From contig VGXU01000023.1 in assembly GCA_016873215.1 (NCBI GenBank), positions 1-36,980 of the forward strand: a stretch of DNA of 36,980 bases, in the 5' to 3' direction. Position 1 is the stretch's first letter; each line of letters starts with the position of its first letter. Shown piece after piece: positions 1 to 36,980 of this stretch. The notes below the pieces were generated by a model. That model made no database searches and was not told the origin of the DNA. It saw only the letters and a program-made list of their open reading frames with translations. The position numbers and the translations under genes are program-made. This DNA comes from Planctomycetota bacterium. Lineage in GTDB: Bacteria; Planctomycetota; Phycisphaerae; Sedimentisphaerales; Anaerohalosphaeraceae.

Positions 1-231
1 TTCAAAGAATAGTGCGTTGTCTGTTCAGCCTCGCGAGCCCCCAGCTATGCAAAATACGGCTCGAAAAATTCCCTGTCCTTTGGTTGTAAGTTGTTTTTGA
101 TCAGACACTTATATAATAACCAGGATGGAGGATGCTGCAAGAAAAATAACGCTATAAGTCGTTATTAAAAAAATAGTTATGAATTTTACAGAAGTATTAA
201 AAAGCCTTTATGATTAAGGAGAAAACAGATT

Positions 232-1485
232 ATGATGAAACTGGAAAAATATTCTTTCGGCATTGGCGACCGTTTCGGTCGGCAGGGCAATTCTCAGTTA
301 AGCGCACTGATAGAGGCCCGTTCGCTGAAGCTTCAGATTGTCCTCGTTTGGAACAAATCCTTCCGTGAACACAGCATCATCGGCACCGGCCCAAACGACA
401 CCCGCAAAGAAGCCGACGACGCTGTCCGAATTTCAGACTGGAAAGACAATTATTACGTGGATGCCGACCATATCAGCCTCAAAAACGTGGACAGCTTTCT
501 CGATGCAAGCAACTTTTTCACGCTCGACGTGGCCGACTGGATTGGCAAGCCCGCTGAGACTGCCGACATCGAAAAATTCTTAAAAGACTGTAAAGCCTGT
601 CTCGGCACATTTCGTATCCCCGGCATTGAGGAATCGTTTTCAATCACACCGCAGACGGTGCAGACCATCGCGGGAAAATTCCTCCGTGCCGCGCAGGAAG
701 CAGGCGCGATTTACAGGCATATTGTTTCCCGCAAGGGAGAAAATGCGTTCGTCACCGAAGTCTCGACGGACGAATCAGACAAACCGCAAACGCCCGTGGA
801 ATTGTTTTTCATCCTGAAAATGCTCGCGGTACAGGGCATCCCCGTACAAACCATCGCACCCAAATTTACGGGCCGGTTTAACAAAGGCGTGGATTATGTC
901 GGCGACGTCCGGCAGTTTGAAAAAGAATTTCGTGAAGACCTCGCCGTCATCGCCTTTGCTATTCGTGAATTTCACCTGCCGCAGAATCTAAAACTCAGTA
1001 TCCATTCCGGCAGCGACAAATTCTCCATTTACCCGGCGATTCACAAAGCGATCAAAGAAACCAGTGCAGGTCTCCATGTCAAAACCGCCGGCACCACCTG
1101 GCTGGAAGAAGTCATCGGTCTGGCCGCCGCCGGCGGCGAAGGATTGGACATTGCTAAAGACATTTATGCTCAGGCGTACGAACACCGCGAGGAACTTTGC
1201 GCCCCTTACGCCACAGTGATCGACATCAACCTGGCCAAACTGCCGACGCCGGGAGATGTCAAAAAATGGAATGAAACACAATACACCGGCGCGCTCCGGC
1301 ACGACCAGAAAAACCCGGCGTACAATCCAAACTTTCGTCAGTTAATTCATGTCGGATACAAAATGGCCGCCAAAATGGGCGACCGCTACCTCAGCGCCCT
1401 GACAAAGTTTGAGTCCATCGTCGCCGAAAATGTCAAAACAAATCTGCTGGCCCGGCATATCAAGCCCATATTCCGTGGAAAATGA
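232..1485 (+). CDS. uxaE: tagaturonate epimerase family protein
   Basis: A 417-residue protein whose N-terminus (SFGIGDRFGRQG, then a VWNKSxREHxIIGT-like stretch and VDADHI near residue 77) matches my memory of the UxaE family. That family interconverts D-tagaturonate and D-fructuronate in a cytoplasmic, metal-dependent step of galacturonate/glucuronate breakdown. The start is the ATG preceded by AAGGAG about ten bases upstream; a second ATG follows at once. Some 230 bases of AT-rich leader lie upstream, with a TATAAT at 112-117 but no convincing -35. No other uronate gene is adjacent, so it probably stands alone or belongs to genes left of the window. The far right end carries a RhaT-like fragment, another sugar-acid/deoxysugar function, but 35 kb away. 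Confidence 0.85.
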   Translation: MMKLEKYSFGIGDRFGRQGNSQLSALIEARSLKLQIVLVWNKSFREHSIIGTGPNDTRKEADDAVRISDWKDNYYVDADHISLKNVDSFLDASNFFTLDVADWIGKPAETADIEKFLKDCKACLGTFRIPGIEESFSITPQTVQTIAGKFLRAAQEAGAIYRHIVSRKGENAFVTEVSTDESDKPQTPVELFFILKMLAVQGIPVQTIAPKFTGRFNKGVDYVGDVRQFEKEFREDLAVIAFAIREFHLPQNLKLSIHSGSDKFSIYPAIHKAIKETSAGLHVKTAGTTWLEEVIGLAAAGGEGLDIAKDIYAQAYEHREELCAPYATVIDINLAKLPTPGDVKKWNETQYTGALRHDQKNPAYNPNFRQLIHVGYKMAAKMGDRYLSALTKFESIVAENVKTNLLARHIKPIFRGK

Positions 1486-1514
1486 TTCTCACAGGGGCAG
1501 CCTCCCGGGGCTGC

Positions 1515-2096
1515 CCTTATTATATCTCTGCCGGTTTCGCAAAGACAACCAGTCGCATTTAAAGAAACTGTTTCTGAAAATCCTTCGTCTCTGTGTTGAA
1601 GCAGACATTGTTAAACTCGGCAATGTTTCATTGGATGGGACAAAGATCAAAGCCAATGCTTCGCTATCGGCCAATCGAATATTGAAGCATCTGGAGCAGG
1701 AAATCGACAAGATGCTTTCAGAGGCAGAGGCTAAAGATGCAGAGGAAGACAAAGTCTATGGAACGAAAGCAGCTGACCGAGCGAGGTCGAGAATTATATA
1801 AGATTCGAGGCCAGAGCGTCGAACCAGTATTTGGGCAGATTAAAGATGTTCGCGGGTTTGATCGGTTTATGCAGCGAGGCATTGAGGCTTGTCGCGGCGA
1901 GTGGTCGCGGATATGCGCTACGCACAACCTTTTGAAGTTGTGGCGAAGCGGCACAAGGCCTGTTGGAATTGAGAAAAAGGCCGTATTTACTCATTTTGAC
2001 GTGAAATTTTGCTTGATTTACTGGCTAAAACACGGTACCAAAAAAGTTAAGAAAAGGCGTCTGGGGTACAGAGAATTGACCGTCTGTCCCGGATAG
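1515..2096 (+). pseudogene. degenerate IS1182/IS5-type transposase relic
   Basis: Two overlapping reading frames carry parts of one transposase. The first (to about 1801) holds an RFRK...LF..ILRLCVEA segment followed by LDGTKIKANAS, typical of the region before the first catalytic Asp in IS1182-like enzymes. The second (from about 1758) holds YKIRGQSVEPVFGQIKDVRGF and then RGEWSRICATHNLLKL, typical of the extreme C-terminus. The middle of the DDE domain, roughly 200 residues, is missing and the frame changes near 1760-1800, so this is an internally deleted relic without activity. I could not find terminal inverted repeats. It sits directly upstream of a truncated PEP-CTERM gene, which suggests the insertion or its decay destroyed that gene. 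Confidence 0.8.
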
Positions 2097-2108
2097 CCGT
2101 CGAATCCA

Positions 2109-2420
2109 ATGGTTGGATTTGAAAATCATTGTGCAACAGGCTCTACTCTTACTCGTGCATTCATTTACAAAAATGGCGTTATGACCGATTTGGGTTCTCT
2201 TGGTGGTAATCAAACTTGGGCAGCAGCTATCAATAATAATGGATGGATAATTGGAAGCGGTTATACTGATACAGGTGAATTACAAGCAATACTATGGGCA
2301 CATATTCCCGAACCCGCTTCGCTTTTGTTTTTGGGCCTTGGCGGTTTGCTGATTAGAAAAAACTCTAAAAAGATTTGTATTCCAAGACATATTTGGTATT
2401 CTATTGGAAATGAGGCTTAG
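2109..2420 (+). pseudogene. C-terminal fragment of a HAF-repeat / PEP-CTERM protein
   Basis: The 103-residue frame contains one HAF-type extracellular repeat (AFIYKNGVMTDLGSLGG, then AAAINNNGWIIGSG, then AILW) followed by a PEP-CTERM tail (PEPASLLFLGLGGLLI and a basic RKNSKK end). Proteins of this type are normally several repeats long and start with a signal peptide; this one has neither, and no ribosome binding site precedes its ATG. I read it as the 3' end of a secreted, exosortase-sorted protein whose 5' part was lost at the transposase relic just upstream. About 15 residues run past the usual basic end. Base composition is AT-richer than the housekeeping genes. Confidence 0.7.
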
Positions 2421-2482
2421 CGGTGTAGCTGAGCAAGCTTATGTATGTTTATATGGAATATACCAGATTAAGGAGTAATATC

Positions 2483-2800
2483 ATGGCAAAGAGTGCTAAA
2501 TCAGCAACGAAAAGTGAAATTTTAGTCAATATCTCAAAAGCCACAGACTTGTCCCGTAAGCAGGTGACATCGGTATTCGATGCCCTGACAGGCCAAATCA
2601 AGTCTGCTATGGGTAAGAAAGGACCGGGAGTCTTTGCATTACCGGGATTGCTGAAGATCACCGTCATCCATAAGCCCGCCACTCCGAAGCGGAAAGGCAT
2701 CAATCCGTTCACCAAGCAGGAACAGATATTTGCTGCCAAACCCGCTCGGAAAGTTGTCAAGGTTCGTCCTCTCAAGGCTCTCAAGGACATGGTCAAGTAG
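2483..2800 (+). CDS. HU-family DNA-binding protein
   Basis: A 105-residue basic protein. After a short Lys/Ser/Ala N-tail, KSEILVNISKATDLSRKQVTSVFDAL gives the helical dimer half of the HU/IHF fold; GVFALPGLLKITVIHKPATPKRKGINPFTKQ gives the beta-arm, and a basic C-terminus (PARKVVKVRPLKALKDMVK) follows. HU proteins bend and compact DNA as dimers. The ATG is chosen because AAGGAG sits about eight bases upstream; a longer in-frame start at 2441 has no such site. The gene is intact amid relics and has its own terminator at 2841. A histone-fold protein gene lies at 27534-27740, so two different nucleoid-protein families are encoded in this window. Confidence 0.88.
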   Translation: MAKSAKSATKSEILVNISKATDLSRKQVTSVFDALTGQIKSAMGKKGPGVFALPGLLKITVIHKPATPKRKGINPFTKQEQIFAAKPARKVVKVRPLKALKDMVK

Positions 2801-2840
2801 GAAGTTCTCAAAAGCCATAAGAAATTACTGTCATAGTGTA

Positions 2841-2880
2841 GGGCGTTCCATAAAAGATTATGGTACGCCCCCACTTTTCT
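2841..2880 (+). terminator. rho-independent terminator after the HU gene
   Basis: GGGCGT (2841-2846) pairs with ACGCCC (2865-2870) and CCATAA (2848-2853) with TTATGG (2858-2863), separated by one U-U mismatch, with a four-base loop. A short, interrupted T-run (CACTTTTCTT) follows. It lies 40 bases after the HU stop codon. Confidence 0.7.
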
Positions 2881-2963
2881 TAAGCAGCAACTTGGCTCCT
2901 CAGTGGCTCATTCTGAGCCAAGGGAATGGGAATGTGGCGGGATGGACAGAAGTTAGAAAATTC

Positions 2964-3173
2964 TCAGAAATAACCTTTTCGTACAAAATACAAAAAGGTT
3001 ATTAGGTCTGAAACTGAATACTGTTTTTCATCCTGCACTTTGATAATCCGTTCAGGTGTTATATCCTGTGTGAACAGGGTGCATCCGTATGTTGCGGCCG
3101 CAAAGCCGCCGACCAGAACAAATGACACATCGGCCTGATATAGACGTTTTAAAAGTGTAAAATAATTTTTCAT
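2964..3173 (-). pseudogene. truncated nucleotidyltransferase-fold protein
   Basis: The first 35 residues (YFTLLKRLYQADVSFVLVGGFAAATYGCTLFTQDI) look like the N-terminus of the AbiEii/MNT-type nucleotidyltransferase fold, with the usual LVGGFAA...YG turn. The sequence then jumps to TPERIIKVQDEKQ and stops at 69 residues, so the catalytic Asp residues of the family are absent. Its ATG overlaps the stop of the small gene upstream on the same strand (ATGA), so the two were a translationally coupled pair. Most likely an internally deleted remnant of a two-gene accessory module. Confidence 0.55.
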
Positions 3174-3349
3174 ATATTCCGGGCGTGCTGGAGTTTTTCA
3201 ACAAGGTCTGCGGCGGCCTGAAGCTGGCTGATTCGTTCTGAGTAAGAAAGTTTAAGATTATCAAGCAGCAGGGGAATATCGATGCCGGATCGCACCCCCT
3301 CGGCCAGGGCGGGACAGTCCTTCAACATCGCCGCAATCTCCGGCGGCAT
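3170..3349 (-). CDS. small helical partner of a nucleotidyltransferase, possibly a remnant
   Basis: Reading the minus strand from an ATG at 3349 gives 59 residues beginning MPPEIAAMLKDCPALAEG and ending LVEKLQHARNI, with its TGA overlapping the ATG of the broken nucleotidyltransferase. The composition (amphipathic helices, Leu/Ala/Glu/Gln rich) is that of a real small protein, and in my recollection short helical proteins of this kind precede nucleotidyltransferase genes in planctomycetes and deltaproteobacteria. I see no strong ribosome binding site. With its partner truncated, it may no longer have a function; no function is claimed. Confidence 0.45.
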   Translation of the reverse strand: MPPEIAAMLKDCPALAEGVRSGIDIPLLLDNLKLSYSERISQLQAAADLVEKLQHARNI

Positions 3350-3491
3350 CGCTTCTGCAGAGATTTGTTTTTTTCTCCAATGTCATTTTACCTTTTTCCC
3401 TTTGCCTTTTACCTTTACTATATTATCCTGTTTTGCCCTCGTTTTTCAAGCCCAAAACCCCACACTCCCCGGCAGTGGCTTATTCGTTGTC

Positions 3492-3574
3492 ATTCCCGCG
3501 ACCTGTCCCACCGACTTGTCCTGCGTAGTTTTAACGAAGCAGGAAGCCTCTTGGCGAAGGGGGAAGGCGGGAAT
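3492..3574. repeat. dispersed intergenic repeat with inverted ends
   Basis: ATTCCCGC (3492-3499) and GCGGGAAT (3567-3574) are perfect inverted ends, followed by CCAG. The stretch resembles the ATTC...GAAT hairpin elements at 10819, 12190 and 13131. The 350 bases between the relic at 3349 and the HNH gene hold this element and AT-rich sequence, and no other gene I can support. Confidence 0.5.
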
Positions 3575-3742
3575 CCAGCCTCTATTTACTATTCACTATT
3601 TTCTGGCCTCCCTCCCAACGCTGGTGGTATAATCAAGGCGATAAAGGGACGACTTTTGCTTACTTAAAAATAAGCATGGCACACAATAAATTCAAATATA
3701 AAAATGATCGTGGAGAGCACAACTGTGAAAAAAGGGTTTAAA

Positions 3743-4294
3743 ATGCCGACTCCGATGAAAATATCAGGGCGAACTTCGACAATGACACATGCTTTTATTA
3801 CATCAATTATTCCTCAAATAGAACCTTCTGAACAAGAAATCGTGAAATGTCTGAGTATTTTAGAAATTGATCCTGACAATTTAATCTGTGCTTATTGTGG
3901 TGATTCTGCTTCAGAATGGGATCATTTTCGTCCCTTGGTATCAGGTAAAATGCCAACAGGTTATATCTCTGAAATTCGCAACTTAGTGCCTGCTTGCGGA
4001 AAATGTAATCAATCAAAAGGTAATAAATACTGGAAAGATTGGATGTTGAGCGATGCTAAGCTCTCTCCGAAGTCTCGGAAAATACAAAATTTATCATATT
4101 TAATTACGCGCTTGGAAAAATATGAAAAATGGTGTGATCTCAGCCCTCTTAATTTTAAAGAATATATCGATATTGAATCATGGAATAAACACTGGGAAAA
4201 CAGAGAGACTTTATTTTCATTGTTAAAGGAACATCAAAAATTGGCTTCTCAAATAAAAAATGTGTTTGAACAAAATATAAAAAAGAATAGGTAA
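3743..4294 (+). CDS. HNH endonuclease family protein
   Basis: A protein of 183 residues (196 if the ATG at 3704 is used). CAYC, WDHFRPL, NLVPACGKCNQSKGNKYW form a complete HNH/zinc-finger nuclease core: two CxxC knuckles hold structural zinc, and the DH and N..P residues form the beta-beta-alpha metal active site. A long helical C-terminus follows. The start at MPTPMKISGR is preferred because a weak purine-rich stretch (AAAAAAGGG) precedes it, but 3704 cannot be excluded. The gene is clearly richer in A and T than its neighbours and sits alone between relics and hemB, which suggests horizontal acquisition. No methyltransferase is adjacent, so a restriction role is not shown. Confidence 0.8.
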   Translation: MPTPMKISGRTSTMTHAFITSIIPQIEPSEQEIVKCLSILEIDPDNLICAYCGDSASEWDHFRPLVSGKMPTGYISEIRNLVPACGKCNQSKGNKYWKDWMLSDAKLSPKSRKIQNLSYLITRLEKYEKWCDLSPLNFKEYIDIESWNKHWENRETLFSLLKEHQKLASQIKNVFEQNIKKNR

Positions 4295-4318
4295 TCATAA
4301 AGTGTGGAGGAATTTGCA

Positions 4319-5293
4319 ATGTCTTTTCCACAGACACGATTTCGACGGCTGCGAGGCAATAAAACGATGCGGCGGATGGTGGCCGAGACAAGGCTGTCGG
4401 TCGATGAATTAGTTTATCCGATGTTTGTCTGTCCCGGCCGGGGCAAAAAATCGCCCATCAAAGCGATGGATAATTGTTTCCGCTTATCCCCCGACCTTGC
4501 GGCCAAAGAAGCATCCCAAATTGCCGCCCTCGGCATCCCGGCCGTCCTCCTCTTCGGCACAGGCGAGAAAAAAGACGCCGTCGGCTCCCGTGCCTGGGCC
4601 GCCGAATCCGCTGTCTGCCGGGCCATTGACAAAATCAAATCCAAAACTCCCGACCTGCTCGTTATCACTGACGTCTGCCTCTGTGCCTACACCTCTCACG
4701 GCCACTGCGGCGTCATCAAAGACAAAAAAATCGACAACGACAGCACCCTCGAAATTCTCGCACAGATGGCCCTGGCCCACGCCCGCGCCGGGGTTGATAT
4801 CGTGGCGCCGTCGGATATGATGGATGGCCGGGTCGGCCCCATCCGCGAGGCCCTTGACGATGAAAGTTTTACCGAAACCGCCATTATGTCCTACTCCGCG
4901 AAATTCGCCTCCGCCTTCTATGGTCCGTTCCGCGATGCCGCACAAAGCACGCCCGCTTTTGGCGACCGCCGGACACACCAGATCGACCCCGCCTGCGGCA
5001 GGCAGGCATTGCGACAGATGGCCGCCGACATCGAGCAGGGCGCCGATATTGTTATGGTCAAGCCCGCCTTGCCCTATCTTGACATCATTGCCAAAGCTCG
5101 TCGGCGCTTCGACGTTCCCATCGCCGCCTACAACGTCTCCGGCGAATATATGATGCTCCGCGCCGCCGCCAGAGCCGGCCTGCTCGACCTGCAAAACGCA
5201 ATGACCGAATCCCTTTTATCCATTAAACGTGCCGGCGCTGACATCATCATCACCTACTTCGCCCCGGACATCGCAAAGATATTAAACGCATAA
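4319..5293 (+). CDS. hemB: delta-aminolevulinic acid dehydratase (porphobilinogen synthase)
   Basis: A 324-residue HemB that condenses two 5-aminolevulinate molecules to porphobilinogen in tetrapyrrole synthesis. Visible signatures are the zinc-binding Cys cluster DVCLCAYTSHGHCG, the substrate lysine in YSAKFASAFYGPFRDA, and the Schiff-base lysine in VMVKPALPYLDI. Three cysteines in the metal loop point to a zinc-dependent enzyme. The ATG at 4319 is chosen because GGAGG lies nine bases upstream; an upstream GTG in the same frame would overlap that site. The neighbouring ahbD-like gene suggests a siroheme-based route to heme. The upstream HNH gene is only 24 bases away but differs strongly in base composition and is unlikely to be functionally linked. 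Confidence 0.95.
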   Translation: MSFPQTRFRRLRGNKTMRRMVAETRLSVDELVYPMFVCPGRGKKSPIKAMDNCFRLSPDLAAKEASQIAALGIPAVLLFGTGEKKDAVGSRAWAAESAVCRAIDKIKSKTPDLLVITDVCLCAYTSHGHCGVIKDKKIDNDSTLEILAQMALAHARAGVDIVAPSDMMDGRVGPIREALDDESFTETAIMSYSAKFASAFYGPFRDAAQSTPAFGDRRTHQIDPACGRQALRQMAADIEQGADIVMVKPALPYLDIIAKARRRFDVPIAAYNVSGEYMMLRAAARAGLLDLQNAMTESLLSIKRAGADIIITYFAPDIAKILNA

Positions 5294-5316
5294 CAGGCGG
5301 CGTTAAAATTGTTTCT

Positions 5317-5405
5317 AAGTCCCGAAGGGACGATATATAATAGCCGGGGGCGGAAGCCCCCGGAAAGAATTTCCTTTTCCTTTTTTAAGCCCCGAAGGGG
5401 CGACA
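5317..5405. repeat. three-hairpin intergenic repeat, copy 1
   Basis: Three hairpins in a fixed order: GTCCC-GAA-GGGAC (5318-5330), CCGGGGG-CGGAAG-CCCCCGG (5344-5363) and GCCCC-GAA-GGGGC (5389-5401), with a TATATAATAG spacer after the first. The same order and spacing occur, in reverse orientation, at 11870-11958. It fills the hemB-ahbD gap; the last arm GGGGC lies 12 bases before the ahbD-like start and may also act as its ribosome binding site. Confidence 0.7.
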
Positions 5406-5413
5406 CAAAGATA

Positions 5414-6472
5414 ATGAACGAAAATATAAAAAAACCTTCTATTGTCGCATTTGAAATCACGCGCCGCTGTCCGCTGCGGTGCCGCCACTGCCGCGCCGCC
5501 GCTACACCTGTCGATAGGGTGGCAGCCAACGAACGCAGTGAGGTGCATGGTAAGCAGGACTTCCTCTCGACAAGACAATGCAAATATATCCTCGATGCTG
5601 TTGCCGAATTGCACAAATGTGTCGTCGTCCTGACCGGCGGCGAGCCGATGGTGCGCGACGACATCTTCGAACTCGTCGAATACGGCCGCTCCATCGGTCT
5701 CCGCATGGCCGTCGCCACCTGCGGCGCAATGTTCGATAAATTGGCGGCAATGCGTTTCAAACAGGCCGGTATCCTTTCGCTTTCATTTTCACTCGACGGC
5801 CCCGACGCCAATACCCACGACAATTTTCGCCAAATGTCCGGCGCCTATGATATAATGCTCAAAGCCATCGAGCTGGTCCGCGCCGCCGGCATCCGTTTTC
5901 AAATCAATACCACCGTCACCGCACTCAACGCCGACAAACTCGACGCCATCGCGCAGTTGGCGATTAACCTTGGCGTCGCCTGCTGGAATCCCTTTATGCT
6001 CGTCCCCGTCGGCAGAGCGGCCCAAGACAAAAATTTGCTTTTGTCGCCGAATCAATACGAAGTTATCCTCCATAAGCTGGCGGATATGAAAACGTCGTTT
6101 CCGATCGAACTGCGCGTCACCTGCGGCCCGCAGTTTGCCCGGGTTGCGCGGCAGAGGAAAATTGCCGGCGCTGACACTGTCCCCGGCTGTCTTGCCGCTG
6201 ACGGTTTCGCCTTTATTAGCCACAAAGGCGATGTCCAGACTTGCGGCTTTTTGGAAATTTCCGCGGGAAATCTGCTCCAAAATGGATATAATCTCATCGG
6301 TATCTGGCAGCGAAGTCCGCTGCTGAATGCCGTCCGGGATTTTTCGGCATACAAAGCCGGCTGCGGAAAATGCGGTTTTCTGTCCGTTTGCCGCGGCTGC
6401 CGGGCAAGGGCTTACGCCCACTCCGGCGAGGTTCTCGGCCCCGACCCAATGTGTATCGTCGCTGGGCTATAA
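5414..6472 (+). CDS. radical SAM protein, AhbD-like heme synthase
   Basis: A 352-residue radical SAM enzyme with a C-terminal SPASM-type region. CxxxCxxC is at C19, C23 and C26 (RRCPLRCRHC), LTGGEPM follows, and the C-terminus has GC...FAFISHKGDVQTCGFL, then CGKCGFLSVCRGCRARAYA and DPMC, close to what I remember of AhbD. AhbD converts Fe-coproporphyrin III to heme b by oxidative decarboxylation of two propionates in the siroheme-dependent pathway; AhbC and NirJ are related alternatives. Location next to hemB supports a tetrapyrrole role. Residues about 33-47, just after the cluster motif, seem to be an extra segment derived from an intergenic repeat (see 5518-5553). The start is the ATG after the hairpin repeat; longer readings run through that repeat. 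Confidence 0.8.
   Translation: MNENIKKPSIVAFEITRRCPLRCRHCRAAATPVDRVAANERSEVHGKQDFLSTRQCKYILDAVAELHKCVVVLTGGEPMVRDDIFELVEYGRSIGLRMAVATCGAMFDKLAAMRFKQAGILSLSFSLDGPDANTHDNFRQMSGAYDIMLKAIELVRAAGIRFQINTTVTALNADKLDAIAQLAINLGVACWNPFMLVPVGRAAQDKNLLLSPNQYEVILHKLADMKTSFPIELRVTCGPQFARVARQRKIAGADTVPGCLAADGFAFISHKGDVQTCGFLEISAGNLLQNGYNLIGIWQRSPLLNAVRDFSAYKAGCGKCGFLSVCRGCRARAYAHSGEVLGPDPMCIVAGL
5518..5553 (+). repeat. intergenic repeat copy inside a coding region
   Basis: About 36 bases beginning AGGGTGGCAGCC and ending in GCATGGT match the reverse complement of 12018-12053 at 31 of 36 positions by my hand alignment. Here the copy lies in frame inside the ahbD-like gene (roughly residues 35-46); at 12018 it lies in non-coding sequence. 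Confidence 0.6.
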
Positions 6473-6500
6473 ACTATGAACTATAGGTTATGAACTGATT

Positions 6501-7151
6501 ATGAAAATATCGCTAAACACAAAAATTCTCGACAAAAATGAACAGGCTGCCAAACAGAACCGCGAATTTCTCGCCGGCCGCAAACTCGACTGCCTGAACC
6601 TCATCAGCTCTCCCGGCTCAGGCAAGACAACAATCCTCGCACGCACCGTCGCCGACCTAAAGGGCAAACTCCGCATCGGCGTCATCGAGGGTGATATCAA
6701 GACCGACCATGATTCGCAGCGTATTCGCGCCGCCGGCGCCGCCGCCATCCAGATTGAGACCGAAGGCGCCTGTCATTTGTCCGCTCAGCAGGTCGGTTGG
6801 GCCTTGAATCAATTGCCCACAGCCGACCTCGATATCGTCTTTGTTGAAAACGTTGGCAATCTCGTCTGTCCTTCGGCGTTTGACCTCGGCGAATCTGGCC
6901 GTGTCGTTGTCCTCAGTATCCCCGAAGGCGATGACAAACCCGCCAAATACCCCGGTACCTTTGCCCAGTGCGATGTGGTTTTAATTAATAAAATTGACTT
7001 ACTGGTGCATCTGGCGTTTAATCTTGACAGGGTACTGACGGATATTCACACCTTAAATCCCCAGGCAAAAGTTCTGCAAATTTCCGCCGCGACGGGCCAG
7101 GGAATGCAATTATGGTACGATTGGCTGCTGAATCGACGCAAAAAAGCCTGA
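6501..7151 (+). CDS. hypB: HypB-type nickel-insertion GTPase
   Basis: A 216-residue SIMIBI-class GTPase. Walker A is SSPGSGKTT (residues 36-44), the metal-site region is GDIKTDHDSQRI, a CHLSAQQV stretch stands where HypB normally has GCHLDAxMV, and NKIDLL is the guanine-specificity motif. HypB delivers nickel to [NiFe]-hydrogenase (and, with HypA, to urease) maturation. No His-rich or CxxCGC metal-storage N-terminus is present, and neither hypA nor a hydrogenase gene is in the window. It follows the ahbD-like gene by 28 bases on the same strand, so both are probably co-transcribed. No clear ribosome binding site precedes the ATG. Confidence 0.88.
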   Translation: MKISLNTKILDKNEQAAKQNREFLAGRKLDCLNLISSPGSGKTTILARTVADLKGKLRIGVIEGDIKTDHDSQRIRAAGAAAIQIETEGACHLSAQQVGWALNQLPTADLDIVFVENVGNLVCPSAFDLGESGRVVVLSIPEGDDKPAKYPGTFAQCDVVLINKIDLLVHLAFNLDRVLTDIHTLNPQAKVLQISAATGQGMQLWYDWLLNRRKKA

Positions 7152-7160
7152 CGAGCGGTC

Positions 7161-7188
7161 TTGCCGAATCAGACAAATCTGCTATACT
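7161..7188 (+). promoter_or_regulatory. sigma70-type promoter for lysA
   Basis: TTGCCG (7161-7166), a 16-base spacer and TATACT (7183-7188). It lies about 40 bases before the short upstream ORF and 80 before lysA. Confidence 0.5.
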
Positions 7189-7226
7189 GCTTGACTGTTT
7201 ATTTTTGAATCTTCAAGAGCAATACA

Positions 7227-7262
7227 ATGGACTTTTTTGGTTATAAAAATGGTCAGGAGTGA
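7227..7262 (+). CDS. short upstream ORF formed by a duplicated lysA start
   Basis: An 11-codon frame, MDFFGYKNGQE, ends in TGA at 7260-7262, four bases before the lysA ATG. Its first 26 bases match the first 26 bases of lysA with a single difference (GGT versus GAT), 40 bases apart, so it arose by a short tandem duplication. The AGGAG that serves as the lysA ribosome binding site lies in its last codons. Ribosomes translating it would stop on top of that site, which could couple or modulate lysA translation. I see no strong ribosome binding site for the short ORF itself, so expression is unproven. Confidence 0.4.
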   Translation: MDFFGYKNGQE

Positions 7263-7266
7263 AATA

Positions 7267-8547
7267 ATGGACTTTTTTGATTATAAAAATGGCAGATTAT
7301 TCGCCGAAAATGTGGACGTGGAAAAAATCGCCGAAGCCGTCGGCACGCCCGTCTATATTTACAGCAAAGCGACATTTTTAGACCATTACAACAAAATCAA
7401 ACAGGCTTATGCCCAACTGGATACGCTGGTTTGCTACTCCATCAAAGCCTGTGCCAATATACACATCCTCAAATTGCTGGCCGATGCCGGCAGCGGCTTT
7501 GACATTGTCAGCGGCGGCGAACTGTTCCGCGCCAGACAGGTCGGCGCCGATACCGCCAAAATCGTCTATGCCGGCGTCGGCAAGACAGACCATGAAATCA
7601 TCGAGGCATTGGAAGCTCCAATCGGCTATTTTAATATCGAATCCGAAGCCGAGTTGGAAAATCTGATTGAGCTTTCACGCAAACTCGGGAAAAATCCCAA
7701 AGCGGCGCTGCGTGTCAATCCTGATGTGGATCCGCGAACGCATACTTATACTGCCACTGGAAAAAAGGAAACTAAATTCGGCGTGGATATTGAACGCGCC
7801 AGACAGGTCTTTAATCAGTACGGACGCAACGGCGCCGTTCAACTGTCCGGCATCCATATCCATCTCGGTTCCGCCGGTAAATCCGTCCAGCCCTATGCCG
7901 AGGCACTCCAAAAAACAATGGAATTAATTGACTGCCTCCGGGCCGATGGTTTTACCATCGAGACACTCGATATGGGCGGAGGTTATGGCGCCGATTATGA
8001 AACATCGACTGCGCCGTCCGCCGCTGATTATGCCCGCGTTATTGTCCCCTTGCTCAAAGACAAAGGGCTAAAACTCATTCTCGAACCCGGCGCCAGCATT
8101 GCCGCCAATGCCGCCATTTTGTTAACCCGCGTCCTGTATCTCAAGCAGGGCGGCAAAAAGAAATTCGTCATTGTCGATGCCGGGATGAACGACCTTATTC
8201 GCCCGCCGCTCTATGACGCGTTTCATTTCATCTGGCCGGCCAAAGTGGACGCTTCGCTCGTCCCGCCTAAAAAAATCCGCTATCTGAATATGGAGGGAAC
8301 GCAGCAGGTGGATGTCGTCGGGCCTATTTGCGAAACTTCCGACTTTTTCGCCAAAGACCGGCCGCTTCCCTCCGTCAGCCGCGGCGATTTAATCTCTATC
8401 TTCACCGCCGGAGCCTATGGATATACCATGAGCAGCAATTACAATGCCCGTCCGCTTCTGCCGGAGGTTTTTGTCGATGGCGACAACTTCACCGTCATCC
8501 GCCGCAGACAGACCTACGAAGACCTCATCGCCCAGGAAAAAAAATAA
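7267..8547 (+). CDS. lysA: diaminopimelate decarboxylase
   Basis: A 426-residue PLP enzyme of the alanine-racemase-fold type III decarboxylases, making L-lysine from meso-diaminopimelate. The PLP lysine is K60 (CYSIKACANIH); GIHIHLGSAG stands for the HIGSQ motif, GGGYG binds phosphate, CETSDFFAKDR corresponds to CESGDxLAxxR, and GAYGYTMSSNYN is the conserved C-terminal motif. The usual EPGR motif reads EPGA (A276), a change at a normally conserved Arg. The start is fixed by AGGAG just upstream; a near-identical upstream start at 7227 is a duplication ending in a stop. It stands alone in this block, with no dapF neighbour. Confidence 0.92.
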   Translation: MDFFDYKNGRLFAENVDVEKIAEAVGTPVYIYSKATFLDHYNKIKQAYAQLDTLVCYSIKACANIHILKLLADAGSGFDIVSGGELFRARQVGADTAKIVYAGVGKTDHEIIEALEAPIGYFNIESEAELENLIELSRKLGKNPKAALRVNPDVDPRTHTYTATGKKETKFGVDIERARQVFNQYGRNGAVQLSGIHIHLGSAGKSVQPYAEALQKTMELIDCLRADGFTIETLDMGGGYGADYETSTAPSAADYARVIVPLLKDKGLKLILEPGASIAANAAILLTRVLYLKQGGKKKFVIVDAGMNDLIRPPLYDAFHFIWPAKVDASLVPPKKIRYLNMEGTQQVDVVGPICETSDFFAKDRPLPSVSRGDLISIFTAGAYGYTMSSNYNARPLLPEVFVDGDNFTVIRRRQTYEDLIAQEKK

Positions 8548-8665
8548 TTGCTTCCGACAAAAAAAATTGAAAAAAAGCCTTTTTAACCCCAAAAAGCAAT
8601 TTCTATCAAAAAATGACAAGACACAATCCGGACATTCCAGGGTCTTGTATTTTCTATCAAAACAC

Positions 8666-8693
8666 TTGAAATTTCCCCGGCCCCGGCTATACT
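8666..8693 (+). promoter_or_regulatory. promoter of accBC
   Basis: TTGAAA (8666-8671), 16-base spacer, TATACT (8688-8693), about 65 bases before the accB start. Confidence 0.55.
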
Positions 8694-8759
8694 GACCCCC
8701 ATTCACAGGCACAAAAAAGGGATTCCCTGAACTTACAAAATACGCAAGGAAAGACTGTT

Positions 8760-9233
8760 ATGGCTGAAAAGGATTTGCAAAAGGTCAAAGAACTGGTGGC
8801 GCTGATGAAAGAAAACGACCTCGTCGAAGTCGAAGTCGTCGATGGCGATTCGAAAATCCATCTCAAACGCCCCGGCGCCGACGCCCGGCTGATTCAGTAT
8901 CAGCCGATGGCGGCAGGGCACATGACCCCGGCGATGACGACTCATTTGGCCGTGCCGCCGATGGCCCCATCCGCCGCACCCGCGGCCGACGCCGACCTCC
9001 TGCAAATCAAATCGCCCATCGTCGGAACCTTCTATCAGGCCCCGAATCCCGATACCGCGCCCTACATCAAAGTCGGCGACCGCATCAACCCCGATTCCGT
9101 CGTCTGTATCGTCGAAGCGATGAAGGTGATGAACGAAATCAAGGCCGAACTCAGCGGCACCGTCGTCGAAATCTGCTGCAAAGACGGCCAGGCCGTCGAA
9201 TTCGGACAAACGCTCTTCAAAGTCCGGCCCTGA
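8760..9233 (+). CDS. accB: acetyl-CoA carboxylase biotin carboxyl carrier protein
   Basis: A 157-residue BCCP. The first 40 residues are the N-terminal helix and strand (DLQKVKELVALMKENDLVEVEVVDG), followed by a Pro/Ala/Met-rich flexible linker (about 45-75) and the biotinyl domain with SPIVGTFYQAP and EAMKVMNE. K122 is the biotinylated lysine. The protein carries carboxybiotin between biotin carboxylase and the carboxyltransferase in the first step of fatty-acid synthesis. AAGGAA lies upstream of the ATG. accC follows after 37 bases; accA and accD are not in the window. Confidence 0.95.
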   Translation: MAEKDLQKVKELVALMKENDLVEVEVVDGDSKIHLKRPGADARLIQYQPMAAGHMTPAMTTHLAVPPMAPSAAPAADADLLQIKSPIVGTFYQAPNPDTAPYIKVGDRINPDSVVCIVEAMKVMNEIKAELSGTVVEICCKDGQAVEFGQTLFKVRP

Positions 9234-9270
9234 TGCGGCGGCGAATCCTTAACATCATCTGCGAAATGGA

Positions 9271-10623
9271 ATGACTATGTTTTCACGAATTTTAATCGCC
9301 AACCGAGGCGAAATCGCATTACGAGTGATTCGCGCCTGTCACGAAATGGGCATCGAAGCCGTCGCCGTCTATTCCGAAGCCGACCGCGACACCTCCTACG
9401 TCAAGCTGGCCGACGCCGCCGTCTGCATCGGGCCTGCCGCCGCCGCCAAAAGCTACCTCAATATCCCCGCCATCATCAGCGCCGCCGAAGTCACCGACGT
9501 GGACGCTATCCACCCCGGCTATGGCTTCCTCGCCGAAAACGCCCACTTCGCCGAAATCTGCGGCGAGTGCGGCATCGCATTCATCGGCCCGTCGCCGGCG
9601 GCAATGCGAAAGCTCGGCGATAAAGTCGCCGCGCGCAAACTCGCGCAGGACGCCCGCGTCCCGCTGGTGCCCGGCTCCGACGGCCCTGTCGCAAACGAGG
9701 CCGAAGCCGTCAAGATTGCCAATAAAATGGGCTACCCCGTGATGATTAAAGCCGCCGCCGGAGGCGGAGGCCGCGGGATGCGCGTCGCCCATAACGATAT
9801 CAGCCTACATAAAGCCTTCGGCGCCGCGCGTGCCGAGGCCGAGGCCGCCTTCAAAAATGGTACACTCTATCTCGAAAAATACATCGTCGAGCCGCGCCAC
9901 GTCGAAGTCCAGATTCTTGCCGACAAGGCCGGCAACGCCGTCCATCTCTACGAACGCGACTGCACCATCCAGCGCCGCCATCAGAAACTCATCGAGGAAT
10001 CGCCGTGTCCCGTCCTCGACGAACGTACGCGCGAGGAACTGTGCAAATCGGCCCTGCGTCTCATCAAGCACGCCGATTACCACAACGCCGCCACCGTCGA
10101 GTTTCTGCTCGATAAAAAGAAAAATTACTACTTCATCGAGGTCAACACACGTATCCAGGTCGAACACCCCGTCACCGAAATGGTCACCGGCCAGGATTTG
10201 ATTAAATGGCAGATTAAAATCGCCGCCGGGATGCCGCTGGAGCTTCGTCAGCGCGATATTCAGCATCGCGGCGTTTCGATTGAATGCCGCATCAACGCCG
10301 AAGACCCGAACCGCAATTTCACGCCCTCGCCCGGCCGGATCACGACCTTTATGGTCCCCGGCGGCCCCGGCGTACGCGTCGATACCTATCTTTGTCAGGG
10401 CGCCGTCATCTCGCCGTACTATGATTCGATGGTCAGCAAGGTCATCGTCCATCAGCCGACGCGCGAGGAGGCGATTGCCACGATGAAACGCGCCCTCCGC
10501 GAATTTCAGATTGAGCCGATCAAAACGACGATTCCGATTTGCCTCGAAATCCTCTCACACAACCTCTACGTCAAAAACCAGGTGGACACCAGCTTCATCG
10601 AAAGACATCTGACGAATACGTAA
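9271..10623 (+). CDS. accC: acetyl-CoA carboxylase biotin carboxylase subunit
   Basis: A 450-residue ATP-grasp biotin carboxylase. [19 protein letters not shown] is the N-terminal signature, [11 protein letters not shown] (about residues 160-169) is the ATP-binding glycine loop, and [14 protein letters not shown] (about 290-303) holds the metal-binding Glu, Asn and catalytic Arg. It carboxylates the biotin on AccB with bicarbonate and ATP. A second ATG two codons in (9277) is an equally possible start. It forms an operon with accB. The gene is notably GC-rich, in contrast to the AT-rich spacer that follows. Confidence 0.95.
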
Positions 10624-10818
10624 TCTGTATTGGTGCCATGCCCACGCGGATGTTGAAAAGTTATCCACAAATGGCTTAATGGGTTTGTTTGGGTTTGCTT
10701 CGATTTTGCGTTTTTGAGATTAGTCCTTTCTTTGTAAGAAGTTATCGATTTTTGAATTGGGTTTGTTTTTCCAAAATTAGTATAGAGACGAGAGACCAGA
10801 GACAAGAGTAAAAACTGG

Positions 10819-10838
10819 ATTCTGGCCTTCGCCAGAAT
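10819..10838. repeat. short hairpin of the ATTC...GAATGAC family
   Basis: ATTCTGG and CCAGAAT are perfect arms around a six-base loop; GGATTC stands on the left and GAATGACGG on the right. Related elements occur at 3492, 12190 and 13131. Confidence 0.55.
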
Positions 10839-11034
10839 GACGGGGCGCCGACATGCAACGATTGTGCGATTTTGATGTACAAAATGCATTGGGTTTAAGT
10901 TGTTGAGGGTTAATGTTTTAAGTAATTTTGCCGTCATTGGTTTTTTCATATTTGGGTTAAAGATGGGTTTAAATGAGCAGTTTTTTGACCCTGTTTTGCA
11001 GCGGGTGCGCGCGGCATCTGCGAGATACCTTGCA

Positions 11035-11101
11035 AAGGCAAAAAGCAAAAGTAAAAAGGCAAAATTAAGGACAGTCCTTTGGACTGAACTGATTTTACAT
11101 G
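11035..11101 (+). repeat. A-rich dispersed repeat, copy A
   Basis: AGGCAAAAA, then AAAAAGGCAAAATTAAGGAC, then the hairpin AGTCC-TTT-GGACT. The same order is found at 14000-14067 with a changed but still paired hairpin. Confidence 0.5.
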
Positions 11102-11149
11102 ATACTATGGCACGTTATGCTCCTTTAAAAAGTTCTTCGTTCTTTGTTC

Positions 11150-11173
11150 CCGCCATCGTCAAGACTATGGCGG
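11150..11173. repeat. palindromic repeat CCGCCAT/ATGGCGG
   Basis: CCGCCAT (11150-11156) and ATGGCGG (11167-11173) are perfect 7-base arms around a ten-base loop, followed by ACAGGCGTAG. It is typical of dispersed intergenic palindromes. Confidence 0.5.
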
Positions 11174-11624
11174 ACAGGCGTAGTTCTTAGACAGAACCAC
11201 AGGGGCGGAAAAACAGCCCACCATAATTACCGGGGACTTGCGTGTTTGTGTCGAAAATTCGTGATTTTTGAGGGCGTAAAAGTTGTAAGTCTTTATTGCA
11301 AAAGGAGTTAAAAATTTATGGAATTTTATAAGACAGCAGAATAGTGCAATCGCAATTTTGCGAAGTGACAGGAACCACAGATTTCGCAAATTAGCACAGA
11401 TTTTTTACCACGAAAGACACGAAGGCGGCAATTTGGGGAATTTAGAATTTGGAAATTGTGGAATGTAAATAGCGGGTAAGGATTGTATAATTGGGGGCGA
11501 AAGGTGTGCGGCAAAAATCATCATCGGTGCATGTAAAAAAAGTTCATAGTTCAGAGTTTCCGCCGGGAGGCGGATGAGTAGTTTTGAGTTGAGGATGCGA
11601 CAAGGAATTGAGGTAGAAAAATGA

Positions 11625-11852
11625 ATAGGTGAAGCGGTCGCTGGTCAGGATTTATATGATTTTGAATTGTTTTGGTATGTTGCTTTACAGGCATTCGAAA
11701 GAAATACATACAAGAACCTGTGTGATTTTATGGATGATGATAAATTTACAACAAGGGAAGGTCAATATCCAGCATTGGAATTCGACTGGGAAGGGGATAG
11801 TCCTGAAACAATGAAGAGAATCTGCCCTAACCTTTTCGAGAAATTTTGTTAA
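11625..11852 (+). pseudogene. possible gene remnant of unknown function
   Basis: Between stops at 11622 and 11850 one frame reads GEAVAGQDLYDFELFWYVALQ...YPALEFDWEGDSPETMKRICPNLFEKFC. The composition is protein-like (balanced acidic, aromatic and hydrophobic residues), unlike the Lys/Asn-rich translations of the surrounding repeats. No ATG with a ribosome binding site is present; a TTG at 11667 is the only near start. I do not recognise the family. Probably the C-terminus of a decayed gene. Confidence 0.3.
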
Positions 11853-11869
11853 GAGTCGGTGATTTTATA

Positions 11870-11958
11870 TTGCCCTTTCAGGGCGTAAAATGTTGTTGAG
11901 GAACTCATATCACCCAGGGTGCCGCCCTGGGCTTAAATATACTGGCCCTTCGGGCCGA
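11870..11958. repeat. three-hairpin intergenic repeat, copy 2 (reverse orientation)
   Basis: GCCCT-TTC-AGGGC (11872-11884), CCCAGGG-(5)-CCCTGGG (11913-11931) and GGCCC-TTC-GGGCC (11944-11956). Read on the minus strand this is the same order and spacing as copy 1 at 5317-5405, although the stem sequences differ by compensated changes. Confidence 0.65.
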
Positions 11959-12017
11959 GACTGCGCAGCCGGGTGAACCGGAGAGGGTCAGGCATTTTTT
12001 TGAGTTGAGAGTGACCA

Positions 12018-12053
12018 TCCGCCTCACTGTGTTCGGTGGCTGCCACCCGACGC
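12018..12053 (-). repeat. non-coding copy of the repeat found inside the ahbD-like gene
   Basis: On the minus strand this begins CGGGTGGCAGCC, continues with CGAACACAGTGAGG and ends GGATGGT. It matches 5518-5553 at 31 of 36 positions. Confidence 0.55.
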
Positions 12054-12326
12054 GGGGACAAGCTTTCGATTGGGGATTTGAGATTTGAAATTTGAGAAAG
12101 AATCACAGCCGGGGGCATCATAAAATCAAAAGTTAAAAATCATCCGTTGTCGCTAAAGCGATGACACGACAAGAAAGGCAAAAATATGGATTCCGGCTCG
12201 GAGACCGGGATGACAAACAACACTCTTGTTTTTACCCAGATCAATAGCTAAAATAGTCTCCATGGCCAGATACTTCTTAAATCAATTGACGTTGATCAAT
12301 TTTGTGCCGTCCCAGCGACGAGCATG

Positions 12327-12355
12327 TGGGGACAAGTGTAACCTATTCGTCCCCA
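12327..12355. repeat. hairpin TGGGGAC/GTCCCCA
   Basis: Perfect 7-base arms around a 15-base loop in the spacer before the acetyltransferase gene. No T-run follows, so I list it as a repeat and not a terminator. Confidence 0.4.
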
Positions 12356-12543
12356 GAGTATCCGGCTTTCATAGTTTCTTAAATTATACCGGGCGTTAGC
12401 ATCACGAGAAAAGTAAGCAGCGATAAATTTATCATTACTGAAAAATATACAATGACGGACGGCAGTATCATGGCGGATAAAGCGGAAAAGACTCGCAGAA
12501 AAGATGCGAACAAAGAGTAAAAAGGATAGCAGAGGTTTTTTCG

Positions 12544-13014
12544 ATGGGTGTGAATATCGACATCGATTATCTTGCCGACCATCCAGAGTTTATTCTAACT
12601 CTGGCACAGTGGCACCATCAGGAATGGGCGTATCTCCGGCCGGGAGATACGCTGGAGGCTCGCATTGCGAGACTTCGCGCAGAAATCGGCCATCGCCAGA
12701 TTCCTACGACTGTCATCGCTTTCAAAGAGCAGTGTCTGTTGGGCTCAGCGATGCTGATCCAACATGACATGGATACGCGCATGGATTTATCGCCGTGGCT
12801 GGCCAGTGTTTTTGTGTCGCCGGACTATCGACGTCAGGGGATTGGAGCGGCTCTTATTGAACGCATTATCCAAGAGGCCCGCGCCCTCGACATTTACAGG
12901 CTTTACCTTTACACGCCCAGTGCAGAACAATTTTATTTACAGCGTGGCTGGTCGGCGGTTGAACGAACTCGCTATCGAAATACTGATGTTGTGATTATGT
13001 CGTATAAGATATAA
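12544..13014 (+). CDS. GNAT-family N-acetyltransferase
   Basis: A 156-residue single-domain GNAT protein. The acetyl-CoA motif A is clear: LASVFVSPDYRRQGIGAALIERIIQEA, with the pyrophosphate loop RRQGIG, and motif B is in LYLYTPSAEQFYLQRGW. Such enzymes move an acetyl group from acetyl-CoA to an amine; the substrate cannot be read from sequence. The ATG follows GCAGAGG at 11 bases, a modest ribosome binding site. It faces the pseudouridine synthase gene tail to tail, with repeat sequence between them. Confidence 0.88.
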   Translation: MGVNIDIDYLADHPEFILTLAQWHHQEWAYLRPGDTLEARIARLRAEIGHRQIPTTVIAFKEQCLLGSAMLIQHDMDTRMDLSPWLASVFVSPDYRRQGIGAALIERIIQEARALDIYRLYLYTPSAEQFYLQRGWSAVERTRYRNTDVVIMSYKI

Positions 13015-13130
13015 GACCCCTCAGACAAAAACAGAAAGTGTGAAAAGGGGTCAGGGACAATATATTAAATTGGCGATTGTCAATTGTAGATTGTAAAATG
13101 GGGATTGGAAGTCTTTGGCGACTGATTTGA

Positions 13131-13162
13131 GCAGATTCCTCACATACGTTCGGAATGACGGT
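13131..13162. repeat. dispersed repeat ending in CGGAATGACGG
   Basis: GCAGATTCCTCACATACG then TTCGGAATGACGG: ATTCC and GGAAT can pair. It lies in the 165-base gap between two convergent genes and belongs to the same loose family as 3492, 10819 and 12190. Confidence 0.4.
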
Positions 13163-13179
13163 TTTCTTGTTTCGCAAGG

Positions 13180-13920
13180 TTAGTCAATAGGTTTCATCTC
13201 CGTCTCGGCGGGAATAGGTTTCTTTCCGATTTTCATTAGTCTGTCGAATTCGCCGGGGGTTTTGGCATCGAATGCCATCGGCTGTTCGGTCGTTGGATGT
13301 TTGAAAGCAATTGACTTTGCGTGGAGGGCTAAGCGTTTGGAGGGGTCGTCTTTGCGGCCGTACTTTCTATCGCCGACGATGGGATGTCCCTTGTCGGCCA
13401 GGTGGACGCGAATCTGATTTTTCCGGCCGGTCAGCAGGGTGATTTCGAGCAGGCTGAATCTCGGCGTCTCTTTGAGCGTCTTATAGGCGGTGTGCGCCAG
13501 TTTTCCTTTTGTGCGGTCGGAGGTCGAATAGACGACATACGCCTTGTTCTCGGCAAGGTAGGAGGTAATCATGCCTTCTTTGGGGTTCATTTGGCCGTGC
13601 ACGACGGCGAGGTATTTTTTCTCGGTGTCCTGCCACTGGTCCTGGAGGGCGAATTTGACGTTTTCAGTTTTGGCGAACAGAAGTACGCCGGAGGTCCACT
13701 GGTCGAGGCGGTGGACGACGAAGATTTGCCTGTGCGATTTCGGGTTGCCTTTGCGGACATAGTCGGTGAGGATGTACTGGGCGGTTCTGATTTTGTCCGT
13801 GGGCGTGCCGACGGAGAGCAGCCCGGCCGGCTTATTGACGACGATGATGTCATCATCTTCGTGGATGATTTCGAAGTTCTTCGGCAGATGTTTGCGATTC
13901 GGCGGTTTTTTCTTAGTCAT
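13180..13920 (-). CDS. RluA-family pseudouridine synthase
   Basis: A 246-residue RNA pseudouridine synthase of the RluA/RluD group. VVHRLDQWTSGVLLFAK holds the catalytic Asp (D73), IIVVNKPAGLLS is the upstream motif, and GRKNQIRVHLADKGHPIVGDRKYG is the conserved C-terminal motif. It lacks an S4 RNA-binding domain, so it is a short form, and its RNA target is unknown. The ATG at 13920 is preferred over a TTG two codons upstream; neither has a clear ribosome binding site. A basic N-terminal tail (MTKKKPPNRK) may bind RNA. Confidence 0.9.
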   Translation of the reverse strand: MTKKKPPNRKHLPKNFEIIHEDDDIIVVNKPAGLLSVGTPTDKIRTAQYILTDYVRKGNPKSHRQIFVVHRLDQWTSGVLLFAKTENVKFALQDQWQDTEKKYLAVVHGQMNPKEGMITSYLAENKAYVVYSTSDRTKGKLAHTAYKTLKETPRFSLLEITLLTGRKNQIRVHLADKGHPIVGDRKYGRKDDPSKRLALHAKSIAFKHPTTEQPMAFDAKTPGEFDRLMKIGKKPIPAETEMKPID

Positions 13921-13999
13921 ATACAACTTATAGCCGATTGGAGGTCGGTTATCAAATCAAAAAGCGATTTCTGTACTTGTTTATGGCGAGACGATACAA

Positions 14000-14067
14000 T
14001 AGGCAAAAAATTAAAAATCAAAAGGCAAAATTGCGGACGGCCCGATGGGCCGGGGAATTTTGGTACA
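14000..14067 (+). repeat. A-rich dispersed repeat, copy B
   Basis: TAGGCAAAAA, then CAAAAGGCAAAATTGCGGAC, then the hairpin CGGCCC-GAT-GGGCCG (14038-14052). It parallels copy A at 11035-11101 and lies directly upstream of the small gene at 14102. Confidence 0.5.
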
Positions 14068-14101
14068 AAGCGATGACGGAATCGCAGAACCAGGAGTTTG
14101 A

Positions 14102-14362
14102 ATGATTGATGAAGAAGATGAGATGGATTTGGCGGGCGGGCAGTATGATTACGGGCCGCAGCCGATCGCGGCGATTATGGAACAGCGGAAACTGAGGCCG
14201 ACGGCGCTGGTGGCGGCATCGACGGAGCAGATTACGCATAAGATGGTTTCGCGTGCGTGCAAGGGGCGGAAGCTGTCCCGCCGGGTGCAGTTGAAGATTA
14301 TGCGGGCGCTGAATACGGTGACGCAACAGGAATATAAACTGAAGGATTTATTCACGTATTGA
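14102..14362 (+). CDS. small conserved protein, helix-turn-helix-like
   Basis: An 86-residue protein with an acidic N-terminus and a helical core: GPQPIAAIMEQRKLRPTALVAASTEQITHKMVSRACKGRKLSRRVQLKIMRALNTVT. The pattern (helix, KMVSRACKGRKL, then IMRALN) resembles a single HTH/XRE-like domain, and I recall similar planctomycete proteins ending in LKDLF(N/T)Y. AGGAG lies seven bases before the ATG. Its TGA overlaps the upstream part of the rsmH frame, and rsmH starts 14 bases later, so the two are co-transcribed. DNA binding is inference only. Confidence 0.7.
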   Translation: MIDEEDEMDLAGGQYDYGPQPIAAIMEQRKLRPTALVAASTEQITHKMVSRACKGRKLSRRVQLKIMRALNTVTQQEYKLKDLFTY

Positions 14363-14376
14363 CCGGCGGGGCGATT

Positions 14377-15444
14377 ATGGATATGTCGGAATCATCGGGA
14401 GAGGATAAACCGCGGCGGCGGCAGCGCTACAGCGGCAGGCATCCGAAGCATTTCAAGGAGAAATATAAGGAGCATGCGATTGATGCGCATCCGGAACTGC
14501 TGGCGCATCTTCGGGCCAAAGGTAAGACCCCGGCCGGGGCACATATTCCGATTTTGATGGAGGAGGTGCTGGCGGCGCTGAAACCAGCGGCGGGCGAGAT
14601 TGCGGCCGATTGTACTATCGGTTATGGCGGCCATGCGGCCCAGTTTATGCGGCGGATCGGGCCGGGCGGGAAATTGGTTGGGTTTGATGTGGATGGGGCG
14701 GAACTGGAACGCACCCGGAAGCGGCTGGAAGTGCTGGAGACGCCGATGAGCCTGCATCGGAGCAATTTCGCGGGCATCGCCGGTGTGATGAATAAAGAGG
14801 GGCTGAATGGATTCGATATTATTTTCGCCGACCTTGGGGTTTCGAGTATGCAGATTGACAATCCCGGCCGGGGGATGAGCTATAAGCACGACGGCCCGCT
14901 CGATATGCGGATGGACGACCGGCGCAAGCGGACGGCGGCGGATTTGCTGAATACGCTGTCCGAGCGGGAGCTGGCGGAGGCGTTGTGGGAATTGGCGGAT
15001 GAGCCGGATCATCTGGCGATTGCGCACGCTATTGTCGGCCGGCGGGTGGTCGAGACTTTTGCGAATACCGCACAGCTTGTCGCGTTGATTTTTGACGTGA
15101 AAGGATTGACGGAGAAGGACTTGAAGCAGCAGCGGCGGTCGAATCCCGGACTGCCGCACCCGGCGGCGCGGACGTTTCAGGCGCTGCGAATGCTGGTCAA
15201 TGATGAACTGGGTTCGCTGAAAGAATTGCTGCGTGTGGCGCCGTATTGTCTGCGGCCGGGCGGGCGAATCGGGATCATCAGTTTTCACAGCGGCGAAGAC
15301 CGATTGGTCAAGCATGCGTTTGCAAACGGACTTTGCGAGGGGTTGTATCGGGCGGCGGCGGATGAGGTTATTGTACCGCAGAGAAGTGAAATCATGTCCA
15401 ATCCGCGCAGCGCGTCGGCGAAATTCCGCTGGGCAAGAAAATAA
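14377..15444 (+). CDS. rsmH: 16S rRNA (cytosine-1402-N4)-methyltransferase
   Basis: A 355-residue RsmH (MraW). HIPILMEEVLAALKP begins the catalytic domain near residue 60, DCTIGYGGHA is the SAM-binding motif, FADLGVSSMQID and GRGMSYKHDGPLDMRMD are family signatures, and PHPAARTFQALRMLVNDEL and ISFHSGEDRLVKHAF close the domain. The first 55 or so residues, Arg/Lys/His-rich, are an extension before the usual start. It methylates N4 of C1402 in the ribosomal P site. rsmH usually opens the cell-division cluster, but here neither mraZ nor ftsI is adjacent. Confidence 0.93.
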   Translation: MDMSESSGEDKPRRRQRYSGRHPKHFKEKYKEHAIDAHPELLAHLRAKGKTPAGAHIPILMEEVLAALKPAAGEIAADCTIGYGGHAAQFMRRIGPGGKLVGFDVDGAELERTRKRLEVLETPMSLHRSNFAGIAGVMNKEGLNGFDIIFADLGVSSMQIDNPGRGMSYKHDGPLDMRMDDRRKRTAADLLNTLSERELAEALWELADEPDHLAIAHAIVGRRVVETFANTAQLVALIFDVKGLTEKDLKQQRRSNPGLPHPAARTFQALRMLVNDELGSLKELLRVAPYCLRPGGRIGIISFHSGEDRLVKHAFANGLCEGLYRAAADEVIVPQRSEIMSNPRSASAKFRWARK

Positions 15445-15520
15445 AAAAGCCGCGGGGGGTAACCCACGGCTTAGATATAAAAGTGATGCTTTGTGACATC
15501 ACCCTCTGTCTTATTTTTTA
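15438..15520. repeat. double-hairpin element, copy 1 (two-way terminator)
   Basis: A stem AAGCCGCGGG/CCCACGGCTT (15447-15472) has a T-rich tail on the minus strand, and GTGATG/CATCAC (15483-15502) has a T-rich tail on the plus strand. It lies between the rsmH stop and the end of the convergent PEP-CTERM gene and can serve both. A second copy of the whole unit stands at 16101-16178. Confidence 0.7.
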
Positions 15521-15990
15521 CGCATTCTCATGGCCAGTCCGCCGAGCCCCAGAAGCAGCAGCGATGCGGGTTCGGGAGAGACAAGATGCCATGTGGCCAG
15601 CAATTCCGCGGTATCACTATCCAAGACTGAAAGGTCCGCCTGTACAACGAATTCGATGTTGAAATCAAAATAATAGACAGGATTTTGGTAGGTCGGAGAG
15701 GGTAAAAAATCAACGAACAGATAATCGCAGTCATTTTCGGAATAGATATCCCATGGCCAGGGAATCAGCGATGGAAATTGAATAAAATGAGCGTTTTGTA
15801 TGGGGCACAAAGACAGTAGCAGAGGTGATGAAAAGGGTTCGCTGGAAGTCAGACGCAGGGTGCTCTGGCCTGCAACTAAACCGACATAAGAACCGGGGGT
15901 GTAATCATTGGTATTGGCAGTCAGCGAATAACCGGCGGACGCGAAGATACCAAGGCTTGAAAACAGAACAACGATGAGCAGCTTTTTCAT
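15511..15990 (-). CDS. PEP-CTERM sorting-domain protein
   Basis: A 159-residue secreted protein. Residues 1-19 form a signal peptide (KK, then LLIVVLFSSLGIFASA). The end is a full PEP-CTERM: PEPASLLLLGLGGLAM followed by RMRKK, the signal for exosortase cleavage and surface attachment. The mature part is short, with Tyr/Phe/Asp-rich strands, and I recognise no domain in it. AGGAGG lies eight bases upstream of the ATG, a strong ribosome binding site. No exosortase gene is in the window. The gene is bracketed by two copies of a double-hairpin element. Confidence 0.85.
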   Translation of the reverse strand: MKKLLIVVLFSSLGIFASAGYSLTANTNDYTPGSYVGLVAGQSTLRLTSSEPFSSPLLLSLCPIQNAHFIQFPSLIPWPWDIYSENDCDYLFVDFLPSPTYQNPVYYFDFNIEFVVQADLSVLDSDTAELLATWHLVSPEPASLLLLGLGGLAMRMRKK

Positions 15991-16100
15991 TTTCCTATCC
16001 TCCTAAATCAAATGTTTTTCCTCGCTTCAAAATGTGGACTCTATTTTACAAAATTCCCTGCTTGGCGGGCAAGGAAAAAATTGGAATTTTACCGGACGAG

Positions 16101-16178
16101 AGAATAAAAAAAGCCGTGGGGGGTAACCCACGGCCCATATATAAAAAAGTGATGTTTGTGGCATCACCCTCTTTTTTC
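16101..16178. repeat. double-hairpin element, copy 2
   Basis: GCCGTGGG/CCCACGGC (16113-16134), then GTGATG/CATCAC (16149-16167) followed by CCTCTTTTTT. It is a direct repeat of copy 1 at 15438, including the preceding AATAAAAAA. It lies upstream of the PEP-CTERM start and before the clpB promoter, where it could stop transcription from either side. Confidence 0.7.
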
Positions 16179-16310
16179 GATGGGCATTATTTTACAATTT
16201 CAGCCTTTGCGAATCAAGAAAAAAACGACGTTCTCAGCGTCATTGAATTTATTGACGGATGCCGTTTGCTAAGGCGAGAATGCCAAAATGGCAGTCTTTG
16301 TAGTTGGGGG

Positions 16311-16338
16311 TTGATTTTGCAAGTTCTTTGGATATAAT
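16311..16338 (+). promoter_or_regulatory. sigma70-type promoter of clpB
   Basis: TTGATT (16311-16316), 16-base spacer, TATAAT (16333-16338), 75 bases before the clpB ATG. I see no CIRCE inverted repeat, so HrcA control is not indicated. Confidence 0.55.
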
Positions 16339-16412
16339 ATCTTGCGGAGATTTTTGGCCGGGGTACGGGCTTTGCATAGTTCTTTTGGGTTTAGACAGAA
16401 AGGGACGCAAAG

Positions 16413-18995
16413 ATGAAATTTGATAAATTTACGGTCAAGGCCCAGGAAGCGTTGGCGACCAGTCAGCAAATCGCGATGGCGCACAGCCATACGGTGATGA
16501 CGCCGATGCACCTGCTGTCGGCATTGCTTGCGGATGAGCAGGGTATGGCGGCGATGATATTGAAAAAAATCGGCGCCAATGTCGGCCGGATTCACGATAT
16601 GGCGGAGGGCGAATTAAGCCGGCTGCCCAAAGGCTCCGTTGGTGCCCAACTGATGCCCGACCCGGCTTATACACAGGTCATTCTTGATGCACAAAATCGC
16701 GCCGACAAAATGGGTGACGACTATCTCAGCGTCGAACATCTCCTGTTATCGCTGGCGGAGGTCAAAAGTGACGCCAAGGAAATTCTCAGTGTCAATTCCA
16801 TTACGCCGCATCAAATCGAGCAGGCGGTCAAAGAGATTCGCGGCGGGACGAAAATCACCGACGAGAGTCCCGAAAGCAAATATAAGGCTCTCGAACGCTT
16901 CGGCATTGATTTGCTGGAAATGGCGCGTCACGGTAAACTCGACCCCGTTATCGGCCGGGAAGATGAAATCCGTCGGTGCATGCAGGTGTTGAATCGCCGG
17001 ACAAAAAATAATCCCGTTCTTATCGGCGAACCCGGTGTGGGCAAAACGGCGATTGTCGAAGGGCTTGCCCAGCGGATTGTCTCCGGCGACGTTCCGGCGG
17101 GCCTGAAAGATAAACAGCTTATTGCACTGGATATGGGGGCGCTGGTGGCGGGGACGAAATTCCGCGGGGAATTTGAAGAACGATTCAAAGCCGTGCTCAA
17201 AGAGGTGACCGGCTCCAACGGGCAGATTATTTTGTTTATCGATGAACTGCATACGATTGTCGGGGCGGGCAGGGCGGAAGGCTCGGTTGATGCGGGCAAT
17301 CTGCTCAAGCCGTCGCTGGCGCGCGGCGAACTGCGCTGCATCGGCGCCACGACGCTGGATGAGTATCGCAAATATATTGAAAAGGATGCGGCGCTGGAAC
17401 GGCGTTTTCAGCCGGTGATGGTGGACCCGCCTACGGTAGAAGAGACTATTGCTATTCTTCGCGGCCTCAAAGACCGCTATGACGCGCACCACGGCGTGCG
17501 GATTACCGATGCGGCGCTGGTGGCGGCGGCGACGCTGTCCAATCGGTATATCCCCGACCGTTTTCTGCCGGACAAAGCCATTGACTTGATTGATGAAGCG
17601 GCGTCGCGGCTGCGGATTGAAAACGATTCGCTGCCGACGGAACTGGACGATATCCGCCGGAAAATTATGCAGTTGGAAATCGAATGCCAGGCGCTGAAAA
17701 AAGAGACCGACCCGGCCAGCGCCAAACGATTAGCGAAATCGCAGAAACAACTGGCCCAACTGAAGTCTCAGGATGCGGAACTGACGGCCCGCTGGGAAGC
17801 GGATAAAGACGCCATTGGAACGGTCAAAAAAATCAAGGAGCAGATTGCCGGGGCGCAGAATGAATTTGAACAGGCGCAGCGCAAGGGTGATTTGGAGCGT
17901 GCCGCCCGGCTGAAATATGAAACGATCATCGGCTTGCAGAAGCAATTGAAAGCCGCGGAAGAATCTTTAGCCAGTGCCAACGGCTCGACGATGGTTCACA
18001 GCGAAGTGACGGAAGAACACATTGCGCAGGTCGTCAGTAAATGGACGGGGATTCCGGTGGCACGGCTGGTGGCCGGTCAGCGGGAACGGCTGCTGAAGAT
18101 GGAAGAAGAAATTCGCGCCCGTGTGGTTGGTCAGGACGAAGCCATGACGGCGATTTGCAACGCGGTGCGGCGCAATCGCGCCGGCCTGGGCGATGCCAAT
18201 CGGCCCATCGGCGTATTTTTATTCCTCGGTCCTACGGGCGTGGGCAAGACTGAACTGGCGCGGGCGCTGGCGGAATTTTTGTTCAATGACCCGGCCGGGA
18301 TGATTCGGGTTGATATGAGCGAGTTTATGGAACAGCATTCGGTGGCACGGCTAATCGGGGCGCCGCCCGGCTATGTCGGCTATGAGGAAGGCGGCAGGCT
18401 GACGGAAGCGGTACGCAGAAAGCCCTATTCGGTGGTCTTGCTCGACGAGATTGAGAAGGCTCATCCGGATGTGTTTAATGTTTTGCTGCAGGTGTTTGAC
18501 GATGGCCGTCTTACCGACGGCAAAGGTCGAACGGTGGATTTCAAAAATACGGTTGTCATTATGACGAGTAATTTCGCCGGCCAGCAGATTATGGAAATGA
18601 GCCGGAACGAAGGCGCCGACTGGGAAATCGAAGCGCATGTCCGTGAAGCGCTGAGAAAGTATTTCAAGCCGGAGTTTCTCAATCGCATCGATGAGACGAT
18701 TATCTTTCATGCGCTGACGCGTGAAGACCTCATGAAAATCGTCGATATTCAGTTACGTTATCTGGTCGAACGGCTCAAGGCCCGTCATTTGGACGTGGCG
18801 TTTACCGACGCAGCCAAAAAACAGCTTATGGATGAAGGGTATGACCCGGCGTTTGGGGCGCGTCCGCTCAAGCGGGTCATTCAGCAGCGGCTGGAAAACC
18901 AGTTGGCCAATGAACTTCTGGCCGGTCATTTTGCCGAGGGCGGCAAAATCCGCATTGACGCCGACAGGAACGCTTTTCGCTTTGAAAAGGCGTAA
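16413..18995 (+). CDS. clpB: ATP-dependent chaperone ClpB
   Basis: An 860-residue Hsp100 disaggregase of standard length. It has an N-terminal Clp repeat domain (1-145), a first AAA+ module with Walker A GEPGVGKT near residue 205 and the arginine-finger region ALERRFQPV, a coiled-coil middle domain (about 400-530), and a second AAA+ module with GPTGVGKT near 606 and [13 protein letters not shown]. The coiled-coil marks it as ClpB and not ClpA/C. Working with DnaK, it pulls polypeptides out of aggregates. A few pore and hinge details cannot be judged by eye. It is a single-gene unit with its own promoter. Confidence 0.96.
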
Positions 18996-19015
18996 AAGTA
19001 CGCAGCAGAATTTGA

Positions 19016-19043
19016 TTGGTTTTTCGAGGGGAAACGGTATAAT
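19016..19043 (+). promoter_or_regulatory. promoter of the aminotransferase-flavodoxin pair
   Basis: TTGGTT (19016-19021), 16-base spacer, TATAAT (19038-19043). AGGGGA and TCCCCT form an inverted repeat flanking the -10 box, which could be an operator or a coincidence. Confidence 0.5.
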
Positions 19044-19078
19044 GCTCCCCTTTGGAATTTATCAAAGAGAGGAAAGCA

Positions 19079-20194
19079 ATGGATATTAAAGTTCCGTTAA
19101 GCCGGCCCGATATTACGGAGGCCGAGATTGAAGCCGTCACCGATGTGCTGCGTACGCCGAATCTTTCGCTGGGTCCGAAACTGCGGGAGTTTGAAAAGGC
19201 TTTTTGCGATTATATCGGGTGCAACTATGCCGTAGCCGTCAACAGCGGTACGAGCGGTCTGTTTCTGTGTCTTTCGGCGATGGGAATCGGCCCCGGCGAT
19301 GAAGTCATCACCACGCCGTTCACATTTATTGCCACATCAAATGTTATCCTAATGGTCGGCGCCAAACCGGTATTTGTTGATATTGACCCGGTGACGCTGA
19401 ATATTGACCCGGTCAAAATGGAAAAAGCGATTACGCCCCGCACGAAAGCAATTATCCCTGTAGAAGTTTTCGGCAGTCCGGCCGGATTTGACGCGATTTG
19501 TGAAATTGCCCGCAAGCACAACCTGCTGATCGTGGAGGATAGCTGCGAGGGGCTGGGTTCGATGCTTCACGGCAAAAAGGCAGGTACATTCGGTGATATG
19601 AGTGTGTTTGCGTTTTATCCCAATAAACAGATGACCACCGGCGAAGGCGGAATGATTCTAACCGATAACAAACACTGGGCGGATTTGTGCTGCTCATTAC
19701 GCAGCCAGGGACGCAGTATCGGCGGCGGCTGGCTGGCTCACGAACGTCTGGGCTATAATTATCGTCTTTGCGATATTAATTGTGTGCTGGGAATTGTGCA
19801 GTTGTCGCGGATCGAGGAATTTGTTGAGAAACGCCGGGCGGTGGCGCAGATGTATCAGCAGCTTCTGTCCGACGACAGCCGGATTATCGTACCGACGGAA
19901 CCGGATGGCTGCCGCATGAGCTGGTTTGTGTTTGTGATTCAGCTTCCCGGCTATAACCAGGATAAGCGAAATACGACGATGAAAAAACTGGTGGAACGCG
20001 GCATCCAGGTCAGCAATTATTTCCCGCCGGTGCATTTGCAGCCGTTTATGATTCAGCAATTCGGCTTTAAGTCCGGCGATTTCCCGCTGACCGAGTCGGT
20101 CAGCCAGCGGACTATCGCGCTGCCATTCCATAATAATCTCTCGGCCGATGAGGTCAAAACCGTTTGCAATGAATTGAAAGCCTGTTTGGAGTGA
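19079..20194 (+). CDS. DegT/DnrJ/EryC1/StrS-family aminotransferase
   Basis: A 371-residue PLP-dependent sugar aminotransferase. The PLP lysine is K183 (FAFYPNKQMTTGEGGMI), VNSGTSGLFLCLSAMGIGPGDEVITTPFTFIATSN is the cofactor-phosphate region, and VEDSCEGLGS holds the Asp that pairs with the pyridine nitrogen. Enzymes of this family aminate keto-sugar nucleotides for surface polysaccharides or glycans. The start ATG has AGAGAGGA upstream; an upstream in-frame start has none. The flavodoxin-like gene begins five bases after its stop. No other sugar-nucleotide gene is nearby, so the substrate is open. Confidence 0.9.
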   Translation: MDIKVPLSRPDITEAEIEAVTDVLRTPNLSLGPKLREFEKAFCDYIGCNYAVAVNSGTSGLFLCLSAMGIGPGDEVITTPFTFIATSNVILMVGAKPVFVDIDPVTLNIDPVKMEKAITPRTKAIIPVEVFGSPAGFDAICEIARKHNLLIVEDSCEGLGSMLHGKKAGTFGDMSVFAFYPNKQMTTGEGGMILTDNKHWADLCCSLRSQGRSIGGGWLAHERLGYNYRLCDINCVLGIVQLSRIEEFVEKRRAVAQMYQQLLSDDSRIIVPTEPDGCRMSWFVFVIQLPGYNQDKRNTTMKKLVERGIQVSNYFPPVHLQPFMIQQFGFKSGDFPLTESVSQRTIALPFHNNLSADEVKTVCNELKACLE

Positions 20195-20199
20195 TAGTG

Positions 20200-20802
20200 A
20201 TGAAAATTGTCGCAGTCATTGGAACCTATCGCAAGGGCGGTGTAACGGATTCGGCCGTGGATGCGGTTCTTGCCGGGGCGCAATCGGCCGGGGCACAGAC
20301 CGAAAAAATCCATCTGATTGATAAGCCTATCGAATTTTGCAATAACTGCCGGGCGTGCTGTCAGCAGCCGGGGGAGAAACGAGGCAAATGCGTTTATGAC
20401 GATGATATGAACGGCATTCTTGATACGATGGAGCAGGCCGATGCGATGGTGTTTGCCTGCCCGATAAACGCCGGTACTGTGACCGCGGTGACCAAACGAT
20501 TTATCGAACGGCTAATGGTCTATTACTATTGGCCTTGGGGGAAAGTCTGTGCGCCGAAGCGTCGCAATAAAAAACTCAGCAAAAAGGCAATTATCATCAC
20601 TTCCAGTACGATGCCTGCGCTGCTGGGTCGGTTTCTGGGGCTACAATTTTTCCAATTGCTGCGTGAACCAGTCAAAATTGTCGGGGCCAGGCCGGTAAAG
20701 ACATTGTATTTTGGCATGGTTGCCCCGACACGGGACTGGAAACTGCCGGGAAAACAGATTCAGAAATGTTTTGCTGCGGGTCGCAAACTGGCCGGCGGCT
20801 GA
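20200..20802 (+). CDS. flavodoxin-family / iron-sulfur flavoprotein-like
   Basis: A 200-residue protein with a flavodoxin-like fold: VAVIGTYRKGGVTDSAVDAVLAG is the FMN phosphate loop, and FACPINAGTVTAVTKRFIERL the second FMN region. C47, C50, C53/C54 and C64 (CNNCRACC...GKC) form a compact Cys cluster like that of Isf iron-sulfur flavoproteins, which would carry a 4Fe-4S centre and pass electrons to FMN. An NAD(P)H-dependent FMN reductase is the main alternative. GGAG lies just before the ATG at 20200, inside the end of the aminotransferase gene, so the two are translationally coupled. Confidence 0.82.
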   Translation: MKIVAVIGTYRKGGVTDSAVDAVLAGAQSAGAQTEKIHLIDKPIEFCNNCRACCQQPGEKRGKCVYDDDMNGILDTMEQADAMVFACPINAGTVTAVTKRFIERLMVYYYWPWGKVCAPKRRNKKLSKKAIIITSSTMPALLGRFLGLQFFQLLREPVKIVGARPVKTLYFGMVAPTRDWKLPGKQIQKCFAAGRKLAGG

Positions 20803-20974
20803 AAAACAGACCGGCGTCCCATAATGCCGGTGCGGCAGTTTCAATTCTTTTATTTCACTTCATAAGAATTTTCACATACGTGTTTGCCTGCCGCCGTATC
20901 ATTTCTTAGAGTTTCAATGTGGGGGGCCGGCATTCGGGAAAAGTAAGAACTTCCTGATATGTCCAGGTTGTATG

Positions 20975-21071
20975 AATTTGCCTCGGGAATCGGCAAATTG
21001 GCCCTGAAAGACGTAAAGCCGTAAGTCCGGCGTACTGTCCGTTTGCGGACAGAATGCCGGGTATCGGCCAA
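20975..21071 (+). ncRNA. structured 5' leader, possible c-di-GMP-I-like riboswitch
   Basis: Perfect hairpin AATTTGCC/GGCAAATT (20975-20999), then GAAAGACGTAAAGCC (21006-21020), then stem CCGGC/GCCGG (21027-21060) enclosing TGTCCG/CGGACA (21036-21051). TTGGCC (20998) can pair with GGCCAA (21066). GGCAAA, GACGYAAAGCC and GCCGGGT in this order recall the c-di-GMP-I (GEMM) aptamer, but the GNRA-capped stem expected between GGCAAA and GACG is not formed here. It ends 31 bases before the small membrane-protein gene at 21103. The riboswitch identity is a guess; the base-pairing is directly visible. Confidence 0.42.
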
Positions 21072-21102
21072 ACGAAACGATGTCTTCGAAGGGAGATTCC
21101 GC

Positions 21103-21426
21103 ATGGGTTTACGAGGTAAAATGCTGTTCGGGCTGATAGCCTACTTTGGCGGATTCGCCACGGCGATTTATTATCTGTCTCCCGCTGCGGCCAATGCCGC
21201 CAGTGGGAAACAGAGCCAATCGATACAACGGAAACAACCGGCCGGACAGGCGGCTAAGCAATCGGTCAATACGGAGAAGTACAAGGCAGAGGCTCAGCAG
21301 TTTAAAGAGAGAATAAACACGGTAATTGCCTTCGCCGAGGAAAAGGCCCAGCAGGCTGTGGAACTGTATAAGGCCCACGCCGCCGCGGCCGAACAAAACA
21401 AAAACCTTCAGGCCGCCGCTGATTAA
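21103..21426 (+). CDS. small membrane-anchored protein with a helical tail
   Basis: A 107-residue protein. Residues 1-27 give one membrane segment (LFGLIAYFGGFATAIYYLSP) after a short basic start. A Gln/Ser/Lys linker follows, then a predicted long helix (KYKAEAQQFKERINTVIAFAEEKAQQAVELYKAHAAAAEQ). The layout suggests an inner-membrane anchor with an extracytoplasmic coiled coil. I do not recognise the family. The ATG at 21103 is chosen because AAGGGAGA stands eight bases upstream; an upstream ATG at 21043 lies within the structured leader. A strong terminator follows at 21487, so this is a single-gene unit. Confidence 0.65.
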   Translation: MGLRGKMLFGLIAYFGGFATAIYYLSPAAANAASGKQSQSIQRKQPAGQAAKQSVNTEKYKAEAQQFKERINTVIAFAEEKAQQAVELYKAHAAAAEQNKNLQAAAD

Positions 21427-21486
21427 CGACGCTGCGGCCCGAAGGTGTTTTCTTATGGATTAACCGGCATGAGTGTGATTTTTTTG

Positions 21487-21526
21487 GCCGGGGGTATCGG
21501 GCGTTCCGATGTCCCCGGCTTTTTTT
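21487..21526 (+). terminator. strong rho-independent terminator
   Basis: GCCGGGG (21487-21493) pairs with CCCCGGC (21513-21519), and ATCGG (21496-21500) with CCGAT (21506-21510), followed by seven T. It ends the small membrane-protein gene. Confidence 0.85.
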
Positions 21527-21620
21527 ATGAGCTTCACGCATGGACGCGGCGAGGTAAAAACCTTGACATGCAATCATCTATCGCCTACGATTTGCCTTTG
21601 AACGAATAATAGAGGATTGA

Positions 21621-22520
21621 ATGGCCAGTCATAACCTGTCACAGATAACGCTTGAGGAGCTTGAGATTTTGGGGTATTCGGTGGCCGGGGAAGAGTCGGT
21701 CGTCGCAATGCCGCAATTGGACGTCTGTTTTGACGTCGGCAAGTCCCCCGACCAGATTATCCCTATTCCCCACGTCTTACTGACGCACGGCCATATCGAC
21801 CACGCCGCGGGCATCGCTTATTATCTGTCGCATCGGAATTTTATGAAGATGTCGCCGGGCGTGGTGCTGACGCCGCCAAGTACGATAGAGCCGATACGCG
21901 AGATTTTGCAGGCGTGGAGCAGGCTGGACGGCAGCCGTATTCCATCTGAGATTGTCGCTGTTCGGCCGGGCGACGAATATGTCATCAAGCCCAATCTGTT
22001 TGTCCGGGTCTTTCCCACCAAACACACTCGCGATTCCGTAGGCTTTTGCGTGATTGAGCGCCGGAAGAAACTGCGGCCGGAATATCTGGATTTGTCCGGG
22101 CCGGAGCTTGTCGCGCTGAAGAAAAAAGGCGTTACTATCGATACGCCGCTGGAAATTCCGATTGTGACATACCTGGGTGACACATCCTACGTGGATTTTT
22201 CGCAGTTGGATTATATCGCCAACAGCCGGATTCTGATTGCCGAGTGTACGTTTTTCGAGGATGAACACACCGAGCGGGCCGACGCCGGCCGGCATATGCA
22301 TATTGATGAATTTGGCCCGCTGCTGGAGCGGATGAATAATCAGACTATTATTATGACACATCTGACGCAGCGGACATCGGTGGGGGAGGCGAAGGCGATG
22401 CTCAGAAAGCGGCTGCCGGCCGAGATTTTCAAGAAAATGATTATTCTGATGGACCGAAAATACCGGCAGGGTGGAAACAAAGCGGGGGAGCAGCCGGGGG
22501 ATTCAAAAGTCAAAGTTTGA
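21621..22520 (+). CDS. metallo-beta-lactamase-fold hydrolase, RNase Z-like
   Basis: A 299-residue MBL-fold protein. THGHIDHAAG (H56, H58, D60, H61) is the first zinc motif; TKHT, YLGDTSYVDF (metal-bridging Asp), AECTFFEDEH and MTHLTQRTS supply the rest. The AECTF and late His arrangement is like RNase Z, which trims the 3' ends of tRNA precursors, but the flexible arm of that enzyme is not evident, so another phosphodiesterase or hydrolase role is possible. AGAGGA precedes the ATG by about five bases. It converges with the glycogen debranching gene, with nine bases between the stops. Confidence 0.8.
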   Translation: MASHNLSQITLEELEILGYSVAGEESVVAMPQLDVCFDVGKSPDQIIPIPHVLLTHGHIDHAAGIAYYLSHRNFMKMSPGVVLTPPSTIEPIREILQAWSRLDGSRIPSEIVAVRPGDEYVIKPNLFVRVFPTKHTRDSVGFCVIERRKKLRPEYLDLSGPELVALKKKGVTIDTPLEIPIVTYLGDTSYVDFSQLDYIANSRILIAECTFFEDEHTERADAGRHMHIDEFGPLLERMNNQTIIMTHLTQRTSVGEAKAMLRKRLPAEIFKKMIILMDRKYRQGGNKAGEQPGDSKVKV

Positions 22521-22529
22521 GATTACGAA

Positions 22530-24596
22530 TTATTTCTTGTGAATCAGCGTCCATGCCCGCAGGACTTCGGCGACACTCCATGCCTGTGCGAAACAGCCCT
22601 TTGGTTTTTGCGGCGGGTCGCCGTCAAAAATTTCACTGATGCTTCCGATGCAGCCGTCGTTGGTCAAATGATTCAGCAGCGGCTCAAGAAACAGCCTGCA
22701 CTGTACCTTGGCTTCCTGACTGAACTCGTGAACCCGCAGATACGCTTCCACAAACGGCCCGATGAGCCACGGCCAGACCGTCCCCTGATGATAGGCGGCG
22801 TCACGTTCAAACGGCCCGCCTTCATATCGCGGGATATACCGGCCTTCGGTGGGGCTTAGCGTTCGCAGTCCAAAAGGCGTCAAGAGATGCTGCTGTACCA
22901 TCTTTACGATTTTCGCCTGCTGCGGCTGGCTCAAAGGAGAATACGGCAGACTGACCGCGAAAATCTGATTGGGCCGGACGCTGGCGTCTTCGGTTTCGTC
23001 CGGCAGGATGCAGTCGTATAAACAGCCCGCTTTTTCGTTCCAGAACAGGGGAGCGAAATTTTTCAGCACCTCTTCGGCGGCGGTATGATAAAAATCGGTC
23101 TGTTCGACGCTTTTGTTCTGATAATACAATTCGAGATTGCGAAGCGCATTATACCACAGCGCATTGATTTCCACTGTTTTGCCGTAGCGCGGCGTAAATA
23201 CGACATCGTTGCACTTGGCATCCATCCAGGTCAACTGTGTTTTGGCGCTGCCGGCGGAAATCAATCCGTCTTTATCGGCGTGAATGTCGAATCGCGTCCC
23301 TCGGCGGTACGAATCCGTAATCCACTTGACGGCCGGCAGCAGCTTGACGGAGAACGTCTGGCTGTCGCCGGTGTGCCGCAGATAGGTGAACGCCGCATGC
23401 ACAAACCACAGCGACGCATCGACGCTGTTGTAATGGGCCGCCTGTCCGTAATCGTCAAAGCGGTTGGGAATCATTCCCTCGCTGACGGCGCGGGCGAATG
23501 TCTGAAGGACGCCGGCGGCGACGCCGTATCGCCCCGTGCAGAGACAAAGCCCTTCCAGCGAGATGAAGGTATCCCGACCCCAGTCAACAAACCACGGATA
23601 ACCGGCGATGACCGTCGGCGTGGGGTGGTCGCTGATGGTGCGTTCGACCAGGAATTGTCCTGAGGCGAGGAATAATTGCTGCTGCACCGGCTCAGTTGGG
23701 GAACTGTTTTTGAGCAATTCTTTTTGCCGCAGTTTCAAACTATCGATGACGATGTCGGCATCGAGGCGTTCGAGCGCGGGTTGAAATTCGCTGGACTCGG
23801 AGAATCCGGCCCAAAGAACGATTCGTCCGGGCTTATCAACCCGGCATCGGAAAACGCCCGGCGACCACAAGTCTTCGAAGCAATCCTGTCCCCGCCGCTG
23901 CTCCTGACGATAAAAGAAACGATTCCACCACTGCGGCTGCTGTTCGAATCGCATCGTTTCACAGTACAGCGTTAGTTTGCTATCCATATCGGAATTGGAC
24001 TGGATGCTGATTTCCTGATCGTTCCAGAGGGAATATAAATTGCCCGAAGCGTTCTGCAGGGCGTGGAAATCCCGCATTGCCGTCAGTGGCCGGACCGAAA
24101 AATCAAGTTCTTCCGTCACTTCCGAAAACGTATAAACCAGAGCGATGCAGTCGCTGTCGGTCAGCAGATACAGTGACCGGGCGACCCTGGCGCAGGGCAG
24201 CATGTAATCCCAGTGTACGCCGACGTCTTTGCGGAACCGCCGGAGATATTGATAACCCTGCGGATGAAAGGCCTTGTCGAATTCAAAGCAGCTGAAGGAG
24301 TATTCCTGCCCTGCGTGGACGATGGTTTCGTGACAGTTGGCCAGCGCCTTGATGCGGCAGGCCGGCGGATTCTTGGACCCGATGAGAAGGGCGTGATACC
24401 GGCGGGTGTTGCATCCTGCCAGCGTGCCGGAACTGAATGCCGCCCGGCTGTTGGTCAGCAGCCATTCTTTCTCCACAGACTGTTCGAGGGGGCTGTCCTT
24501 CAACTCCAGAATCAAATCCGAACCATCGATAATGGATGTTTTTTTTGCCATATCCCGCCCGTGTCGGTTCAATTTATCCGCATATAAAAGGGACAT
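22530..24596 (-). CDS. amylo-alpha-1,6-glucosidase (glycogen debranching enzyme)
   Basis: A 688-residue protein. An N-terminal domain (EWLLTNSRAAFSSGTLAGCNTRRYHALLIG, about 45-75) matches the GDE_N type, and the (alpha/alpha)6-barrel catalytic domain carries FVDWGRDTFISLEGL near residue 335 and FERDAAYHQGTVWPWLIGPFVEAY near 590-610. It removes alpha-1,6-linked glucose at branch points of glycogen-like glucan. The ATG at 24596 follows AGGAA; an internal ATG (residue 16) is less likely. It is the last gene of a three-gene minus-strand operon, 12 bases after the GH57 gene. Confidence 0.92.
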   Translation of the reverse strand: MSLLYADKLNRHGRDMAKKTSIIDGSDLILELKDSPLEQSVEKEWLLTNSRAAFSSGTLAGCNTRRYHALLIGSKNPPACRIKALANCHETIVHAGQEYSFSCFEFDKAFHPQGYQYLRRFRKDVGVHWDYMLPCARVARSLYLLTDSDCIALVYTFSEVTEELDFSVRPLTAMRDFHALQNASGNLYSLWNDQEISIQSNSDMDSKLTLYCETMRFEQQPQWWNRFFYRQEQRRGQDCFEDLWSPGVFRCRVDKPGRIVLWAGFSESSEFQPALERLDADIVIDSLKLRQKELLKNSSPTEPVQQQLFLASGQFLVERTISDHPTPTVIAGYPWFVDWGRDTFISLEGLCLCTGRYGVAAGVLQTFARAVSEGMIPNRFDDYGQAAHYNSVDASLWFVHAAFTYLRHTGDSQTFSVKLLPAVKWITDSYRRGTRFDIHADKDGLISAGSAKTQLTWMDAKCNDVVFTPRYGKTVEINALWYNALRNLELYYQNKSVEQTDFYHTAAEEVLKNFAPLFWNEKAGCLYDCILPDETEDASVRPNQIFAVSLPYSPLSQPQQAKIVKMVQQHLLTPFGLRTLSPTEGRYIPRYEGGPFERDAAYHQGTVWPWLIGPFVEAYLRVHEFSQEAKVQCRLFLEPLLNHLTNDGCIGSISEIFDGDPPQKPKGCFAQAWSVAEVLRAWTLIHKK

Positions 24597-24608
24597 TATT
24601 GTTTCCTG

Positions 24609-25826
24609 TCAGGCTTTGGAACTGGCCGCACACGAAGCCGGGGGCAGTGTCTGCTCGCAGCGGCTTTTCAGGTTATTCAGCACATTCATAAAATTGATGT
24701 ACGAATCGTAGGGCGAATCATAGGGGTTGAAATATTTATGTACGTCGCCGTCGGCGAAATACTTTGTGCACATATAATAAAAATGGTCCGAGGTCTGCAA
24801 CTTTCGCCAGTCCTCCAGAATCCGCTGGTCGCAGGTCTGGCGGACCTGTTTTTCCAGCCGATAGACTTCGTGCAGGGCGTTGGATTGCATCGCGTTGCCA
24901 AGCCAGGCGGATAAATCCCGTTCCATATCCACCCAACTGATGATATGCGGCACATCCACGACATCCATTGCCTCATAAGCGTCGGCCACCTCGCCGGGGG
25001 TTTTGAAATCATTGTCCGGATATTTGAGCACTTCTTCCGGCAGATGGGCCATAAAATCGAATATCCCGGTATCCTGCCACTGATGTTCACCGAACGTTTC
25101 ATAGTCCATAAACAGGTTCACGACCTGGCCGTTGCCATTGATGCGGTTGACCCACGCGGCGAATTTGTCGGCCATCAGGGGGTGTTCGTTCCACTGGCGA
25201 TTTCCAAAACGAAATGCGATGTCGTCGCTGAGCGAGTAATTTTTCAGCAGCAGCTTAAGCTGTTTGCAATTAGGCGGCCGATATACGAAATTGCTGTTGC
25301 GGTGTCCGAGAACATGGTCCGCACCTTCCGTAATTACCGCGTCAAATTTGTCCATTGACTCGATAACCTCGGCGAGCTGATTGCTGTAAATCAGCTCTGT
25401 GTTGCGAAACACCCGTGGCGTCTGGCCGAACAGTTTTTGGATGGCCCCAACGTGCAGGTTGACCTGCTCGATAAATTCCCGTCGCGAGTAGAGAAAACTG
25501 AGACTGTGATAATACGTCTCCGCCAGAAACTCCACACACCCCGTCTGTGCCAGGGCGTCAAAAGTGCTCATGACCTCCGGGCAGAACTGCTGAAACTGCT
25601 CCAGCGCCGCGCCGGTTATACTGAACGCCACCTTGAACCGGCCTTCGTATCGCCGGATAATATCCAGCAGCATCCTATTGGTCGGCAAATAACACTTGTT
25701 GGCTATCTTGCGGCAAATGGAAGCATTACGAAAATCGTCAAAATAATTCGGCGTTTTGTCAAATATAGTGTAATGCCGAAGCCGATAAGGCTGGTGAACC
25801 TGAAAGTAAAAACAAACGGACGGCAT
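24609..25826 (-). CDS. glycoside hydrolase family 57 (alpha-amylase-type)
   Basis: A 405-residue GH57 enzyme. HQPYR at residue 11 is conserved region 1; the nucleophile Glu should be E144 (FRNTELIYSN) and the acid/base D241 (FMDYETFGEHQW). Family members act on alpha-1,4-glucan as amylases, 4-alpha-glucanotransferases or branching enzymes; this one is the short alpha-amylase-like form. The start at 25826 is chosen over a longer reading to 25895 because AAGGAA precedes it and the longer version would overlap the glycosyltransferase gene. It lies between the glycosyltransferase and the debranching enzyme, which fits glucan turnover. Confidence 0.92.
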   Translation of the reverse strand: MPSVCFYFQVHQPYRLRHYTIFDKTPNYFDDFRNASICRKIANKCYLPTNRMLLDIIRRYEGRFKVAFSITGAALEQFQQFCPEVMSTFDALAQTGCVEFLAETYYHSLSFLYSRREFIEQVNLHVGAIQKLFGQTPRVFRNTELIYSNQLAEVIESMDKFDAVITEGADHVLGHRNSNFVYRPPNCKQLKLLLKNYSLSDDIAFRFGNRQWNEHPLMADKFAAWVNRINGNGQVVNLFMDYETFGEHQWQDTGIFDFMAHLPEEVLKYPDNDFKTPGEVADAYEAMDVVDVPHIISWVDMERDLSAWLGNAMQSNALHEVYRLEKQVRQTCDQRILEDWRKLQTSDHFYYMCTKYFADGDVHKYFNPYDSPYDSYINFMNVLNNLKSRCEQTLPPASCAASSKA

Positions 25827-25855
25827 AAAATTCCTTGTATTTTCTACGAGCCGTA

Positions 25856-27208
25856 TTATACGGCCTGTGTCGTCTCCCGATACACTTTTAGACATTTTCT
25901 GGCCGCGTCCGACCAGCGAAGTTTTCGCACTTCAAAATTTCCGTGTTCCCGCAGCGTCAATTGCAGCGGCGGATATTTCAGCACGGCGACAATTTTATTG
26001 GCCATTTCCTGGATGTCCCAGAAATCGACCTTCAAGACGTGGTGGAGTACTTCGGCGACGCCGCTTTGCTTGCTGATGAGCACCGGAACGTCGAAATTGA
26101 GGGCCTCCAGCGGCGCAATTCCGAACGGCTCCGAGACCGACGGCATCACATATAAGTCGGCCATCTGGAATACCCGCTGGACATCTTTGCCGTGCAGGAA
26201 CCCGGTGAAAAGCACCTTGTTTCCGATGCCCATCTGCGAGGCCATTTCAATCATCCGGTGCATCATATCGCCGGAACCGGCCATGACAAACTTGACGTTG
26301 TCCATCACTTCCAGCACTTTTCGGGCGGCCATCAGAAAATATTCGGGGCCTTTCTGCATGGTGATGCGTCCGAGGAAAAGAATGATTTTTTCGTCATTTC
26401 GGATGCCGATTTTATCGGCGGCGATGGTATCACCGTTACGTTCCACGCCGTTATAAACCACTTCCACCTTGTCCCCCATGATGCCGTAGCGGGCCAGGAT
26501 GATGTTACGGGTCATGTGGCTGACGGCGATGATTTTGGTCGCGGCGTGCATCCCGCGGCGCTCAATGTCATAAATCATCTGGTTGACGTTTTCCCCGCTG
26601 CGGTCGTACTCGGTCGAATGAACGTGAATCACCAGCGGTTTTCCCGTCATGGCGGCCACCGCAATGCCGGCCGGATAGGTCATCCAGTCGTGCGCGTGAA
26701 TTACGTCGAATTGCTCCTGCCAGGCCAGTCGTATCGCCGCCGCGGCATAGCGATGGATTTCGGTGTACATATCGCCGCCGTACTGTGCCCCTTGTCCCAG
26801 TTCCGCCGGCGCCTGATGAAGCCAGTGAGCGATTGCTTCCATTCCGCCCAGCGCCTTAAGCTGCTCCTGAGAAGCCTTTTGGCGAATAATCTGTTCGATC
26901 TGGTTCTGATACTGCTGGGGTGTCGTATAGGGCTGCATCGCCGAACTAATGGCGTAGAAAGTGACGTGTTTAAGATCTTTCTGCGTGAACCCGAAGGTTT
27001 CCTCACCGCCGGCGGCAGACCACGGCTTGACCTGCAGCGGCGTCAGCATACGCACATGAGTCGAAGTAGTTTGCTGGAAAGGCTTTGGAAGAACAAATAT
27101 TATCTCTATACCCAGATCGCTCATCGCCTTGGTCAATCCATGGCAGGCGGTTCCGAGACCTCCGCTGATGTAAGGCGGAAATTCCCAGCCGAGCATAAAC
27201 ACTTTCAT
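25856..27208 (-). CDS. glycogen/starch synthase-like glycosyltransferase
   Basis: A 450-residue GT-B enzyme of the GT4/GT5 type. MLGWEFPPYISGGLGTACHGLTKAM is the N-terminal acceptor/nucleotide loop, HAHDWMTY and HSTEYDRSG are typical of glycogen synthase relatives, FLGRITMQKGPEYF begins the second Rossmann domain, and SVSEPFGIAPLEA holds the donor-binding Glu. It probably extends an alpha-1,4-glucan from an NDP-glucose. The start has AAGGGAG at about six bases. First gene of the operon with GH57 and the debranching enzyme. A palindrome (25850-25864) covers its stop codon. Confidence 0.88.
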   Translation of the reverse strand: MKVFMLGWEFPPYISGGLGTACHGLTKAMSDLGIEIIFVLPKPFQQTTSTHVRMLTPLQVKPWSAAGGEETFGFTQKDLKHVTFYAISSAMQPYTTPQQYQNQIEQIIRQKASQEQLKALGGMEAIAHWLHQAPAELGQGAQYGGDMYTEIHRYAAAAIRLAWQEQFDVIHAHDWMTYPAGIAVAAMTGKPLVIHVHSTEYDRSGENVNQMIYDIERRGMHAATKIIAVSHMTRNIILARYGIMGDKVEVVYNGVERNGDTIAADKIGIRNDEKIILFLGRITMQKGPEYFLMAARKVLEVMDNVKFVMAGSGDMMHRMIEMASQMGIGNKVLFTGFLHGKDVQRVFQMADLYVMPSVSEPFGIAPLEALNFDVPVLISKQSGVAEVLHHVLKVDFWDIQEMANKIVAVLKYPPLQLTLREHGNFEVRKLRWSDAARKCLKVYRETTQAV

Positions 27209-27533
27209 GAGGTACTCCCTTTAAACCTCGCTGTCGATCGGATATAAGAAAAGTCCATTTTTCTGTTTTAACCTGAGCGCAAACATACTAATACAATCTG
27301 ATAAAACAGTTATTATAAACCGTTATTTAGAATCGTCTATAGATTTTTGACAAAAAACTGATGAACTTTCACAGAATCAGTCCTAAACGGGCAGATTGTC
27401 GATAGTCTGGGTGCAAAATCCTGCGGTTTTTCCGAAAACAAAGACAGAGCCGTCTTTGTGAAAAAACGGCTCTATCTTGGTTATCCGCCTGACAACGATT
27501 CAGCGAGCTGAACCGCTGACGTTTCAGGATTGA
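27209..27533. other. spacer between two divergently placed minus-strand units
   Basis: AT-rich 325 bases holding the leader of the glucan operon and the terminator of the histone-fold gene (27446). TTATAATAA occurs on the minus strand near 27310-27320 but without a well-spaced -35. No gene seen. Confidence 0.5.
27446..27473 (-). terminator. terminator after the histone-fold gene
   Basis: AGAGCCGT (27446-27453) and ACGGCTCT (27466-27473) are perfect 8-base arms around a 12-base loop. On the minus strand GTCTTTGTTTT follows, an interrupted T-run. It lies 60 bases after the stop of the gene at 27534. Confidence 0.55.
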
Positions 27534-27740
27534 TTACAGGTCCTGAGGCTTGAGGGTGCTGCGGCGATTGGCCTTGGTGCGGGCCAGCGCCACATCGAGC
27601 TGAGCATAGATGTTATCGCTCAGGGCCGGAAGCGTCTCAGACGACGTCATCATCCCTTTGCTCTTGACATAAGCTTTGACCTTGCTGGCGACGACCAGCA
27701 TTTCTTTCTTGCTACCTTTGGCGGCTTTCTTCTTTGCCAT
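27534..27740 (-). CDS. histone-fold protein with a Lys-rich N-tail
   Basis: A 68-residue basic protein. Residues 1-13 (MAKKKAAKGSKKE) are a Lys/Ala/Gly tail. MLVVASKVKAYVKSKG fits histone helix 1; SSETLPALSDNIYAQLDVALARTKANRR fits helix 2; RSTLKPQDL fits loop 2 and the start of helix 3. R60-x-T62 and R60...D67 reproduce the RT pair and R-D clamp of archaeal histones such as HMfB (R52, T54, D59) with identical spacing. Helix 3 is almost absent, as I recall for short bacterial histones such as that of Bdellovibrio. It should bind DNA as a dimer in the nucleoid. AGGGAGG lies eight bases before the ATG. A hairpin GCCCC/GGGGC (27776-27789) sits in its leader. Confidence 0.72.
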   Translation of the reverse strand: MAKKKAAKGSKKEMLVVASKVKAYVKSKGMMTSSETLPALSDNIYAQLDVALARTKANRRSTLKPQDL

Positions 27741-28047
27741 AACGTACCTCCCTGTTAAAAGGTTCCAATAATATCGCCCCAAACGGGGCATTCAACGCAC
27801 ATTTGTTTGGTATTGTGCAGAAGATATTCCGGAATTGCAATAATAATTTTTCATAAAAATACAAAATTTTGCACTCCTAAGGCCTATAACCACAAAATCC
27901 TGCTTTCAGCGTGTTTGTTTTTGCCTTTTGCGTCGTGAATTTTGCCTCCCTTTTGCGGTTTTACGTTAATTCACAAAATGGAAAAGTCGAAACAAAGCCC
28001 GTGGAGTGCATTGTCCGGATTCGAGTTGTTATAAACAGGCGAAAATT

Positions 28048-28371
28048 ATGGGAAGACCCCGAAAACTGACCCACGCGGCACCGATGGAGCTGAAAGACGT
28101 TATCACGGTTGCGTATGTCGAAGATATGGATTTGGCCGAGCATTATCGGTATCTGCTGCTGGAAAATTCCATTCCCGTCGTGATTCAGAAAATGGAAGCG
28201 ACGGACAAAACGAGGTTCTCGAATATTGCACTGCAGGTCCCTGAAGAGTTTCTCGAATCGGCGTACAATCTGCTGATGCAGCAGGCCGTCGTCGATGATT
28301 TCTTCTCGGCGGTTTTCGGCTCCGACGACGACAGCCTGCTCGACGAGACGGATACAGATGGAGATGAATAA
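28048..28371 (+). CDS. small protein, DUF2007-like signal-transducing domain
   Basis: A 107-residue acidic protein. KDVITVAYVEDMDLAEHYRYLLLENSIPVVIQK has the beta-alpha-beta layout of DUF2007 (PII-like 'putative signal transducing') domains, in which a strand is followed by a helix reading (E)hhxxhLxxxxIP. FSNIALQVPEEFLESAYNLLMQQ supplies the next strand and helix, and the end is an Asp/Glu tail. Function unknown. The start at 28048 is chosen because it begins the compact domain and has AGGCGA upstream; a longer frame to 28006 is Cys-rich and unlikely. The Arg-rich gene follows after 26 bases. Confidence 0.62.
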   Translation: MGRPRKLTHAAPMELKDVITVAYVEDMDLAEHYRYLLLENSIPVVIQKMEATDKTRFSNIALQVPEEFLESAYNLLMQQAVVDDFFSAVFGSDDDSLLDETDTDGDE

Positions 28372-28397
28372 ATACACAACTAACGTTATTAAAAAGA

Positions 28398-28754
28398 ATG
28401 GGTGATTATATGACAAAGGAAAAAGAAACGAAGACCAGTTCTACTGAAGATCGCCGTGGATTCATGGAACGCAGAAAGGATGTCATAGATCGTCGAATAG
28501 GTTTGGATCGCCGCAGAGGCCCCGGGCATCGGCGCACTGAGGAACGGCGTGCCGCCGAAGAAGGCGAAATGACCGACGACCAGTTTGAATTTCTGATGGC
28601 GATTGACCAATATAAGCGAGTCAATCAGAAACCGTTCCCGACGTGGACGGAGGTGCTGGAAATCGTCAAAGCGATGGGCTACCGCAAGGTGGCTCCGCCG
28701 CAGTCGCTTGAATCTTTCCGCAAGCAGGACAGACCGCAGTCCGTACAGGTCTAA
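28398..28754 (+). CDS. Arg-rich small protein with RR repeats
   Basis: A 118-residue protein (114 if started at the ATG at 28410). The first half is disordered and very basic, with RR pairs every seven or eight residues (DRRGFMERRKDVIDRRIG, LDRRRGPGHRRTEERR). The second half, DDQFEFLMAIDQYKRVNQKPFPTWTEVLEIVKAMGYRKV, is a compact helical module of a type I recall as conserved in planctomycetes. RR-rich linkers of this kind are seen in signalling proteins and RNA binders; no function is claimed. It shares a transcript with the gene upstream and has a terminator at 28781. Confidence 0.68.
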   Translation: MGDYMTKEKETKTSSTEDRRGFMERRKDVIDRRIGLDRRRGPGHRRTEERRAAEEGEMTDDQFEFLMAIDQYKRVNQKPFPTWTEVLEIVKAMGYRKVAPPQSLESFRKQDRPQSVQV

Positions 28755-28780
28755 ACGTTTTTTGTAAGAAAAATCCCAAG

Positions 28781-28810
28781 CACCGCAACGATTCTTTTGC
28801 GGTGTTTTTT
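28781..28810 (+). terminator. rho-independent terminator after the Arg-rich gene
   Basis: CACCGCAA (28781-28788) and TTGCGGTG (28797-28804) are perfect arms around an eight-base loop, followed by six T and a further T-rich stretch. Confidence 0.85.
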
Positions 28811-28902
28811 ATTTTTATGAACCCCGTTAATCGCGTATAATTCGGGGAGTCTGTGTCATTGAAGGGTTCATTTTTTTCGGGCCATAATAACAGGGGAACA
28901 TC

Positions 28903-29931
28903 ATGCGAATGATCGGGTGGTTTTTTCTATTGGCCGGGGTTGTTCTCCGGGCCGATCCTAATTCCATTGCGGCCAGCTATGACAAGCCGGGCAGGCGGGA
29001 TGTCGAAAAACAGCATCTGGAGTGGACGGATGCCGAGCGTTTGCGAAGTATTCCTGTGACGATTTATATGCCCAAAGGCGACGGGCCGTTTCCGGTAATT
29101 CTTTTTTCACATGGATTGGGAGGCAGTCGAGACGGCTATGCTTATCTGGGTAATCACTGGGCGGGATGGGGGTATTGCTGTGTTCATCTCCAGCACGAAG
29201 GCAGCGATTCGGCAGTATGGCGGAATAAAACGCCGTCGAAGGCCTGGCGGGATATGAATAAGGCCGCAAATTCCAAAAACGCCGACGACCGGGTACAGGA
29301 CATGCTGTTTGCAATGAAGATGCTGGAGCAGCTCAATCAACAGCCGCCGTATCGTGGTAAACTGGATACAAACCGGCTGGGGATTGCCGGGCATTCCTTT
29401 GGCGCTCAGACGACGCTGGCTATGGCGGGGGCGGGTCGTAAAAATAAAGTGCCGGTTGACCGGCGGATTAAAGCGGCAATTCCAATGAGCGCTCCGGTTA
29501 TCAGTGGTCCGTTGGGTTTGTTTGGCAAAAGTGTTTATAGCGGGGTTATGGTGCCTTGTCTGCATTTGACCGGTACGCTGGATGATAGCCCCATCGGCGG
29601 CACCAGAGCCGGTGATCGCAGAACACCTTATGATATTATAGATAAGGCCGACCAGTACCTGGTTATCTTTAACGGCGCTGACCACATGGTCTTTTCAGGG
29701 CGAGCGGGACGACCGAGTGATGAACTGTTTGACAAGCTGATTTTGGGTTCTACGACGGCTTTCTGGCTGGCCTATTTAAACAGTGATAGTGGTGCCAAAG
29801 AATGGCTGCAAAAGGGCAGCCTGAAACACTATCTCGGTTCCAATGCCAGTCTGGAGGAGAAAATATTACCTGCCGCAAATGCCGGGACTAACGGTGTACC
29901 TGTTCCAAAGCCTGACGAACCGAACGGATAA
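28903..29931 (+). CDS. secreted alpha/beta hydrolase (dienelactone/chlorophyllase-type)
   Basis: A 342-residue protein with an N-terminal signal peptide (MRMIGWFFLLAGVVLRA). FPVILFSHGLGGSRDGY holds the oxyanion-hole HG, and GIAGHSFGAQTTLAMAG the nucleophile elbow GHSFG. A His in FNGADHMVFSG is a good triad candidate, with Asp in LTGTLDDSPIGG. The layout is like predicted dienelactone-hydrolase or PAF-acetylhydrolase-like lipases that act outside the cytoplasm. GGGGA lies seven bases upstream. A TATAAT stands at 28836-28841 with only a weak -35. Its last 44 bases overlap the 3' end of trpA on the other strand. Confidence 0.85.
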   Translation: MRMIGWFFLLAGVVLRADPNSIAASYDKPGRRDVEKQHLEWTDAERLRSIPVTIYMPKGDGPFPVILFSHGLGGSRDGYAYLGNHWAGWGYCCVHLQHEGSDSAVWRNKTPSKAWRDMNKAANSKNADDRVQDMLFAMKMLEQLNQQPPYRGKLDTNRLGIAGHSFGAQTTLAMAGAGRKNKVPVDRRIKAAIPMSAPVISGPLGLFGKSVYSGVMVPCLHLTGTLDDSPIGGTRAGDRRTPYDIIDKADQYLVIFNGADHMVFSGRAGRPSDELFDKLILGSTTAFWLAYLNSDSGAKEWLQKGSLKHYLGSNASLEEKILPAANAGTNGVPVPKPDEPNG

Positions 29932-30703
29932 AATCGGCAATCTGCTGTTTCATCACGTCCGGCCTGCCTGGATTGTCTTCGATAAATTTGACGATTCTGG
30001 AACCGATGATTACACCGTCGGCTTCCGCTGAGGCCACGGCCGCGGCGTGCTCGGCGCTGCTGATGCCGAATCCCACACAGACGGGTTTATCGGTGAGTTT
30101 CTTTAGTTTGGCCACCAGCGGCTTGACCGCCGCGGAAAGACTGGAACGCTCGCCCGTGGTTCCCAGCAGAGAAACCGTATAAATAAAGCCGGTGGTTTTG
30201 TCCGCGATGCGTTTTAATCTTTCCTGCGATGCGTTAGGCGTCGCCATAAATACGGTTTCCAATCCCGCTTTTTGAGCCAGCGGGGCAATTTCATCCGCGT
30301 TGTCGATGCTCACGTCCGCCACAAGGACGCTGGTTCCGCCGACCGCCTTGAAATCCATGAAGAATTTTTCCACACCGTAATGGTTGATTAGATTGTAATA
30401 AACGAGCAATCCAATCGGTATGGATTTATACGCCGTGATTTTTCCGACGAAATCGAGGGCTTTTTTGGGAGTCATCCCGGCGTGCAGGGCGCGAATATCC
30501 GCCTTTTGAACCGTCGGGCCGTCGGCAACCGGGTCAGAAAAGGGGATTCCCAGTTCGAGAATATCCGCCCCGGCGTCAATGGCGGTCTTGACTAATTCAA
30601 GACTGGTTTTTTTGTCCGGGTCGCCGATGACAAAAAAAGGAATCAGCGCCGCCCGGTTTAATTTTCCAAATATATTGCGATAAGATTCCATATCATTTTC
30701 CAT
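29888..30703 (-). CDS. trpA: tryptophan synthase alpha chain
   Basis: A 271-residue TIM-barrel enzyme that cleaves indole-3-glycerol phosphate to indole and glyceraldehyde 3-phosphate. Catalytic E50 and D61 lie in DILELGIPFSDPVADGP; GLLVYYNLINHYG, the GTTGERSS phosphate loop and CVGFGISSAEHA are also as expected. The ATG stands one base after the trpB stop, so translation is coupled. Last gene of the operon; the 3' end runs 44 bases into the convergent hydrolase gene and no separate terminator is seen. Confidence 0.96.
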   Translation of the reverse strand: MENDMESYRNIFGKLNRAALIPFFVIGDPDKKTSLELVKTAIDAGADILELGIPFSDPVADGPTVQKADIRALHAGMTPKKALDFVGKITAYKSIPIGLLVYYNLINHYGVEKFFMDFKAVGGTSVLVADVSIDNADEIAPLAQKAGLETVFMATPNASQERLKRIADKTTGFIYTVSLLGTTGERSSLSAAVKPLVAKLKKLTDKPVCVGFGISSAEHAAAVASAEADGVIIGSRIVKFIEDNPGRPDVMKQQIADFIRSVRQALEQVHR

Positions 30704-30704
30704 T

Positions 30705-31883
30705 TTATTTGTTTAGAGGACGATGCTGTTCGACGATGCCGATGTCTTTGTCACCCCGGCCGGAAAGATTGACGACAACTGTGGTATCCGCCGGCAGCTT
30801 GCCCTTTTGACTGACGACCCATGCCAGCGCGTGCGTGCTTTCCAGCGCCGGTAAAATGCCCTCCAGCCGGCTGAACAGCAAAAATGTATCCAGCACCGCT
30901 TCGTCGGTGACATTGACATAGTGCGCCCGTCCGATGTCTTTGAGATACGAATGTTCCGGCCCGACGCCGGGGTAATCCAGCCCTGCCGAGATACATTCGG
31001 TTTCGTGCACCTGGCCATTTTCATCCTGTAAGAGGTACGTTCGGGCGCCATGCAGAATGCCGACGGTTCCCACGCACAGAGTTGCACAGTGTTGGCCGGT
31101 GGGGATGCCTTTGCCGCCGCCCTCGACGCCGACGAGTTTGACGTCTTTATCCGCGATGAAGGCGGAAAAAATACCGATGGCGTTGGAGCCGCCGCCGACA
31201 CAGGCGGTCACAATGTCCGGCAGTCTGCCGATTTGCTTAAGACATTGTTGTCGGGCCTCGACGCCGATGGGGGACTGGAAATATTTGACGATGGTCGGAT
31301 ACGGATGCGGCCCGCCCGCGGTGCCGAACAAATAAAAGGTGTCGTCCACGTGTGCCGTCCAGTACCGCAGGGCGTCATTGATGGCGTCTTTGAGCGTACA
31401 CGTCCCGCCGCTAACGGGAATAACCTCGGCGCCCAGCAGTTTCATTTTATGGACATTGAGACTTTGCCGCTCGACGTCGATAGAGCCCATGAAAATTTTA
31501 GTTTCCATTCCGAACAGAGCGCCGACGGTGGCGGTGGCTAATCCGTGCTGGCCGGCCCCGGTCTCGGCGATGAGTTTCTTTTTGCCCATGTACTTAGCCA
31601 GCAGGCCCTGGCCCAGCGTATTATTGATTTTGTGCGCTCCGCCGTGCAGCAGGTCTTCGCGTTTGATATAGACCTTAAAGCCGGCGTATTCGCTGAATCG
31701 TTTGGCGAAGTACAGCGGCGACGGACGGCCCGCATAATTGGCGTAGAGTTCGTTTAACTCCGCCTTAAATTGCGCATCGTCCCGGAATCGGTCAAACGCC
31801 TGTTCAATCTCTTCCAGCGCCGGAATCAATACCTCCGGCACATAAAACCCGCCGAAATCTCCAAATCGTCCGTTATGTTTCAT
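30705..31883 (-). CDS. trpB: tryptophan synthase beta chain
   Basis: A 392-residue PLP enzyme joining indole and L-serine. K85 in GGAHKINNT binds [11 protein letters not shown] is the catalytic loop, GGGSNAIG grips the cofactor phosphate, and [13 protein letters not shown] closes the domain. It is of the TrpB1 type that pairs with TrpA. Its ATG overlaps the stop of trpF (ATGA), showing translational coupling. Confidence 0.97.
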
Positions 31884-32518
31884 ACACGTACTTTTCCGCC
31901 TGTGGCTTTGCGAATGTTTTCAAACAGTAATTTCATCTTCTGATGGTCTTTTTTGCCGGGTTCGGATTCGACGCCGCTGCATACGTCGATGCAATAGACA
32001 TCCCGTTCGGTAGCCTCCACGACGTTTTCCGGCGTGACGCCGCCGGCCAGGAATATCCGCCGATACAAATTGCCGACCAGCGTCCAGTCAAAGGTCTTGC
32101 CCGTGCCGCCGTAGAGCGTTTTGTCGAAGGCGTCCAGCAGAATCGCATCTACGGGATATGTGTCGGCTTTGCGGATATCGTCAGCCGATTGCACACGGAT
32201 GGCTTTGATGATGCGGGCGTTGGTCCAGTTTAGTGACTTGCAGAACTCCGGCGTTTCGTCGCCGTGGAGCTGAATCCAGTTGAAGAATCCTTTTTCGACG
32301 ATGCGTTTCAATTCCATCGGCGAGGGGTTAACGAACACAGCGACCGTATCCACGAAGGTCGGGATTTTCTGGATGATTTCTTCGGCCTGTTCGATGGCCA
32401 GATACCGCGGACTTGGGGCATAAAAATTGAACCCCAGCAAATCCGCGCCCAGTTGGATCGCCAAATTGGCGTCGTCGATATTGGTTATGCCGCAGATTTT
32501 GATTTTTATTGACGTCAT
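31880..32518 (-). CDS. trpF: phosphoribosylanthranilate isomerase
   Basis: A 212-residue TIM-barrel isomerase. C9 in KICGIT is the general base, QLHGDE and [11 protein letters not shown] follow, and IDVCSGVES holds the catalytic Asp. It turns N-(5'-phosphoribosyl)anthranilate into CdRP. The enzyme that should use CdRP, TrpC, is not encoded beside it. Overlaps trpB by four bases; trpD lies 23 bases upstream. Confidence 0.95.
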
Positions 32519-32541
32519 AAGGATTCTTATCCGGAAAAAGG

Positions 32542-33558
32542 TCAGCCATTACTGATTTGGACGAGCGATTCGAGGCATTTTGCCGCCGAGCCGTTCGTGA
32601 CGGCCTGGTCCGCCAGTTCAATGCCGTGTGCAAGGTCGTCGGCCAGGCCCCCGATCATTATAGCCGCCGCGGCGTTTAATACCACAATATCTTTTTTCGC
32701 GCCCGTTTCGCCGCCGGTCAGGATTCCTTTAATAATGCAGGCGTTGGTCTCCGCGTCGCCGCCGGCAAGGCTGTCGTAGTCGGCTCTCGGAATGCCGTAA
32801 TAAATCGGGTCGAGCGTTTCGCTGGAAAATTGCCCGTTCCTGAGATGGATAATTTCCGTCGGCCCCATCGTGCTGATTTCGTCAAGTCCGCAGCTGTGAA
32901 CGACCATCGCGCGTTTGACGCCCAGCATTTGCAATGTCTCGGCGATGCGCCGCATCAGCGATTTGTCCGAAACGCCCATCACCTGGGCCGTCACGCCCGC
33001 CGGATTGGCCAGCGGCCCTAAAATATTAAACGCCGTATGGAAATCCAGCGTCTGGCGTATGGGCTGAACGTGTTTCATCGCCGGGTGAAATTTCGGCGCG
33101 AACATAAAGCCGATATGCGCTTCACGAATACACTGGGCGACCTTTTCCGGCCCCGGCGCGACATTGACGCCCAGCGCCATCAGCACATCCGCCGAGCCGC
33201 AATTACTGGTGATGGCCCGGTTGCCGTGCTTGGCGACGTACACTCCGGCACCCGCGGCAACTAATGCCGCCGCCGTGGAGATATTGAAAATTTTCATCGC
33301 CGCGCCGCCCGTGCCGCAGGTATCGACCAGATTATCCAGTCCCGTCTCCACCTTCACGGCGTGCTGACGCAATGATGCCGCCAGACCTGCCAGTTCGCTG
33401 ACAGCGGCTTTCTTGACCCGCATTGCCGCCAGGAACGCCGCAATCTGCATCTCCGGCACCTCGCCGGTAAAAATCGTATCCAGCAGTTGGTTAGCCTGCT
33501 CAAACGACAGGTCCTGACCTTCCAGAATGACATTCAGAAATTGCGTGATTTTAATCAT
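32542..33558 (-). CDS. trpD: anthranilate phosphoribosyltransferase
   Basis: A 338-residue enzyme adding phosphoribose from PRPP to anthranilate. CGTGG...KIFNIST, KHGNR, SCGLDEIS (Mg-binding DE) and FNILGPLANP identify it. Two normally conserved positions differ: the GTGGD motif reads GTGGA (A86), and the GxRTxFN stretch reads DFHTAFN. The fold and remaining active-site residues look intact, so activity is likely but not certain. AAGGAGG lies six bases before the ATG. Confidence 0.94.
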   Translation of the reverse strand: MIKITQFLNVILEGQDLSFEQANQLLDTIFTGEVPEMQIAAFLAAMRVKKAAVSELAGLAASLRQHAVKVETGLDNLVDTCGTGGAAMKIFNISTAAALVAAGAGVYVAKHGNRAITSNCGSADVLMALGVNVAPGPEKVAQCIREAHIGFMFAPKFHPAMKHVQPIRQTLDFHTAFNILGPLANPAGVTAQVMGVSDKSLMRRIAETLQMLGVKRAMVVHSCGLDEISTMGPTEIIHLRNGQFSSETLDPIYYGIPRADYDSLAGGDAETNACIIKGILTGGETGAKKDIVVLNAAAAIMIGGLADDLAHGIELADQAVTNGSAAKCLESLVQISNG

Positions 33559-33583
33559 GTGTCGCCTCCTTGATTATGGGTCA

Positions 33584-34186
33584 TTACTTTGTATTAAATC
33601 CTGCCGCGATGGCCAGCACATTTTCAATAATCCGGCCGCCCATTGGCGTCAGGATACTTTCCGGGTGAAATTGCACGCCGTACACCGGCAGCGTTTTATG
33701 CCGACAGGCCATCACGATGCCTTCAAATGTCGCCGTTGTTTCCAAACACTCCGGCATCGTTACGGCACAGAGACTGTGATAGCGTCCCACCTGCAGCGGG
33801 TTCTCGAGGCCTTCAAATAAATCCTGTCCATTGTGTGTGATGCGCGACGGCTTACCGTGCATCACCTGCGGGGCGTGGCTGATTTTGCCGCCGAAATGCT
33901 GCACAATCGCCTGAAGCCCAAGGCATACCCCGAAAATCGGCAGCGTTCCGTTGAATGCGCCAATCGCCGCCAGCGTTACGCCCGCCGTATCGGGATTGCC
34001 CGGCCCGGGGGAAATCACCAGCAACTGCGAACCAAAGTCTTTTGCCGCCTTTTTCAAATCCTCCAGCGGCGTATCGGCGCGATACACCTTCGTCGGACAA
34101 CGCCGCTTGGCAAATTCATCCACGAGATTGTACGTGAACGAATCAAAGTTATCGATAAACAGCACATTCACCGGCTTTATATCCAT
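33584..34186 (-). CDS. trpG: anthranilate synthase glutamine amidotransferase subunit
   Basis: A 200-residue class I glutamine amidotransferase giving ammonia to TrpE. The nucleophile is C88 in FGVCLGLQAI; PGPGNPDTAG binds glutamine, and VQFHPES gives His and Glu of the triad. A PabA role alongside pabB cannot be ruled out, but position directly behind trpE (three bases) argues for Trp synthesis. AAAGGA within the trpE end is its ribosome binding site. Confidence 0.95.
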   Translation of the reverse strand: MDIKPVNVLFIDNFDSFTYNLVDEFAKRRCPTKVYRADTPLEDLKKAAKDFGSQLLVISPGPGNPDTAGVTLAAIGAFNGTLPIFGVCLGLQAIVQHFGGKISHAPQVMHGKPSRITHNGQDLFEGLENPLQVGRYHSLCAVTMPECLETTATFEGIVMACRHKTLPVYGVQFHPESILTPMGGRIIENVLAIAAGFNTK

Positions 34187-34189
34187 TTT

Positions 34190-35830
34190 TCATTTTCCTT
34201 TGTTATCGCTGGGTTTCCCGATGTCTTCAACGGCGCTGCGAATCGCCTTCAGACACGACCCCGCCTTATGGCAGGTCTCTTCATATTCGGTTTTGGGTAC
34301 GCTGTCGTGAACCACGCCGCCGCCGGCGCGAATATAAGCGACATGATCGCGTATCTGCATACTGCGGATGGTAATGCAGCTGTCGAACTGGCCGTCCACC
34401 GTCAGATACATTACCGCGCCGCCGTAGTAGCCGCGTTTGTTTTTTTCAAGCCGCCGGATAATTTTCATCGCCTCAATTTTCGGCGCGCCGGTCAGCGTCC
34501 CCATATTCATTGTCGCTAAGTACGCCGTCAGGGCGTCAAAGTCCTTTCGCAAAATACCTTTGACATTACTGACCAAGTGCATCACCGATTCGTATTTTTC
34601 AACGAAGAGCATTTCGTTGACGATGCGCGTCCCCGCTCCCGCCACCCGCGCGATGTCATTGCGGGCCAAATCCACCAGCATCATGTGCTCGGCCAGTTCC
34701 TTATGGTCCAGCTTTAATTCCGCCTCGTACCGCATATCCGTATCGGGGTCGATTTTGCCGTTGACGCGCCCGCGGGGTTTCGTGCCGGCAATGGGACGGA
34801 TTTCCACCACCCGCTCGGTTGTGCCGCTGACGCGAAGATTCAATTCAGGACTGGCGCCGATCAGGATGGTATTATCCGTATTCAGATAGAACATATAGGG
34901 TGAAGGATTCAGCTTTCGCAGTTTGCGATACACATCCAGCGGCTCGGCGGGACAGGGCTCCAGATGCGTTCGGCTTGGAACCACCTGAAAAATGTCACCG
35001 TTCAGAATATGCTGTTTGGCATTCAAAACCATTTGTTCATACTCGGCTTGCGGCGTATCCGTTGCAAAAGGCGGCAGGGCGGCGGTGCAGGGGTTCGGCA
35101 GAGGGGCGTCTTCTCTGGCCTTATCAAAATAGTAATCGAACGTCTCCATCGCATCTCGGTAAATACCCTCCCGGTCGCCGTTGGTAATGATGGCGTTGAC
35201 GACAACGTATCCCTGTCCTTTTTTATGGTCCATCAGGAATATATTGTCCGCGAAATACATCTCATAATCGGGATTGCCCAGCAAATCCTGTTTATTGGCC
35301 GGCAGTTTTTCAAACTGGTCGATAAAGTCATAGCTGATCGCCCCAAGCAATCCGCAGGTGATGCGGAAGGGCTTGCTGGCCAACTCAAACGCGAATGCAA
35401 CCGCCCGGACGACATCCATCTGGTTGGTGCTCTTGAGGCGTAATTGCTCGTCAATCGTGCCCTGTGTCCGGCGGATAGTTCCCACAATGCGGTCCTCTCC
35501 AAAATCGACTTTTTCGCAAAAGGCGAACCGTTCCCGCCGACCGGCCAGAAATTTCAACATCCGTCTGCCCGTCGCCGTCAGGGCCTCGATGCGAAACTGA
35601 TTGCCCGTTCCCGTCAGGTACAGCGCCGGCTGTGCCGTCCCGAAGGTCAGTTCGTCGGCATTCCGGTCGGTCATGTAATCCCGCGATTCGAGCAGGCAAC
35701 TGTGCTTTTTACGCCCGTAGTCCGTCAGCCGCGAGAAAAACTCCACCGGGCAGCGAATATCAATCTCCCGCACCATCGGCACAATCTGCCCCGGCCGGGC
35801 CTGCTGAATCTGTCTTTCCATCTCATTCAT
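34190..35830 (-). CDS. trpE: anthranilate synthase component I
   Basis: A 546-residue chorismate-using enzyme. LLES at residues 46-49 is the tryptophan-feedback motif of TrpE, which separates it from PabB. IRPIAGTKPRGR, ELAEHMMLVDLARND, GTLTGAPKIEAMKII and GYYGGAVMYLT mark the catalytic domain. With TrpG it makes anthranilate. The ATG at 35830 with AGGACA upstream is chosen over a TTG at 35857. First structural gene of the operon, downstream of a leader region with a Trp-Trp peptide and terminator hairpin. Confidence 0.95.
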   Translation of the reverse strand: MNEMERQIQQARPGQIVPMVREIDIRCPVEFFSRLTDYGRKKHSCLLESRDYMTDRNADELTFGTAQPALYLTGTGNQFRIEALTATGRRMLKFLAGRRERFAFCEKVDFGEDRIVGTIRRTQGTIDEQLRLKSTNQMDVVRAVAFAFELASKPFRITCGLLGAISYDFIDQFEKLPANKQDLLGNPDYEMYFADNIFLMDHKKGQGYVVVNAIITNGDREGIYRDAMETFDYYFDKAREDAPLPNPCTAALPPFATDTPQAEYEQMVLNAKQHILNGDIFQVVPSRTHLEPCPAEPLDVYRKLRKLNPSPYMFYLNTDNTILIGASPELNLRVSGTTERVVEIRPIAGTKPRGRVNGKIDPDTDMRYEAELKLDHKELAEHMMLVDLARNDIARVAGAGTRIVNEMLFVEKYESVMHLVSNVKGILRKDFDALTAYLATMNMGTLTGAPKIEAMKIIRRLEKNKRGYYGGAVMYLTVDGQFDSCITIRSMQIRDHVAYIRAGGGVVHDSVPKTEYEETCHKAGSCLKAIRSAVEDIGKPSDNKGK

Positions 35831-35871
35831 TGTTTTTGTCCTAAAGTTAAGAATCAAGGGTACAGAGTCTC

Positions 35872-35912
35872 AAAAAAAACCGACCTGAATGCTTTTCAGG
35901 GCCTCCAGGTCG
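35872..35912 (-). terminator. trp attenuator hairpin
   Basis: On the minus strand CGACCTG (35912-35906) pairs with CAGGTCG (35887-35881) and is followed by eight U. It lies between the leader ORF and trpE. An inner pairing CCTGAA/TTCAGG is possible. The 3' arm could also pair with an identical AACGACCTG inside the first codons of the leader ORF. Confidence 0.75.
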
Positions 35913-35958
35913 TTTCCTTCTGTTTGGGTATCAATCAGAATAGCACTCGCCCGTCGGC

Positions 35959-36018
35959 TTATCCGCCGGACCGCCACCATCCATTCCGCACAGTATTATA
36001 CAGGTCGTTTCTGTTCAT
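35959..36018 (-). CDS. trpL: candidate trp leader peptide with tandem Trp codons
   Basis: A 19-codon frame, MNRNDLYNTVRNGWWRSGG, ends in TAA at 35961-35959; the two Trp codons are at 35979-35974. Tandem Trp is the mark of ribosome-mediated trp attenuation. The A of the ATG lies within a base of the start site predicted from the promoter, so the message may be leaderless, and no ribosome binding site could exist. Codons 4-6 contain AACGACCTG, identical to the 5' arm of the downstream terminator. The stop codon lies in a weak GGC/GCC hairpin. The symbol is by analogy. Confidence 0.7.
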   Translation of the reverse strand: MNRNDLYNTVRNGWWRSGG

Positions 36019-36025
36019 AGAAACA

Positions 36026-36054
36026 ATTCTACGATATTCCGGTTTTTCTGTCAA
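36026..36054 (-). promoter_or_regulatory. trp operon promoter
   Basis: On the minus strand TTGACA (36054-36049), 17-base spacer, TAGAAT (36031-36026). Consensus -35, consensus spacing and five of six -10 positions. Start of transcription is predicted near 36019-36018. Confidence 0.78.
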
Positions 36055-36072
36055 TATGAAAAAATTAAAAAT

Positions 36073-36251
36073 TTACTCAAACTGACCGATGGCCAGAGTT
36101 TGAGAATGAAAAAATCAAAGTGCAAAAAGCAAAAACATGGAATCTGGTTGTTGCGGACAACTGAATTTCACCCATTTTCTTGAACCATATAACATATTGC
36201 TAAATAAAAGGTTACGTTAATTTTTAGCGATATATCGGTCAGTTTGAGTAA
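36073..36251. mobile_element. MITE-like element with 18-base inverted ends
   Basis: TTACTCAAACTGACCGAT (36073-36090) and its exact reverse complement (36234-36251) enclose about 143 bases of AT-rich, non-coding sequence. TA stands at or next to both outer ends, as for elements that target TA. No transposase is inside. It lies just upstream of the trp promoter. Confidence 0.45.
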
Positions 36252-36315
36252 TAAGACGGGAATTGTGGTCCTTCGGTACTTCGGCAGGCTCAGTGCAGGC
36301 CGGCTCAGGATTTTA

Positions 36316-36344
36316 TTGTAAGTGGCAGTTAAAGAATATATAAT
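36316..36344 (+). promoter_or_regulatory. promoter of the RhaT-like gene
   Basis: TTGTAA (36316-36321), 17-base spacer, TATAAT (36339-36344), leaving a 5' leader of about 145 bases. Confidence 0.6.
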
Positions 36345-36422
36345 CGGGCTATTCAGCAAGAAGACATTGGCAGGAAAAAATTTGTGGGTCTCAGGCGAGG
36401 AAAACAAACGGAAAATGGGCGA

Positions 36423-36441
36423 AAATGTACCTGGTACATTT
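36423..36441. promoter_or_regulatory. palindrome in the leader of the RhaT-like gene
   Basis: AAATGTACC and GGTACATTT are perfect 9-base arms around a single T. It may be an operator; a dispersed repeat is the alternative. Confidence 0.4.
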
Positions 36442-36497
36442 AATTTTGGCGATTGATGTAATACAACAAAAACCTATTGGGTAAAGAAAGGAATGCA

Positions 36498-36890
36498 ATG
36501 GCGACGCTATTAGGTTTGTTGCTGGGGCTGTTAAGCGGGGTTATGACAGGCAGTTTCTCATTACCCATGAAGAAAACTACTTGCTGGTCATGGGAGGCGA
36601 CTTGGCTGATCTGGTCAATTTGTGCATTACTTATCATTCCTTGGACGATTGCTTTTGTCACGGTGCCCGATGTGCTTGGTGTTTTTAGTAATGCAAACCC
36701 TTCGGATATGATACTGGTATTTGCATTTGGTTTATGCTGGGGATTGGGAGCCGTCTTTTTCGGCCAGAGCATTGCGATGATCGGTATCAGTCTGGCGTTT
36801 GCCTTGTGTATCGGTTTGGCAACGGCGATGGGGTCGCTTATCCCGATGCTTAAGAGCTTTTTGCATCAAAATCCAATTTTAACATATTAA
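36498..36890 (+). pseudogene. truncated L-rhamnose/H+ symporter RhaT-like protein
   Basis: The frame gives 130 residues with the RhaT N-terminus: GVMTGSFSLPMKKTTCWSWEATWL, then PWTIAF, FGLCWGLGAVFFGQSIAMIGISLAFALCIG and GSLIPML. These make about four membrane segments; the family has ten and some 340 residues. The frame stops after LHQNPILTY and nothing RhaT-like follows in the last 90 bases of the window, so the gene is truncated or interrupted near 36870. AAAGGA precedes the ATG at 36498. Promoter and leader are intact, so the break is probably recent. An insertion with the remainder beyond the window edge is possible. Confidence 0.6.
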
Positions 36891-36980
36891 TTTCTCCAAG
36901 CATTATAAAATATCATTTTACCACGTACCCAATTTTCAACTCGGAATTTCGTGCGAACCCAATTGGGCAATGGTTTGAGG

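Follow-up and report, generated by a model that had tools for sequence, protein, structure and literature searches.

How transcription of a planctomycete trp operon is adjusted to tryptophan is the question raised by the region upstream of trpE in the DNA studied here (the window, a stretch of 36,980 nt from a bacterium of the order Sedimentisphaerales with a genome of 2.69 Mb). On the evidence given below, the region very probably works as a two-layer tryptophan switch before trpEGDFBA, made up of a repressor and an attenuator, a reading to which we assign a probability of about 0.85.

The trp operon and its upstream region

The trpEGDFBA genes are found on the minus strand, at the right end of the window:

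34190-35830, minus strand: trpE, anthranilate synthase component I (NF010079 above cut-off), ATG at 35830
33584-34186, minus strand: trpG
32542-33558, minus strand: trpD
31880-32518, minus strand: trpF
30705-31883, minus strand: trpB
29888-30703, minus strand: trpA

The elements observed upstream of trpE are, in the direction of transcription:

36049-36054, minus strand: -35 element TTGACA
36026-36031, minus strand: -10 element TAGAAT, at 17 nt from the -35 element and 7 nt from the leader ATG
36007-36024, minus strand: 18-bp dyad GTTTCTATGAACAGAAAC, predicted to be bound as operator by a TrpR-family repressor; it overlaps the predicted +1 and the leader start codon
35959-36018, minus strand: trpL-like leader peptide ORF of 19 codons (MNRNDLYNTVRNGWWRSGG, then stop), ATG at 36018, Trp-Trp codons at 35979-35974, with no room for a Shine-Dalgarno sequence upstream
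35963-35971, minus strand: segment 1, GTCCGGCGG, directly 3' of the Trp codons, partner of segment 2 in the 1:2 pause or protector hairpin
35949-35958, minus strand: segment 2, GCCGACGGGC, directly 3' of the leader stop codon, antiterminator with segment 3
35901-35912, minus strand: segment 3, CGACCTGGAGGC, terminator 5' arm and partner of segment 2
35881-35892, minus strand: segment 4, GCATTCAGGTCG, terminator 3' arm
35912-35881, minus strand: terminator hairpin, CGACCTGGAGGCCCTGAAAAGCATTCAGGTCG
35872-35879, minus strand: U8 tract of the intrinsic terminator

An earlier note on this DNA had described the promoter TTGACA-N17-TAGAAT, a 19-codon ORF with two adjacent Trp codons, and a hairpin with eight U before trpE. 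All of them are present (the promoter at 36054-36026, minus strand), and the promoter, the ORF and the terminator show conservation throughout the order; the dyad spanning the leader start codon had been missed. The 163-nt leader folds with a z of -3.97 and is more stable than 200 of 200 shuffled sequences.

Conservation of the leader peptide

The trpE upstream regions from 118 genomes of the order Sedimentisphaerales were compared, the comparison being kept within the order because this type of TrpE is confined to it, with only 39% identity elsewhere. A leader ORF, 8-45 codons long and carrying adjacent Trp codons (WW), was found in 112 of the 118 regions, versus 21 of 1180 shuffled ones (1.8%), which answers the earlier call for a comparison of the Trp codons in the trpE leaders of relatives. 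The Trp count was 3 or 2 in 110 of 116 leaders, and the leaders without WW were mostly variants, such as CWRW in G004, YWRRRW in G026 and YWRR in G029 and G030; in G014 the upstream piece starts inside the Trp codons. These results strongly support the prediction that the trpE leader is an attenuator, and the leader peptide with its two Trp residues would most likely act as a tryptophan gauge for the trp genes. The control of a planctomycete trp operon by ribosomes at Trp codons, as the earlier note had suggested from the window, is thus supported by conservation throughout the order.

Prediction of a leaderless or near-leaderless start

Of 115 homologous leaders, 114 have a promoter with a score of 9/12 or more at this place, with a gap of 6-11 nt between -10 element and ATG in 109 of these, whereas only 11 of 472 other ATGs, taken as control, had a promoter so placed. 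SD-like 4-mers, which precede trpE in 46 of 115 cases, were found before none of the 115 leader ATGs, and the 5' UTR predicted from promoter spacing is about 0-5 nt in nearly all of these leaders. Since the position of the ATG follows that of the promoter and no SD-like 4-mer precedes it, the start would be leaderless or have no more than a few bases of 5' UTR before it. The leader ATG that had been placed at the predicted transcript start of the window does lie 7 nt after the -10 element, and a leaderless or near-leaderless leader mRNA is supported for the whole order. In trpR, too, the ATG often falls within the operator and follows the -10 element immediately (L045, L046, L050, L059-L062), so that the trpR mRNA is predicted to be leaderless too.

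The predicted operator and its repressor

The dyad was scored as GTTTCTAT-NN-ATAGAAAC over 16 positions, between -50 and +25 of the leader ATG, with a threshold of 13/16. It was present in 21 of 21 trpE leaders of genomes with a TrpR-family gene versus 3 of 95 of those without one, the maximum in shuffled sequences being 11; the three exceptional carriers (G001, G003, G019) are genomes 68-91% complete that belong to genera with TrpR, and the trpE dyad of G012 is without mismatch over the 16 positions scored. G013, of the same family, has neither TrpR nor the dyad. The same dyad was found at 22 of 28 trpR promoters versus 12 of 560 shuffles, including neither those of G037 nor those of the f6 genomes, and the site at the trpR of the own genome is weaker (12/16, GTTTCTATGCTTAAGATC).

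A third probable target, seen in the three genera g1, g2 and g14 (L267, L269, L270, L271, L275, L276, L281, L283, L185), is the promoter of an operon that encodes an SSS-family symporter, with the dyad ca. 290-320 nt before the symporter and adjoining an amidohydrolase gene; this arrangement was absent from the TrpR-containing g12 genomes, and no such symporter gene was detected in the own genome at the threshold applied. This symporter is probably a tryptophan or aromatic transporter and would be a further target of the repressor.

A family-wide pattern search allowing one mismatch at most rendered 31 forward matches, versus 5 with the reversed control. Matches in a DNA methylase gene (G028/G029) and isolated ones in G007 and G022 were taken as chance. 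The methylase gene of G028 (L076, G028:C41) carries an apparent intein (CQPPDTQVMTP... to ...HN before CFYGWK), and the homologue in L077 has none.

The corresponding protein is encoded elsewhere in the genome:

G000:C49:9516-9758: TrpR-family repressor gene of the own genome (PF01371, 56.6 bits, cut-off 27)

PF01371 (Trp_repressor) was detected in 20 of the 39 genomes of the family, the own genome included, and in 30 of 161 genomes of the order, one of the 30 below cut-off. Against TIGR01321, the TrpR equivalog, scores of 52.1, 50.8 and 44.1 bits were obtained, all of them under the cut-off of 67.25, and the protein matched the TrpR model (52.1 bits) better than YerC/HisR (33.2 bits). In an alignment to E. 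coli TrpR, with the residue numbering of that protein, the equivalents of T44, R54, R84 and G85 are kept and that of S88 is not. The protein can thus be regarded as a TrpR-like repressor of the TrpR family, presumably with tryptophan as ligand, although the ligand could differ because the score falls below the equivalog cut-off and the S88 equivalent is lost. In three genomes of the same order (G143, G146, G147; L170-L172) a TrpR-family gene is found, whereas a close TrpE is lacking and trpR has no dyad.

It could be the case, for the same two reasons, that the repressor responds to a different effector, for instance another aromatic amino acid, so that the two layers would sense different signals; a change of ligand within the TrpR family is exemplified by HisR (PMC9413887). 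We consider this rather unlikely, given that the predicted targets are trp genes and the repressor's own gene, and that four of the five residues compared are retained.

It is very unlikely, on the other hand, that the leader is an attenuator only and that the dyad belongs to the leaderless start as a feature of its translation or of its promoter. Most leaders do have the ATG within the dyad, with a constant spacing to the -10 element, but wherever the TrpR-like gene has been lost the dyad is lost as well, while ATG and promoter stay. Moreover, the dyad occurs without an ATG at the trpR promoter of G020 and of four g12 genomes, in the latter within the spacer. It is also present at the symporter promoter, and in G144/G145 the trpE dyad covers the -35 element TTGACA. 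A constraint on coding or translation was rejected on these grounds, since sites without an ATG imply that the dyad acts at the DNA level. With three kinds of sites and this independence from the ATG, the 18-bp dyad is almost surely the operator of the TrpR-family repressor, to which binding is predicted. The TrpR operator of E. coli is CTAG-based, unlike the GTTTCTAT-NN-ATAGAAAC of this order. On the TrpE tree the presence of TrpR and that of the dyad are clustered (8 and 5 changes, respectively), and independent contrasts between them gave five supported pairs, of which two agree, none disagrees and three tie, a result that is not significant with so few contrasts.

The predicted antiterminator

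Terminators were detected in 115 of 116 leaders, the 5' arm being CGCagCCTGTCG, and in almost every leader the Trp codons are followed by a hairpin, typically CCTGTCG...CGACAGG and often extending into TAGCG. It follows from these sequences that segment 2 can pair with either segment 1 or segment 3. The energy of the 2:3 pairing was computed as the duplex of the stretch following the Trp codons with the terminator 5' arm, using as controls partners swapped between genomes and shuffled ones. Over 115 leaders the mean was -19.5 kcal/mol for own partners, -16.8 for swapped and -11.4 for shuffled ones, and none of 2000 swapped permutations fell below the observed mean, the best of them reaching -17.6 kcal/mol; the 1:2 pairing gave -12.9 versus -8.5 kcal/mol when shuffled. 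Compensatory changes over the whole 2:3 helix, affecting both strands, are observed between lineages, for instance in CTGACAGG:CCTGTCGG, CTGACGGGC:GCTCATCGG, CTGATGAGC:GCTTGTTGG and GGCCCGCGGTCGG:CGACCCGGCC.

In the window the helix, GCC-GA-CGGG:CCTG-GA-GGC, is imperfect, with 7 pairs around a tandem G.A loop, and its -16.6 kcal/mol is only 1.7 beyond shuffles, a small margin due to the GC content. Judged by its resemblance to the helices of G012 (GCC-GA-CAGG:CCTG-AA-GGC) and G034 (GCCG-A-CAGGT:ACCTG-CGGC), it is homologous to those of the relatives and weaker here. Segment 1 abuts the Trp codons and the leader stop codon is located 6-30 nt 3' of them among the examples listed, a placement that fits classical ribosome masking. 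The conserved switch, as predicted from these pairings, is an ordinary 2:3 antiterminator, mutually exclusive with the terminator.

A different switch had been put forward in the earlier note: a long-range 1:4 antiterminator replacing the 2:3 pairing, formed when the terminator 3' arm is captured by CGACCTG at codons 4-6 of the leader. The repeat on which it was based, AACGACCTG occurring twice, is real in the own genome and actually 11 nt long (GAAACGACCTG), and the complementarity is exact over 7 nt, with a 1:4 pairing of -14.7 kcal/mol that is the second strongest of 115. The repeat is, however, absent from both relatives within the genus, G012 and G011, which carry AGAAACACTTTAAAT and AGAAACAATATTAAT at its position, so that the proposed comparison of the CGACCTG/CAGGTCG segments among relatives finds the leader copy missing in both. 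Among 115 leaders, only that of the own genome has a word longer than 8 nt in common between its early codons and the terminator, the mean length of shared words being 4.70 versus 4.57 in shuffled sequences. The mean 1:4 energy for own partners (-8.1 kcal/mol) is within 0.2 kcal of that of shuffled ones (-8.0) and close to that of swapped ones (-7.7); the observed mean was matched or undercut by 17 of 2000 permutations, the effect amounting to 0.4 kcal. Furthermore, codons 4-6 would be exposed both with a ribosome stalled at codons 14-15 and with one at the stop codon, so that the 1:4 pairing could not report tryptophan, and the terminator hairpin, besides being local, is stronger (-18.2). The 1:4 pairing was rejected as no conserved signal was found with swapped or shuffled partners or in the search for shared words, and we regard it as highly improbable next to the 2:3 antiterminator. 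Finally, the alternative that the 5' UTR is controlled through a T-box, TRAP or riboswitch instead of a leader peptide can be practically dismissed, as the WW codons are conserved in frame and no Rfam family (trp leader, T-box and riboswitch families were searched) reached or approached its gathering score over the leader; matches at a relaxed threshold were discarded as being at chance level.

Proposed mechanism and relation to known systems

From the arrangement of the elements we infer where transcription would begin, where ribosomes and repressor would sit, and how the switch would respond to tryptophan. In the first layer, the TrpR-family repressor, presumably in its tryptophan-bound form, would bind the dyad across the transcription start and block RNA polymerase, and it would control its own gene as well. 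In the second layer, transcription would start at the leader ATG or a few bases from it, and ribosomes would load on the 5' AUG without a Shine-Dalgarno sequence. When Trp-tRNA is scarce, a ribosome stalled at codons 14-15 would cover segment 1, leaving segment 2 to pair with segment 3, which would prevent the terminator and allow trpE to be transcribed. When Trp-tRNA is ample, the ribosome would reach the stop codon and cover segment 2, so that segments 3 and 4 would form the terminator, and without translation the 1:2 hairpin would form and lead to termination. It is also probable, with somewhat more reserve, that the whole order controls trp through ribosomes on a 5'-terminal AUG and that, where the repressor is present, a single stretch of 18 bp combines the roles of TrpR-type operator, transcription start and leaderless start codon, both in trpE leaders and, in many cases, in trpR; after loss of the repressor, the operator would decay and the leaderless attenuator stay.

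Dual control by TrpR repression and the trpL attenuator is known for E. coli trp (PMC7755916), which resembles the system predicted here in its TrpR-type repression and in a Trp-codon leader with 1:2, 2:3 and 3:4 alternatives. The planctomycete region differs in the predicted lack of a 5' UTR and of a Shine-Dalgarno sequence before the leader ORF, in the overlap of predicted operator and leader start codon, and in the phylum, Planctomycetota. In Sinorhizobium meliloti, the trpL (rnTrpL) transcript begins at the ATG of the leader peptide, and classical attenuation takes place before trpE(G), with no repression of trpLE(G) at initiation (PMC7298713). A leaderless leader mRNA followed by attenuation before trpE is likewise predicted here, together with, unlike in S. 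meliloti, a TrpR-type operator that overlaps the start.

Leader peptide attenuators have also been described at trpE of Actinobacteria, namely Streptomyces venezuelae and Corynebacterium (cited in PMC4833913). The planctomycete leaders share with them the Trp codons and the terminator before trpE, and differ in the phylum and in the predicted TrpR-like operator. We know of no such operator at the actinobacterial attenuators.

HisR (YerC), of the TrpR family, senses histidine, binds a 20-bp palindromic site, and regulates its own gene and a transporter (PMC9413887). A PF01371 repressor with a palindromic site and with own-gene and transporter targets is predicted here as well, although with trp genes among its targets, and the HisR motif differs from cacTTTAnnnnnnTAAAgtg.

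A literature search rendered no report on trp attenuation or TrpR in Sedimentisphaerales. As far as this literature goes, the occurrence in Planctomycetota, a near-leaderless leader peptide shared throughout the order, the operator motif and its position over the leader start codon would all be new. Control of trp by repressor plus attenuator, known from enterobacteria, would thereby extend to Planctomycetota, with more than 100 natural leader variants, and attenuation would have to operate here with leaderless initiation. The series also offers natural losses of the repressor, which separate the two layers of control, and it yields an operator motif that is new for a protein of the TrpR family.

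Other features of the window

A perfect 18-nt terminal inverted repeat, TTACTCAAACTGACCGAT, is found at 36073-36090 and 36234-36251, its copies 143 nt apart; the pair adjoins the trp promoter on its upstream side and has the look of a small insertion element, yet it is single-copy in the own genome. An Acido-Lenti-1 RNA is located at 5318-5363, minus strand (59.8 bits versus a gathering score of 37; E 3.3e-11).
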